Assembly: GCA_019456305.1 (NCBI GenBank) | Contig: VRUD01000020.1 | Location: 1-49,145 of the forward strand | Length of the DNA: 49,145 nucleotides | Reading direction: 5' to 3' | Source: Cytophagales bacterium | GTDB lineage: Bacteria > Bacteroidota > Bacteroidia > Cytophagales > VRUD01 | In this document: positions 1-49,145 of the stretch, piece by piece | How the letters are laid out: each line of letters begins with the position of its first letter | How positions within the stretch are numbered: the first letter of the stretch is position 1 | Notes under the pieces: model-generated | Told to the model about the DNA's origin: nothing | What the model saw: the letters and a program-made list of their open reading frames with translations, nothing else | Database searches by the model: none | Made by a program: the position numbers and the translations under genes

Positions 1-86
1 ATTGAATTACTATTAAATTACTACGAGTGACAATATTGTTTAATTCAACAAAGCATAATAACCCTTATTTATGCAACTAAGTACTA

Positions 87-167
87 GCGCATGGAGCATA
101 GCGTAAAGAACGCTGCATTTTGTTCTCTCCTCTATGCACCATGCGCTATGCTCTCTGCACAATGCGC
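87..167. repeat. imperfect inverted repeat downstream of anti-sigma gene
   Basis: The left arm gcgcatggagcatagcg (87-103) is complementary to an interrupted right arm (cgctatgctc at 144-153, then atgcgc at 162-167). It lies just past the stop of the minus-strand anti-sigma gene, so it could end that transcript. The words resemble other palindromic repeats in this window. No gene was recognised in bases 1-168. Confidence 0.4.
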
Positions 168-168
168 A

Positions 169-438
169 TTAAGCCATCTGATTTATTCTTGCTCTGATCA
201 TTTCCACAAGTCCTTTAGGGACAGGCTTACGTTCCAGCTTGTTTTTGAGCACTTTTTTTACTGCATTTTCAAGATGGTATTGCTTTAAGCATGGCATACA
301 TTTTTCAATATGCTTCGTAAAATATGCTTCTTCTTCTGGTGTAGCTTCACCGTCAATGATAAGCCCAAGCGTTTTAATGCACTCTTCACAATTCATACAT
401 TTTTGTGAACTACTTTGCTCTTTTTTAGATTTATCCAT
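169..438 (-). CDS. zinc-binding anti-sigma factor (ZAS/RsrA-like)
   Basis: An 89-residue soluble protein with the zinc anti-sigma signature: a Cys cluster at C14, C17 and C20, then H43-x3-C47-x2-C50. The rest is charged helix and there is no membrane segment. In the ZAS family this module binds an ECF sigma factor and holds it inactive, and in RsrA-type members thiol oxidation releases the sigma. The gene sits 74 bases downstream of an ECF sigma gene on the same strand, the usual cognate arrangement. A redox or zinc-responsive role is inferred from the Cys-rich motif only. The ATG start leaves a compact full-length protein. Confidence 0.8.
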   Translation of the reverse strand: MDKSKKEQSSSQKCMNCEECIKTLGLIIDGEATPEEEAYFTKHIEKCMPCLKQYHLENAVKKVLKNKLERKPVPKGLVEMIRARINQMA

Positions 439-512
439 TATAAATTAATTCTGACATAATCCCATAGAAATAATATATTTTATGATTACAATATTGCGTA
501 ATTAAATTGTTG

Positions 513-1097
513 CTACTTATACCCCATTTTCTTTGCATATTTTTTCAATATTTCTTTAAGAATGTTCCTTGCTCTATGCAGCCGTGAACGAACTGTTCCG
601 ATAGGAATATCTAATATTTTAGCAATTTCATCATAAGTAAAACCCTCCAGGTCACACAAAATAATTACGGTTCTGAAATCAACATCTAATGAATTGAGGG
701 CGTTGGTAATTTCATCACCAATCATATCCTGCACCGTTTCTATCCTCAGATCTACTACGATGTTTTTATCAAATACATCTCCCGCTTCTCTGTTATAATT
801 TGCTTCTATTTCATTATAATCAATCTTATGAGGTTGCTTGATCTTTTTCCTGAATTCATTAATAAAACTGTTTTTTAATATCCTGAACAACCAAGCCCTG
901 GCATTAGTTCCTGACTGATATGAATCAATAAAGCGGTATGCTTTATAATATGTTTCCTGTACAAGGTCTTTAGAATCATCCTCGTCTAATGTTAACCTGT
1001 ATGCCAGATTATAGAGTGAATTTATTTGAGGCAGCAACTCTTTTTCAAAGAGCTTATCTTTTGATGCTTTATTACTATTTTTTACCTTAATGTGCAT
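513..1097 (-). CDS. RNA polymerase sigma factor, ECF (sigma-70) family
   Basis: A 194-residue protein with sigma region 2 at about residues 28-85 (ending in the RAWLFRILKNSFINEFRK core-binding and -10 recognition stretch) and sigma region 4 at about 123-183, with helix-turn-helix residues around GTVRSRLHRARNILKE. No extra domains are present. It directs RNA polymerase to a dedicated regulon. The next gene on the same strand is its probable zinc anti-sigma partner. A TAnnTTTG-type -7 element lies about 95 bases upstream. The regulon cannot be read from this window. Confidence 0.93.
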   Translation of the reverse strand: MHIKVKNSNKASKDKLFEKELLPQINSLYNLAYRLTLDEDDSKDLVQETYYKAYRFIDSYQSGTNARAWLFRILKNSFINEFRKKIKQPHKIDYNEIEANYNREAGDVFDKNIVVDLRIETVQDMIGDEITNALNSLDVDFRTVIILCDLEGFTYDEIAKILDIPIGTVRSRLHRARNILKEILKKYAKKMGYK

Positions 1098-1190
1098 TTA
1101 CCCGCTCCGTTAGATGTTTTAAGTTTGTAAAATACAGTGTTTTTTTGATAATAAGAATTAATATTACGTTCAAGGTTAATAATATTGTTC

Positions 1191-1218
1191 CAAAATTAAA
1201 GTTTATTTTTAAAAAAAC
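1191..1218 (-). promoter_or_regulatory. putative Bacteroidota promoter of the sigma/anti-sigma operon
   Basis: Minus-strand TAATTTTG (1191-1198) fits the TAnnTTTG -7 consensus. A T-rich block (1211-1217) lies near the -33 distance but lacks a clear TTG. The predicted leader is roughly 85-90 bases. Confidence 0.4.
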
Positions 1219-1318
1219 ATATAGAACATCTACAGTAAAAAAAGTTCTGAAGTGCAAAGTGGTTAGCATGTAGGAGCATTTAAACACTTTTTCCTCTTCA
1301 CTTCAGCACTTAAAAATT

Positions 1319-2659
1319 ATGATAATTAACAACAAATATACCCATTATCTGTTTTTAGTACTCTTTATTTCACTGCCCATTTCAAAAGGCCTTGCCTCAA
1401 CGTGTGAAGTATTATTGATCTTTTTATCCCTACTCAGATTAAAAGATATAAATATTAAATATCTGATTAAGGAAAATAAACATGTAGTAAGTATTTGCTT
1501 GATTTTTCTTTGTTTTTTAGTTGGTTTACTTTACACGTCTGATCTGGTCAACGGCTTAATTGTTCTTAAACGTCATCATCGGCTCTTTGTTATTCCATTT
1601 ATTGTCCTGCTCAATCCTGGCCTTATTGAAAAATATGGCAGACAATACATATTAGCTTTTATTCAGGGAACTGCCTTTGCCTGCCTTGTTACAATAATTT
1701 TTTACTTAATTCCTGAAGCTCAACTAATCAAATTAATTAATAATATACCACTATTGCAAGAATATCCATTAAATAAAGATAGAATATTATTTGGACTTTA
1801 TTCACCTTTTATTGACAGGTTACAATTTAGTAATCTGATAGCTGTTGCTTCTATAAGCTCTTGTTATTTGTTTTTTGCGGAGCTTCCTCTGTGGAGTAAA
1901 CAGACCCGCCTGCCAAAGCCTTGGCGCAGGCAGGCAAATAAAAAAAGAATCTATATTCTATTTCTATTTTTAACATTAATAATTACATCTTCATTATTAG
2001 GTGGCAGAGGCGGGCAGTTAGGATTGTTAGCAGGTTTAATGGTTTTTTTTATTTGCTTGTTTTACAACTATTTGCAACCAAAACTGATGAAGCGAATTGG
2101 CAAATTTTTTGCGTCTTCTTTGTTCATGCTAATAATTATTTTTTTTGCTGTATCAATCCCTTACTGTGCTTATAAATTTATACCTCCGGTCCATAAACGT
2201 TATAATCAATTATTCTGGGAGCTGGAAGTATCTAAAAACTTAAAAAAGGACGATGAAAGAATTCGTGACTTCACCAGTGTGCGAAGAATTGTATCGTGGA
2301 AAAATACCTGGCAGTTAATAAAACAAAATCCTGTGTTGGGTGTAGGTACAGGAGATTATATATATGAACTAAGTAAAATCTATGAAAAAGACCAGTATGA
2401 TCTGCCTGTAAATTCCCACTCTCAATATTTGTATATTTGGGCCTCAATAGGTATTTGGGGATTGATAGTCTTTATTTTGGTTATCTTTTATTGGCTGTAT
2501 TCTCTCAGGAATGCACAAATAATCTTTATATATGGATTGTCATTCTTATCTTTTTACCTGACAACTATGCTTTTTGACGCATCATTAATTAAACAGATTG
2601 ATAGTATGACGTTCTCTTTATTCATGTCATTTATTGGTATATTAGGAAATAAGAAATGA
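1319..2659 (+). CDS. O-antigen ligase / polymerase-like membrane protein (Wzy_C family)
   Basis: A 446-residue polytopic membrane protein with about ten hydrophobic segments. Its large loop, near residues 290-365, contains the motif block around RRIVSWKNTWQLI, NPVLGVGTGDY and NSHSQYLYIWASIG, which is typical of the WaaL/Wzy_C fold. Such proteins transfer or polymerise undecaprenyl-linked glycans on the periplasmic face of the inner membrane. Downstream genes encode a methyltransferase and a GT4 glycosyltransferase, which supports a surface-glycan locus. A palindromic 30-bp insert (1905-1934) adds about ten basic residues (TRLPKPWRRQ) in a loop near residues 196-206 without breaking the frame. 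Ligase versus polymerase cannot be decided from sequence alone. Confidence 0.8.
   Translation: MIINNKYTHYLFLVLFISLPISKGLASTCEVLLIFLSLLRLKDINIKYLIKENKHVVSICLIFLCFLVGLLYTSDLVNGLIVLKRHHRLFVIPFIVLLNPGLIEKYGRQYILAFIQGTAFACLVTIIFYLIPEAQLIKLINNIPLLQEYPLNKDRILFGLYSPFIDRLQFSNLIAVASISSCYLFFAELPLWSKQTRLPKPWRRQANKKRIYILFLFLTLIITSSLLGGRGGQLGLLAGLMVFFICLFYNYLQPKLMKRIGKFFASSLFMLIIIFFAVSIPYCAYKFIPPVHKRYNQLFWELEVSKNLKKDDERIRDFTSVRRIVSWKNTWQLIKQNPVLGVGTGDYIYELSKIYEKDQYDLPVNSHSQYLYIWASIGIWGLIVFILVIFYWLYSLRNAQIIFIYGLSFLSFYLTTMLFDASLIKQIDSMTFSLFMSFIGILGNKK
1905..1934. repeat. CCCGCCTGC-type palindromic element inside the O-antigen ligase gene
   Basis: A 30-bp GC-rich segment starting cccgcctgcc and ending gcgcaggcagg, sharply unlike the surrounding AT-rich coding sequence. 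Its length is a multiple of three and it stays open. Related ends occur at 20454-20479 (mraY) and in the 39-bp element at 24890-24928. Confidence 0.65.
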
Positions 2660-2700
2660 CTATACACAACGACTTAATTAAGTAACTAAATTCTTAAATC

Positions 2701-2861
2701 TTGACACTTTTTGGCAAAATATTTTTATACATTCTGAAACAAGTCCATCCCGAGTACTCGGGAGCAGTCCACAGTCGCCAATGTTGCTGACTGCCGACTG
2801 CCGATTGCCGACTGTTGACTGTTGATTAATAACTTGTTTGGTTCTGGCTACGCCAGCTTAG
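2701..2861. repeat. composite intergenic repeat, copy 1
   Basis: Begins with a tgaca...ttttggcaaaatattt segment and ends with tttggttctggctacgcca. The same two ends bracket a different core at 37157-37366. The core here holds the CCCGAGTACTCGGG palindrome and a word-like array of gactgccgactgcc units. It fills the gap between the ligase and methyltransferase genes. Confidence 0.55.
2748..2763. repeat. CCCGAGTACTCGGG palindrome (copy 1)
   Basis: Perfect 16-bp palindrome tcccgagtactcggga in the intergenic composite repeat. It is one of about ten copies in the window. Confidence 0.85.
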
Positions 2862-2873
2862 TCATTTATAACT

Positions 2874-3566
2874 ATGAGCAACGAAGTTCTACCCATCGCA
2901 ATGCCGGGAATCCATGAAAAATTTTTCCCTTATTTTTTAAAAATAATTGGAAAAGACCCGAAGGAGCTACAAGTCCTTGAAGTTGGAGCAGGGCATGGCG
3001 CATTTACAAAAAAATTATATGAACATGGTTTCAGCATTAGTGCCTGTGATTTGTTTCCGGAAATATTTATGTTTGATAAAGTAGCATGTAAAAAAGCTGA
3101 TTTGACAAAAAAACTTCCTTATGAGAATGGATCATTTGATGTGATTATTGCTGTTGAAGTTATGGAGCACATTCTTGACCATGAAAGTTTCTTTCAGGAA
3201 TGTAAACGAATATTAAGGCCCAATGGCAAATTAATTTTTTCAACTCCCAATATAATTTCATTAAAATCAAGGATCAGGTTTTTGCTCTCTGGTTTTTACT
3301 ATAGTTTTAAACCCTTGGATTTGTATAATAATGATGGCCTTCAACATGTAGCATCATTAACCATAGATCAGTATAATTATATTGGCATTCGTAACGGTTT
3401 TGAAATATATTCTATAGACATTGACAAATTTCAATCAACCTCAAAATATTTAATGTTTTTTTACCCACTCATATATCTTTACTGTCGATTAAAGAAAATA
3501 CAAATCCATAATAATACTAAATTGCTACTGGGCAGAGTACTTTTTATTACCTTTCAAAGAACATAA
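2874..3566 (+). CDS. class I SAM-dependent methyltransferase (Methyltransf_11-like)
   Basis: A 230-residue protein with a Rossmann methyltransferase core. Motif I VLEVGAGHG is at residues 34-42, followed by an acidic strand (ISACDLFPE), the FDVIIAVEVMEHI motif and a LRPNGKLIFSTPN motif. The C-terminal third is hydrophobic or aromatic and may touch a lipid-linked substrate or the membrane. It sits between O-antigen-ligase-like and glycosyltransferase genes on the same strand, so the substrate may be a surface-glycan sugar. That substrate is inferred. Confidence 0.85.
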   Translation: MSNEVLPIAMPGIHEKFFPYFLKIIGKDPKELQVLEVGAGHGAFTKKLYEHGFSISACDLFPEIFMFDKVACKKADLTKKLPYENGSFDVIIAVEVMEHILDHESFFQECKRILRPNGKLIFSTPNIISLKSRIRFLLSGFYYSFKPLDLYNNDGLQHVASLTIDQYNYIGIRNGFEIYSIDIDKFQSTSKYLMFFYPLIYLYCRLKKIQIHNNTKLLLGRVLFITFQRT

Positions 3567-3596
3567 CAAAGTAAGTTAATTAAAAATAAAATTAGT

Positions 3597-3610
3597 CTCG
3601 AGTACTCGGG
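3597..3610. repeat. CCCGAGTACTCGGG palindrome (copy 2, one mismatch)
   Basis: ctcgagtactcggg has one substitution from the consensus. It lies just after the methyltransferase stop codon. Confidence 0.75.
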
Positions 3611-3639
3611 ATAAAGTAAAAATAATAAGTTAGTTACTG

Positions 3640-3815
3640 GGTACTGGGCACTGGGTACTGGGTGATGGTAGTGAATAATGTCAGAAAGAATTACCAACCT
3701 GCCTACCGAAAGCAAATAACCCAGAACCCAGTAACCAGAGCCTAGTAGCTGTTTATTAATAGCACAAATAATAGATTTGAATATAAATTTCATTTAAACA
3801 TCGAAATTCCGATAC
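3640..3815. repeat. duplicated intergenic repeat, copy A (empty-site copy)
   Basis: Bases 3667-3815 match 24790-24988 closely over the shared parts: gtcagaaagaattaccaacc, a cccagtaaccagag stretch, aatagatttgaatataaatt and gaaattccgatac. The left end is a word-like array (actgggtactgggcactggg) that is roughly complementary to the later ccagaacccagtaacc words. This copy lacks the 39-bp and 16-bp insertions seen in copy B. The minus strand has an open frame (3554-3793) that parallels one in copy B. I treat it as non-coding until shown otherwise. Confidence 0.75.
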
Positions 3816-3847
3816 AATAAAATAAGGTTTACTCCTTAACACCCACG

Positions 3848-4939
3848 ATGAAAATTTTACACTTAAGCTCTGAAAGAACATGGCGGGGCGGAGAACAGCA
3901 AATCGCTTACCTTATTGAAGAGTTACAAAATAAAAATGTTCACTGTTTTGTTGCCTGCCGTAAAAATTCAGCATTTGAATCTTATTGTAAAAAACAATTA
4001 ATTGACCACGTTTCTCTTCCATTTGCCAATGAATTTGACATAATCACTGCCTTGAGAATAAAAGAATTTTGCAAATATATAGGAATTGATCTGGTGCACC
4101 TCCATAGCAGCCATTCACACGCAATAGGAGTATGGTCTCACCTGTTAGGTAATAACCTCCCGATTATTTTAAGCAGAAGGGTGGATTTTCCGGTAAAAAA
4201 TAATTTTCTATCACGTTTTAAGTACAATTATAATGGAATTAAAAAAATCGTTTGTGTGTCAGAAACAATTAAAGAAATAGTTGCTAAAGGTATAAAAGAT
4301 CATTCAAAATGCGTAACTGTATATAGTGGTATTGACCCGAACAAGTTTAAAGGAAAAACAAACCGGAATATATTACGGGAAGAATACAAAATACCAGCCA
4401 ATAATGCAATCATTGCAAATACATCGGCTATCGCGCCTCATAAAGATCACTTTACTTTCGTAAATACTGCTGAAGAATTGATCACGCAAAAGATAAAAGC
4501 CAAATTTTTTATCATTGGAGCCGGCCCTTCGTACAACGAAATTGCCAACTATATAGAACAAAAACAGCTTGAGCAACACATTTATATGACGGGCTTCAGG
4601 GATGATATTCCTGATATTTTTCCTGAAATAGATATTTTCTTAATGACCTCTAAAACCGAAGGGCTGGGTACAGCTATACTAGATGCTTTTGCCAATAAGA
4701 TACCAGTTGTGGCTACACGTGCAGGTGGTATTCCGGAGATAGTGATCAATGAAAAAACAGGTCTGACGGCAGAGATAAAAGATCATGGATCATTAGCCCG
4801 GTGTGTAATTCGTCTTTTAAACGATGAGCGGTTAAGAGAACGGTTAACAGAGGATGCCTGCAACAGCTTGAAAGATTATACAAAAGAAAAAATGGCTGAA
4901 AAGACGCTGGAGATATATAGGGAAGTAATTAATTTATAA
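3848..4939 (+). CDS. GT4-family glycosyltransferase
   Basis: A 363-residue GT-B fold glycosyltransferase. The N-terminal domain opens with MKILHLSSERTWRGGEQQIA, where the GGxE-type loop is typical of GT4. The C-terminal Glycos_transf_1 domain contains IIGAGPSYNEI, the MTGFRDDIPDIFPEIDIFLM stretch, and the nucleotide-sugar signature TEGLGTAILDAFANKIPVVA followed by GGIPEIV. It probably adds a sugar to a lipid-linked glycan at the cytoplasmic membrane face, in line with the nearby ligase-like gene. Donor and acceptor cannot be assigned. The ATG start gives the expected N-terminus. Confidence 0.9.
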   Translation: MKILHLSSERTWRGGEQQIAYLIEELQNKNVHCFVACRKNSAFESYCKKQLIDHVSLPFANEFDIITALRIKEFCKYIGIDLVHLHSSHSHAIGVWSHLLGNNLPIILSRRVDFPVKNNFLSRFKYNYNGIKKIVCVSETIKEIVAKGIKDHSKCVTVYSGIDPNKFKGKTNRNILREEYKIPANNAIIANTSAIAPHKDHFTFVNTAEELITQKIKAKFFIIGAGPSYNEIANYIEQKQLEQHIYMTGFRDDIPDIFPEIDIFLMTSKTEGLGTAILDAFANKIPVVATRAGGIPEIVINEKTGLTAEIKDHGSLARCVIRLLNDERLRERLTEDACNSLKDYTKEKMAEKTLEIYREVINL

Positions 4940-4988
4940 TGTATAAATCAAATTCAGTGGAGAGCTTCTGGTTTTCTCAAATAGTTCT

Positions 4989-5702
4989 TTATTTAATTAA
5001 TTCTTTTAATTTAAATACAATCCTTTTTAATATATTTTGATTTCCTGTCGTTAACCACGTAATCACATTATAAGTTATAAGTGATTTAGTAGTATAAAAT
5101 TCTTTGAAATACATACCATTTCTTTTGTCAAGCCCAACTTTTTGATACAATGCAAAATTCCTTAATGGGGTTTTTAATTTTATATAATCATTTCGATTCT
5201 TTTTTATAAATGACATTACAAGCTGGGTACTACGCATCCAGGTGTCGTGAAGTAAAATATATCCTTTATTTTCTAATAACAAATCAGAATAATAAAAATC
5301 AATTAATATACCATCGAACTTATGATCCCCGTCAATAAATATAAATTTGAATAATTGTTTTTTTTCTAATAGCTCTGGCAAAATATTATGAGAGTAATCA
5401 TTGCGAAAATCTAATAAATTTTGTAACCCTATCTTTTCAATGTTTTTAAGCCCTAAATATTGGTAATTAGCTTGAAAAGGATCAATAACTATGTGTTTAC
5501 ATTCTGAGGCAGCTATAATATTCGAAGCAGAACGAGCATAACCAAATCCTGTTTCAAGGGTTTTTTTTATATCATGTTCTTTTATAAAGTTATAGATATA
5601 TTCAGCTTCCAATATTTTTATTGATGTTACCTTATCTTCTTCTGGTATCACTAATTTGTCATCAATCTCTTTTGGTGTCATTTGGATTTTGAAGTTTATC
5701 AA
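4989..5702 (-). CDS. class I SAM-dependent methyltransferase (Methyltransf_24-like), coupled to ahcY
   Basis: A 237-residue methyltransferase. Motif I is [15 protein letters not shown] near residue 47, followed by IVIDPFQ, the acidic [17 protein letters not shown] motif and an ILLHDTW motif. This pattern fits the Methyltransf_24 family that often acts on sugars or small molecules. The longest reading starts with TTG at 5702, overlapping the ahcY stop as TTGA. An in-frame ATG at 5681, 17 bases past that stop, is the alternative. Either way it is in an operon behind S-adenosylhomocysteine hydrolase, which removes the product inhibitor of methyltransferases. Substrate unknown. Confidence 0.82.
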
Positions 5703-7018
5703 TACCTATACCACTCTGCCTTATACGGCCCTTCAACCTTCACCCCGATATATTTAGCTTGTTCCGGGGTCAATGTTTCTAATTCAACTCCAACTTTCTC
5801 AAGGTGCAGTTGGGCGACTTTTTCGTCAAGATGCTTTGGCAGGGTGTAAACCTTGTTTTCGTATTTGCCTGTATTATTCCACAATTCAATTTGTGCCAGA
5901 GTCTGGTTGGTGAAAGAATTAGACATCACAAATGATGGATGCCCTGTGGCACAGCCCAAATTTATGAGACGCCCCTCAGCAAGCAGGATAATATCTTTGC
6001 CATCCACTGTATATTTATCAACCTGGGGTTTGATAGTTTCTTTGGTATGGTCATAATTGTCATTCAACCATGCCACATCAATTTCATTATCAAAATGACC
6101 TATATTGCAAACAATGGCCTTGTCTTTCATTATCTTAAAATGACGGCTGCCAATTATATCTTTATTACCTGTGGCTGTAACAACAATATCTGCTCGCTTC
6201 ACAGCATCTTCCATTTTCTTCACTTCAAATCCTTCCATCGCTGCCTGCAATGCACAGATCGGGTCAATTTCCGTAACAATAACCCTGGCGCCGGCTGCTC
6301 TTAATGATTCTGCAGAACCTTTACCAACATCGCCATACCCGGCAACTACAGCCACTTTTCCTGCTATCATCAGGTCCGTAGCTCTCCTGATCCCGTCAAC
6401 AAGTGATTCCCGGCAGCCATACTTATTATCAAATTTTGATTTTGTAACCGAGTCGTTCACATTGATTGCAGGTACCGGTAAAGTGTCTTTTTCCATTCTT
6501 TCATAAAGCCGGTGTACACCTGTAGTAGTTTCTTCGCTTATTCCTTTTGTACCTTGAGCTAATTCAGGATACTTATCAAGCACCATATTGGTTAGGTCAC
6601 CGCCATCATCGAGGATCATATTTAAAGGCTTTCTATCCTCTCCGAAAAATAGCGTTTGCTCTATACACCAATCAAACTCCTCTTCAGTCATTCCTTTCCA
6701 CGCATAAACAGCGATACCTGCTTTAGCTATTGCAGCAGCAGCATGATCCTGCGTTGAAAATATATTGCATGAAGACCAGGTGACTTCAGCGCCTAATTCA
6801 ATTAAAGTTTCTATTAAAACAGCAGTCTGAATGGTCATGTGTAAACAACCTGCGATCCTGGCGCCTTTTAACGGCTTTTTAGGGCCATATTCTTTCCTGA
6901 TTGCCATCAATCCTGGCATTTCGGCTTCAGCTAAATTGATCTCTTTTCTGCCCCATTCGGCAAGGGAGATATCTTTTACTTTATTTTTCACGTTTTTGTC
7001 AATTGTTGTGGTTTCCAT
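5699..7018 (-). CDS. ahcY: adenosylhomocysteinase (S-adenosylhomocysteine hydrolase)
   Basis: A 439-residue cytosolic enzyme that splits S-adenosylhomocysteine into adenosine and homocysteine, clearing the inhibitory by-product of methylation. Visible signatures are the start [19 protein letters not shown], substrate-site [32 protein letters not shown], the NAD-binding [16 protein letters not shown], and the C-terminal [12 protein letters not shown] ending that completes the active site of the neighbouring subunit. Length and motifs are complete. It is transcribed ahead of an overlapping methyltransferase gene from a promoter about 180-215 bases upstream. I saw no SAH riboswitch in the leader. 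Confidence 0.98.
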
Positions 7019-7102
7019 AATATTATGATTTAAAGGTTTATAGTATAATTATTTTTAATGACTGTCCGCTTTTTTATACCAAAAACATTACTTGACCATG
7101 AT

Positions 7103-7118
7103 TCCCGAGTACTCGGGA
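7103..7118. repeat. CCCGAGTACTCGGG palindrome (copy 3, in ahcY leader)
   Basis: Perfect 16-bp palindrome in the predicted 5' leader of ahcY. In RNA it would fold to a short GC hairpin. The gap 7019-7344 otherwise holds only the ahcY promoter. Confidence 0.85.
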
Positions 7119-7201
7119 TGGTTGCATGACGTGTTATTGATAATTTGATAAAAAAACGGATACTCATTTTATTTTTTTCAAAGACCCCATAATATTGACT
7201 G

Positions 7202-7233
7202 CAAAGGTAGAAAATATAGTTGTATAAAACAAA
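7202..7233 (-). promoter_or_regulatory. putative ahcY promoter (TTTG-N20-TACCTTTG)
   Basis: Minus-strand TTTG (7230-7233) and TACCTTTG (7202-7209) separated by 20 bases match the Bacteroidota -33/-7 consensus. It predicts a leader of roughly 175 bases carrying the palindrome at 7103-7118. Confidence 0.6.
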
Positions 7234-7344
7234 CTATGAATCTAAAAAATACGGCACCTGCCAGGGATAAATGATCTGAATATTTTTATCTATGCACTTT
7301 ACCATTAACCACAGAACCAAACAAAATCACTACGAATTCGGGTC

Positions 7345-8700
7345 TTATTCGTACTTTATTTTCATCCAATTAGGATATATTGAGTGATGTATAGGCGCTG
7401 CTTTTTTATATATTGCTTTGCGTAATTCCTCAATATTGATCTTTCCCAGGGCTGAAATAAATATTGTTGTCTTCCCGCTCTTAGCAAAATAAGTGGATTT
7501 AAGTTCTTTTGTAGAGACGTTGCATGTTGAAGATTCTCTGAAATCCCGATTTGTCGGGGCAACGTCTCTACAAAAGGATGACTTATCCTGCCCGTTTAAC
7601 GAATAATTTGGATGGTATAGATCTATTTTATTAAACACCAGTATGGTAGGTTTGTTTGCAGCGCCTATTTCTGCCAGTGTACTGTTTACAACATCAATAT
7701 GTTCTTCAAAACAGGGATGGGCAACATCCACAACGTGCAATAACAGATCTGCTTCACACACCTCATCCAATGTTGACTTAAACGATTCTATCAGGCTATG
7801 GGGTAACTTTCTAATAAAACCAACAGTATCGGTCAGTAACAAAGGAATTTGGTTTTGAGGACTGGTGTCGTCCCTCGCCCCCCGTCTCTCATCCCTCGTC
7901 CCTCTTATAACTACCTTTCTGACTGTTGAATCCACAGTAGCAAACAGTTTGTTTTCGGCAAAAATATTTGAACCGGCCAGAAGATTCATCAAAGTAGATT
8001 TACCCGCATTGGTATATCCTACAAGTGCTACCCGAACCAACTTTCCCCTGGATTTACGCTGGGTTATCATCTGCCGGTCTATTTTTTCAAGATTCTTTTT
8101 AAGCAGTGATATTTTATTTCTCATAATTCTTCTGTCTGTTTCCAGTTCTTTTTCACCCGGACCTCGCAATCCAATACCCCCTTTTTGTCTTTCAAGATGT
8201 GTCCATAGCCCTTTTAAGCGCGGGAGCAAATACTCCATTTGTGCCAACTCTACCTGTGTTTTTGCCTGTGCGGTTTTAGCTCTAATAGCAAAGATATCTA
8301 ATATTAAGGCAGTGCGGTCCAGGATCTTGCATTGAAGCTCTTTTTCAAGGTTTGTTTGCTGAGCAGGAGAGAGTTCCTCATCAAAAATAACCATATCAAC
8401 ATCATTTGCTGTAATGTAAGCTTTAATTTCATTGAGCTTCCCTTTTCCTACAAAAGTTTTCGGATGGGGGAAATCATACCGTTGTGTAAAACTTTGTAAC
8501 GTTCTGGCCCCTGATGTTTCGGCTAAAAATGTTAATTCTTCCAGGTATTCCTTTGTCTTTGCCAAAGGTTGTTTTTCATTAATTAATGCAACCAAGATGG
8601 CTTTTTCTGGTTGCTGAATACTAGATGCTGGATGCCGGTTGGTTGATACTTGATGCATAATGTTTGCCTGTTGGGCATCTCTAAAAACTACACCATACAT
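7345..8700 (-). CDS. hflX: HflX-type ribosome-associated GTPase with in-frame insertions
   Basis: A 451-residue HflX. The N-terminal HflX domain (about 35-215) includes FVGKGKLNEI, VIFDEELSPAQQ and the RLKGLWTHLERQKGGIGLRG linker. The GTPase domain has G1 GYTNAGKST (228-236), G3 DTVGFIRKLP (from 291) and G4 NKID (357-360). The family splits stalled 70S ribosomes. Two insertions are visible: residues 267-284 (RGTRDERRGARDDT-like) between the switch I strand and G3, and residues about 375-399, encoded by a perfect inverted repeat, after G4. The long start at 8700 falls inside a mobile element, and Met15 (8658) just past it is a likely native start. A C-terminal truncation relative to longer HflX is possible. 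Confidence 0.93.
   Translation of the reverse strand: MYGVVFRDAQQANIMHQVSTNRHPASSIQQPEKAILVALINEKQPLAKTKEYLEELTFLAETSGARTLQSFTQRYDFPHPKTFVGKGKLNEIKAYITANDVDMVIFDEELSPAQQTNLEKELQCKILDRTALILDIFAIRAKTAQAKTQVELAQMEYLLPRLKGLWTHLERQKGGIGLRGPGEKELETDRRIMRNKISLLKKNLEKIDRQMITQRKSRGKLVRVALVGYTNAGKSTLMNLLAGSNIFAENKLFATVDSTVRKVVIRGTRDERRGARDDTSPQNQIPLLLTDTVGFIRKLPHSLIESFKSTLDEVCEADLLLHVVDVAHPCFEEHIDVVNSTLAEIGAANKPTILVFNKIDLYHPNYSLNGQDKSSFCRDVAPTNRDFRESSTCNVSTKELKSTYFAKSGKTTIFISALGKINIEELRKAIYKKAAPIHHSIYPNWMKIKYE
7506..7576. repeat. 71-bp inverted-repeat element inside hflX
   Basis: Perfect 18-bp arms (cttttgtagagacgttgc at 7506-7523, complement at 7559-7576) around a 35-bp loop. It encodes about 24 residues of HflX after the NKID motif without a stop. 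The gtagagacg word also builds the hairpin at 13194-13222. Confidence 0.8.
7849..7902. repeat. low-complexity in-frame insertion in hflX GTPase domain
   Basis: On the + strand this is a run of related words (gtcgtccctcgcc, gtctctcatccctcgtccc). It adds about 18 residues rich in Arg and Asp between the G2 and G3 regions, where HflX proteins normally run straight from the VVI strand into LLLTDTVGF. Confidence 0.55.
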
Positions 8701-8761
8701 TCCCCTCTATCAAGAGGGGCAAGGGGTGTGTTTTAAAAAATATGTAGTTTTTAGAGATGCC
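8673..8761. mobile_element. 88-bp MITE-like inverted-repeat element, copy 1
   Basis: Arms ggcatctctaaaaacta and its complement enclose a core with a cccctct...agagggg hairpin. The direct flanks are ctgtt (8668-8672) and ctgtt (8762-8766), as expected for a target-site duplication. The second copy at 42286-42374 is inverted and differs by about one internal base, so mobility is recent. No transposase is encoded, so a transposase must act in trans. The hflX long-start ATG lies inside it. Confidence 0.85.
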
Positions 8762-8831
8762 CTGTTAATACCCGATATTAGATATTGCCAGCCTTCGGCT
8801 GGTCACCCGCAGGGTGGGATACTGTCATTAT

Positions 8832-8880
8832 TAATAGTCATAGTTATAGTTATAGTTATTGTCTACTGTCTACTGTCTAC
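8832..8880. repeat. short tandem word array (atagtt and gtctact units)
   Basis: Three or more near-perfect atagtt units followed by three ctgtcta/gtctact units, ending at the 3' end of the cytochrome gene. It belongs to the word-like arrays seen throughout the intergenic gaps. Confidence 0.5.
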
Positions 8881-9557
8881 TTTTTAAATGTGTCCAGATA
8901 TAAAGCAATAGATTCAATTTCACTATCAGAAAGTTCTTTCCTATATCCCTTCATCACACCTTTACCATTAGCGATGATCTGTTTTTTTTCATGGTTACTC
9001 ATCGTACTTTTGCTTAGATCGCTTGCTTTAAATTTCCCCAGCTTACCGTCAGTTCCATGGCAGTTTAAACATAATTGATCATATATGGCTTTGGCGTTAG
9101 CAATTGCAACATTCTCATTAGATGAGAGAATTTTTGATGCCATATTTTCTGATGAAGTATCATTTTGTCCTGCCTTTAAATTTAAGTGTTGGATACTTTT
9201 TTTAAACTTAATACTTTTAGTTTCAGCCACTCCATATACATAAATGAATGCAAACAATGAAAGAAGAACCAACACAACATTATTTTTAATGAAACCTGCT
9301 ATACCCAAAGGAATAGCGATTAAAACTATAACAACCTTAATGATAAGCCAGCTTTCGTATTGACCCTGTATCCAAAGTAGATAAATACCTGTTATTAATA
9401 TCAACGCCCCTAATATCATTTCAGCTATCTTTGTTTTGGCACGTACCTTTGCGAGTAATTCCTGCTTTTTTACTACCAGTAAAACTGCTTTTACAAGAAA
9501 TAAAAGCATAAAAATCACAACAACTAATACATGAGTGTGTAACATACCTGTATCCAT
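8877..9557 (-). CDS. membrane-anchored monohaem cytochrome c with SirB2-like N-terminal domain
   Basis: A 226-residue protein. Residues 1-115 form four hydrophobic helices (starting HTHVLVVVIFMLLFLVKAV), resembling the small SirB2-type membrane domain. A 40-residue linker leads to a C-terminal cytochrome c domain with haem-binding C163-L-N-C166-H167 and a probable axial Met202 in GVMKGYRKELS. The haem domain should face the periplasm and carry electrons. The SirB2 assignment rests on topology and is tentative. It is a single gene with no respiratory-complex genes nearby. Confidence 0.75.
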   Translation of the reverse strand: MDTGMLHTHVLVVVIFMLLFLVKAVLLVVKKQELLAKVRAKTKIAEMILGALILITGIYLLWIQGQYESWLIIKVVIVLIAIPLGIAGFIKNNVVLVLLSLFAFIYVYGVAETKSIKFKKSIQHLNLKAGQNDTSSENMASKILSSNENVAIANAKAIYDQLCLNCHGTDGKLGKFKASDLSKSTMSNHEKKQIIANGKGVMKGYRKELSDSEIESIALYLDTFKK

Positions 9558-9763
9558 AAGTGATAATTTTTAAAATGTTATAATGTAAAATGCATTATTT
9601 TACGCCATCAACCGTCAAATATACATATTTTAGGTAAACCATACAAAATAAATATGAATTTTTTCTTGCTATATTTTTTTCTTAAAAAATATTATGTGTA
9701 TACTTGCAATAATTAAATGTAAAGTTTATTTTCTAACAATCCCTAAAACCAACTGCAACAGCC

Positions 9764-10828
9764 ATGATTGACACGCTCGATATAAATATTGAAACAGTTG
9801 AGAGATCAAGAATTTCTGATGTTGATTTTGATGATATCAAATTCGGAAAAATTTGTTCTGACCACATGTTTATAGCTGATTACAAAGATGGTTCATGGAA
9901 TAACTTTCGGATCTCTCCGTATGGCAATTTAAGAATAAGCCCTGCAAACCTGGCGCTTCATTACGGACAATCGGTATTTGAAGGATTGAAGGCTTATAAA
10001 AGCGAAGAAGGAGACGTGTTGATCTTCAGGCCGTATGATAATGCCCAAAGGTTGAATATATCTGCACACAGAATGTGTATGCCCCCCTTTCCGGAAGATA
10101 TTTTTATACAGGCAATAACTAATTTACTTGAATTAGACAAACAATGGATCCCTTCAAATCCTGATTGCGCTCTTTATATCAGGCCATTCATGTTTGCTTC
10201 TGATGAATATATCGGAATAAAACCTTCAGATACATACAAATTCCTGGTTATCACCAGCCCGGTTGGCCCATATTACCCCGAGCCCATTAAGGTTTATGTA
10301 GAAACAAAATATACCCGGTCTGTACAGGGAGGTGTAGGTTTTGCAAAAGCTGCAGGGAATTATGGCGCTGCGCTTTATCCTGCCAAATTAGCCCAGGACA
10401 AAGGATATCGCCAGCTTATCTGGACAGATGCTGTTGAACACAAATACATAGAAGAGTCGGGCACTATGAACATTATGTTTGTATTTGGAGATACCCTGGT
10501 AACCCCACCCGTAAGCGATACCATCCTTGACGGAATTACCCGCAGAAGTGTTCTCCAATTAGCAAAAGACCTGGGTGTGAAAGTGGAAGAAAGACCCGTC
10601 AGCATTAACGAGATGATTGATGGGTATGAAAAGGGCATACTCAAAGAAATATTTGGCGTAGGCACAGCAGCTACAATTGCACCCATTACGGTAGTAGGTT
10701 ATCAGGACGAAGATTATATATTACCAGACTTTACCACAGCCGGGGTTTCACAAAAAATTGCAAAGACACTTGAAGGAATAAAAACAGGGAAAATTGAAGA
10801 TGTGCATGATTGGGTTTATAAGTTGTAA
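9764..10828 (+). CDS. ilvE: branched-chain amino acid aminotransferase
   Basis: A 354-residue class IV PLP enzyme that transfers the amino group between Leu/Ile/Val and 2-oxoglutarate. Signatures are ALHYGQSVFEGLKAYKS, the Schiff-base lysine K195 in GFAKAAGNYGA, EESGTMNIMFVF, and the cofactor-phosphate region TILDGITRRSVLQLAKDLG followed by KEIFGVGTAATIAPI. The length matches the eukaryote-like long BCAT subgroup common in Bacteroidota. It stands alone, with no ilv or leu neighbours. A hairpin element follows the stop. Confidence 0.96.
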   Translation: MIDTLDINIETVERSRISDVDFDDIKFGKICSDHMFIADYKDGSWNNFRISPYGNLRISPANLALHYGQSVFEGLKAYKSEEGDVLIFRPYDNAQRLNISAHRMCMPPFPEDIFIQAITNLLELDKQWIPSNPDCALYIRPFMFASDEYIGIKPSDTYKFLVITSPVGPYYPEPIKVYVETKYTRSVQGGVGFAKAAGNYGAALYPAKLAQDKGYRQLIWTDAVEHKYIEESGTMNIMFVFGDTLVTPPVSDTILDGITRRSVLQLAKDLGVKVEERPVSINEMIDGYEKGILKEIFGVGTAATIAPITVVGYQDEDYILPDFTTAGVSQKIAKTLEGIKTGKIEDVHDWVYKL

Positions 10829-10833
10829 CCCTA

Positions 10834-10866
10834 TGCTAACCCCGCCTTTGGCGGGGCTAATGATAC
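10834..10866. repeat. gctaa-cccgcctttggcggg-ctaatgatac hairpin, copy 1
   Basis: A 7-bp perfect stem ccccgcc/ggcgggg with ttt loop just after ilvE, inside a 33-bp unit repeated at 45870-45902 with compensating stem changes. There is no U-tract, so its function as a terminator is uncertain. Confidence 0.65.
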
Positions 10867-10922
10867 AAATTCAGCGTCAAATCCCACTTAACCACTAAAT
10901 TACACGAATTTCACTAATTTAT

Positions 10923-11993
10923 ATGGACAATAAAAGTAAAAAATTTCTGGAAAAATACCTCAACAACGCATCACCCACCGGTTTTGAAGTTTCCGGCCAG
11001 AAGATCTGGCTGGAATATATTAAACCCTATATTGATGATCATTTTACCGATACCTATGGTACCGCAATGGGCATCATTAATCCAGTGGCTGATTATAAGG
11101 TTGTAATTGAGGCTCATGCAGACGAAATATCATGGTTTGTTAATTATATTACCAAAGAGGGTATTATTTATGTTTGCCGCAATGGCGGCTCCGACCATCA
11201 GATCGCTCCTTCAAAAAGAGTAAATATCCACACCAATAAAGGTATTGTGAAGGCTGTTTTCGGTTGGCCGGCAATTCATGTTCGGCAGGGTGAGAAGGAA
11301 GAAACACCCACTTTAAAGAATATTTTTCTTGACTGCGGGGCTAATTCCAAAAAAGAAGTTGAGAAGCTGGGCGTACACGTAGGATGTGTAGCGACATTTG
11401 AAGATGAATTGATGACCCTTAACAATAAATATTTTGTAGGGAGGGCATTGGATAACCGCATAGGCGGGTATATGATTGCCCAAGTGGCTAAGATGCTTAA
11501 GGAAAAAAAGAAAAAGCTCCCTTTTGGATTGTATATTGTCAATTCGGTGCAGGAAGAGATCGGACTGAGGGGTGCCGAGATGATCGCAAACCGCATCAAG
11601 CCAAATGTAGCGCTTGTCACAGATGTATGCCACGATACCCAAACCCCGATGTATGATAAAAAGAAAAGCGGGGATGTCTCAACAAGTAAAGGGCCTGTCT
11701 TAACCTACGGCCCGGCTGTACATAATAATCTGCTGGAGATGATCATCAAAGTAGCAGAAAAGAAAAAGATATCCTTCCAGAGATTAGCTACTTCCCGCAG
11801 TACAGGTACGGATACCGATGCATTTGCATATTCAAATGAAGGTGTTGCCTCAGCGCTGATATCTTTACCTTTAAAATATATGCACACTACTGTAGAGTCT
11901 GTTCATAAACAAGACGTGGAGAATGTGATTAGGTTGATATATGAGTTTTTGGTCCAGCTAAAAAACGGGCATGATTTCAGCTATATTAAGTAG
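10923..11993 (+). CDS. M42-family metallo-aminopeptidase
   Basis: A 356-residue M42 glutamyl-aminopeptidase-like enzyme. Metal and catalytic motifs are VIEAHADEISWFV, GRALDNRIGGYM, the bimetal/catalytic pair in VQEEIGLRGAEMIA, LVTDVCHDTQTP, and a late ligand near KYMHTTVESVHKQDV. The family forms large tetrahedral cytosolic complexes that trim peptides. Length and motifs are complete. It follows ilvE on the same strand, about 95 bases away with a hairpin between, so it may be a separate transcript. Confidence 0.93.
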   Translation: MDNKSKKFLEKYLNNASPTGFEVSGQKIWLEYIKPYIDDHFTDTYGTAMGIINPVADYKVVIEAHADEISWFVNYITKEGIIYVCRNGGSDHQIAPSKRVNIHTNKGIVKAVFGWPAIHVRQGEKEETPTLKNIFLDCGANSKKEVEKLGVHVGCVATFEDELMTLNNKYFVGRALDNRIGGYMIAQVAKMLKEKKKKLPFGLYIVNSVQEEIGLRGAEMIANRIKPNVALVTDVCHDTQTPMYDKKKSGDVSTSKGPVLTYGPAVHNNLLEMIIKVAEKKKISFQRLATSRSTGTDTDAFAYSNEGVASALISLPLKYMHTTVESVHKQDVENVIRLIYEFLVQLKNGHDFSYIK

Positions 11994-12073
11994 CTATTGG
12001 TTTATTAGTTAATAGTTTTAGTTAGTTAAATTGCAAAAAAAATCATCAATAATTATAAACAACCCCTAAAGCC

Positions 12074-13183
12074 ATGAAACAATTAATTCCCATTTTCCTT
12101 TTATTTCTTTCCTGTAATGTTGCTGCTCAGGAAAAAGTTGATGATCTTACGCAAGGTAAAAATCAACTGGAACATAAACTCTATTCAGAGGCAATAGAAA
12201 GCTTTACGAAAGCCATACAAGCAGATGACAAAAACCATCAGGCATATTATTACAGAGGGTTAATAAATTCTTATATAGGCAAGGAAATCCAGGCAATAGA
12301 TGATTATACCAATGCTATCAAGCTGGGCGCTCAAAATTATGAGGTTTATTATGAAAGAGGCCTTTTATATGTGATCACGGGTGATTATGACAAAGCTCTT
12401 GAAGATTACTCAAAATCTGTGTCTGTTAATCCCAATGCTGATGTCTATTATAAGATGGGTGTGTTAAGATCAAAAGTGGGCAAAGAAGAAAATGCAATTG
12501 AAGATTTCTCAAAAGCGATTAACCTGGATTCTGCCAAAGGATATTATTATTATTTCAGGGGAAATTCACAGCTTCGTCTGGGCAGGTATGGTGAAGCGTT
12601 GGGTGACCTGGATAAGTCCATAGAATTTGACTCTATTGATTATTATCAATTTTATAAAAGAGGTATTGTATATCATCATTTAAATAAATTTGATGATGCA
12701 GTTGAAAATTTTTCCAGGTGCTTGCGCCTTAACCCTAATTTTCCACTTTGTTATTACAACCGGGCCACAGCACATAAAAATTCAGGAGAATATTTTTTAG
12801 CCATACAAGACTTTGATAAATGCCTGAAGCTTAACCCTAAAAATCTGGATGCTTATTTGAGCAGGGGAATTACTTATGAATATCTTAACAAATATAAAGA
12901 AGCAGAAAGGGATTACAGCAGCTATATTGAATTGAATCCCAACAATTATTCCGTTTACCGGAGAAGAGGAGATGCCCGTTTTTATTTGCAGGATTTTAAA
13001 GACGCTATTGATGATTACAACGTGGTAATAAAATCTAACCCTAATATAGCATTGGTTTATTTTAATCGGGGTATGGCAAAGTATGATCTCAAAGATGTGG
13101 ATGGCGGCTGTAAAGATATTTTAAAATCAAAGGAGCTCGGATATAAATCAGGATATAGTATGATGAAAAAGAATTGCGAGTAG
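12074..13183 (+). CDS. secreted/periplasmic TPR repeat protein
   Basis: A 369-residue protein with an N-terminal signal peptide (MKQLIPIFLLFLSCNVAAQ) and ten consecutive 34-residue TPR units (pattern AYYxRG...YxxAIxDYxxAIxLxPN). It closes with DGGCKDILKSKELGY and a terminal Cys, a tail that the 721-residue TPR protein at 42830 also carries (DGACLDWSKAGELG). TPR arrays bind proteins. The partner is unknown. It converges on uvrA, with a strong hairpin between them. Confidence 0.85.
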   Translation: MKQLIPIFLLFLSCNVAAQEKVDDLTQGKNQLEHKLYSEAIESFTKAIQADDKNHQAYYYRGLINSYIGKEIQAIDDYTNAIKLGAQNYEVYYERGLLYVITGDYDKALEDYSKSVSVNPNADVYYKMGVLRSKVGKEENAIEDFSKAINLDSAKGYYYYFRGNSQLRLGRYGEALGDLDKSIEFDSIDYYQFYKRGIVYHHLNKFDDAVENFSRCLRLNPNFPLCYYNRATAHKNSGEYFLAIQDFDKCLKLNPKNLDAYLSRGITYEYLNKYKEAERDYSSYIELNPNNYSVYRRRGDARFYLQDFKDAIDDYNVVIKSNPNIALVYFNRGMAKYDLKDVDGGCKDILKSKELGYKSGYSMMKKNCE

Positions 13184-13193
13184 AGCACATAGC

Positions 13194-13222
13194 GTAGAGA
13201 CGCCCAATTTGGGCGTCTCTAC
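13194..13222. terminator. bidirectional hairpin between TPR gene and uvrA
   Basis: Perfect 14-bp inverted repeat (gtagagacgcccaa, then its complement at 13209-13222) with a one-base centre, placed between two convergent stop codons. It shares the gtagagacg word with the inverted repeat inside hflX, so it is also a member of a dispersed palindrome family. Confidence 0.7.
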
Positions 13223-16200
13223 ACGCTATGCATCATTTTCTCTCTTAAATACCGTGCAGTATGATTGTTCTTGACTTTGATCAGATCTTCAGGAACCCCG
13301 GCAAAGCAAACCCTTCCTCCCTTTTCACCGCCCTCAGGTCCAAGATCAATGATCCAATCAGCACATTTGACAACTTCCATATTGTGTTCAATGATCACAA
13401 CCGAATGGCCCTGCTCTACCAAAGCAACCATGGAAATAAGTAGTTTCTTGATATCATGCGTATGCAAGCCGGTGGTAGGTTCATCAAAAATGAAGAATAA
13501 AGCCCCCCCCACCCCATCCCGAGTACTCGGGAGGACTTTGCCATCGCTTTTGCCTTTGGCAATTGGGGTGGTGAAGTCCCCCCTTCGGGGGGATTTAGGG
13601 GGGCTGTTAGGGGGGCTGGCTGGGGGGCTGGTAGGGGGGCTATGGGGGCTTCCCTTTCCCAAAAAAGATGCAAGTTTAACCCGCTGAGCTTCACCCCCAC
13701 TGAGGGTATTGGAAGGCTGACCCAAACAAATATAACCTAACCCTACCTTTTGCAAAGGTATCAGTGCATTAATGATATTGGGTTTGTCTTTGAAAAAGAT
13801 CAGAGCGTCATCTACAGTCATGTCCAAAACTTCAGAAATATTGCCCCCCCCTCCAGCCTCACCTAAATCCGCCCCGACAATATTTCTTGCCGAATCGGTG
13901 AATCGCTTCGTTTTACTGCTCTCCGTTTCTCCGATTCCCCGTTTCTCCGATTCAAGGGGGCTTGGAGTTAGAGGCGGGCTGCTGGAGCTGGCATATCTAA
14001 CATCTAATATTTCCTGTTTGAACCTTTTTCCTTTGCAACTTTCGCAAGTTAGATTGATGTCAGCCAAAAACTGCATTTCAATAGTTACCGTGCCTGCTCC
14101 CTGGCAGGTATCGCACCTCCCGCCATCAACATTAAAAGAAAAATGAGCAGGTTTGTAGCTTCGGGCTTTAGATAATGGTTGGTCAGTATATAACTGACGG
14201 ATGAGATCATAAGCTTTTATATGGGTTACGGGATTAGAGCGTGAAGACTTACCAATTGGGTTCTGGTCAACAAATTCAACCTGGGAGATATACTCCAGGG
14301 CGCCTTCTATTTTCTCAAACTTGCCGGTATGTTCATCTTTGCCAATAGCACGATATCCGTTGCTACTGTTACTCTTCAAGAGTGCAGGGTATAAAATTTG
14401 TTTTACCAGGGTAGATTTTCCCGAACCGCTTACCCCGGTGATAACGCATATTACACCTATAGGAATTTTTATATCAATATTCTTCAAATTATTTTCGCTC
14501 GCCCCTTTTATGGCTATATGATCTTTCCATTTTCTGCGTAAACCGGGAACTTCAATTTTATCTTTTCCACTCAAATATTTTGCAGTATAAGTACTACCGT
14601 TGTTGACAAGTTCATCAAAAGCGCCTTCAAATACCAGCTTACCGCCATTAGAACCTGCATCCGGGCCAATGTCTATGATCCGGTCGGCCGCCTTCATGAT
14701 CAATTCATCGTGCTCAACCACAATTACAGTATTACCCAGATCTCTTAATGATTCTAAAACGCCCGTTAATTGGGTGGTATCTCTCGGATGAAGGCCTATG
14801 GTAGGCTCATCCAGTATGTACATAGAACCTACCAAAGCGCTGCCCAATGAAGTGGCTAGTTTAATTCTTTGAAATTCACCTCCCGAAAGCGTTGATGTTA
14901 AACGGTTAAGCGTTAAATATCCCAGTCCGACATTTTTTAAATAACTTAATCTGTATTTTATTTCTGTAAGAAGTCTCCGGGCAATTTTATTTTCATGGTC
15001 ATTGAATTTAGTAGATTCAAAAAATTCTAACACTCCCCCGACACCACCCCCCTTCCCTTCTGAACCGGAGAACCGGTGAGTGGGTGAATCGGTGAGCTTA
15101 GTCTGGTTCTCCCTATCTCCGATTCTCTGATTCTCTGATTCAGCAGGCTTTTTAGGGGCGGCTATGCTGCTAACAGGGAGTAAAAGCAGATCTGTAATTG
15201 ATTTACCTGCTATTTTAACATAAGAGGCGTCCTCCCTTAATCTTGTGCCTTTGCAATCAGGGCAGGTAGTTTTGCCCCGGTATCGTGAAAGTAATACTCT
15301 GTATTGTATCTTGTATGTCTTTCTTTCTATATATTTGAAAAAATCATTTAAACCACGGAAGTGCTCATTGCCTGTCCATAAGAGCTCTTTTTCCTTATCA
15401 GTAAGATCGTTATAGGGCCTGTGGATGGGAAAGTTGAAATTTACACTGTTACTTATCAGGGGCTTGAGCCATGCACCCATCTTTTCACTCCTCCAGGGCG
15501 CAATCGCTGCATCATATACCGACAAACTTTTATCAGGTATAACCAGGTCTGTATCTACACCCAATATTTTGCCAAAGCCCTCACACTTTTTGCAAGCGCC
15601 ATAAGGGTTGTTAAAGCTGAATAAGTTTACGCTGGGCTCTTCAAATAGTATTCCATCAGATTCAAAAAGATTAGAAAAATTTACGGTTTTTGAATTATCC
15701 CCTTTACTGTTTTTTAAATCATCATTCGTCAAAGATAATTCTAAAATACATTCCCCTTCCCCTTCAAAAAAAGCTGTTTGTACCGAGTCAGCTATCCTGA
15801 ACTTATTATCTTCATCGTTTTTCTTTACAAGGTTTCTGTCAATTACTATAAAAATCAGGGTCCCCTTTTCAAGATAGTGATTATGTATTAAATCTGTAAT
15901 TGCGGTCCCGAGTACTCGGGATGATTGTACTGATTGGGATTTGGAATTTGTTTTGAATTTTGGATTTCGAATTTCGTCCCGAGTACTCGGGATCGGATTT
16001 CGAATTTGATTTTCAAGTATATCCTCAATAAAATGAATCTCTCCATTCAGTGCAACCCTGGAATAACCTTTTTGCAGTAATATTTTCAGTTCATCCTGAA
16101 CGGTTCTGTGTTCTTTTATTTTTAAAGGCGCCAGTATCGAGAACTTGTCACCTTCATTAAACCGGTGAATATAATCCACAACATCCGATACAGAATCTTT

Positions 16201-16620
16201 TTTGACAACATTTCCTGATTGAGGTGAGATTGTTTTTCCAATTCTGGCAAAAAGTAATTTTAAATAGTCATAAATTTCAGTTGAGGTACCCACCGTTGAG
16301 CGTGGATTTTTGGTGTTTGTTTTTTGGCCAATGGCTATGGCTGGGGAAACGCCTTTTATGTAATCTACCTGCGGTTTTTCCATCCTTGCCAAAAACTGCC
16401 GGGCATAAGCACTGAGGCTTTCAACATACCTCCTTTGTCCTTCGGCAAAAAGGGTATCAAATACCAGGGAAGATTTACCTGAACCGGAAAGCCCCGTTAC
16501 CACTGTCAGCTTATTCCTTGGAAAGGCTACACTGAGATTTTTTAGATTATTTACCTTCGCGCCTTTGATGATGATATGATGTTTGGGATTGAGGGAGTCT
16601 ATGTTTATTTTTTTTGCCAT
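13219..16620 (-). CDS. uvrA: UvrABC excision nuclease subunit A with four in-frame insertions
   Basis: DNA-damage recognition ATPase of nucleotide excision repair. Walker A motifs are at 43-50 (GLSGSGKS) and 729-736 (GVSGSGKS). ABC signatures are at 578 (LSGGEFQRI) and 973 (LSGGEAQRV). Walker B motifs are [12 protein letters not shown] (600-611) and [12 protein letters not shown] (1042-1053). Zinc modules are C343/C346/C453/C456 and C836/C839/C859/C862. The 1133 residues exceed the usual 940-950 by about 180. The excess sits in four low-complexity blocks at residues about 203-240, 488-528, 877-927 and 990-1040, each encoded by palindrome-rich DNA. All core motifs survive. The last block separates the NBD2 signature from Walker B. 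Whether the protein works is untested, but the open frame implies selection for it. Confidence 0.97.
13504..13655. repeat. in-frame insertion 4 in uvrA (with palindrome copy 4)
   Basis: Encodes about 50 residues rich in Pro and Ser ([20 protein letters not shown]) between the second ABC signature and Walker B. It holds the CCCGAGTACTCGGG palindrome (13517-13532), an aagtccccccttcgggggga hairpin (13574-13604) also found in the M4 protease gene, and tandem gggggct words. Confidence 0.85.
13840..13992. repeat. in-frame insertion 3 in uvrA, shared with trhO
   Basis: Encodes residues 877-927. Bases 13891-13979 match 41289-41378 in trhO, in the same coding orientation and reading frame. 27 of 30 residues agree (both start SPPLTPS). 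It replaces the short turn between the ILDVRY strand and [10 protein letters not shown]. Confidence 0.85.
15037..15160. repeat. in-frame insertion 2 in uvrA
   Basis: Encodes about 38 residues (488-528) before [10 protein letters not shown]. It is built of repeated words (gaaccggagaaccggtgagtg, gattctctgattctctgatt) of the same style as the gaatcggtgaatcg words in insertion 3 and in trhO. Confidence 0.75.
15900..16015. repeat. in-frame insertion 1 in uvrA (palindrome copies 5 and 6)
   Basis: Two perfect tcccgagtactcggga palindromes (15906-15921, 15977-15992) with gatttcgaatttcg words between and beside them. It encodes about 38 residues (203-240) in the N-terminal signature-domain region. The two palindromes are read in different phases. 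Confidence 0.85.
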
Positions 16621-16657
16621 AAAAAGGATTTTATGGAATTTTTTTTTCTTATTTTTG

Positions 16658-16665
16658 CAAAGTTA
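16658..16665 (-). promoter_or_regulatory. putative uvrA -7 element
   Basis: Minus-strand TAACTTTG fits TAnnTTTG and predicts a leader of about 30 bases to the uvrA ATG. No clear -33 TTG lies at the right spacing. Confidence 0.4.
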
Positions 16666-16731
16666 ATAAGATTGTAAGAAATTTTCTTTATTTACCTTGT
16701 AAAAACTATATTTATTTTAAATCATCTCGAT

Positions 16732-18042
16732 ATGAAAACTTTAATATTTTATCTGCTTTTCTTTTTGTTTCCTTACTTATCCATAGCACAATCCGACACT
16801 GTTGTAGTTAACTGGATATTCGGTTGGGGTGAGATTTGTGATGGGCCGAATGGAAGCTTTGCTTGTTCGGATGGCGCAACTGGCGACTGGAATAATGGTA
16901 TCAAAGAATTCTTAGATCCAATACCTACTGGTAAAAAGGTGACAAAAATAGAAGTCACGGTATATAAAGTTGATTGTGGACTCAGCAAGCTAACAGTAGA
17001 ACTAAATGGCCAAATAGTCAGTACAGAATGTTGTATCGGACCTTGTATGGGTCTACCTGGGGAATGTCGGCCGTCTACCCATATTCGATATACACCGGAC
17101 GGCTTTCCGGGATACCAATATGGAGATACAAATATGATACAATTAATTCACGACACCCCATACGTATGCGTAGATGAAGCAGAAATTATTATTTACTATC
17201 AGGATACTACAATTACTACTGTAATTGATACGCCAGAGATATGGATGGTGACGGTAGATACTTCCACAAACAAGAATGAAATTATTTGGGACAAGGGGGT
17301 ATATACAGCTCAATCCTATACAATATACAAAGAAACTTCTCCAAATCAATACGACTCGATTGGTAATATACCGTATAGCGCAAACAGTGTATTTACAGAT
17401 AACAACTCAACTCCAGACAATCAATCCGAAAGATATAAAATAGCGTTAGTAGATTCTTTTAATAATACTTTACCCTTAAGCAATTTCCACGAAACAATTC
17501 ACCTCACAGGAACAATGAATGGGACAACAGCTAATTTAACATGGACTCCATACCAAGGATTTACTGTAACTTCCTATAGAATATGGAGAGGAGCGTCATC
17601 TCAAATCATGACTCTTGTTGGCTCTGTTCTTTCAAATATTACTTCATATACAGACTTATCAGGTGACTCTTGCTATCTAATAGAAACTATTCGCTACATG
17701 AATTGTTCACAGAATTCATCAGTTCTCAACTACAATTCTTCAAAATCGAATTTATTATGTATTACCGACACAGGCACTACCGGAGTAGGTTTATTACCCT
17801 CAAGAAACATCAATGTTCTTATCAAAGCTCAAGGTTCCACAATAGTAATTACTGTCGACGGTGTCCAACAACAACTGTTCTTGACACTGCATAATCTGTT
17901 AGGGAAACAAATCGCCGCGAGACAATCAATAAATCATAACCGTTTTGTAATAGACACAGACGAATTCCCTTTTGGAATATATTTCTATAAATTACATACC
18001 GAGAAAACATTTGTTGACGCGGGAAAGTTTATTATTAGATGA
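16732..18042 (+). CDS. secreted T9SS-sorted protein with fibronectin-like domains
   Basis: A 436-residue protein with a signal peptide (MKTLIFYLLFFLFPYLSIAQ) and an N-terminal cysteine-containing beta domain (about 20-165). A central region (about 170-340) resembles two Fn3-like modules (SYTIYKETSPNQYDSIG..., SYRIWRGASSQ...). The C-terminal type A T9SS sorting domain (about 355-436) has LHNLLGKQI and FPFGIYFYKLHTEK. Such domains direct export across the outer membrane and surface attachment. The function of the cargo is unknown. It is probably monocistronic, with a hairpin and terminator downstream. Confidence 0.82.
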   Translation: MKTLIFYLLFFLFPYLSIAQSDTVVVNWIFGWGEICDGPNGSFACSDGATGDWNNGIKEFLDPIPTGKKVTKIEVTVYKVDCGLSKLTVELNGQIVSTECCIGPCMGLPGECRPSTHIRYTPDGFPGYQYGDTNMIQLIHDTPYVCVDEAEIIIYYQDTTITTVIDTPEIWMVTVDTSTNKNEIIWDKGVYTAQSYTIYKETSPNQYDSIGNIPYSANSVFTDNNSTPDNQSERYKIALVDSFNNTLPLSNFHETIHLTGTMNGTTANLTWTPYQGFTVTSYRIWRGASSQIMTLVGSVLSNITSYTDLSGDSCYLIETIRYMNCSQNSSVLNYNSSKSNLLCITDTGTTGVGLLPSRNINVLIKAQGSTIVITVDGVQQQLFLTLHNLLGKQIAARQSINHNRFVIDTDEFPFGIYFYKLHTEKTFVDAGKFIIR

Positions 18043-18117
18043 CGTGAAATTATTTGGGGCTACTACCTACAATCGAGGTATTCTTTGGACTTCGCCAACC
18101 CCGCAGGCTGGCTACTC

Positions 18118-18148
18118 GTTAAAAATGTCCACAGGACATTTTCTTAAC
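18118..18148. repeat. hairpin gttaaaaatgtcc/ggacattttcttaac
   Basis: A 9-bp perfect stem (aaaatgtcc, loop aca, ggacatttt) extended by gtt/aac. The flanking words (ggctggctactcg, then acactcgtccct) mirror those around the inner hairpin of the 243-bp element at 46038-46280, which suggests a related element. Confidence 0.5.
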
Positions 18149-18201
18149 ACTCGTCCCTGTGCTTACTCATCCGTTCATATAATAATTCTAAATTTTTATA
18201 G

Positions 18202-18241
18202 CAAATATTATAAAAGTCTCTCAATTTTGAGGGACTTTTTT
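18202..18241 (+). terminator. rho-independent terminator / 39-bp repeat, copy 1
   Basis: Stem aaaagtctctcaa/ttgagggactttt followed by a T-run, about 170 bases after the T9SS gene. The 39 bases 18202-18240 are identical to 24495-24533, which follows another secreted-protein gene. Confidence 0.75.
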
Positions 18242-18288
18242 ATTAAAAGCTTTTTTTATTATATATTGCTATCTTTATAAATAGCCTT

Positions 18289-19911
18289 ATGCCAAATCTA
18301 AAAGACATATTATACAAAGTTTCCATAGAATCGGTCTCCGGCAGTACAGATATAAAAATTAATGACATACTTTTTGATTCACGAAACGTAAAAAAAGGGT
18401 CACTTTTTATAGCTGTGAAAGGCACTCAGGTTGATGGACATTCATTTATTAATGAAGCAATTGAAAAAGGGGCAGTTGCAATTGTAATGGAAAATGGAAC
18501 CATCCGATATCCATCATCTAACATTAAACATTCAGTCTTCATCCAGGTCAAAGACAGCCGCGAAGCCCTTGCCGTCATTGCCTCCAACTTCTATGACAAT
18601 CCTTCTGAAAAAATAAAATTAGTTGGGGTTACAGGCACAAATGGCAAAACCACCACTGTAACACTGCTGCACCAGCTTTTCAGGAAACTCGGGTATAATA
18701 CCGGACTTATTTCTACGATTCAAAATAAAATCAACGAAGATATTGTAACAGCACCTAACACTGAGTACCCAGTACCCAGCACCCAGTCGGAGTGCAGCGG
18801 AGATCCCCCCGAGTACTCGGGGGGACACCCACTCACACTTACCACCCCCGACCCTGTTAGCATTAATCAATTGCTTGCTAAAATGAATAAGGCAGGATGT
18901 ACCCATTGTTTTATGGAAGTAAGCTCGCACGGTATAGAGCAAAAGAGAATTGCGGGGCTTCATTTTTCAGCGGCCATCTTTACGAATATCACGCATGAAC
19001 ATCTGGATTACCACAGCTCATTTGATGAATATATCAGCACCAAAAAACATTTTTTTGATACCTTATCCTCATCAGCTTTTGCGCTTGTAAACCATGATGA
19101 CAAAAGGTGGCATGTTATGCTGCAAAATACCAAAGCAGCAAAGTATAGTTATGCACTCAGGTCTGTTGCAGATTTCAAGGCAAAATTGGTTTCTAACACT
19201 TTGGAAGGTTTAGAGCTGGAAATTGATGGGAAACAGGTTTGGTTCAAATTGATTGGTACATTCAACGCCTATAATTTACTGGCAGCCTATTCAACGGCTG
19301 TACTTTTGGATGAGGTAACACAACCCCGATATGCTTCGCTACAGGGCAGGCATTCAGGTAGTGAAAAAGAAAATAAAGAAAAAATTCTAACCATATTGTC
19401 AGATTTAACATCTGTCAATGGCAGATTTGAAGTGGTGTCTGTTGCTTCACCACAAGCGCCAGGGCTCACTGCTATTGTGGATTACGCTCACACCCCTGAT
19501 GCTTTAAAGAATGTACTGAGTACTATAAATGAATTAAAAAATGGCAACGCACAGTTAATAACGGTAGTAGGATGCGGAGGAAACAGAGATACATCAAAAA
19601 GGCCCATGATGGCTGGGATTGCCTGCCGGTTTAGTGATAAAGTAATATTTACTTCGGACAATCCGAGAAACGAAGCCCCTGAAAAGATAATTGAAGATAT
19701 GCAGAAAGGGGTTAAAACTGCCGATCACAAAAAAACGCTAACCATAATAGAAAGAAAAGAAGCTATTAAAACGGCCTGTAGTATGGCAAATCCGGATGAT
19801 ATCATTATTATTGCCGGCAAAGGCCACGAAACTTACCAGGAGATCAAGGGAATTAGGAAGCCTTTTGATGATAAAAAAGTTTTAATTGAAACTTTGAAGT
19901 TATTACAATAG
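18289..19911 (+). CDS. murE: UDP-N-acetylmuramoyl-tripeptide synthetase MurE
   Basis: A 540-residue Mur ligase that adds the third stem-peptide residue to UDP-MurNAc-L-Ala-D-Glu. The P-loop GTNGKTT is at 116-122, the VSSHG motif near 211, [10 protein letters not shown] at 401-410 and the substrate motif DNPRNE at 457-462. DNPR is the signature of meso-diaminopimelate-adding MurE. About 25 residues (158-183) inserted just before TTPDP are encoded by palindromic low-complexity DNA. A further unusual stretch lies at about 341-360 ([19 protein letters not shown]). The gene ends four bases before mraY, so they form one operon. Confidence 0.96.
18760..18840. repeat. in-frame insertion in murE with 22-bp palindrome (copy 7)
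   Basis: Word-like gtacccagtacccagcaccc array, then a perfect 22-bp palindrome (18804-18825: six C, GAGTACTC, six G, with flanking T/A). It adds about 25 residues ([19 protein letters not shown]) before the TTPDP motif. The longer C/G arms are a variant of the same palindrome. Confidence 0.85.
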
Positions 19912-19915
19912 AACA

Positions 19916-21175
19916 ATGTTTTACTATTTATTCGATTTTCTGGAAACAAAATATGACCTGGTTGGAGCGGGAGTTTTTCAATATATTTCATTCAGGTCCA
20001 TCATGGCCTCTATACTGTCGCTACTCGTTGCTATGTATTTTGGAAAACGGTTAATTGCATTATTACAAAGAAAACAGGTTGATGAGAACATAAGAGAATT
20101 GGGATTAGCCGGCCAGACAGACAAAAAGGGTACGCCTACTATGGGAGGTTTGATCATTCTGATCGGTATATTAATACCTACCTTGCTTTTTGCCAAGATA
20201 GATAATATTTATATCATACTGATGCTTATTTCTACAGTATGGTTAGGCTTCATTGGCTTCATAGATGACTATATAAAAGTCTTTAAAAAGAATAAAGAGG
20301 GGCTTGCCGGAAGATTCAAGATATTTGGCCAGGTGGGACTGGGAATAATAGTGGGACTAACACTCTATTTTCACGAAGATGTAGTGATCAGGCAATATTC
20401 TGCAGAAAGTATAGAGTTACAGTTAGCTCAATATGAAAAACAGTACCTGGCTTCCCGCCAAAGTACATTGGCAGGCGGGCCTGATACGGATTACGTAGAT
20501 ACGAGATCCACCAAAACAACGATCCCATTTTTGAAAAATAATGAATTTGATTACGGCAGCCTTGTCAGTTTCATCAACAAGGATTTAACATGGCTGGTTT
20601 ATGTCTTAATAGTTATATTTATTATCACAGCAGTTTCCAATGGCGCTAATTTAACTGATGGATTGGATGGACTCCTTGCCGGCTCTTCGGCAATTATCGG
20701 ATTGACATTGGCTGTATTGGCTTACATATCCGGTAACATTATTTTCTCTGATTACTTAAACATCATGTATATTCCTAATTCAGGAGAATTGGTTATCTTT
20801 TGCGGTGCTTTTGTTGGAGCTTGTGTGGGCTTCTTATGGTATAATTCTTATCCTGCCAAAGTTTTTATGGGGGATACCGGCAGCCTTACATTAGGAGGTA
20901 TTATTGCTGTGCTGGCGTTAACTATAAGAAAAGAACTTTTGATCCCCTTACTCTGCGGCATATTTTTAATTGAAATTGTGTCGGTTATTATACAGGTTTT
21001 ATATTTTAAATATACCAAAAAGAGATTTGGACAAGGAAAGCGTATATTCAAAATGGCTCCTTTACATCATCATTATCAAAAATTAAATTTCCATGAATCA
21101 AAAATAGTAATGCGTTTCCTTATTATCTGTATGATGCTGGCTGTTTTAACGCTTGTAACGCTGAAATTGAGATAG
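19916..21175 (+). CDS. mraY: phospho-N-acetylmuramoyl-pentapeptide transferase MraY
   Basis: A 419-residue polytopic enzyme that makes lipid I by moving phospho-MurNAc-pentapeptide onto undecaprenyl phosphate. Visible motifs are [11 protein letters not shown], the aspartates in [36 protein letters not shown], and the MAPLHHHYQ substrate loop. A periplasmic stretch between residues about 155 and 215 (typical of Bacteroidota) contains a 26-bp palindromic segment read as SRQSTLAGG. It is translationally close to murE (4-base gap). The usual followers murD, ftsW and murG are absent. Confidence 0.97.
20454..20479. repeat. CCCGCC...GGCGGG palindromic segment inside mraY
   Basis: The 26-bp segment cccgccaaagtacattgg plus caggcggg shares its ends with the elements at 1905-1934 and 24890-24928. 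It is read through in frame in the lineage-variable loop of MraY, so a native origin cannot be excluded. Confidence 0.45.
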
Positions 21176-21212
21176 GTTATTTGATAAGTACAAAGTAGAA
21201 AATAGGTAACTA

Positions 21213-21245
21213 ATCAGTCGGAAGTCGGAAGACCGAAGTCGGAAG
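21213..21245. repeat. gtcggaa tandem words
   Basis: Four near-repeats of the gtcggaa/accgaa word in the gap after mraY. They are of the same type as the gactgcc, tactggg and gtctact arrays elsewhere in the window. Confidence 0.45.
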
Positions 21246-21325
21246 CAAAAACTTCTGGTTTTAAACAAAACACTAACACTATGAAATTTAAATTACGAAA
21301 ATAGATTTTTTTTAGGGTAATTCCT

Positions 21326-21333
21326 TATCTTTG
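21326..21333 (+). promoter_or_regulatory. putative -7 element of the 21371 gene
   Basis: TATCTTTG fits TAnnTTTG, 38 bases upstream of the ATG. A T-rich block lies at about the -33 distance but has no clean TTG. Confidence 0.45.
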
Positions 21334-21370
21334 TAATAGATTTAACATCAAACACTAAACCCAGATAATC

Positions 21371-22606
21371 ATGAAAAAAACACTTACAATCATAGCTGTT
21401 TGTTTAATTGCAAACTATGCGCTCTCACAAGCTTTTAAAGTTACCTTTGGTGGAGCGGGTGATGATCGCAGCAGAGCTGTCCGGCAAACCTACGATGGAG
21501 GTTATATTATAGTAGGAAGCACAAAGAGTTTCGGAGCAGGTGGTGCTGACGTTTATCTGATCCGTACAGATGCAAATGGAGATTCTCTTTGGACAAAAAC
21601 CTATGGTGGAGCAGGTGAGGATATTGGCAGGTCGGTTCAGCAAACTACTGACTCCGGATTTATAATTACCGGATATACCAAGAGTTTTGGTGCAGGAGCC
21701 ACTGATGTTTATCTGATCAAGACCGATGCAAGTGGAGATACGATCTGGACGAAGACTTATGGAGGAAAAGGTGATGATTGGGGTTATTCTGTTTCCATTG
21801 TAGGTCGGATTGATAATCCGACCGTTGTAGGTCGGATTGATAATCCGACCATAACAGAGAGGAAAGAACCTGGGTATATAATCGCAGGACAAACAAGAAG
21901 TTTCGGGATTTGGGATGTTTATTTGATACGTACCAATGTGAATGGTGATACGCTGTGGACAAAAACTTTTGGAGGAACAGGCGCCTGGTTTGGCAGGTCA
22001 CTTCAGACTACTTTTGACGGAGGTTATATTATCATTGGACATTCATTTAGTATGGAAGCGGAAAATATTGATATTTGTTTGATCCGTACTAATGCGAATG
22101 GCGATACACTTTGGACAAAAACCCTTGGTGGGTTGGGTTATGATGGGGGCTATTCTGTTTCACGGGCGCTTGGGTCAGAAGATGCGTATGTGATCACAGG
22201 CGGGGGGAGCAGCTTTGGACCCAACGTTTCTGACGTTTATCTGATCAAGGTTATTGATAATGGAGATATACTGTGGACAAAAACCTTTGGCCATGGAAAT
22301 AAGGACTTTGGCAATTCAGTTTCTCCTGTGATTGGAAATGACATAGGGTATATTATCGCAGGATATACAGCAAGTTGGGTAGAAATATCAGGAGAAGGAG
22401 CCTACACCTATGATGTTTTTTTGCTCCGTACAGATAGTGATGGTAATAAGATTTGGACAAAAACTTTTGGCGGAAAAAAATACGATGTTGCCTATTCGGT
22501 TCAGCAAACTGCTGATGGAGGATTTATTATCGCAGGTGAGACGAAAAGCTTCGGAGCCGGGAAGGCTGATGTATTCCTGATCAAGGTGGATAAGGAGGGG
22601 AATTAG
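21371..22606 (+). CDS. secreted repeat protein (beta-propeller-like, GGxGxD...DVYLIRTDANGD repeats)
   Basis: A 411-residue protein with a signal peptide (MKKTLTIIAVCLIANYALSQ) and about seven 50-residue repeats, each pairing a GGYIIVGxTKSFGAG strand with DVYLIRTDANGDxLWTKTxGG. The regular repeat suggests a beta-propeller or similar beta fold on the cell surface. The protein stops after FLIKVDKEGN with no T9SS sorting domain, unlike its neighbours, so it may be truncated or exported differently. An inserted tandem hairpin adds VGRIDNPT twice at about residue 145-162. No enzymatic motif was recognised. Confidence 0.75.
   Translation: MKKTLTIIAVCLIANYALSQAFKVTFGGAGDDRSRAVRQTYDGGYIIVGSTKSFGAGGADVYLIRTDANGDSLWTKTYGGAGEDIGRSVQQTTDSGFIITGYTKSFGAGATDVYLIKTDASGDTIWTKTYGGKGDDWGYSVSIVGRIDNPTVVGRIDNPTITERKEPGYIIAGQTRSFGIWDVYLIRTNVNGDTLWTKTFGGTGAWFGRSLQTTFDGGYIIIGHSFSMEAENIDICLIRTNANGDTLWTKTLGGLGYDGGYSVSRALGSEDAYVITGGGSSFGPNVSDVYLIKVIDNGDILWTKTFGHGNKDFGNSVSPVIGNDIGYIIAGYTASWVEISGEGAYTYDVFLLRTDSDGNKIWTKTFGGKKYDVAYSVQQTADGGFIIAGETKSFGAGKADVFLIKVDKEGN
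21803..21850. repeat. tandem pair of 21-bp hairpins inside a repeat protein gene
   Basis: ggtcggatt-gat-aatccgacc occurs at 21803-21823 and again at 21830-21850, exactly 27 bases apart, keeping the frame (VGRIDNPT twice). The 9-bp stems are perfect in both. Confidence 0.85.
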
Positions 22607-22708
22607 TACTTAGTTGCAAAAGTAATAGTAATTAAAGCACATTGTATATCATCTTATAATGCAATCATAATGTCATTCGCGGTGTAAAATGCTTTAATAT
22701 CTCGAAAT

Positions 22709-24373
22709 ATGAATCCATTTAAAGATTTAATACTCATATTGTGTGTTTTACTATACTCAATTTGTGTTTTTGCACAAAAGCAAGGAAATATATGGTATTT
22801 TGGAGGAGATATTTTTAATCCAAATCTGCCGGGTGCTGGTCTTGATTTTAATAGTGGTTTTCCCCTTGCATTAACTAATAGTGGGATGGGTTATACAGAA
22901 GGCTGTGCAGTTTATTGTAATAGTGCTGGTCAATTATTATTTTACTCAGATAGTGAAAATGTGTATGACCGGAACCATAATATAATGCAAAATGGGAATA
23001 ACATGGGTGGACATTGGTCTACAGCACAATCATCTTTAATAGTCCCTGTTACCGAAGATACTAATAAATTTTATATTTTTACGAATGATGGACACCCTAC
23101 GAGTAATGGTACAGGTTTACATTATTCTATTATTGATATGAGTTTATATGGAGGTTTGGGAGCAGTTACAGTAGTAAAAGCTATTTCTTTACAAGCAAAC
23201 ACAAGTGAACAGTTGATAGGTACTAAGCATGCCAATGGTTGTGACTTTTGGGTTATTACGGTTGATTATAATACCTGTGTATTCTATGCCTATCAGGTCT
23301 CTAATGATGGAATTTCCTCACCGATTATTACTGATCTTGGATTTAACACTTTAGCATTTAATAATATTGAAATGAGTACCAAAGGAGATAAAATTGCAAT
23401 AAAGTTACCATTTATAGTACCCGGTACCAGGTATCTTATTGATTTTGACAATTCACTAGGAACTTTTTCTAATCCATTAGATTTAGTTGTTGCTAATAAT
23501 GCCAATACTGCTTGTAGTTTCTCTCCTGATGGAAACGTATTTTATGATGTTATTGCTTACTTGGGTGAAGATAGTTTATATCAATATAATCTAAATGCAA
23601 GTGACATCGTTGCTAGTAGAATTACTATAACGGCACTAAGCATCGAACGGAGAGGAGATATGAAAATTGGACCGGATGATAAAATATATATTCCTAAATT
23701 TTTTTCTTTCTACCTTGATGTAATAGATAATCCGAATATGGTAGGTCCTGGATGTAATTTTCAGCCAAATGCTGTGTTTCTTGAGGATAGAATTTCAGGA
23801 TTTCAACTACCAAATGAGTCTTTAATAGCTAACTCTCTCCAACCACTTCTTGCTAATTTTGGAACAACTTCAATCTTATTTGTTGGAAATTTAATATCTT
23901 TTATAGATAGTTCTTTAACAAATCCAGATTCGTGGCATTGGGATTTTGGTGACGGGTACACTTCTGTTACGCAAAACCCTACACATACCTATGCTAAAGC
24001 TGGCACATATAATGTTTGTTTGACCGTGACATCTAAAGGATGCGGTACGGATAGCTTGTGTAAAACCATTAAGATTGTAAAAGAAAATAACTTATTCATA
24101 CCTAATGCTTTTACACCAAACAAAGATGGGGAAAATGATGTATTTCGTATTATTGATAGCAGTGGTATTAAAAATATCTATTTAGCCATTTATAATCGCT
24201 GGGGAGAAATAGTTTTTGAAACTGGTGATATAAAAGAAGCTACTGAAACTGGATGGAATGGAAAGTACAAAGGAAAAGAATCCGGCATAGCTGTCTTTGT
24301 TTATTATCTTGAAGTTGAGTTTTTGGATGGAGAAAATAAAATTGAAAAAGGGGATATAACCCTGATACGATAA
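22709..24373 (+). CDS. secreted protein with PKD domain and gliding-motility (CHU_C-type) C-terminal domain
   Basis: A 554-residue protein. It has a signal peptide (to about residue 22, ...SICVFAQ) and a long N-terminal region (about 25-370) that looks propeller-like (GNIWYFGGD, TEGCAVYCNSAGQLLFYSDSENVYD). A PKD domain at about 395-470 has WHWDFGDGYTSVTQNPTHTY. The C-terminal domain (about 470-554) has FIPNAFTPNKDGENDVF, YNRWGEIVFE and GWNGKYKGKESG, the type B T9SS sorting signature. It is predicted to be exported and held at the surface. Substrate or partner unknown. A terminator follows about 130 bases later. Confidence 0.88.
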   Translation: MNPFKDLILILCVLLYSICVFAQKQGNIWYFGGDIFNPNLPGAGLDFNSGFPLALTNSGMGYTEGCAVYCNSAGQLLFYSDSENVYDRNHNIMQNGNNMGGHWSTAQSSLIVPVTEDTNKFYIFTNDGHPTSNGTGLHYSIIDMSLYGGLGAVTVVKAISLQANTSEQLIGTKHANGCDFWVITVDYNTCVFYAYQVSNDGISSPIITDLGFNTLAFNNIEMSTKGDKIAIKLPFIVPGTRYLIDFDNSLGTFSNPLDLVVANNANTACSFSPDGNVFYDVIAYLGEDSLYQYNLNASDIVASRITITALSIERRGDMKIGPDDKIYIPKFFSFYLDVIDNPNMVGPGCNFQPNAVFLEDRISGFQLPNESLIANSLQPLLANFGTTSILFVGNLISFIDSSLTNPDSWHWDFGDGYTSVTQNPTHTYAKAGTYNVCLTVTSKGCGTDSLCKTIKIVKENNLFIPNAFTPNKDGENDVFRIIDSSGIKNIYLAIYNRWGEIVFETGDIKEATETGWNGKYKGKESGIAVFVYYLEVEFLDGENKIEKGDITLIR

Positions 24374-24494
24374 AGCTACAGGGTGAACGTTGGTAAGATA
24401 ATTTTTTTCATATTTTACGCATATTTATTGCACATTACTTATAATATTACTATTTTTGCGGTGATTTTAGCAACCAACTTTTGTCTATTAGACC

Positions 24495-24533
24495 CAAATA
24501 TTATAAAAGTCTCTCAATTTTGAGGGACTTTTT
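24495..24533 (+). terminator. rho-independent terminator / 39-bp repeat, copy 2
   Basis: Identical over 39 bases to the terminator after the T9SS gene at 16732 (18202-18240), with similar AT-rich flanks. The stem is aaaagtctctcaa/ttgagggactttt followed by Ts. Confidence 0.75.
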
Positions 24534-24572
24534 TGTTTAAAAGATGTTTTTATTATATCACCCAGACGCTAA

Positions 24573-24583
24573 TCCCGGGTACT
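24573..24583. repeat. half copy of the CCCGAGTACTCGGG family
   Basis: tcccgggtact matches the left part of the variant palindrome at 24959, with the right arm missing. It may be a decayed copy. Confidence 0.4.
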
Positions 24584-24671
24584 AATTTATTATAGTCAAG
24601 TATTTGTTAATATTTTTATTATAATGTTTCTTTTTCTACAGTCTGACTTTTTATTTTCCCTAAATTCTCAT

Positions 24672-24679
24672 TACCTTTG
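24672..24679 (+). promoter_or_regulatory. putative -7 element, candidate guaB promoter
   Basis: TACCTTTG fits TAnnTTTG. If used, the guaB leader would be over 300 bases and include the duplicated repeat. It is the best promoter match in the 629-base gap 24374-25002, which otherwise holds the terminator and repeats. Confidence 0.35.
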
Positions 24680-24889
24680 CGCTCTATATTTACAATATCC
24701 AATAGGACATAGCGTTGTCAGTTGATTAAAAAATGAAATCTCGATATATTGAAGTGAAATTAAGATAAAGTTGCTGGTTGCTGGGTAAAGGTAGTGATTA
24801 CTGTCAGAAAGAATTACCAACCTGCCTGCCGAAAGCAAATAATCCAGAACCCAGTAACCAGAGCCCAGTAGCTGTTCATTAAGAGCACA

Positions 24890-24928
24890 CCTGCCCGCCA
24901 ACAGCAAAGCAAAAGCAATGCAGGCGGG
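24890..24928. repeat. 39-bp GC-rich element inserted in copy B
   Basis: Present after agcaca and before aataatag in copy B and absent from the same point in copy A, a clean empty/filled pair. Ends are cctgcccgcc and gcaggcggg. The length is a multiple of three. It is related at the ends to the segments inside the O-antigen ligase gene and mraY. Confidence 0.75.
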
Positions 24929-24958
24929 AATAATAGATTTGAATATAAATTTCATTTA

Positions 24959-24974
24959 TCCCGGGTACTCGGGA
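24959..24974. repeat. CCCGGGTACTCGGG variant palindrome (copy 8)
   Basis: tcccgggtactcggga has one mismatch to the family palindrome. It sits where copy A has only a few unrelated bases between catttaa and gaaattccg. Confidence 0.8.
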
Positions 24975-25002
24975 TGAAATTCCGATACTAAATTTAAAGG
25001 CC

Positions 25003-26472
25003 ATGCCTATAGACAATTCCAAAATCCTTTACGAGGCCCTCACTTATGATGACGTGCTTTTACTTCCTGCTTATTCAAAAATACTGCCCAAAGAGACAGA
25101 TACTGCTACTTATCTTACCAGGAATATCCAATTAAACATTCCCCTGGTTTCGTCTGCTATGGATACAGTCACCGAATTTGATATGGCTATTGCTATGGCT
25201 CAGGAGGGGGGGATTGGGTTTATTCATAAAAACATGTCTATAAAAGCCCAGGCTGAACAGGTACGCAAGGTAAAGCGATCGGAAAGCGGAATGATCTTAG
25301 ACCCTGTTACATTAAATGGAAATTCTACTTTGGAAGATGCTTTTAAGATAATGAAAGAAATGAAGATCGGTGGAATTCCAATTGTAGATAAGCAGCAAAA
25401 ATTAGTAGGCATCATTACAAATCGTGATCTGAGGTTTCAGAAAGATCTCTCATTGCCGGTTACAGACGTAATGACTAAAGAAAACCTGGTCACTGCAAAT
25501 AAAGGCGCAAACCTGAAAGAAGCCGAAGATATTTTAAAAAAGCATAAAATTGAAAAACTGCCTGTAGTGGATAAAGACTACCGTTTGATAGGGCTTATCA
25601 CCTATAAGGATATCTTAAAGAAAAAAGACCGTCCTAAAGCATGTAAAGACAAGTATGGAAGATTGAGGGTTGGGGCAGCCGTAGGAATAAAGAAAGATTC
25701 CTTACAAAGAATAGACGCATTGATTAAGGCAGGAGCAGACGTTATCTGTATTGATACAGCACATGGGCATTCTAAAAGTGTCATTGATGCCCTCAAAGAA
25801 GTAAAACGAACCTTTAAAGATATAGATGTTATCGTTGGTAATGTGGTAACCGGAGAAGCTGCCACTGCCCTGGCAGATGCAGGAGCAGATGCTGTAAAAG
25901 TGGGCATTGGCCCGGGGAGTATCTGCACTACCCGCGTGATCGCAGGCATAGGGATGCCCCAACTGTCAGCAGTTTATGAGTCTGCGAAAGCATTATCAAA
26001 AAGGGATGTTCCTGTAATTGCCGATGGAGGCATTAGATTTTCCGGAGACGTTGTAAAAGCCATAGCAGGTGGAGCAGGTGCTGTCATGATCGGTTCTTTG
26101 TTAGCCGGTACCGAAGAAGCGCCTGGAGAGGTAATTATCTATGAAGGCCGCAAATATAAAACCTACCGTGGGATGGGGTCAATAGAAGCCATGCAGGACG
26201 GCTCTAAAGACAGGTACTTCCAGGATTCAGAAGAAGATGAGCGTAAATTAGTGCCTGAAGGGATCGTAGGCAGAGTACCTTATAAAGGCTTCGTTTCAGA
26301 GGTGATCCTTCAACTCATAGGGGGATTAAAGGCAGGCATGGGCTACTGCGGTGCACAAAATATCCAAAAACTCAAAGACGCTAAATTTGTAAAGATCACT
26401 CCAGCTGGCGTGATGGAAAGCCACCCACATGATATACAGATCACTAAGGAAGCGCCTAATTATTCCAGGTAA
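25003..26472 (+). CDS. guaB: inosine-5'-monophosphate dehydrogenase
   Basis: A 489-residue enzyme that oxidises IMP to XMP, the committed step of GTP synthesis. The TIM-barrel starts with [13 protein letters not shown]. Two CBS domains occupy about 95-205 (MILDPVTL..., [13 protein letters not shown]...). The catalytic loop [15 protein letters not shown] has active-site C308. [15 protein letters not shown] and the flap [10 protein letters not shown] are present. The length is standard. The ATG start follows directly after the duplicated repeat. The gene stands alone, and a perfect palindrome follows the stop. Confidence 0.98.
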
Positions 26473-26508
26473 GAACCTAAATTTATTCAAAACAAGTTTT
26501 AATAAAAA

Positions 26509-26524
26509 CCCACGAGCTCGTGGG
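26509..26524. terminator. palindrome cccacgagctcgtggg after guaB
   Basis: A perfect 16-bp palindrome flanked by aaaaa on the left, 37 bases after the guaB stop. It could end transcription, although the right side is only weakly T-rich. It resembles the CCCGAGTACTCGGG family in size and GC arms but not in core. Confidence 0.5.
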
Positions 26525-26547
26525 GAAATACATTTACCAGTATGATA

Positions 26548-26592
26548 CAAGTTGGCAGTTGGCAGTTGGCAAAATTGCCAACTGCCAACTTG
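26548..26592. repeat. gttggca word-array inverted repeat
   Basis: Left arm caagttggcagttggca (26548-26564) is the exact complement of 26576-26592, with a spacer containing one more gttggca unit. This is a long perfect hairpin in the gap between guaB and the signalling operon. Confidence 0.75.
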
Positions 26593-26662
26593 TCTATTAA
26601 CACCAACAAAATTATAGACAACATGTTAGTCTTAAAGATTTTTTAAGTGCCTAACTTAGTAA

Positions 26663-26678
26663 TCCCGAATACTCAAGA
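26663..26678. repeat. decayed CCCGAGTACTCGGG palindrome (copy 9)
   Basis: tcccgaatactcaaga matches the family at 13 of 16 positions, upstream of the signalling operon. Confidence 0.5.
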
Positions 26679-26720
26679 TGAAATTGCTTTACATTAATTG
26701 AAATTCCTAAATTATTAACC

Positions 26721-27029
26721 ATGATTTCCTTTATATTCATGTTTTCGGCATTTCTGCTAATCATAGCATTAGTAGGAAAATTGACAAATAGACCTGTCCG
26801 TACGATGCAACTTCTTCTGTTTATGACCTTCCTGTTATTTTTCTTTTTTATCATAGTGCTTTTAGAGCCAATTACAGACCCGTATTTACTGGAAGATCAC
26901 GGGATAGTATTTATTTTATTCGCAATTATAGCAGGTCTTCTCCATTTTCCATATCATTGGCTTGAAGCATTGTTACGAAAGCAAATATTAAAGGATGAAA
27001 AAAGAAAAGAAAAAGAAAATAGATTATAA
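26721..27029 (+). CDS. small three-helix membrane protein ahead of PP2C phosphatase
   Basis: A 102-residue protein with three hydrophobic helices (about 1-20, 32-52 and 60-80) and a strongly basic tail (KQILKDEKRKEKENRL). It is not recognised as a named family. Its 3' end overlaps the start of the PP2C gene by 35 bases, so the two are translated from one message and may share the membrane complex. The ATG start is preceded by an AT-rich leader typical of this window. Confidence 0.6.
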   Translation: MISFIFMFSAFLLIIALVGKLTNRPVRTMQLLLFMTFLLFFFFIIVLLEPITDPYLLEDHGIVFILFAIIAGLLHFPYHWLEALLRKQILKDEKRKEKENRL

Positions 27030-29100
27030 AAACATTACTAAAACCTGGCTTCTTGCAGCTACAATTGCCTGGCTATTGATGCTTGCACTTAGTTCTGTTA
27101 TTGCCCTCGGCTTAAGCGCTGATCCGCCAACAGATACTGACATTCCTGGTTATATAATTACTGCTCTTTTGACGCTTTTCTTCTTGTTTATTTTCCTTTA
27201 CTACCGATTGTCGGTTGGTAGTTTGGAAGGAGTAAATATTATTGAATTGCTATTGAATCTCTTTGTTACAGGCTTATTAACGATAATTGCCTCATCATCG
27301 TTAATATTCTTTTTATGGCTCATAAAAGGAAGCGCCCTGGCTGAAAATCCTCTATTATTAAATTTATTCTATCACATTCATATTGTTCTTGTTACCATTT
27401 TCGTAACAAAAACTTTTTTTGTCTGGAAAAGGTTGGTGTTGTATCAAAAAACTAAAGTGCTCGCAATTACATGGCAGATTTTTGAGTGGATAATCGCTGC
27501 CACCCTTATTTTAAACTTTTTAAACCTTAATATTTCAGACGCTGTTTTCCTGATAGTTTGTATGATCATAGTCTTTTACGGGCTTTTATTATCTGTGAAT
27601 GCTAAATGGGTGGCGTATCTCAATTTCAATCAAAAATTGAAAAGTATTCCGCTAATACTTTTCATACTAATTTTCGGGGCAGCATTTTTTTATAGTATTT
27701 TCTATCAGTCTGATCAGACCCTGCACTTAATAAAAGGAGATTTCGTCTATGCCGGGGTTGATATTTCCCGTAAGATCTTTATAGGAGCAGTGTTTACATT
27801 TTTCTTTATCTATGGTATTTCCTCCTTGCTTGTGGTATTATTTAATCTGCCCACCTCCTCTGTTTTTGAACAAAAATTTGAAGAAGCCCTTAACTTTCAA
27901 AGATTGGGCCAATCCATTCAATTAGGCAAAGATGAAAAGCAGGTATATGATCTACTTCTGGAAAGCAGCATAAAAGCCGTGGCTGCAGATACTGCATGGG
28001 TAGAAACCACTAATGATGACTATGAAACTGAAACTATAGTTGAAAAAAATATATTGCTTGCTGATATGTATAATATTAAAAACATCATTGAACAAAGCTA
28101 TATCAGTTCTAATTACCAGCCCTACTGCTCAAACAACCTGAAAAAGAACAAATATTACAAGGGAATTACAAAATCGAAATACAATTCACTTTTGATCATA
28201 CCGATTTATACACACAATCAAAGGTTTGGAACATTTGTATTGTTAAAAAAAGTGAAAGGAGGTTTTGATAATAATATGATCAATATCACTAAAACTTATG
28301 TCAGCCAGGCAAGCGTTTCTATTGAGAACTTAAGATTAATTTCTGAAGCCATTGCGAACGAAAGATACAAGGAAGAATTGAAAATTGCTGATAAAGTTCA
28401 GAAAAGTTTGCTGCCTGACAGGTTAATTTCCAATGGCAAATTTGAAATAAAAGCTTTTTCACAGGCTGCCAGCGAAGTAGGAGGCGACTTCTATGACATT
28501 TATTCCTTGCCAAAAAACAGATTTACCGTTGTAATTGGGGATGTATCCGGTAAAGGCACTTCGGCAGCATTTAATATGGCACAGATGAAAGGCATATTCC
28601 AAAGCCTGGCACAATTAGACCTCCTTCCTGATAAGTTTATGATCTATGCCAATAATGCTTTGAGCCGTTGTCTGGAAAAGTCTTCTTTTATCACACTTTC
28701 TTTTTTTATTATTGACACCGGAAAGCAGACTATTAATTTTGCCTCGGCCGGACACTGCCCTGCTCTCCATTATGATAGTGTCAAAAAAGAAACTAATTTC
28801 TTACAAAACCAGGGGCTTGGACTTGGCATTTTAAGAAATAAAAAATATGCTGAACACATTAACAATGAGCAGTTCAGTTATAAAGTGGGTGATGTTTTAC
28901 TACTTTATACAGACGGGATCACTGAAGCCAAGAATACCAAAAATGAGGAATATGGGTATGAAAGAATTAAAGATATCCTGGATCAATCTCATGACTTGAG
29001 TTGTGATCAAATAATTAAAAACTTAAGCACAGACCTCTATAATTTCAGTGAAGATAAACATCCTGAGGATGATTTTTCAATCTTGGTGACAAAATTTTAA
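26995..29100 (+). CDS. membrane-bound GAF-SpoIIE (PP2C) serine phosphatase, RsbU-like
   Basis: A 701-residue protein. About eight transmembrane helices occupy residues 15-300, a GAF-like sensor domain about 310-450 and a SpoIIE-type PP2C phosphatase about 465-701. PP2C metal-binding motifs are EVGGDFYD, VIGDVSGKGTSAA, FASAGHCPAL, LLYTDGITEA and EDDFSILV. In partner-switching systems this enzyme dephosphorylates the STAS antagonist, which then captures the HATPase kinase. Both partners are encoded directly downstream. The signal sensed by the membrane and GAF parts is unknown. Confidence 0.92.
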   Translation: MKKEKKKKIDYKNITKTWLLAATIAWLLMLALSSVIALGLSADPPTDTDIPGYIITALLTLFFLFIFLYYRLSVGSLEGVNIIELLLNLFVTGLLTIIASSSLIFFLWLIKGSALAENPLLLNLFYHIHIVLVTIFVTKTFFVWKRLVLYQKTKVLAITWQIFEWIIAATLILNFLNLNISDAVFLIVCMIIVFYGLLLSVNAKWVAYLNFNQKLKSIPLILFILIFGAAFFYSIFYQSDQTLHLIKGDFVYAGVDISRKIFIGAVFTFFFIYGISSLLVVLFNLPTSSVFEQKFEEALNFQRLGQSIQLGKDEKQVYDLLLESSIKAVAADTAWVETTNDDYETETIVEKNILLADMYNIKNIIEQSYISSNYQPYCSNNLKKNKYYKGITKSKYNSLLIIPIYTHNQRFGTFVLLKKVKGGFDNNMINITKTYVSQASVSIENLRLISEAIANERYKEELKIADKVQKSLLPDRLISNGKFEIKAFSQAASEVGGDFYDIYSLPKNRFTVVIGDVSGKGTSAAFNMAQMKGIFQSLAQLDLLPDKFMIYANNALSRCLEKSSFITLSFFIIDTGKQTINFASAGHCPALHYDSVKKETNFLQNQGLGLGILRNKKYAEHINNEQFSYKVGDVLLLYTDGITEAKNTKNEEYGYERIKDILDQSHDLSCDQIIKNLSTDLYNFSEDKHPEDDFSILVTKF

Positions 29101-29127
29101 TGGTTATTCAAACCTATTGATTTATAT

Positions 29128-29155
29128 TACGTAAGTAAATCTACGTAAGTAGATC
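29128..29155. repeat. 14-bp tandem repeat upstream of STAS gene
   Basis: tacgtaagtaaatc followed directly by tacgtaagtagatc, one mismatch, in the 67-base gap between the phosphatase and STAS genes. It contains the self-complementary tacgta. It could be an operator or an mRNA structure. No function is shown. Confidence 0.5.
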
Positions 29156-29167
29156 CGCTAATCTATT

Positions 29168-29503
29168 ATGGAGATAAAAACCAAGAAAGAAAGTGATATT
29201 TTATTTATCCGCATAAGTGGTGACCTGGATGCCAGCAATTCGATCCAGATTGATGAAATTATTGGAAATGCAGTTAGTTCGGATGAAAAAAAGCTGCTCA
29301 TAGATTGTAAAGATTTGAATTATATTTCTTCAGCAGGGCTTGGTGTGTTTATGTCGTATCTGCAGGAATTTGAAAAAAAAAATATAGCGTTGATCTTTTT
29401 TGATATGAACGAAAAGGTCCGAAACGTTTTTCAAATTCTTGGTTTAGACAAATTGGTTAATATCGTTAATTCCAAAGAAAATGCAAGAACAATTGTCCAT
29501 TGA
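29168..29503 (+). CDS. STAS-domain anti-sigma factor antagonist (RsbV/SpoIIAA-like)
   Basis: A 111-residue single STAS domain. The phosphorylation loop is NYISSAGLGVFMSYL, with S55 the probable phospho-acceptor by alignment with SpoIIAA-type DSSGLG loops. The unphosphorylated form should bind the HATPase protein encoded next, which overlaps it by 23 bases. Its own dephosphorylation would come from the upstream PP2C enzyme. Confidence 0.92.
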   Translation: MEIKTKKESDILFIRISGDLDASNSIQIDEIIGNAVSSDEKKLLIDCKDLNYISSAGLGVFMSYLQEFEKKNIALIFFDMNEKVRNVFQILGLDKLVNIVNSKENARTIVH

Positions 29504-29909
29504 TAACACCTTCAGCGTAGCGTGTTGTAAAAGTAATCTTAAGAAGGTCAGGGCGTATGTCAGCCAGCGTTTGAGTAAATATGCTTTACGCGAAGTTGAA
29601 CAGAATCAAATTGTATTAGCCGTTGAAGAAGTTTGCGCCAACCGCATGATACATTCCAATGATTGCAATGAAGCAAAAATGATTGAGCTGACGATCACAG
29701 ATCAAAACGGAAATTTGATCTTTGAGATATTTGACCACGGCACAGCATTTGACCCTTCGGATTATCAGCCGCCTACAAACAAGGATATCATAGATAAAAA
29801 ACGAAAAGGCGGGCTCGGGCTTAAATTAGTCAACAAGATCATGGACAAAATTGAATACTGCCAGAATGGGGAGGGGAATGTATGCAGGCTTTTTAAGAAG
29901 ATAGGATAG
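29481..29909 (+). CDS. HATPase_c_2 anti-sigma-type serine kinase (RsbW-like)
   Basis: A 142-residue GHKL ATPase domain. N-box VLAVEEVCANRMIHS, G1 box FDHGTAFDP and G2 box KGGLGLKLVNKIMD are present. In RsbW/SpoIIAB proteins this kinase either binds a sigma factor or phosphorylates the STAS antagonist. The N-box lacks the usual NAxxHA spelling (ANRMIHS). No sigma factor lies beside it and classical sigma-B is not expected in Bacteroidota, so the output partner may be another kinase target or an unlinked regulator. Confidence 0.9.
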   Translation: MQEQLSIDNTFSVACCKSNLKKVRAYVSQRLSKYALREVEQNQIVLAVEEVCANRMIHSNDCNEAKMIELTITDQNGNLIFEIFDHGTAFDPSDYQPPTNKDIIDKKRKGGLGLKLVNKIMDKIEYCQNGEGNVCRLFKKIG

Positions 29910-29954
29910 TAGGATAGTTGAAATTTTAATAAATCTAATTGAATTATTAAAGCA

Positions 29955-30071
29955 ATGATTATTGATTATATTATATTAATAGTGACGTTTCTTCTCGTTG
30001 CATCACTACCCATTGTTATATTTTGGCAAAATTCGCAAGGCGAAAAGGAAATGGGAAAAAGGGGTGTATAA
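29955..30071 (+). CDS. possible 38-residue single-helix membrane peptide
   Basis: ATG to TAA, 38 codons, beginning MIIDYIILIVTFLLVAS and ending in a charged tail (GEKEMGKRGV). One clear membrane helix and a charged end resemble small bacterial membrane proteins. It follows the HATPase gene by 45 bases on the same strand. No homologue is recognised and the support is only composition, so it may be chance. Confidence 0.3.
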   Translation: MIIDYIILIVTFLLVASLPIVIFWQNSQGEKEMGKRGV

Positions 30072-30108
30072 AGTAACATATATGCTACAGTAAAGCTTAC
30101 GTTCTCAA

Positions 30109-33100
30109 TTATTGAACTATCAGCTTCCCATTACTTATTAAATTCTCTCCCGCTCTTACTGAATAAAAATAAATACCTGCCGGCAGATCACCTCTTTTTA
30201 GCCTGATCTCTGCTACATCATTTATTTTATGATTTACAGTATAAGAAATACTTCGTTTGCTGCCCACAATATCATAAAGTGATAAAACCACCCCTGACTT
30301 ATACTTATTTAATGAGGTTAGTATTAATGTTGTTTCTGTGGTGAATGGATTGGGATAGATTTTAACTCCGCCTGCCAAATTTGTTTCGGTAATATCTGTA
30401 GGCTGAGGAACCTGAATGGTCAAAGAATCTATACAATCCAATGAATCTGTAACCACAACCTGATAAGCCCCTGCCACTAAACTATCAATATCTTCGGTAG
30501 TAGCTCCGTTATCCCATAAAAAGGCATAAGGAGGCGTACCACCGGTAACTGTCAGGTTTATTGCTCCATTATTACCCAGTGTGGGTGTGTCAACAATGCT
30601 TGTAATGAAGATAGAATCCGGTTCGGTAATTATTATGCTGTCCGAGATGGTGCAGCCCTGGCTGTCTATTACGGTTACAATGTAATTAGCTGCACATAAA
30701 TTATTAAAATTACAATTAGCCCATGAACATGAAAATGTATAGGGCGCTGTCCCTCCGAAAACATTTAACATAATAGAACCATCGCATAATCCATTACAAG
30801 AGGCATTTGTAACAGATGAAATAAGAATTAGTGGGGGTGGTTCACTGAGGGTTACTGAATCAATAACAACGCAGCCGTTGGCATCCGTTACCGTTACCGT
30901 ATTCGTTCCTGCACATAACCCGGTTGCAGTCGAATCGGTGCTTCCATTTGGCTGCCATAAATAAGTATATGTCCCTGTGCCGCCTGACGGAGTTACTGTT
31001 GCAGCCCCATCACATACTCCAGCACAAGTGGGATTTGCACTGTTGGTGATGACTGAAGTCAATGCCGGTGGTTCATAAATGGTAACACTGTCCATAACAA
31101 CGCAACCATTGACATCAGTCAATGTTAAATGATATGTTCCTGCACATAAACCGGGTCCAGGCCAGGGGACGATATCCCACACATACATATAAGGAGGAGT
31201 GCCACCCGATACTGTTACTGTGACATCGCCATCACACACACCATTACAACTAATATTTATTGGTATAATAGTAACCGAAATTGAATCAGGTTCTACAATG
31301 GTTACAGTATCTATTCCGGGGGAGCATCCATTTGCATCGCTTACAGATACAATATAGGTGCCGGCACATAAGCTATCGGCTGTTGCTGTTGTTTGTAACA
31401 ATGGGTCATCCCATTGGTATGTATATGGTGGCGTACCCCCTGCAGCGGAAACAGTAGCCAATCCGTTACAGGCTCCAATACAGCTTGGGCTAAGTGAAGA
31501 TGTAACTGCTGCAATTATTGGAGCTGGCTGATCAATATTGGTGTCTGCAGAGGCTATACATCCGTTTGAGTCAGTAACGATCACTATATGGATTCCTGCT
31601 GCTAAACTATCAGCAGCAGCAGTTGTATCTCCATTATCCCAAATAAAGCTAAATGGAGGGACGCCACCCGAATCAACTGATACAGCAGCAGTACCATCAC
31701 TGCTGCCATTACAGGTAATATTTGTTATGGAAACTATGGAAACCGCAGGAGGGCCTGCATCACCCACCGTTACTGTCCCGGTATCAATACAACCTATTGC
31801 GTCAGTAATTATCACGCTATATCCTCCTGCTGTCAGTCCGGTAGCAGTATCGGTAGTCTGTGCAAGAGGATCGTCCCATAGATATGAATATGGGAAAACA
31901 CCGCCTGAGACAGAAACGACCGCCATGCCGTTAGCGCTGTCACAGGTGGCATTATTACTGCTGATAATAAGTGTTGCAGAGGATTCATTAATGGTAATAT
32001 TTGCTATATCCGCACAGCCATTGGAATCTGTAACTACTACGTTATAGATACCTGCACACAAGCCGGCAGCAGTAGCATTGGTTTGTGCAGAATCATCATC
32101 CCACAAATAAGTAAATGGAGGTGCACTGCCGGTCATTGAAGCGGTAGCGCTGCCGTCACACATGCCGCTGCAACTGACATCACTGCTGGAAGTAATCATA
32201 GCTGTACCGGCCGGAAGGCTGATGATCGCAGCAGTATCCGTTCTCGTACAACCGGTACTATCGGTAACGGTAATTGTATAAGTTCCCGCACTCAATCCCA
32301 TAGCTGTAGCTGTGGTCTGAGAGAGAGAGTCATCCCATTGATAAGTATAAGAACTGTCACCACCGGAAGCAAACACCGTAGCTTCACCATCATTCTGTCC
32401 GCAGTTGGCATTAATAACAGATATTGATAACGTAATAGCAGGAGGTTCATTAATTGTAATGACAGCAGTTGCAACACAATTATTAGAATCAGTAACTGTA
32501 ATGGTATAAGCGCCCGCCAGTAAACCCACAGCCGTGTCCGTTGTTTGCAAAAGCGGGTCATCCCATTGATAGGCATATGGGAGCGTGCCGCCGGAAGCAG
32601 AAGCGGTTGCTTCCCCATCACTATAGCCGTTGCAGCTAACGTCAAGCCATGAAGTTATGCTGACTATTGGAACGGTATTGCTAACAAATACAGCGCCGGT
32701 ATCTGTACATCCATTTGTGTCAGTAACTATAACAGAATATGTACCTGCTGCCAACCCGGTAGCCGTATCATTAACCTGGGCAGACGAATCATCCCACAAA
32801 AAAGTGTAAGGGGCAGCGCCACCGGAGGCAATAACGAAGACTTCTCCATCTGCATTTCCGCAATTGGCATCAACAGAACTGAGGGCAAGAACAATAGGAG
32901 GTGGTTCTGTAATGGTTAAGCTTGTTGTATCTGTACACCCATTGGTATCTGTAACGACTACGCTGTGTAAACCTGAACATATAATGGCAGTAGAATCAAC
33001 CTGGTTTGAAGGGCTCCAAAACCAGCTATATGGAGGACTGCCGCCCGATGCAGTAGCCGTTGCCACCCCATCACAGGCTCCTATACAGGTTGTATTTGTA

Positions 33101-36100
33101 ACACCAGTGACAGCAGCAGTAGGTTCCTGGTATATTGTTGCAGTAACCCTGGTGTTTTCACTTGTACAGGGTTCCTTTACTTCCCAATCGTAAAAGAAGT
33201 AATAGTAGGATGTAGGAGCATTGACACCTGTGATGGAGAGCCAGCCGGGTAAGATATATGGGTAATTAGCGCCCGTGCTGTTCCGGAAGAGGTCAGGGGT
33301 GCCTGAGATCCCTAATTGCAGGTCAGTACCTACCGGTACATCAAAATTCAATGTTATCCTGCTTTCTCCATCCTGGATATATATAAGTGTGTCACGGATG
33401 ACCAGGCCGATATTATCACGCAACTCGATGGTTCTGAAGCCTGCTCCCTGTGCATACACCAATACGGAGACTATCCTGAGGGATTTATAGCAATCAAAGA
33501 CCAGGTGCCTGTCGCCCTGGAAATTGGCTCCGGAACCGAATGTATTGTCAGGAGGGCCCACATACTGAGATGCCGAAAGAACCACTTCTTCAACCCAATA
33601 ATCAGTGGTTGCTGATAATGGAGGCGTATTATAGGTTGAACCTGTGTTAACAAGATTGGTTGTGAGCGAATCATCATACCAGTTAATCAGGCCGGCACCG
33701 GAAGCAGATAATGCCACACTGCCCTGTCCGCACCTTGCTGCGGGAATAGCGGCAGGTGCAGCGGGTTTTGAAACCGTGATATAAGAGGCCTGTATCAGGG
33801 AATCAGCGCCAAAACCATTTGTTACAACCAGTTTTACCGTATAGGTTCCGTTATTAACGTAAGTATGGACAGGATTTTGTTGTGTAGAAGTATCCCCATC
33901 ACCAAAATACCACAACCAGGAAGCAGCGCCATTGGAAGACAGATCCATGAAGTTGATCACTCCCGTACAGGTTGAAGTAACATCAGAGGTGAAACCGGCA
34001 ACAGGCGGGGTGCTGGGATAAGTACAGTTCCAGTTAATTTCGAACCCATCTCCATTTACCAAAGGGTCTGCAAAATGCAGGATTGTAATTGATCCACCGG
34101 TAGAGGTAATGGTAACGGGGCTTCCTGTAGTATTGCAAAACTTCCCAAAGGAAGGATAAGTGGTGTTTGGGCCATCAAAAAATTCAACATAATCATAATC
34201 ACAAGGGTCGGGGCCACCGCTCCCCGGTTCGATGTCGAAGGAAATAATATTCAGGGTGACTGTGGCAGCTCCAAGAGGAGCGATTGTAATATAGTTGGTC
34301 GTATTATCAGCATAAGTACCGGCAGGACCTCCATTGTCGTATAATGTGCCGGTACAGGATGTTTGCAGGTCACCTTCTCCGGATAGAGGCATGTTTACGA
34401 TACAGGGCAATGTTGAATCAACGACTATATATGCCGTTTTAACGGTTGTATCTATTCCACAGGCGCCTCCATCGGCAACTAAACTGACAGTAAATGTACC
34501 ATAGGAATTGTAAATGTGGGCTGGGTTCACAGCGCTATTAGTGTCTCCATCCCCAAAATCCCAGTAAAAGCTGCCGCCATTGGAACTGAGGTTGGTAAAA
34601 TTTGCAGTGAAGGGAAAGGAGCATGATGAGGCAGGGTTGGCAGAAAAGTCGCTAATTACTGTAGGATTAAAAATACCTCCGACCCCTACCGCATACCACG
34701 CATCTGTAGTTGCGATTACTTCAGGAGTACAGGGGCCAAAAATATCAATGGCTGACTGGATCGCGTAGAACCTGGCATCATCGTATTGTGCATTTGGCCA
34801 AAGGTAAACGGTAAGGTTCCTGAAAGCTATAGCGCCTGCATTAGCAAGCCCGATTCCCGTAATGTTATAGCTGTCTCCATTATCATTGGTGCCGCTGCCA
34901 CCATTTGCGAGGAGATAATACCAGAAATTCTGAACACCGCTGTTGGTGTGAACGCCTCCGTTGTCTCCGGGTCCGGTAGCCCAATTCACTCCCAGATAAG
35001 TATCCGGATCACCATAGACTTTAGGATCAGCCATTGACCTGAGCACGACCCCGATGTCTTCCCCGACCAGCCAGTTTGCCTGGGCGGGTTTGCCATAAAA
35101 TTCAACAGAAGTACCCAATATGTCACTGAAAGATTCATTCAATGCTCCTGATTCGTAAGAATAAACCAGGTCAGCGGTAAAATCAGTCAGTCCGTGACCG
35201 ATCTCGTGCCCGGCAATATCCAAAGCCGTAAAAGGGCTATAGGAACCGGACCCGTCTCCGTATGTCATTCTCTGCCCGTCCCAGAAAGCGTTGGAGTAAT
35301 TGTTATTGTAATGTACATAACTTCTTAACATAAACCCACTTCCATCAATACTATTTCTGCCATGATCATTCCAAAGATAATCGTAGGTCATTTCAGCGCC
35401 CCAGTGAGCATCAGTTGCTACTTCGTCCTGGTCGGCATTGACGTTATTCCAGAAATTGTCCGCATCGGTAAAATCAACAGCGTTGCCGTAATTCGTACCG
35501 GTGTTCATATCCCACGTTTGAATACCATTTCCCCTACCCGCTTCTCTCAGTCGGTAACCGCTTCCGGTGCTATCTGTGATTATGGTTTTGGTGCCGCTGT
35601 ATTTTGTAACAGCGGTCCCCGGAACGTCATTGGTACGGATCCGGTTGTTTTCAAAAATAACTTCGCCTGTTACGGCATCTACAAATATGTATGCCCTGTA
35701 TAAAGGTTCGGATGCGTAAATATCGAATTTATAAGCCAAACGGTAGTCAGTGGATTTATTATTCCCGTTTTTTGGTACAAACACGAGCTTCCCATCCGGA
35801 TAATAAGTAGCATTCGGATCGTTTGTTACAAGCTTCAGGTGTTCCTCTTCTCCGGGGATTTCCCATTTATAAACGGTGGCAGCCCCCCTAAATCCCCCCG
35901 AAGGGGGGACTTTGCCATCTCCTTTTCCCCCTATAGCAGCATTAATGTATTGCAGCGCTTTATTCAGCGCCTGGTTTTCACTTAGTTTTGGAATTGAATT
36001 TAAATTCAGCGCGTTGAATAGGATGCCATTCATTGATTTGACTTTCCTATTCTTGACATGGACCATGTATATTGCTCCTTCAATAGGAATATCATTCAAG

Positions 36101-36477
36101 GTTTGTTGATATTTGTAATGTGTAAATCCAAGATTATCTTTTTCGTATTTGAGAAACTTTAACCGCGACCCATCCTCAATTTTAAATGTACGATTCAGCC
36201 ATTTTTCAATTCCCGCACCCTCTAACTCCCTAAAGGGAGAACCCCCTCCCGCTAAATCCCCAACACTCCCTTCCTCATCCTGATAAGGAGGATTGTCAAA
36301 TTTGATCCCAGCTCGATCACCGAACCTGATATATTGCGGAATAGAAGTATTGAACCCTGGTTTTACAAGCTCACTTCCCGGGACTGCTTTCCGGGCTTCT
36401 TCACCGTAAAAAACCTGAGAAAAAGAGGTGAAGATAAAAAAGAAAGTGAAAGTGAAGATGAATAACGTTTTTTTCAT
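30109..36477 (-). CDS. thermolysin-like (M4) metalloprotease with PKD, CUB-like and 12 SprB repeats, T9SS-sorted
   Basis: A 2122-residue secreted protein. I start it at the ATG 36477 because a signal peptide (MKKTLFIFTFTFFFIFTSFSQ) begins there. A longer frame reaches 36540. Residue numbers count from 36477. Order: FTP-type propeptide (about 70-270), then M4 catalytic domain with H424-E-I-G-H428, third ligand E448 in GALNESFSD and H510 in GGVHTNSG. Next come a PKD domain, a CUB-like domain, a second PKD, an Ig-like segment and a further beta domain. Twelve SprB-type repeats of about 75 residues follow (TCxGxCDGxATVxxSGGTPPYTYxWDD...AGTYxVxVTDxNGC), ending in a type A T9SS domain (VKIYPNPFTTETTLIL). 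Two palindromic insertions sit in the propeptide. It is probably a surface protease. Confidence 0.93.
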   Translation of the reverse strand: MKKTLFIFTFTFFFIFTSFSQVFYGEEARKAVPGSELVKPGFNTSIPQYIRFGDRAGIKFDNPPYQDEEGSVGDLAGGGSPFRELEGAGIEKWLNRTFKIEDGSRLKFLKYEKDNLGFTHYKYQQTLNDIPIEGAIYMVHVKNRKVKSMNGILFNALNLNSIPKLSENQALNKALQYINAAIGGKGDGKVPPSGGFRGAATVYKWEIPGEEEHLKLVTNDPNATYYPDGKLVFVPKNGNNKSTDYRLAYKFDIYASEPLYRAYIFVDAVTGEVIFENNRIRTNDVPGTAVTKYSGTKTIITDSTGSGYRLREAGRGNGIQTWDMNTGTNYGNAVDFTDADNFWNNVNADQDEVATDAHWGAEMTYDYLWNDHGRNSIDGSGFMLRSYVHYNNNYSNAFWDGQRMTYGDGSGSYSPFTALDIAGHEIGHGLTDFTADLVYSYESGALNESFSDILGTSVEFYGKPAQANWLVGEDIGVVLRSMADPKVYGDPDTYLGVNWATGPGDNGGVHTNSGVQNFWYYLLANGGSGTNDNGDSYNITGIGLANAGAIAFRNLTVYLWPNAQYDDARFYAIQSAIDIFGPCTPEVIATTDAWYAVGVGGIFNPTVISDFSANPASSCSFPFTANFTNLSSNGGSFYWDFGDGDTNSAVNPAHIYNSYGTFTVSLVADGGACGIDTTVKTAYIVVDSTLPCIVNMPLSGEGDLQTSCTGTLYDNGGPAGTYADNTTNYITIAPLGAATVTLNIISFDIEPGSGGPDPCDYDYVEFFDGPNTTYPSFGKFCNTTGSPVTITSTGGSITILHFADPLVNGDGFEINWNCTYPSTPPVAGFTSDVTSTCTGVINFMDLSSNGAASWLWYFGDGDTSTQQNPVHTYVNNGTYTVKLVVTNGFGADSLIQASYITVSKPAAPAAIPAARCGQGSVALSASGAGLINWYDDSLTTNLVNTGSTYNTPPLSATTDYWVEEVVLSASQYVGPPDNTFGSGANFQGDRHLVFDCYKSLRIVSVLVYAQGAGFRTIELRDNIGLVIRDTLIYIQDGESRITLNFDVPVGTDLQLGISGTPDLFRNSTGANYPYILPGWLSITGVNAPTSYYYFFYDWEVKEPCTSENTRVTATIYQEPTAAVTGVTNTTCIGACDGVATATASGGSPPYSWFWSPSNQVDSTAIICSGLHSVVVTDTNGCTDTTSLTITEPPPIVLALSSVDANCGNADGEVFVIASGGAAPYTFLWDDSSAQVNDTATGLAAGTYSVIVTDTNGCTDTGAVFVSNTVPIVSITSWLDVSCNGYSDGEATASASGGTLPYAYQWDDPLLQTTDTAVGLLAGAYTITVTDSNNCVATAVITINEPPAITLSISVINANCGQNDGEATVFASGGDSSYTYQWDDSLSQTTATAMGLSAGTYTITVTDSTGCTRTDTAAIISLPAGTAMITSSSDVSCSGMCDGSATASMTGSAPPFTYLWDDDSAQTNATAAGLCAGIYNVVVTDSNGCADIANITINESSATLIISSNNATCDSANGMAVVSVSGGVFPYSYLWDDPLAQTTDTATGLTAGGYSVIITDAIGCIDTGTVTVGDAGPPAVSIVSITNITCNGSSDGTAAVSVDSGGVPPFSFIWDNGDTTAAADSLAAGIHIVIVTDSNGCIASADTNIDQPAPIIAAVTSSLSPSCIGACNGLATVSAAGGTPPYTYQWDDPLLQTTATADSLCAGTYIVSVSDANGCSPGIDTVTIVEPDSISVTIIPINISCNGVCDGDVTVTVSGGTPPYMYVWDIVPWPGPGLCAGTYHLTLTDVNGCVVMDSVTIYEPPALTSVITNSANPTCAGVCDGAATVTPSGGTGTYTYLWQPNGSTDSTATGLCAGTNTVTVTDANGCVVIDSVTLSEPPPLILISSVTNASCNGLCDGSIMLNVFGGTAPYTFSCSWANCNFNNLCAANYIVTVIDSQGCTISDSIIITEPDSIFITSIVDTPTLGNNGAINLTVTGGTPPYAFLWDNGATTEDIDSLVAGAYQVVVTDSLDCIDSLTIQVPQPTDITETNLAGGVKIYPNPFTTETTLILTSLNKYKSGVVLSLYDIVGSKRSISYTVNHKINDVAEIRLKRGDLPAGIYFYSVRAGENLISNGKLIVQ
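35878..35931. repeat. in-frame element in protease propeptide, shared with uvrA insertion 4
   Basis: agcccccctaaatccccccg and the following gaaggggggacttt form a hairpin whose 31-32 bases match the complement of uvrA 13574-13604. It encodes about 18 residues ([18 protein letters not shown]). Relative to coding sense it is in the opposite orientation to the uvrA copy, yet open in both. Confidence 0.8.
36211..36276. repeat. low-complexity in-frame insertion in protease propeptide
   Basis: Contains ctccctaaagggag and cccctcccgctaaatcccc words like those of the cccctaaatcccc elements. It encodes about 22 Gly/Glu-rich residues (EEGSVGDLAGGGSPFRELEG). The boundaries are estimated. Confidence 0.5.
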
Positions 36478-36481
36478 AGCC

Positions 36482-36512
36482 CAAATATAGTAAAAATTTT
36501 CGTTGATGCAAA
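36482..36512 (-). promoter_or_regulatory. putative promoter of the M4 protease gene (TTTTG-N19-TATATTTG)
   Basis: Minus-strand TATATTTG (36482-36489) with TTTTG 19 bases upstream is one of the best -33/-7 matches in the window. Its predicted start point falls within a few bases of the 36477 ATG, implying a leaderless or near-leaderless mRNA and supporting that start over 36540. Confidence 0.55.
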
Positions 36513-36612
36513 ATTTATATATAAAAAATATCCGATTCACTGGGTAATTTTACCGGTATTTTGGATAATTCATTTAAATTTACTATAATTGCAAGAAAGA
36601 AAATTAAATTCT

Positions 36613-36873
36613 ATGCCTGAGTTATGCAGATTTTATGGAATTGTTGTTCAGATGTTTTACAAAGATCATGAACCGCCTCATTTTCATATTACCTATAACG
36701 AATATAGAGCTAAAGTTTCAATAGAAGATCTGAAGTTAATTTCCGGCAAATTTCCAAGAAAAGGACTGAATTTAATACTTGATTGGGCAGAACTTCATCA
36801 AGAAGAACTTTTAGAAAAGTGGGAGTTAATGAAAAATGAAAAACCACTTGGTAAAATTGAACCTATAAAATAA
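36613..36873 (+). CDS. DUF4160 protein
   Basis: I choose the ATG at 36613 (86 residues) over an upstream TTG at 36589, because MPELCRFYGIVVQMF is the usual DUF4160 opening. The family motif FYKDHEPPHFHITYNEYRAKVSI follows, and the C-terminal half (GKFPRKGLNLILDWAELHQEELLEKWE) is typical. The small soluble family is of unknown function and frequently lies beside DUF2442, as here (9-base gap). A toxin-antitoxin role has been suggested from such pairing but cannot be shown from this sequence. Confidence 0.88.
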   Translation: MPELCRFYGIVVQMFYKDHEPPHFHITYNEYRAKVSIEDLKLISGKFPRKGLNLILDWAELHQEELLEKWELMKNEKPLGKIEPIK

Positions 36874-36882
36874 TGTATAATC

Positions 36883-37140
36883 ATGCATTGGATTAAAGAA
36901 GTAAGATACCTCAGAGAATATAAATTAGAAATTATTTTTGATGACGATTATATTAAGATCATTGATATAAAATCTTTTATAGGAGGTAATGGTGTATTTA
37001 AGGAATTAAAAGATATTGAATACTTCAGAAAAGTAAAAAAAGACCCTTATTCAAATACAATTTGCTGGCCAAATGGTGCAGATATATGCCCTGATGTTTT
37101 ATACGAAATTGGAAAAACAATTGAATATATTAAAGATTGA
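36883..37140 (+). CDS. DUF2442 protein
   Basis: An 85-residue protein with the DUF2442 pattern: W-I-K-E-V near the start, LEIIFDDDYIKIIDIKSFI, FRKVKKDPYSNTICWPNGADICPDVLYE at the C-terminus. It is co-transcribed with the DUF4160 gene 9 bases upstream. It probably acts with that protein; the biochemical function is unknown. The ending at a helix (IGKTIEYIKD) is complete for the family. Confidence 0.88.
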   Translation: MHWIKEVRYLREYKLEIIFDDDYIKIIDIKSFIGGNGVFKELKDIEYFRKVKKDPYSNTICWPNGADICPDVLYEIGKTIEYIKD

Positions 37141-37156
37141 TTAACATTTAAAATTC

Positions 37157-37366
37157 TGACAAGTTTTGGCAAAATATTTAGTTTTTGGCTGTTAGTTTTT
37201 GGTTATGGTTTGATAGTTTATGGTTATAGTTTTTTAGTTTGTTGGTCGTGCCATGAGTCCGGCATTAGCAAACTATTGAACTAATGAACTAAAACTAACA
37301 ACCAAATAACTAAAACTAAAAACCAAAAATCCTGAACTAAAATTTTGGTTCTGGCTACGCCAGGTT
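37157..37366. repeat. composite intergenic repeat, copy 2
   Basis: Has the same ends as 2701-2861 (tgaca...ttttggcaaaatattt and ttttggttctggctacgcca) around a different core. The core is a decayed long inverted repeat of agtttttggttatggtttgat-type words and their complements (aactaaaactaacaaccaaa). It fills the gap before the 37424 gene. Confidence 0.6.
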
Positions 37367-37378
37367 AGGATTTTGTTT

Positions 37379-37386
37379 TATTTTTG
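37379..37386 (+). promoter_or_regulatory. putative -7 element of the BNR/T9SS gene
   Basis: TATTTTTG fits TAnnTTTG, 38 bases before the chosen ATG (37424). A TTG at the -33 distance was not found. Confidence 0.35.
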
Positions 37387-37423
37387 TATATTTACACCAA
37401 TTAAAATTAATACAACAATAGAT

Positions 37424-40400
37424 ATGAAAAAATCATTCTTATTCGTGTTCGCTTTTATTGCAGGAATAAGCATTTCAAGCGGACAAGCCTCCTGGGGCGT
37501 TCAAATCGGCCATACTTGCTATGACCTCCAGACAAACGCCGCAATACGTAACGGACTTGTGAGTAAACCTAACGGCACCATGGCTGCCGTATGGATCCAA
37601 AATCATTCATGTACCACTCCTCAGCCAGATCCGGCTGACAGGGGTATTGGTTACAACTATTATAATGGCGCTTCATGGGTGTATGGTATTAATGGTGAGT
37701 GCGGGATTCCTCATGGCTGTGCTTCAGGATATGTTGGATGGCCTAACATTGTTTGGTCAGATTCTATGGATGAGATCGTAATTACTCATACTCCTCTAAA
37801 AATAACGAGGCGTCCCATACAAGGTTCTGGCGCGTGGAGCACAACAACTCTGCCTTTCACTTATCCTTATGGCGGTGATGTGTGGCCCAGGGCTGTTGCG
37901 GATGGGAATTATATTCATATTATAAGTTCAAGTCCGGCTGGGGTAACTCCAGGTGGAGTAACGAGACCTGCAATTTACTACCGGTCTTCTGACGGTGGAA
38001 TGACGTGGGATATTACGAATTTGCTTGTTCCGGGTATGGACGATACAACCGTAATTGGTGGAATAGGCGCTGATTCTTATGCTATTGACGCCAGGAATGG
38101 TACGGTTGCTTTCACAGCAGGTGGTTGGGGAGAAGACTGGATAATGTGGAAATCCACTGCTAACGGAGATATCGGTACGTGGAGCTTTACAATAATTGCA
38201 CCCTTTGATACTGCAGGTAAATTATACTTTGGCCCTAATAGTTATGAAGTTTGGACTTATGATGATGCACACGCAGTTACTGTTGACAATAATGGTATGG
38301 TTCATGCTTCAACCGGACAAATAGTGCTTGAAGTTAACAGCCTGGGAGTACCTACAGGCAGCCTTTTCCCTTTGGGAGATGATGGACTCTATTACTGGAA
38401 TGAAAACATGAGCGCTCCTCTTATTGTAGCCGGGTTGGTTGACCTGCCCAACTGGACCTGTACGCCTACGCCTTGCCCGCCCGATGGTGACCCATCCAGT
38501 GGAATAGGCAATAATTTTCCTATCTATTACCTGGGGGTTACGTCTATGTCGCAGATCTCTGTTGATCAAACCGGCAATCCATACATTGTATATGCAGGCA
38601 TGGTTGAGTGGACCTCAAATACAGGAGATACTTCAGGTCAATCATTCAGAGACCTGTATTTGGTTTATTCACCCGATGGCGGTTGTACCTGGAGCAAACC
38701 AATTAACATAGCAGGTCATCCATTATTAGGTAATGTTGATGACGGCTCAAGCGGCACGGGATTTGAGGAAGATGTTTATCCAATGACCAACAAAATGATA
38801 TGGGCAGACAACCGAATTCATATTGTTTGGCAGGAAGACTCAGAGCCTAGTACTGAGCTTCAGGGTGGTGGTCCAACTGCTATTAACTACATGATGTACT
38901 ATTCTTTTGATGTTACTACCTTGCCGTTTGATACCGGCGCCTTGGTTGTGTGCTCAGGCATACTTGCTGTTACTCCATTATCTTCTCAAATTTGTGCCGG
39001 GGATAGTGTTGTCCTTACTGCAAGCGGTGTCGATACATATTCCTGGTCTCCGTCAGGCAGTCTGAGTGCCGGCACAGGCGATACTGTAATTGCTTTCCCA
39101 TCTGCTACTACTACCTATACCATAGTGGGAACAGATACCACAACAGGTATTGTTGATTCAGCGACAGTTACCGTAACGATATTGGGAAATACTCCTGCTG
39201 CAGGTTTCACTGCCGGCTCAACTTCCGGGTGTGATACTTTAACAACAACCTTTATCAATACTTCTACGGGTTCAACGGGATATATGTGGTCATTCCCGGG
39301 AGGAACTCCATCTACTTCTACCGTTGCAAATCCATCTGTAACCTATAACGCCCCGGGAGCTTATGATGTTGAATTGATAGCTATTGGTTGCGGAACAAAT
39401 GATACACTTTCTACTGCGGGCTATATCACAATTGATTCGTTACCTGGTATCTTTGTAACACCGTCATCTGCAATTTGTTTTGGAAGTAGTGTAATTCTGA
39501 CAGCCACGGGAGGAAATTCATATGCCTGGTCACCCGCGGCAGGATTAAGCGGTACATCAGGTGCTGTTGTAACTGCTGCACCAACAACTACCACAACGTA
39601 TGTCGTTATCGGCACAGATACAAATGGCTGCAGCAATACAGCATCAGTTGCCGTGACCATCTACCCTTTGCCAACCATTTCTGTCAATCCTCCATCCGGG
39701 GTAATATGTGACAGCGGTTTGGTTTCACTTACAGCTAACGGGGCTATTACGTACAGTTGGTCACCTTCAACCGGTTTAAATGTTGATACGGGGGCTATTG
39801 TTGACGCCTCACCTTCCTTTACTACTACTTATACTGTAACAGGAACTGATAATAATGGCTGTTCAGGCGCTGTATCAATTACCGTAGTTGCAGCTAATTC
39901 GCCAACAATTACCGTAAATCCTGCATCACCGGCAATTTGTCCGGGTGAACCGGTAACACTCACTGCAAACGGAGGTACTACATATACCTGGTCACCGCCT
40001 CAGGGATTGAGTTCTACGGTCGGGGCCTCTGTTGTTGCTTCACCTGATTCTACTACCACTTATACAGTAATTAGTGTTGACGCTAACGGTTGTTCCGGTA
40101 CTTCGTCCATCACAGTATCCGTGAATCCATTTGTAGGTTCATTTAGTTCAGATAAAGATACTGTTGATCTTGCAATTTCTTTTTTTATACAATTTACCGA
40201 CAACACCAGCGGCTCTACTTCCTGGTCATGGAATTTTGGTGATGGTAATTTTGCTACTATCCAAAATCCACCCTATAACTATTTTTCTGAAGGGATTTAC
40301 ACCGTGGTATTGATAGTATCAAATGGTACCTGCACGGATACAGTCCAAAAAACGATCGTGGTAATAAAAACCACAGGCATCAGTGAAGATCTAAACGAAA

Positions 40401-40627
40401 GTTTAAAGATATATCCGAATCCTGCTGCCGGTATGTTGATCATTCAGTCTAATGGTATCAAGATAGAAAGCATAAAGCTGATCAATTCTTTAGGACAGAT
40501 TGTATTGGATGTAGTGCCGGAAGGAACAAATAAATTGGATATTTCAAAACTAACAGCAGGGAATTATATTGTACAGATTGAGACAGAAAAAGGTGTGGTA
40601 TCAAAAAATGTTGATATAAGCAGATAA
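37424..40627 (+). CDS. secreted BNR-repeat (sialidase-like) protein with Ig-like/PKD domains, T9SS-sorted
   Basis: I start at ATG 37424, where the signal peptide MKKSFLFVFAFIAGISISS begins. A frame from 37373 adds 17 unlikely residues. The N-terminal 500 residues form a propeller-like domain with Asp-box motifs (YYRSSDGGMTWD, VYSPDGGCTWS), as in sialidases and other BNR proteins. Four Ig-like repeats (ICxGxSVxLTAxGxxxYxWSPxxGLS) and PKD domains follow. The type A T9SS signal SLKIYPNPAAGMLIIQSNG closes the protein. No catalytic sialidase residues could be assigned, so a glycan-binding or structural surface role is equally possible. Confidence 0.85.
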   Translation: MKKSFLFVFAFIAGISISSGQASWGVQIGHTCYDLQTNAAIRNGLVSKPNGTMAAVWIQNHSCTTPQPDPADRGIGYNYYNGASWVYGINGECGIPHGCASGYVGWPNIVWSDSMDEIVITHTPLKITRRPIQGSGAWSTTTLPFTYPYGGDVWPRAVADGNYIHIISSSPAGVTPGGVTRPAIYYRSSDGGMTWDITNLLVPGMDDTTVIGGIGADSYAIDARNGTVAFTAGGWGEDWIMWKSTANGDIGTWSFTIIAPFDTAGKLYFGPNSYEVWTYDDAHAVTVDNNGMVHASTGQIVLEVNSLGVPTGSLFPLGDDGLYYWNENMSAPLIVAGLVDLPNWTCTPTPCPPDGDPSSGIGNNFPIYYLGVTSMSQISVDQTGNPYIVYAGMVEWTSNTGDTSGQSFRDLYLVYSPDGGCTWSKPINIAGHPLLGNVDDGSSGTGFEEDVYPMTNKMIWADNRIHIVWQEDSEPSTELQGGGPTAINYMMYYSFDVTTLPFDTGALVVCSGILAVTPLSSQICAGDSVVLTASGVDTYSWSPSGSLSAGTGDTVIAFPSATTTYTIVGTDTTTGIVDSATVTVTILGNTPAAGFTAGSTSGCDTLTTTFINTSTGSTGYMWSFPGGTPSTSTVANPSVTYNAPGAYDVELIAIGCGTNDTLSTAGYITIDSLPGIFVTPSSAICFGSSVILTATGGNSYAWSPAAGLSGTSGAVVTAAPTTTTTYVVIGTDTNGCSNTASVAVTIYPLPTISVNPPSGVICDSGLVSLTANGAITYSWSPSTGLNVDTGAIVDASPSFTTTYTVTGTDNNGCSGAVSITVVAANSPTITVNPASPAICPGEPVTLTANGGTTYTWSPPQGLSSTVGASVVASPDSTTTYTVISVDANGCSGTSSITVSVNPFVGSFSSDKDTVDLAISFFIQFTDNTSGSTSWSWNFGDGNFATIQNPPYNYFSEGIYTVVLIVSNGTCTDTVQKTIVVIKTTGISEDLNESLKIYPNPAAGMLIIQSNGIKIESIKLINSLGQIVLDVVPEGTNKLDISKLTAGNYIVQIETEKGVVSKNVDISR

Positions 40628-40673
40628 TAATAGAATTTGTAAAGAATTAGATAATAGATCCATTACAATACGA

Positions 40674-41747
40674 TTACTTTTTAATTTGATAATACGGATC
40701 ATATCCATTCATTTCTTTTTGATAATAGCCGCTCTCGTTAAGTGGCCGTTTTTTAGGATGAGCCATACATTGCTTTGAACAAGCGCCCTCATACGTCAGG
40801 CCACACTTCTTACAGATGGGCAGGTGTAAATTACACTCCGGATTCGCACAATTAACCATCCTGTCGCAAGTAGAATCACAAATGTAACACCTGGAAATAA
40901 CCACTGGATTTACTTTGTTAACATCCACGGCTATCCTACTGTCAAACACATAGCATTTACCATCAAAATCCTTTCCACCTTCTTTATAGCCATAGTTAAT
41001 AATACCCCCGTGAAGCTGATAAACATCTTTAAAGCCCTGCTGAAGAAGGTACGCACTTGCCTTCTCGCATCTTATACCTCCTGTACAATATGTTAATATC
41101 TTGCAGTTTTTATAGCGTTCTAATTCCTTAACTTTTGAAGTAAAATCCCTGAAGTGGTCAATATTTAAGGTAACCGCATTTTTGAACCTACCTATTTTAT
41201 GTTCAACATTGTTTCTCACATCCAGAACCACTACAGCCCCCCTACCAGCCCCCCTAAGTCCCCCTGAATCGGTGAATGGGTGAATCGGTGAATCGGTGAA
41301 TCGCTTCGTTTTCCCTCTCTCCGTTTCTCCGATTCCCCGTTTCTCCGATTCAAGTTGGCTTGGAGTTAGGGGGGGGCTGTGGATTAATCTTTTAAATTCA
41401 TTGGGTTCTAAGTACACCCCGGTTTTTTTATTTGGATCAATTGCAGGAAATCCCAAACTTACTAACTCAGGTTTTACGCGCACATTTAGTTTTTTGAAAA
41501 CATGACCTTGGTGCTCATCAATCTTAAATTCAATATTTTTGAAACGGGCATCATTTTTTAGAAATCGCCTATATTTTTCGCAATTTTCCTTAATGCCTGA
41601 AATAATTCCATTGATACCTTCTTTAGCTATAATAATTCTTCCTTTAAGGTTTGAAGATAAACAATAAAGATGATGCTCTTTTCTGAAGTTCTCAGGATCA
41701 TCAATAGGGGTGTAACAGTAATATAATAAGATACTATACGCTCTCAT
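40674..41747 (-). CDS. trhO: rhodanese-domain tRNA U34 hydroxylase (TrhO/YceA family) with insertion
   Basis: A 357-residue protein of the TrhO family, which hydroxylates uridine 34 of some tRNAs using oxygen. The N-terminal acylphosphatase-like domain (1-100) includes GRIIIAKEGINGIISG. The rhodanese domain has VVVLDVRNNVEHKIGRF and the active-site loop ILTYCTGGIRCEKA with catalytic Cys near 221. A Cys-rich C-terminal region (CYICDSTCDRMVNCANPEC) follows. Residues 123-170 are an in-frame insertion between YLEPNEFKRLI and VVVLDVRNN, where the family normally has only a few residues. It shares 30 residues with insertion 3 of UvrA. The gene is 3 bases after cvpA. Confidence 0.94.
   Translation of the reverse strand: MRAYSILLYYCYTPIDDPENFRKEHHLYCLSSNLKGRIIIAKEGINGIISGIKENCEKYRRFLKNDARFKNIEFKIDEHQGHVFKKLNVRVKPELVSLGFPAIDPNKKTGVYLEPNEFKRLIHSPPLTPSQLESEKRGIGETERGKTKRFTDSPIHPFTDSGGLRGAGRGAVVVLDVRNNVEHKIGRFKNAVTLNIDHFRDFTSKVKELERYKNCKILTYCTGGIRCEKASAYLLQQGFKDVYQLHGGIINYGYKEGGKDFDGKCYVFDSRIAVDVNKVNPVVISRCYICDSTCDRMVNCANPECNLHLPICKKCGLTYEGACSKQCMAHPKKRPLNESGYYQKEMNGYDPYYQIKK
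41238..41381. repeat. in-frame insertion in trhO, shared with uvrA insertion 3
   Basis: Holds gaatcggtgaatcg words, the 90-base segment (41289-41378) matching 13891-13979, and gccccccta words of the C-rich family. It encodes about 48 residues just before the rhodanese core. Confidence 0.85.
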
Positions 41748-41750
41748 GTT

Positions 41751-42275
41751 TTATATTTGTAATAAATCCTTAATTGAATCCATCAAATCCTGTATAAAAG
41801 GCAAAAACAGCGCAAACCAGGCAATTATCATCGGGGCTAAATTTACCATAAAAGGAAATAAAAAAGTACCTGTTGTTGCATCCTCCGGAAAAACTATTCC
41901 TGCCAGTTGGACCAGCCATAAGATAATGCTTAAACCAAATGCCCATTTTATCAGGCCTACCAAAGCCCCGGAAAAATTGTCGAGACTTCCAAGTAAAGTA
42001 TAATCTAAAACCTTTTTCAAGGCCTTTCCTAAAATATTTACCAATATTACGATAGAAATAAATATTAGTATAAAGGCAAGTATAGGTATCAACTTATGAT
42101 AATCTCCAATAAAATTTGTGAGTGTATGGATCCCCCAGTGTAACAATTTAAATCCACCAATAACTCCCAGAACTAATGCGAATATAGCTACAATTTCCAG
42201 CAACAGACCTTTTTTATAACCTCTGTAGGCGCCCCATAGTAAGGGAATCAGCAAAATTATATCAAGAAACTTCAA
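41751..42275 (-). CDS. CvpA family membrane protein
   Basis: A 174-residue protein with four membrane helices and the CvpA-family opening FLDIILLIPLLWGAYRGYKKGLLLEIV, followed by the family pattern ...ILVNILGKALKKVLDYTLLGSLDNFSGALVGLIKW. CvpA proteins are linked to colicin V production and to envelope or biofilm phenotypes in other bacteria. The exact role is unclear. It is in a minus-strand run between yqeY and trhO (3 bases from trhO). The 88-bp mobile element sits between yqeY and this gene. Confidence 0.87.
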   Translation of the reverse strand: MKFLDIILLIPLLWGAYRGYKKGLLLEIVAIFALVLGVIGGFKLLHWGIHTLTNFIGDYHKLIPILAFILIFISIVILVNILGKALKKVLDYTLLGSLDNFSGALVGLIKWAFGLSIILWLVQLAGIVFPEDATTGTFLFPFMVNLAPMIIAWFALFLPFIQDLMDSIKDLLQI

Positions 42276-42285
42276 TGATACTAAT

Positions 42286-42374
42286 GGGCATCTCTAAAAA
42301 CTACATATTTTTTAAAACACACCCCTTGCCCCTCTTGATAGAGGGGAATATATGGTGTAGTTTTTAGAGATGCC
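42286..42374. mobile_element. 88-bp MITE-like inverted-repeat element, copy 2
   Basis: Inverted copy of 8673-8761, with about one internal difference. Arms are a perfect 20-bp inverted repeat and the flanks are ctaatg on both sides (42281-42286 and 42375-42380). The yqeY stop codon TAG begins in the right flank, so the insertion lies exactly at the gene end and splits the yqeY-cvpA gap. Confidence 0.87.
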
Positions 42375-42833
42375 CTAATGATAAAATACTAATAGCTTTT
42401 TAACCAAATCAGCAATAACTTTTCCATCTGCCTGGCCTGCTAATTCCTTCGTGGCAATCCCCATTACTTTACCCATATCCGAAGGAGCCGATGCCCCAAT
42501 CTTTTTTATGATCTCTTTTAATTTATCGGTAAGCTCATTATCAGATAGCTGTGCCGGCAAATATTTTTCAATTATTTTCAACTCTGCTAATTCAACTCCT
42601 TCAAGATCTTTTCTACTTTGTGATGCATAAATTTCGGCAGATTCTTTTCGCTGCTTTACTGCTTTCATCAAGAGCTTTAATTCAGCATCTTTGGATAATT
42701 CACCCCCGGAACCCTTTTCAGTTTCGGCTATTAATATCAGTGATTTAACGCTTCTTAAAGCGAGCAAAGCAACCCGATCTTTGGATAGCATCGCTTTTTT
42801 GATATCAGCATCAATTTGTTCTTTTAAGTTCAT
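42375..42833 (-). CDS. yqeY: GatB/YqeY domain protein
   Basis: A 152-residue protein with the YqeY pattern: an N-terminal helical part (LKEQIDADIKKAMLSKDRVALLALRSVKS) and a C-terminal part (AELKIIEKYLPAQLSDNEL, GKVMGIATKELAGQADGKVIADLVKKLL). The family resembles the tail domain of GatB and is thought to bind tRNA, with the cellular role poorly defined. Its ATG overlaps the TGA of the upstream TPR gene (ATGA). The last residues VFYH and the stop abut the mobile element, so the native C-terminus may have been slightly altered. Confidence 0.93.
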   Translation of the reverse strand: MNLKEQIDADIKKAMLSKDRVALLALRSVKSLILIAETEKGSGGELSKDAELKLLMKAVKQRKESAEIYASQSRKDLEGVELAELKIIEKYLPAQLSDNELTDKLKEIIKKIGASAPSDMGKVMGIATKELAGQADGKVIADLVKKLLVFYH

Positions 42834-44995
42834 TTACAATATTTCTTAATAAAATCATATGCCTCAAAAATACCAAGTTCACCGGCTTTACTCCAATCTA
42901 AGCAGGCGCCATCTTTATCTCCGGATTCATATTTAGTGGCGGCTCTGATAAGATAAGCCAAAGAAAGATCAGGTTTCATTTCAATCGCCTTATTATAATC
43001 CTTTACAGCTCCTTTATATTGTCCTAATTCACTTTTAGCTTTACCCCTGTTATAATAAGCCAAACCATAATCCGGATTTAAATTGATCGTCTTGCTGTAA
43101 TCCTGTATTGATCCTCTATAATCTCTTAATTCATCTTTTACAACACCCCTGAAAAAATATGCCTCTGCATTGCCAGGATTTAATTCTATCGCTTTATTGA
43201 GATCCTTAATTGCGCCTTTATAATCTGCTGTTTTACCTTTAGCAATACCTCCGTTCAGATAGGCTTTAGCAAAACCGGGTTTTAATTCAATCGCTTTATT
43301 GAAATCTTTTATTGCCCCTGAATAATCTTTTTGATGACTTTTAGCAACACCTCTGTTATACCAGCACTGATAATATTCACTGTTTAATTTTATCGCTTTA
43401 CTGTAATCCTTTATTGCTCCTTTATGATCTCTTAATACTTCTTTCGTGAGCCCTCTATTGTAATATCCACCGACCCCGTCAGGATTTAATTCTATCTCCT
43501 TATCGAAATCAGGCATTGCTTCTTTATAAAACCCTGATCTGCTTTTAGCAATACCCCTGTTTTTATAAGCATTGACAAGGTCTGGTTTCAGATCAATTGC
43601 CTTGTCGTAATCCTGTATAGCTTCTTCGAAATTGCCTGATTCATATTTAATAAGTCCTTTGTAAAAATACGCCATAGCATCATCAGGATTTAACGCTATT
43701 GCCTTATCGTGGTCCTGGGTTGCACCTTTGTAATCCTTTAATTTATATTTTGCCTGGCCCCTGTTATTATAAAGATTTGCATCGTCAGGATTCAACTTTA
43801 TCGCTTTACTGAAATCATCTATTGCCCCGTTGTAATCTTGCAGATCTACTTTACTGAAGCCTCTGTATAAATAAGCTTTGGTATAATCTGATTTTAGTTT
43901 TATTGCTTTATCGAAATCCTGTATTGCGCCTCTATGGTCTTGTAAATATTTTTTAGAAAGTCCCCTGTTATAAAAAGCTAAAGCAAAACCTGGATTCAGC
44001 ATAAGCATCATATTATTATCCTTGATGGAACCACTATAATCCTGCAAATAAGCTTTTGCAAGCGCCCTGTTATAATAACCCTCATCCAAAGCAGAGTCCA
44101 TCTGGATTGCCAAATTAAAATCCCATATTGCTGCATTATAATCTCTCAACTCATATCTGGCAAGAGCTCTGCTATGATAAGCATCAAGATAATCAGGTTC
44201 TATAGCCAGAACAGTATTATAATCCTGTATTGCTCCATTGTAATCCTGTGAATCAGCTTTTACAAGGCCTCTGTTATAATAAGCTTCAAAATCGTCAGGA
44301 TTTGACGCTATTGCCTTATTGCAAACTTCTATTACTCCGATAGTGTCTTGTAAGTATTTTTTGGAAACAACACTGTTATACCATGGCCTGGCAAAAATAT
44401 GGTTTAATATAACCTTTTTATTATGCTGTATAGCTCCAATGTAATCTTCTAAATTATCATTAATATCACTCCCACTTAAAAGCAGGGGTCCCGAATACCC
44501 GGGATCAAAAATTTTTAGCTCAATTGCTTTATTACAATCCTTTATTGCTTCATTGTAAAGGCCAGACTCATATTTGGCGATCCCTCTTTCATAAAAAGCT
44601 TCATGATACTCAGGGTTTAAGTCAATTGCTTTATTGTAATCGTCTATTGCTCCCAGATATTTTTTAAAGCCGACTTTAGCCTTACCCCTGTTATAATAGC
44701 GCTCAACTATTTCTGGTTTCAATTCGATGGCCTTATCAAAATCCTGTATTGCGCCTTCATAATCCTCTAATTCATATTTAGCAAGCCCCCTTCTATTATA
44801 GGCCTTATCATAATTAGAAAAAAGCTTAATAGCTTTATTCAGATCTATTAGCGCTGCTTTATAATTACCGGATTTATGTTTTTTAAGACCGCTCTTATAA
44901 TAATCTTTTGCTGACTTTTGGGAAAAAGCATAAAAAGCAACCACGAGTAGAAGAAATGTAAGTGTGATTTTGTTCATTTTTTTTTGATGCTGCAT
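42830..44995 (-). CDS. 20-repeat TPR protein, exported
   Basis: A 721-residue protein. A signal peptide starts at Met7 (44977, MNKITLTFLLLVVAFYAFSQ), so 44977 may be the true start. Twenty near-consecutive TPR units follow (AYYNRGxAKxxLxDYxGAIxDYxKAIxLxPD). The fifth is disturbed by the CCCGAATACCCGGG palindrome read as FDPGYSG. The terminal tail DGACLDWSKAGELGIF...KKYCK resembles the smaller TPR protein at 12074. The 3' end overlaps yqeY by four bases. The upstream MNT-HEPN gene ends 12 bases before it. The binding partner is unknown. Confidence 0.88.
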   Translation of the reverse strand: MQHQKKMNKITLTFLLLVVAFYAFSQKSAKDYYKSGLKKHKSGNYKAALIDLNKAIKLFSNYDKAYNRRGLAKYELEDYEGAIQDFDKAIELKPEIVERYYNRGKAKVGFKKYLGAIDDYNKAIDLNPEYHEAFYERGIAKYESGLYNEAIKDCNKAIELKIFDPGYSGPLLLSGSDINDNLEDYIGAIQHNKKVILNHIFARPWYNSVVSKKYLQDTIGVIEVCNKAIASNPDDFEAYYNRGLVKADSQDYNGAIQDYNTVLAIEPDYLDAYHSRALARYELRDYNAAIWDFNLAIQMDSALDEGYYNRALAKAYLQDYSGSIKDNNMMLMLNPGFALAFYNRGLSKKYLQDHRGAIQDFDKAIKLKSDYTKAYLYRGFSKVDLQDYNGAIDDFSKAIKLNPDDANLYNNRGQAKYKLKDYKGATQDHDKAIALNPDDAMAYFYKGLIKYESGNFEEAIQDYDKAIDLKPDLVNAYKNRGIAKSRSGFYKEAMPDFDKEIELNPDGVGGYYNRGLTKEVLRDHKGAIKDYSKAIKLNSEYYQCWYNRGVAKSHQKDYSGAIKDFNKAIELKPGFAKAYLNGGIAKGKTADYKGAIKDLNKAIELNPGNAEAYFFRGVVKDELRDYRGSIQDYSKTINLNPDYGLAYYNRGKAKSELGQYKGAVKDYNKAIEMKPDLSLAYLIRAATKYESGDKDGACLDWSKAGELGIFEAYDFIKKYCK
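44489..44504. repeat. CCCGAATACCCGGG variant palindrome inside TPR gene (copy 10)
   Basis: tcccgaatacccggga, two changes from the family sequence, read in frame as DPGYSG inside the degraded fifth TPR. Surrounding residues depart from the TPR consensus for about 20 positions. Confidence 0.75.
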
Positions 44996-45007
44996 TACTC
45001 AGTTAAT

Positions 45008-45853
45008 TTACATTTCCATCCCTCTTTTTTTATTTTTCTCTTTTTTCATTTCTTTTTGGATATAATTTTCTATGGTTTGATTAAACTCTTTACCATTTTC
45101 TATCTTTGTGGCAGCTTCTTCTTTGGAAATAAATCCAACGACAGAATCATAGTCTGCTTCTTCTCTTTTATCTTTTGTATCTATAAAATATTTGCTCATA
45201 TCTTTTGGAAAAATACCAGTTTTAATAAAAAGCTCTCCGAACTTTGAAACAATAGTTTTATGTTGAAAGCCAAATGGATCTATATTATTTGTTAAAAGAG
45301 CTGCCTGTGCAGCGTGAAATATAGAATAATAGCAGCGCGAAACTGAACCTTCATAACTTTCATTTTTGAAAAGTAATTCTGCGTCACTAAATTCCCTTTT
45401 TGATTTGTCAATTAATATTTTTATTTCCTTTTTAAATTTCATAGGTCTAAAATTTTCATGGAATGGTTTTCCGTTATTTTTAAGTTTTCTTTCGTAATAA
45501 ATTTTTTTCATTTTTTGTGGCGTTAATATTTCACCGGATTTTAATAAATCAATACCATCATTACGAACATTTAAATAAAAAGGCATGTTGTTCGTTTTAT
45601 ATTGATTTTCAGATACCACAAACCCTGAGATCTCTTCATTATATTTTAATATAAGGTCATAAATTATATCTCTTCTATTAGTCTCTTTTTTTTCATTCAT
45701 CCTGCCTTTTAAAACGATCAAAAGATCAATATCCGAATATTCCGTTGCCTCCCCCCTTGCCTGGGAACCGTACAATATCAACTTGCTCAAACGTTCACCG
45801 TAGAGCTTTGTTACTGCTTTTTTGACGTCTATAAGTATTTTTTCTATTAACAT
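45008..45853 (-). CDS. MNT-HEPN fusion protein (nucleotidyltransferase plus HEPN domain)
   Basis: A 281-residue fusion. The N-terminal minimal nucleotidyltransferase carries G29-S30 then ten residues then D41-I-D43 in LYGSQARGEATEYSDIDLLIV. The C-terminal HEPN domain (about 140-245) carries R173-x6-H180 in SVSRCYYSIFHAAQAAL. Separate MNT and HEPN genes form known antitoxin-toxin pairs in which the MNT protein modifies and silences the HEPN ribonuclease. Here both are in one chain, which may make a self-contained regulator or a non-toxic derivative. It is the first gene of a five-gene minus-strand run. Confidence 0.88.
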   Translation of the reverse strand: MLIEKILIDVKKAVTKLYGERLSKLILYGSQARGEATEYSDIDLLIVLKGRMNEKKETNRRDIIYDLILKYNEEISGFVVSENQYKTNNMPFYLNVRNDGIDLLKSGEILTPQKMKKIYYERKLKNNGKPFHENFRPMKFKKEIKILIDKSKREFSDAELLFKNESYEGSVSRCYYSIFHAAQAALLTNNIDPFGFQHKTIVSKFGELFIKTGIFPKDMSKYFIDTKDKREEADYDSVVGFISKEEAATKIENGKEFNQTIENYIQKEMKKEKNKKRGMEM

Positions 45854-45869
45854 AGATACGAATTTATAA

Positions 45870-45902
45870 TGCTAATCCCGCCTTTGGCGGGACTAATGAT
45901 AC
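45870..45902. repeat. gctaa-cccgcctttggcggg-ctaatgatac hairpin, copy 2
   Basis: Second copy of the 33-bp unit at 10834-10866. The outer stem pair changes from c-g to t-a, keeping pairing. It lies upstream of the MNT-HEPN start. Confidence 0.65.
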
Positions 45903-45937
45903 GAATAAAAGACACATTACAAGTATTTACATTGCCA

Positions 45938-45945
45938 CAAAGATA
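45938..45945 (-). promoter_or_regulatory. putative -7 element of the MNT-HEPN operon
   Basis: Minus-strand TATCTTTG fits TAnnTTTG, about 85-90 bases before the MNT-HEPN start. No good -33 is present at 17-20 bases. Confidence 0.35.
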
Positions 45946-45956
45946 GCAAAAAAAGA

Positions 45957-46025
45957 TTCACCCCGTGAGATAATACTTAACCAAATGCATAGAAACTTTT
46001 AAAATATGCTATCTCACGGGGTGAA
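45957..46025. repeat. 69-bp inverted repeat, perfect 16-bp arms
   Basis: ttcaccccgtgagata (45957-45972) and its exact complement (46010-46025) around an AT-rich 37-base loop. It sits immediately beside the 243-bp inverted-repeat element. Probably an independent small element. Confidence 0.8.
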
Positions 46026-46037
46026 CTTTCGGCTTTA

Positions 46038-46280
46038 AGGGCTTGCCGAAAAATAAGTTCCGATTTTTGCATCACAACTTTGCCACATCTTTGATCCCTC
46101 CCTCCATAGCTGGCTGCTCGCTAAATTCTGCCAAAGGGCAGAATTTTTTACGCTCGCCCCTCCTCAATCGCAAAATCCTCAAAATAACGCTGCTATTCCT
46201 GCGGTTTTGCTCAATCGGATAAGCCAAATCTGTAACAAATTTGTGCGCAAAAATCTGGAACTTATTTTTCGGTAAGCCCT
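46038..46280. mobile_element. 243-bp element with 33-bp terminal inverted repeats
   Basis: The left end agggcttgccgaaaaataag and following bases (to 46070) pair with 46247-46280, differing at two or three positions. The inside includes a perfect hairpin (aaattctgcc / ggcagaattt near 46122-46147). No open frame of note, so it is a MITE-like remnant. The kelch gene stop lies six bases beyond. The gap 45854-46285 thus holds only repeats and a weak promoter match. Confidence 0.75.
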
Positions 46281-46285
46281 AAGTA

Positions 46286-47377
46286 TTAAGGCGTATATTC
46301 CCAAAAATCTTTTATAAAGGTACCATCACTCCTTGACCCTGTTCCAATATAACCTTTGGAGCCGATGGAAAAGCCCACAGGACTTGATCTGGCTGTACCG
46401 CCAAAGTTGGTTTTTTTCGTCCAGGGTGTGCCCCCTATAATATCAGCTGCAGGGTCGTATTCCCAGAAGTCTTTTTTACTAGCGCCACCAATTTCTCCTC
46501 CTGTTCCGATATACCCTTTGGAGCCGATGGAAAAACCCACAGCGCCTAATCTTGCCGTACTTTCAAAGTCGTCTTTTTTCGTCCAGAGATCGGTGCCGGG
46601 ATCGTATTCCCAAAAGTCTTTTAGAGGGTTGTTACCATCATATCCTGTTCCGACATACCCTTTGGAGCCGATGGAAAAACCCACAGCTTTAGCTCTTGCT
46701 ATACCGCCAAAGTCAGCTTTTTTCGTCCAGGTATCGGTGTTGGGGTCATATTCCCAGAAGTCTTTTAGATAGCTATTATTCCATCCTGTTCCGATATACC
46801 CTATTGAGCCGATGGAAAAGCCCACAGCATAGTATCTTGCTGTACCGCCAAAGTCGGCTTTTTTCGTCCAGGTATTGCTGGTAGTGTCATATTCCCAGAA
46901 GTCTTTATCGTTACCAGATCCTGTTCCGATATACCCTTTGGAGCCGATGGAAAAGCCCACAGCAGCATATCTTGCACTGCCGCCAAAGTCGGCTTTCTGC
47001 GTCCAGAGATTGGCGCCGGGGTCGTATTCCCAGAAGTCTTTATAGTTAACTAATGTTCCCGAAATGAAATATTGCCCTGTTCCGATATATCCTTTGGAGC
47101 CGATGGAAAAACCCACAGCAGAACTTCTCGGTGTGGTAGTAGTGTCTATTGAGATAATTAGGGTATCAGGGCAGATAGACAAAGTAGTATCGGAACATAG
47201 GGTATCAATATCACCTAAGTCGGCTTTTTGTACCCATACACCTAAACCTGCTTCGTTTGGTTTAGATTTATCCTCATCTTTTTTGCATCCATAAAAAATA
47301 AATATTCCCAAACCACCCGCAATTGCTATACAAATCATAAAGCAATTGTAAGCTATAAAATCCCTAAACTTTTTCAT
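46286..47377 (-). CDS. kelch-repeat putative lipoprotein
   Basis: A 363-residue protein. The N-terminal membrane segment (residues 10-30) ends in FYGC with C31 as a plausible lipidation site, followed by a charged KKDEDKSKP tether. Six kelch-like blades follow, each with AVGFSIGSKGYIGTG, KDFWEYDPxTDTWTKKADFGG and a spacer, forming a predicted six-bladed propeller. No T9SS domain is present, so it is probably anchored to a membrane rather than T9SS-exported. Its ATG overlaps the stop of the T9SS protein upstream (ATGA). A stretch at about 58-80 (CSDTT...CPDTLIISID) is shared with that protein. Confidence 0.85.
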   Translation of the reverse strand: MKKFRDFIAYNCFMICIAIAGGLGIFIFYGCKKDEDKSKPNEAGLGVWVQKADLGDIDTLCSDTTLSICPDTLIISIDTTTTPRSSAVGFSIGSKGYIGTGQYFISGTLVNYKDFWEYDPGANLWTQKADFGGSARYAAVGFSIGSKGYIGTGSGNDKDFWEYDTTSNTWTKKADFGGTARYYAVGFSIGSIGYIGTGWNNSYLKDFWEYDPNTDTWTKKADFGGIARAKAVGFSIGSKGYVGTGYDGNNPLKDFWEYDPGTDLWTKKDDFESTARLGAVGFSIGSKGYIGTGGEIGGASKKDFWEYDPAADIIGGTPWTKKTNFGGTARSSPVGFSIGSKGYIGTGSRSDGTFIKDFWEYTP

Positions 47378-49145
47378 TTGATCAAGATAAGCTTTTTATT
47401 AACATTGAGGTTTTTACCTGCAAATTTCAAAAAATACATCCCATCGGGGTAGCCAGACAGATCAATTTGATGGGAGTTATTATTGTGTAGTAAATTTTGC
47501 ATTACAATGAGCTTGCCTTTAATATCATAAACGTAGACCCATCCCTGAAGTGATGGACTATTGATAGCTGATATATAAACCACACCATCAGAAGGATTGG
47601 GGTATATTTTTATTGATCTGTTTATAGTTTTATATTCAGGTATTGCAGTAGCGAAACCGGATTCACCAAAAACGGGCCTTATCATCATACTTCCTTCCGA
47701 AAGGTCGTACCTGATCCATTGTCCGGCAACATTATAAAAAATATGCTGGTTGGTATTGGTATTTTTATCAAAGCCAATATTTAGAATATCGTTGGTGTAT
47801 TGCATCCAGCCTACATAAAAAGTATCGCTGACTATACCGTCCCATATAAGAGAATCAATTTTATAGCTGTCAAATTTGTTTATGCTTCCCTGGTATAGAA
47901 TCTGCACGTCTTTTGAGTATAAAGTATCATCGTTTGCAGCATTTACAGTATCAATATGTTTCCATACCATGAGCTTAAAAGTTTTGCCGTTATGGTTTTC
48001 GCCTAATTGGGTAAAGTACATTTGTATTTCGGTAAGTGTATCGGGCTCGTTGAGAATAAATCTATATGCTGCTCTGCCAAAAGGTACGTTTATTCCAATG
48101 CCATATTCTGCGCTGCCGTCATCGTACGCGTAGTAATTGTCTAAGATTGTAAAACCGGAGATTGTGTCGTTTGATGTAAATGTGCTATCACTTTCAATCT
48201 TAAATTTGTATTTTATTTTAAGTGCACTATTAAAATCTGTTAATTTGTTTTCATCAGGTAATGCATTTAATTGACATTGTTGATATTGTTTATTTGGACA
48301 TTGATTAGGAGTGAAATAGGTAGTGTCAAGAATGATATCAATCAATGAATCAATGCTGCTTTCATTACTTATAGATAATTCACATAAAACATCCATTGAA
48401 AGCTGCTGTTTTCTTAAATTATTAGTAGTAACGGATATGATATCAGCAGTTTCAGCGCTTTTTGTGGAATTATCAACAAAGTATTGATTATGAGGCATTG
48501 CTGAATATCTGCTAAGAAAAGATGTAGGAGAATTACTAAAAGCAAAATCATCATTTAATGTATCGTTTGTATAAAGGTAAACATAATCTATGTGCCAGAC
48601 ATCATAATTGCCGGAAAGGCGGCCAAATGATTGAAATTTAAATTGAAAGCCTTTGTGAAAATAGGCAAGGTTATTATCAGTAATTGCAATGAATTCCTGC
48701 TTAAAATCTAACGCAATACTATCTCCTACATTTATTGCATTCCCTTTTTTCCCCCAAACCCAATTCCATGTACTATCTTTAGCCAGAAACTCTAACCAGA
48801 TCGAATCAGAAGGGTCAGGATTCAAATTTGCATCTACACCACCGGCTTGCCAGAAAAAACTAAAATACGCAAATATCCAAGTGGTATCATATGTATAAAC
48901 ATAAGTAGTATCATAGGTACTGTCTATTGAGATAATAAGGATATCAGGGCATACAGGGAAAGTAGTATCGGAACAAACGGTATCAATGGATAATGTTATA
49001 GTATCAACAACAGCAGAATCATTAATATAAACAACAGCAGAATCAACAGTCATACCAATAGTATCGAAAAAATACGCAAATATCCAAGTGGTATCATATG
49101 TATAAACATAAGTAGTATCATAGGTACTGTCTATTGAGATAATAA
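47374..49145 (-). CDS. secreted T9SS-sorted protein, 5'-truncated by the window edge
   Basis: The frame stays open to the last base of the window, so the ATG at 49053 is probably internal and the N-terminus is missing. The visible 590 residues show an AFSYFFWQAGG-like beta domain, a concanavalin- or CUB-like middle (SDSIWLEFLAKDSTWNWVWG; YDDGSAEYGIGINVPFGRAAYRF), and a C-terminal type A T9SS domain (SIKIYPNPSDGVVYISAINS). The YDTTYVYTYDTTWIFAYF segment occurs twice, 69 residues apart, from a 207-bp tandem duplication. The function is unknown. It is translationally coupled to the kelch lipoprotein. Confidence 0.8.
   Translation of the reverse strand, partial: IISIDSTYDTTYVYTYDTTWIFAYFFDTIGMTVDSAVVYINDSAVVDTITLSIDTVCSDTTFPVCPDILIISIDSTYDTTYVYTYDTTWIFAYFSFFWQAGGVDANLNPDPSDSIWLEFLAKDSTWNWVWGKKGNAINVGDSIALDFKQEFIAITDNNLAYFHKGFQFKFQSFGRLSGNYDVWHIDYVYLYTNDTLNDDFAFSNSPTSFLSRYSAMPHNQYFVDNSTKSAETADIISVTTNNLRKQQLSMDVLCELSISNESSIDSLIDIILDTTYFTPNQCPNKQYQQCQLNALPDENKLTDFNSALKIKYKFKIESDSTFTSNDTISGFTILDNYYAYDDGSAEYGIGINVPFGRAAYRFILNEPDTLTEIQMYFTQLGENHNGKTFKLMVWKHIDTVNAANDDTLYSKDVQILYQGSINKFDSYKIDSLIWDGIVSDTFYVGWMQYTNDILNIGFDKNTNTNQHIFYNVAGQWIRYDLSEGSMMIRPVFGESGFATAIPEYKTINRSIKIYPNPSDGVVYISAINSPSLQGWVYVYDIKGKLIVMQNLLHNNNSHQIDLSGYPDGMYFLKFAGKNLNVNKKLILIK
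48864..49145. repeat. 207-bp tandem coding repeat at the window end
   Basis: Bases from 49071 to the window end repeat those from 48864, offset 207 bases (69 codons), almost perfectly over the 75 visible bases. Part of the unit (tgtctattgagataat..., agtagtatcggaaca) also occurs at 47145-47210 in the kelch gene. The array may continue beyond the window. Confidence 0.85.

Follow-up and report, generated by a model that had tools for sequence, protein, structure and literature searches.

The window, which is the whole analysed stretch of 49,145 nucleotides, holds two copies of a dispersed host repeat of about 150 bp that occurs in many copies in the source genome, and one of the two carries a 39-bp palindromic element tagged with CCTG (Table 1). 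The filled copy reads TTAAGAGCACA, then CCTGCCCGCCAACAGCAAAGCAAAAGCAATGCAGGCGGG as the insert and then AATAATAGATTTG, whereas its twin passes from TTAATAGCACA directly into AATAATAGATTTG. The exact 39-bp empty-site/filled-site pair proposed in the preliminary description was confirmed; the insert occupies 24890-24928, its junction cannot be shifted by even one base, and the twin is uninterrupted at 3766/3767. Between the two copies, identity is 91% across the 116 nt upstream and 100% across the 30 nt downstream. The source assembly comprises 4.25 Mb in 159 contigs, and the filled/empty evidence refers to paralogous sites inside this one genome, with which the nearest relatives compared share order only. 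Two further members of the family lie within genes of the window, where likeness to the element had already been noticed. The segment in the O-antigen ligase-like ORF is a 30-mer in opposite orientation to the element at 24890, with one T-type and one C-type end (see below) and one mismatch. The segment in mraY, previously delimited as 20454-20479, also proved to be a 30-mer; as a filled/empty test it was uninformative, since the relatives of mraY vary in length at the loop of insertion.

Table 1. Coordinates of the CCTG-tagged element, its host repeat and related features in the window.
Feature	Position	Strand	Remarks
CCTG-tagged palindromic element, 39 bp	24890..24928	+	Absent without trace from 20 of 25 host-repeat copies
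CCTG tag, unpaired, 5' of the hairpin foot	24890..24893	+	DNA fold; invariant among all perfect-end copies
Left stem CCCGCC	24894..24899	+	
Variable core, 19 nt	24900..24918	+	11 distinct perfect-end 39-mers, mean core identity only 37%
Right stem GGCGGG, flush with the element end	24923..24928	+	
Host repeat, filled copy, carries the element at 24890-24928	24774..24958	+	
Host repeat, empty copy	3651..3796	+	Junction 3766/3767
30-bp family member in O-antigen ligase-like ORF 1319-2659	1905..1934	-	Encodes TRLPKPWRRQ
30-bp family member in mraY (19916-21175), length-variable loop	20450..20479	+	Degenerate left end, GCTT for CCTG
Possible truncated relative (CCTGCCTGCCGAAAGC) within the host repeat	24821..24836	+	Missing from copies L016, L017 and L019; boundary not clean, lead only

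The family ends have the form CCTGCC[C/T]GCC…GGCAGGC[G/A]GG, with a flush hairpin behind a 4-nt CCTG tag, and occur as a C-type (CCTGCCCGCC…GGCAGGCGGG) and a T-type (CCTGCCTGCC…GGCAGGCAGG). The ends first described as cctgcccgcc...gcaggcggg are indeed common to the family, but they do not form a simple inverted repeat, because CCTG remains unpaired and the hairpin is made of CCCGCC and GGCGGG. In single-stranded DNA folds of the 39-mer and of the 21-mer CCTGCCCCGACAAAGTCGGGG, everything except CCTG is paired, up to the last base. The 21-mer CCTGTCCGCCAGACAGGCGGG has nearly the same fold as the tag-unpaired form, and the 30-mer favours another register. Alignment of the 11 distinct perfect-end 39-mers gave 20 invariant end positions and a weak core consensus. 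Decay after insertion was rejected as the source of the variable cores because it cannot spare the ends. Hypermutation of the core after insertion was likewise ruled out, as duplicated element copies (L132/L078 and L113/L107) retain identical or nearly identical cores while their flanks differ. Capture of host DNA was ruled out too, since nothing in the sampled genome closely matches the cores apart from duplicated copies. The simplest reading, though the least settled point of this study, would be long-lived active lineages that depend on the ends alone to move and lose their old copies fast.

A total of 25 genomic copies of the host repeat were compared at the junction; 20 are empty, two contain a 39-bp insert and three a 21-bp insert, and all five inserts lie at one point, between AGCACA and AATAATAG. 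The two 39-mers differ at 6 of 19 core positions (AACAGCAAAGCAAAAGCAA versus ACCCACAAAGCTAATGCCA), and the host arms around them at 1 of 95 bases. Copies L003 and L004 are identical to the window copy across 95 bp upstream, yet they are empty, so the difference between filled and empty sites is not due to chance. The four copies L001-L004 differ from each other at 0-1 of 95 bases and display the states empty, empty, 39-mer A and 39-mer B; more than one insertion event at the junction therefore follows. On these sequence comparisons one old, decayed insertion does not explain the junction states and repeated insertion would, while precise excision combined with core exchange is less likely. Filled copies are scattered among empty ones in a rough tree of the host repeat. 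The 21-mer CCTGCCCCGACAAAGTCGGGG sits at the same junction as the 39-mers, with a different hairpin and the CCTG tag in common. Since different hairpins behind one tag insert at one site, we argue that the tag is probably part of the recognition signal.

To find empty sites, the 120 bp to the left and right of each element were used to scan the sampled genome for adjoining flanks. Sister sites with a gap of exactly 0, and with neither target duplication nor deletion, were found for about 14 elements in nine distinct contexts; their flanks are up to 100% identical. Because these exact empty sites come from nine independent contexts, the earlier proposal that the units move as discrete pieces is well supported, in the sense of discrete-unit insertion or scarless precise excision. 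Two of the nine contexts are gene pairs. In the first, the T9SS type A sorting domain (TIGR04183) of a 995-aa ORF holds an in-frame 21-bp element, so that it reads SGYLPAGQAGAKGIY where two T9SS-domain paralogs carry the short form SGYAKGIY. The empty form extends for 77 residues over 71 positions of the family profile, compared with 84 in the filled copy. In the second gene pair, the flanks (99% and 93% identical) meet directly in one copy, whereas the other has a 39-mer between them; this 39-mer lies within another repeat (GTCATTCCGG…GAATCTCCTG), which elsewhere carries a 60-bp version composed of the 39-mer and a nested 21-mer. Tabulation of the flanking bases, as the preliminary description had suggested, gave A before the insert in 38 of 53 C-type copies and an otherwise loose target. 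Heptamer-like tandem repeats dominated an unbiased search for precise inserts of any kind, so that filtering was needed. Degenerate heptamer arrays (CAGTCGG, CCAGTAC, TCCAACA, CGAAGTA) are very common genome-wide, for example at L042:17177-17240 and L109:792-890, and seem to be frequent landing sites for short palindromes.

Nested copies of 45 (24+21), 51 (30+21) and 60 (39+21) bp were found, with the 21-mer always at the same internal position, and two 24-mers are located in the loop of a 21-mer. A 28-mer CCTG element occupies the loop of the hairpin CCCCTCTA/TCAAGAGGGG, and the same hairpin is empty at 28 other places. CCTG elements lie within GTAG-tagged REPs in another genome of the phylum (G113). 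A single-stranded or cruciform target is plausible, because the elements nest in each other, in hairpin loops and in GTAG REPs.

Other palindromes were observed alongside the family. Positions 8673-8762 and 42286-42375 of the window are 90-nt inverted copies, 99% complementary, with the hairpin CCCCTCTATCAAGAGGGG, which elsewhere in the genome has the 28-mer CCTG element in its loop. The palindrome ATCCCGAGTACTCGGGAT has eight copies in the window (2745, 3593, 7100, 13514, 15903, 15974, 18804 and 24956), some of them inside ORF 13219-16620; in a 1.24-Mb genome sample its 10-mers show an enrichment of about 130-fold, and its copies of 17-21 bp also have exact empty sites. The loop of the palindrome CCCCGCACATAAATTTATGTGCGGGG (L106:442-504, L159:11917, L114:12697, L068:6277, L064:2385) holds unrelated sequences of about 18-42 bp, with constant stems and interiors that vary between loci, as in the CCTG family. 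The palindrome TAGAGACGTTGCATGCAACGTCTCTAC is split at its centre by a 33-bp insert at 7525-7558 of the window, and about 40 empty matches elsewhere support this.

In a 2.42-Mb sample of the source genome (57% of the genome), 94 family copies were counted, allowing at most one mismatch per end. A whole-genome scan detected 56 perfect C-type copies and none for the reversed-pattern control. In a histogram over lengths 24 to 45, perfect C-type ends pile up at few lengths, mainly 30 (14 copies) and 39 (12 copies). The preliminary description had called for copies to be tabulated; their lengths proved not to be random and their ends exact and common to the copies. The length is divisible by three (21, 24, 30, 33, 39 and others) in 79 of the 94 copies. 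ORFs of at least 100 aa contain 60 of the 94, oriented either way and in several reading frames; coding sites are nevertheless under-used, given that ORFs make up 86% of the sequence. Within ORFs of at least 150 aa, 51 of 58 elements are multiples of three, and the ORFs continue through them, with peptides such as LPAKGLWQAG, PARQRPMAGG and CLPNNRQGKGRQAG. Proteins of Bacteroidetes and Omnitrophota MAGs commonly contain peptides of the LPA..RQAG type, a pattern that fits the element family.

A scan of named genomes listed matches to C-type elements in MAGs of Bacteroidetes, Ignavibacteria, Omnitrophota, Patescibacteria, Chloroflexi, Desulfobacterota and Cloacimonadota; some of the listed matches in high-GC genomes are probably due to chance. 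Among the matches listed, 57 of 73 copies from records below 60% GC have lengths divisible by three, whereas the lengths that the search pattern allowed would give 40% (p about 4e-11). The idea that a codon-multiple length helps the units to survive in genes thus holds at the family level, both in the source genome and in these low-GC records, but not as a filter shown to act gene by gene, as 53 of 60 copies in ORFs and 26 of 34 between ORFs are multiples of three (difference not significant, p=0.15). Since intergenic copies are strongly biased as well, the preference for multiples of three is a property of element lineages. The distribution within the phylum is patchy, with 13 of 296 sampled genomes element-positive. 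Viral contigs are almost without the element, and carriage by phages was rejected on the basis of only 23 matches in 2.9 million of them.

The source genome encodes seven Y1 (PF01797) genes; in a by-eye comparison of motifs, five look like subclass 1.2 and the other two like subclass 2.6 of a published classification (PMC6006769). That these IS200/RAYT-like proteins specifically mobilise the element as a cognate REP-RAYT pair is conceivable but rather doubtful; it would be a special case of the explanation preferred below and compatible with it. The tag-plus-hairpin architecture and the blunt insertion match the REP/TnpA-REP mode (PMC6006769), composite CCTG elements lie about 200 bp or less from two of the seven genes, and elements occur near a RAYT subfamily (NCBIfam NF047646) in two other genomes, G113 and G273. 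However, the elements in G113 are inserted in the RAYT's own GTAG-tagged REPs, so that their proximity results from nesting. No member of the subfamily occurs in the window genome, and none in the genome with the most elements; RAYT was rejected on these grounds as a mobiliser by proximity. Moreover, Y1 genes are present in 12 of 13 element-positive versus 8 of 13 element-negative genomes (p=0.16), one genome (G206) has the element and no Y1, and several Y1 genes of the source genome are flanked by other hairpin families. Near elements from other phyla (727 kb), no Y1 genes were found with the window-genome Y1 queries, and RAYT queries gave one weak match. No dedicated transposase was found in the Y1/RAYT comparisons of the source genome and of the element-positive and element-negative genomes. 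We therefore name no enzyme, as Y1 presence does not discriminate, the elements near RAYT in G113 are nested in GTAG repeats and the subfamily is missing from the window genome. Four source-genome Y1 genes resembling subclass 1.2 (L032, L033, L034 and L035) are surrounded by short hairpins, for example AGCCCTGAAAGGGC and CGCTCCTAACGGAGCG; subclass 1.2 is listed as being without REPs (PMC6006769). A RAYT-like gene at L037:892-1749 contains a repetitive in-frame insertion (SSDDWMIRGDGSSDEC...) between the HUH and tyrosine motifs. A RAYT gene from another genome of the phylum (L360:1962-2543) has an in-frame insertion of about 30 residues between the HUH and tyrosine regions, which apparently consists of its own REP sequence.

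Taken together, the CCTG unit is likely a non-autonomous mobile palindromic element of the REP/RPE-like kind. As the sequence comparisons show, a unit with invariant 10-nt ends forms a blunt, scar-free insert at sites uninterrupted in sister copies, and its copies are dispersed, in either orientation, nested mutually and in other hairpins, and in frame through genes. The highly variable cores count against this explanation, as recently amplified element families usually look different, and so does the failure of the Y1/RAYT comparisons to yield a cognate transposase. An unlikely alternative is precise loss, by which the repeat would have been ancestrally filled and the element cleanly excised from most copies, for example by hairpin-mediated deletion. 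Insertion and scar-free excision are indistinguishable without an outgroup strain, and the scatter of filled copies over the host-repeat tree is in favour of loss; against it are the absence of flanking direct repeats for slippage, the 20 of 25 empty copies with three unrelated inserts at one junction, and the T9SS family profile, which fits the empty form. Spread of filled and empty versions by homologous recombination among host copies, with the 39-mer itself immobile, is plausible from the near identity of L001-L004, but such gene conversion fails for the same ends in nine unrelated contexts, in genes and nested in other elements. It survives strictly only for the host repeat of the 39-mer, filled sites elsewhere being without common flanking homology, and we consider it very unlikely. 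Stable intergenic hairpins can stop transcription or protect mRNA, and the hairpins might accordingly be regulatory or terminator structures under selection rather than mobile DNA. The location of most copies in ORFs in either orientation and several frames, the sister loci without the element and the lack of any Rfam match in the window make this the least credible of the readings considered.

For a mobile palindromic element, we propose that the hairpin would be exposed in single-stranded DNA and cut at the CCTG tag, and that an enzyme supplied in trans would join it into a new site without target duplication, like the HUH/Y1 single-strand transposases. Only open copies with a length divisible by three would survive in genes, giving rise to lineages of 21, 24, 30, 33, 36 or 39 bp; the ends would be retained since only copies with intact ends move again, and the cores would drift. 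More tentatively, the CCTG palindromes could constitute a third cross-phylum superfamily of mobile hairpins beside GTAG and CGTC, with invariant 10-nt ends, a free-sequence core whose length in steps of three is selected for passage through genes, and an unrecognised trans-acting mobiliser across distant phyla. Tiny in-frame palindromes are a candidate route for proteins to gain new loops, and have so far been described mainly in Rickettsia and some REP families. The CCTG family would explain the proline/glycine-rich peptides (LPA..RQAG, PAR..AGG) inside otherwise normal proteins. The presence of the same ends in several phyla, together with base-precise empty sites within one genome, makes the mover and the crossing of lineages directly testable.

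Among known systems, the GTAG REPs with their RAYT/TnpA-REP proteins (PMC3733652, PMC6006769) share with the CCTG family a short hairpin whose one foot bears a fixed tetranucleotide and whose other end is flush, many dispersed copies, and in-frame intragenic copies, which are occasional in REPs. They differ in the tag, which is CCTG in every perfect-end copy here and GT[AG]G in REPs, and in being mainly extragenic and species-specific, whereas the CCTG family lies mostly in ORFs, combines invariant ends with a free core, has identical ends across phyla and is without a cognate RAYT found. The REPs of TnpA-REP subclasses 2.4 and 2.6 (PMC6006769) come from the same phylum, Bacteroidetes; those of subclass 2.4 insert in frame within tnpA-REP genes, and the hairpins of subclass 2.6 are atypical. 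Both are defined by flanking their own tnpA gene, while the CCTG family does not appear to be tied to one. CGTC-tagged repeats, including RPE-4 and RPE-6 of Rickettsia conorii (PMC3733652), are also tagged hairpins found in frame in protein-coding genes, with no dedicated transposase known. In contrast to them, the CCTG family has CCTG ends with GGCGGG or GGCAGG on the other side, spans lineages and mostly keeps to set lengths between 21 and 42 bp, in steps of three. Rickettsia palindromic elements of the RPE-1 type (PMC10969869) are likewise selfish palindromes persisting within genes, where they are translated in frame as peptides, but they are about 150 bp long compared with 39 bp here, are confined in description to Rickettsia and lack tag-plus-hairpin ends of CCTG sequence. 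MITEs (PMC10969869) resemble the element in being small and non-autonomous with terminal complementary sequences; the CCTG element differs in having no target site duplication (gap 0), in being far shorter and in having ends that pair as one hairpin with the tag unpaired. No description of a CCTG family was found in the literature searched, subscription literature being outside its scope, which is not proof of absence. We file the family as neither GTAG nor CGTC because it lacks the defining tag of both. It nevertheless works like REPs and Rickettsia palindromic elements, as a tagged hairpin with blunt spread and an in-frame life in genes.
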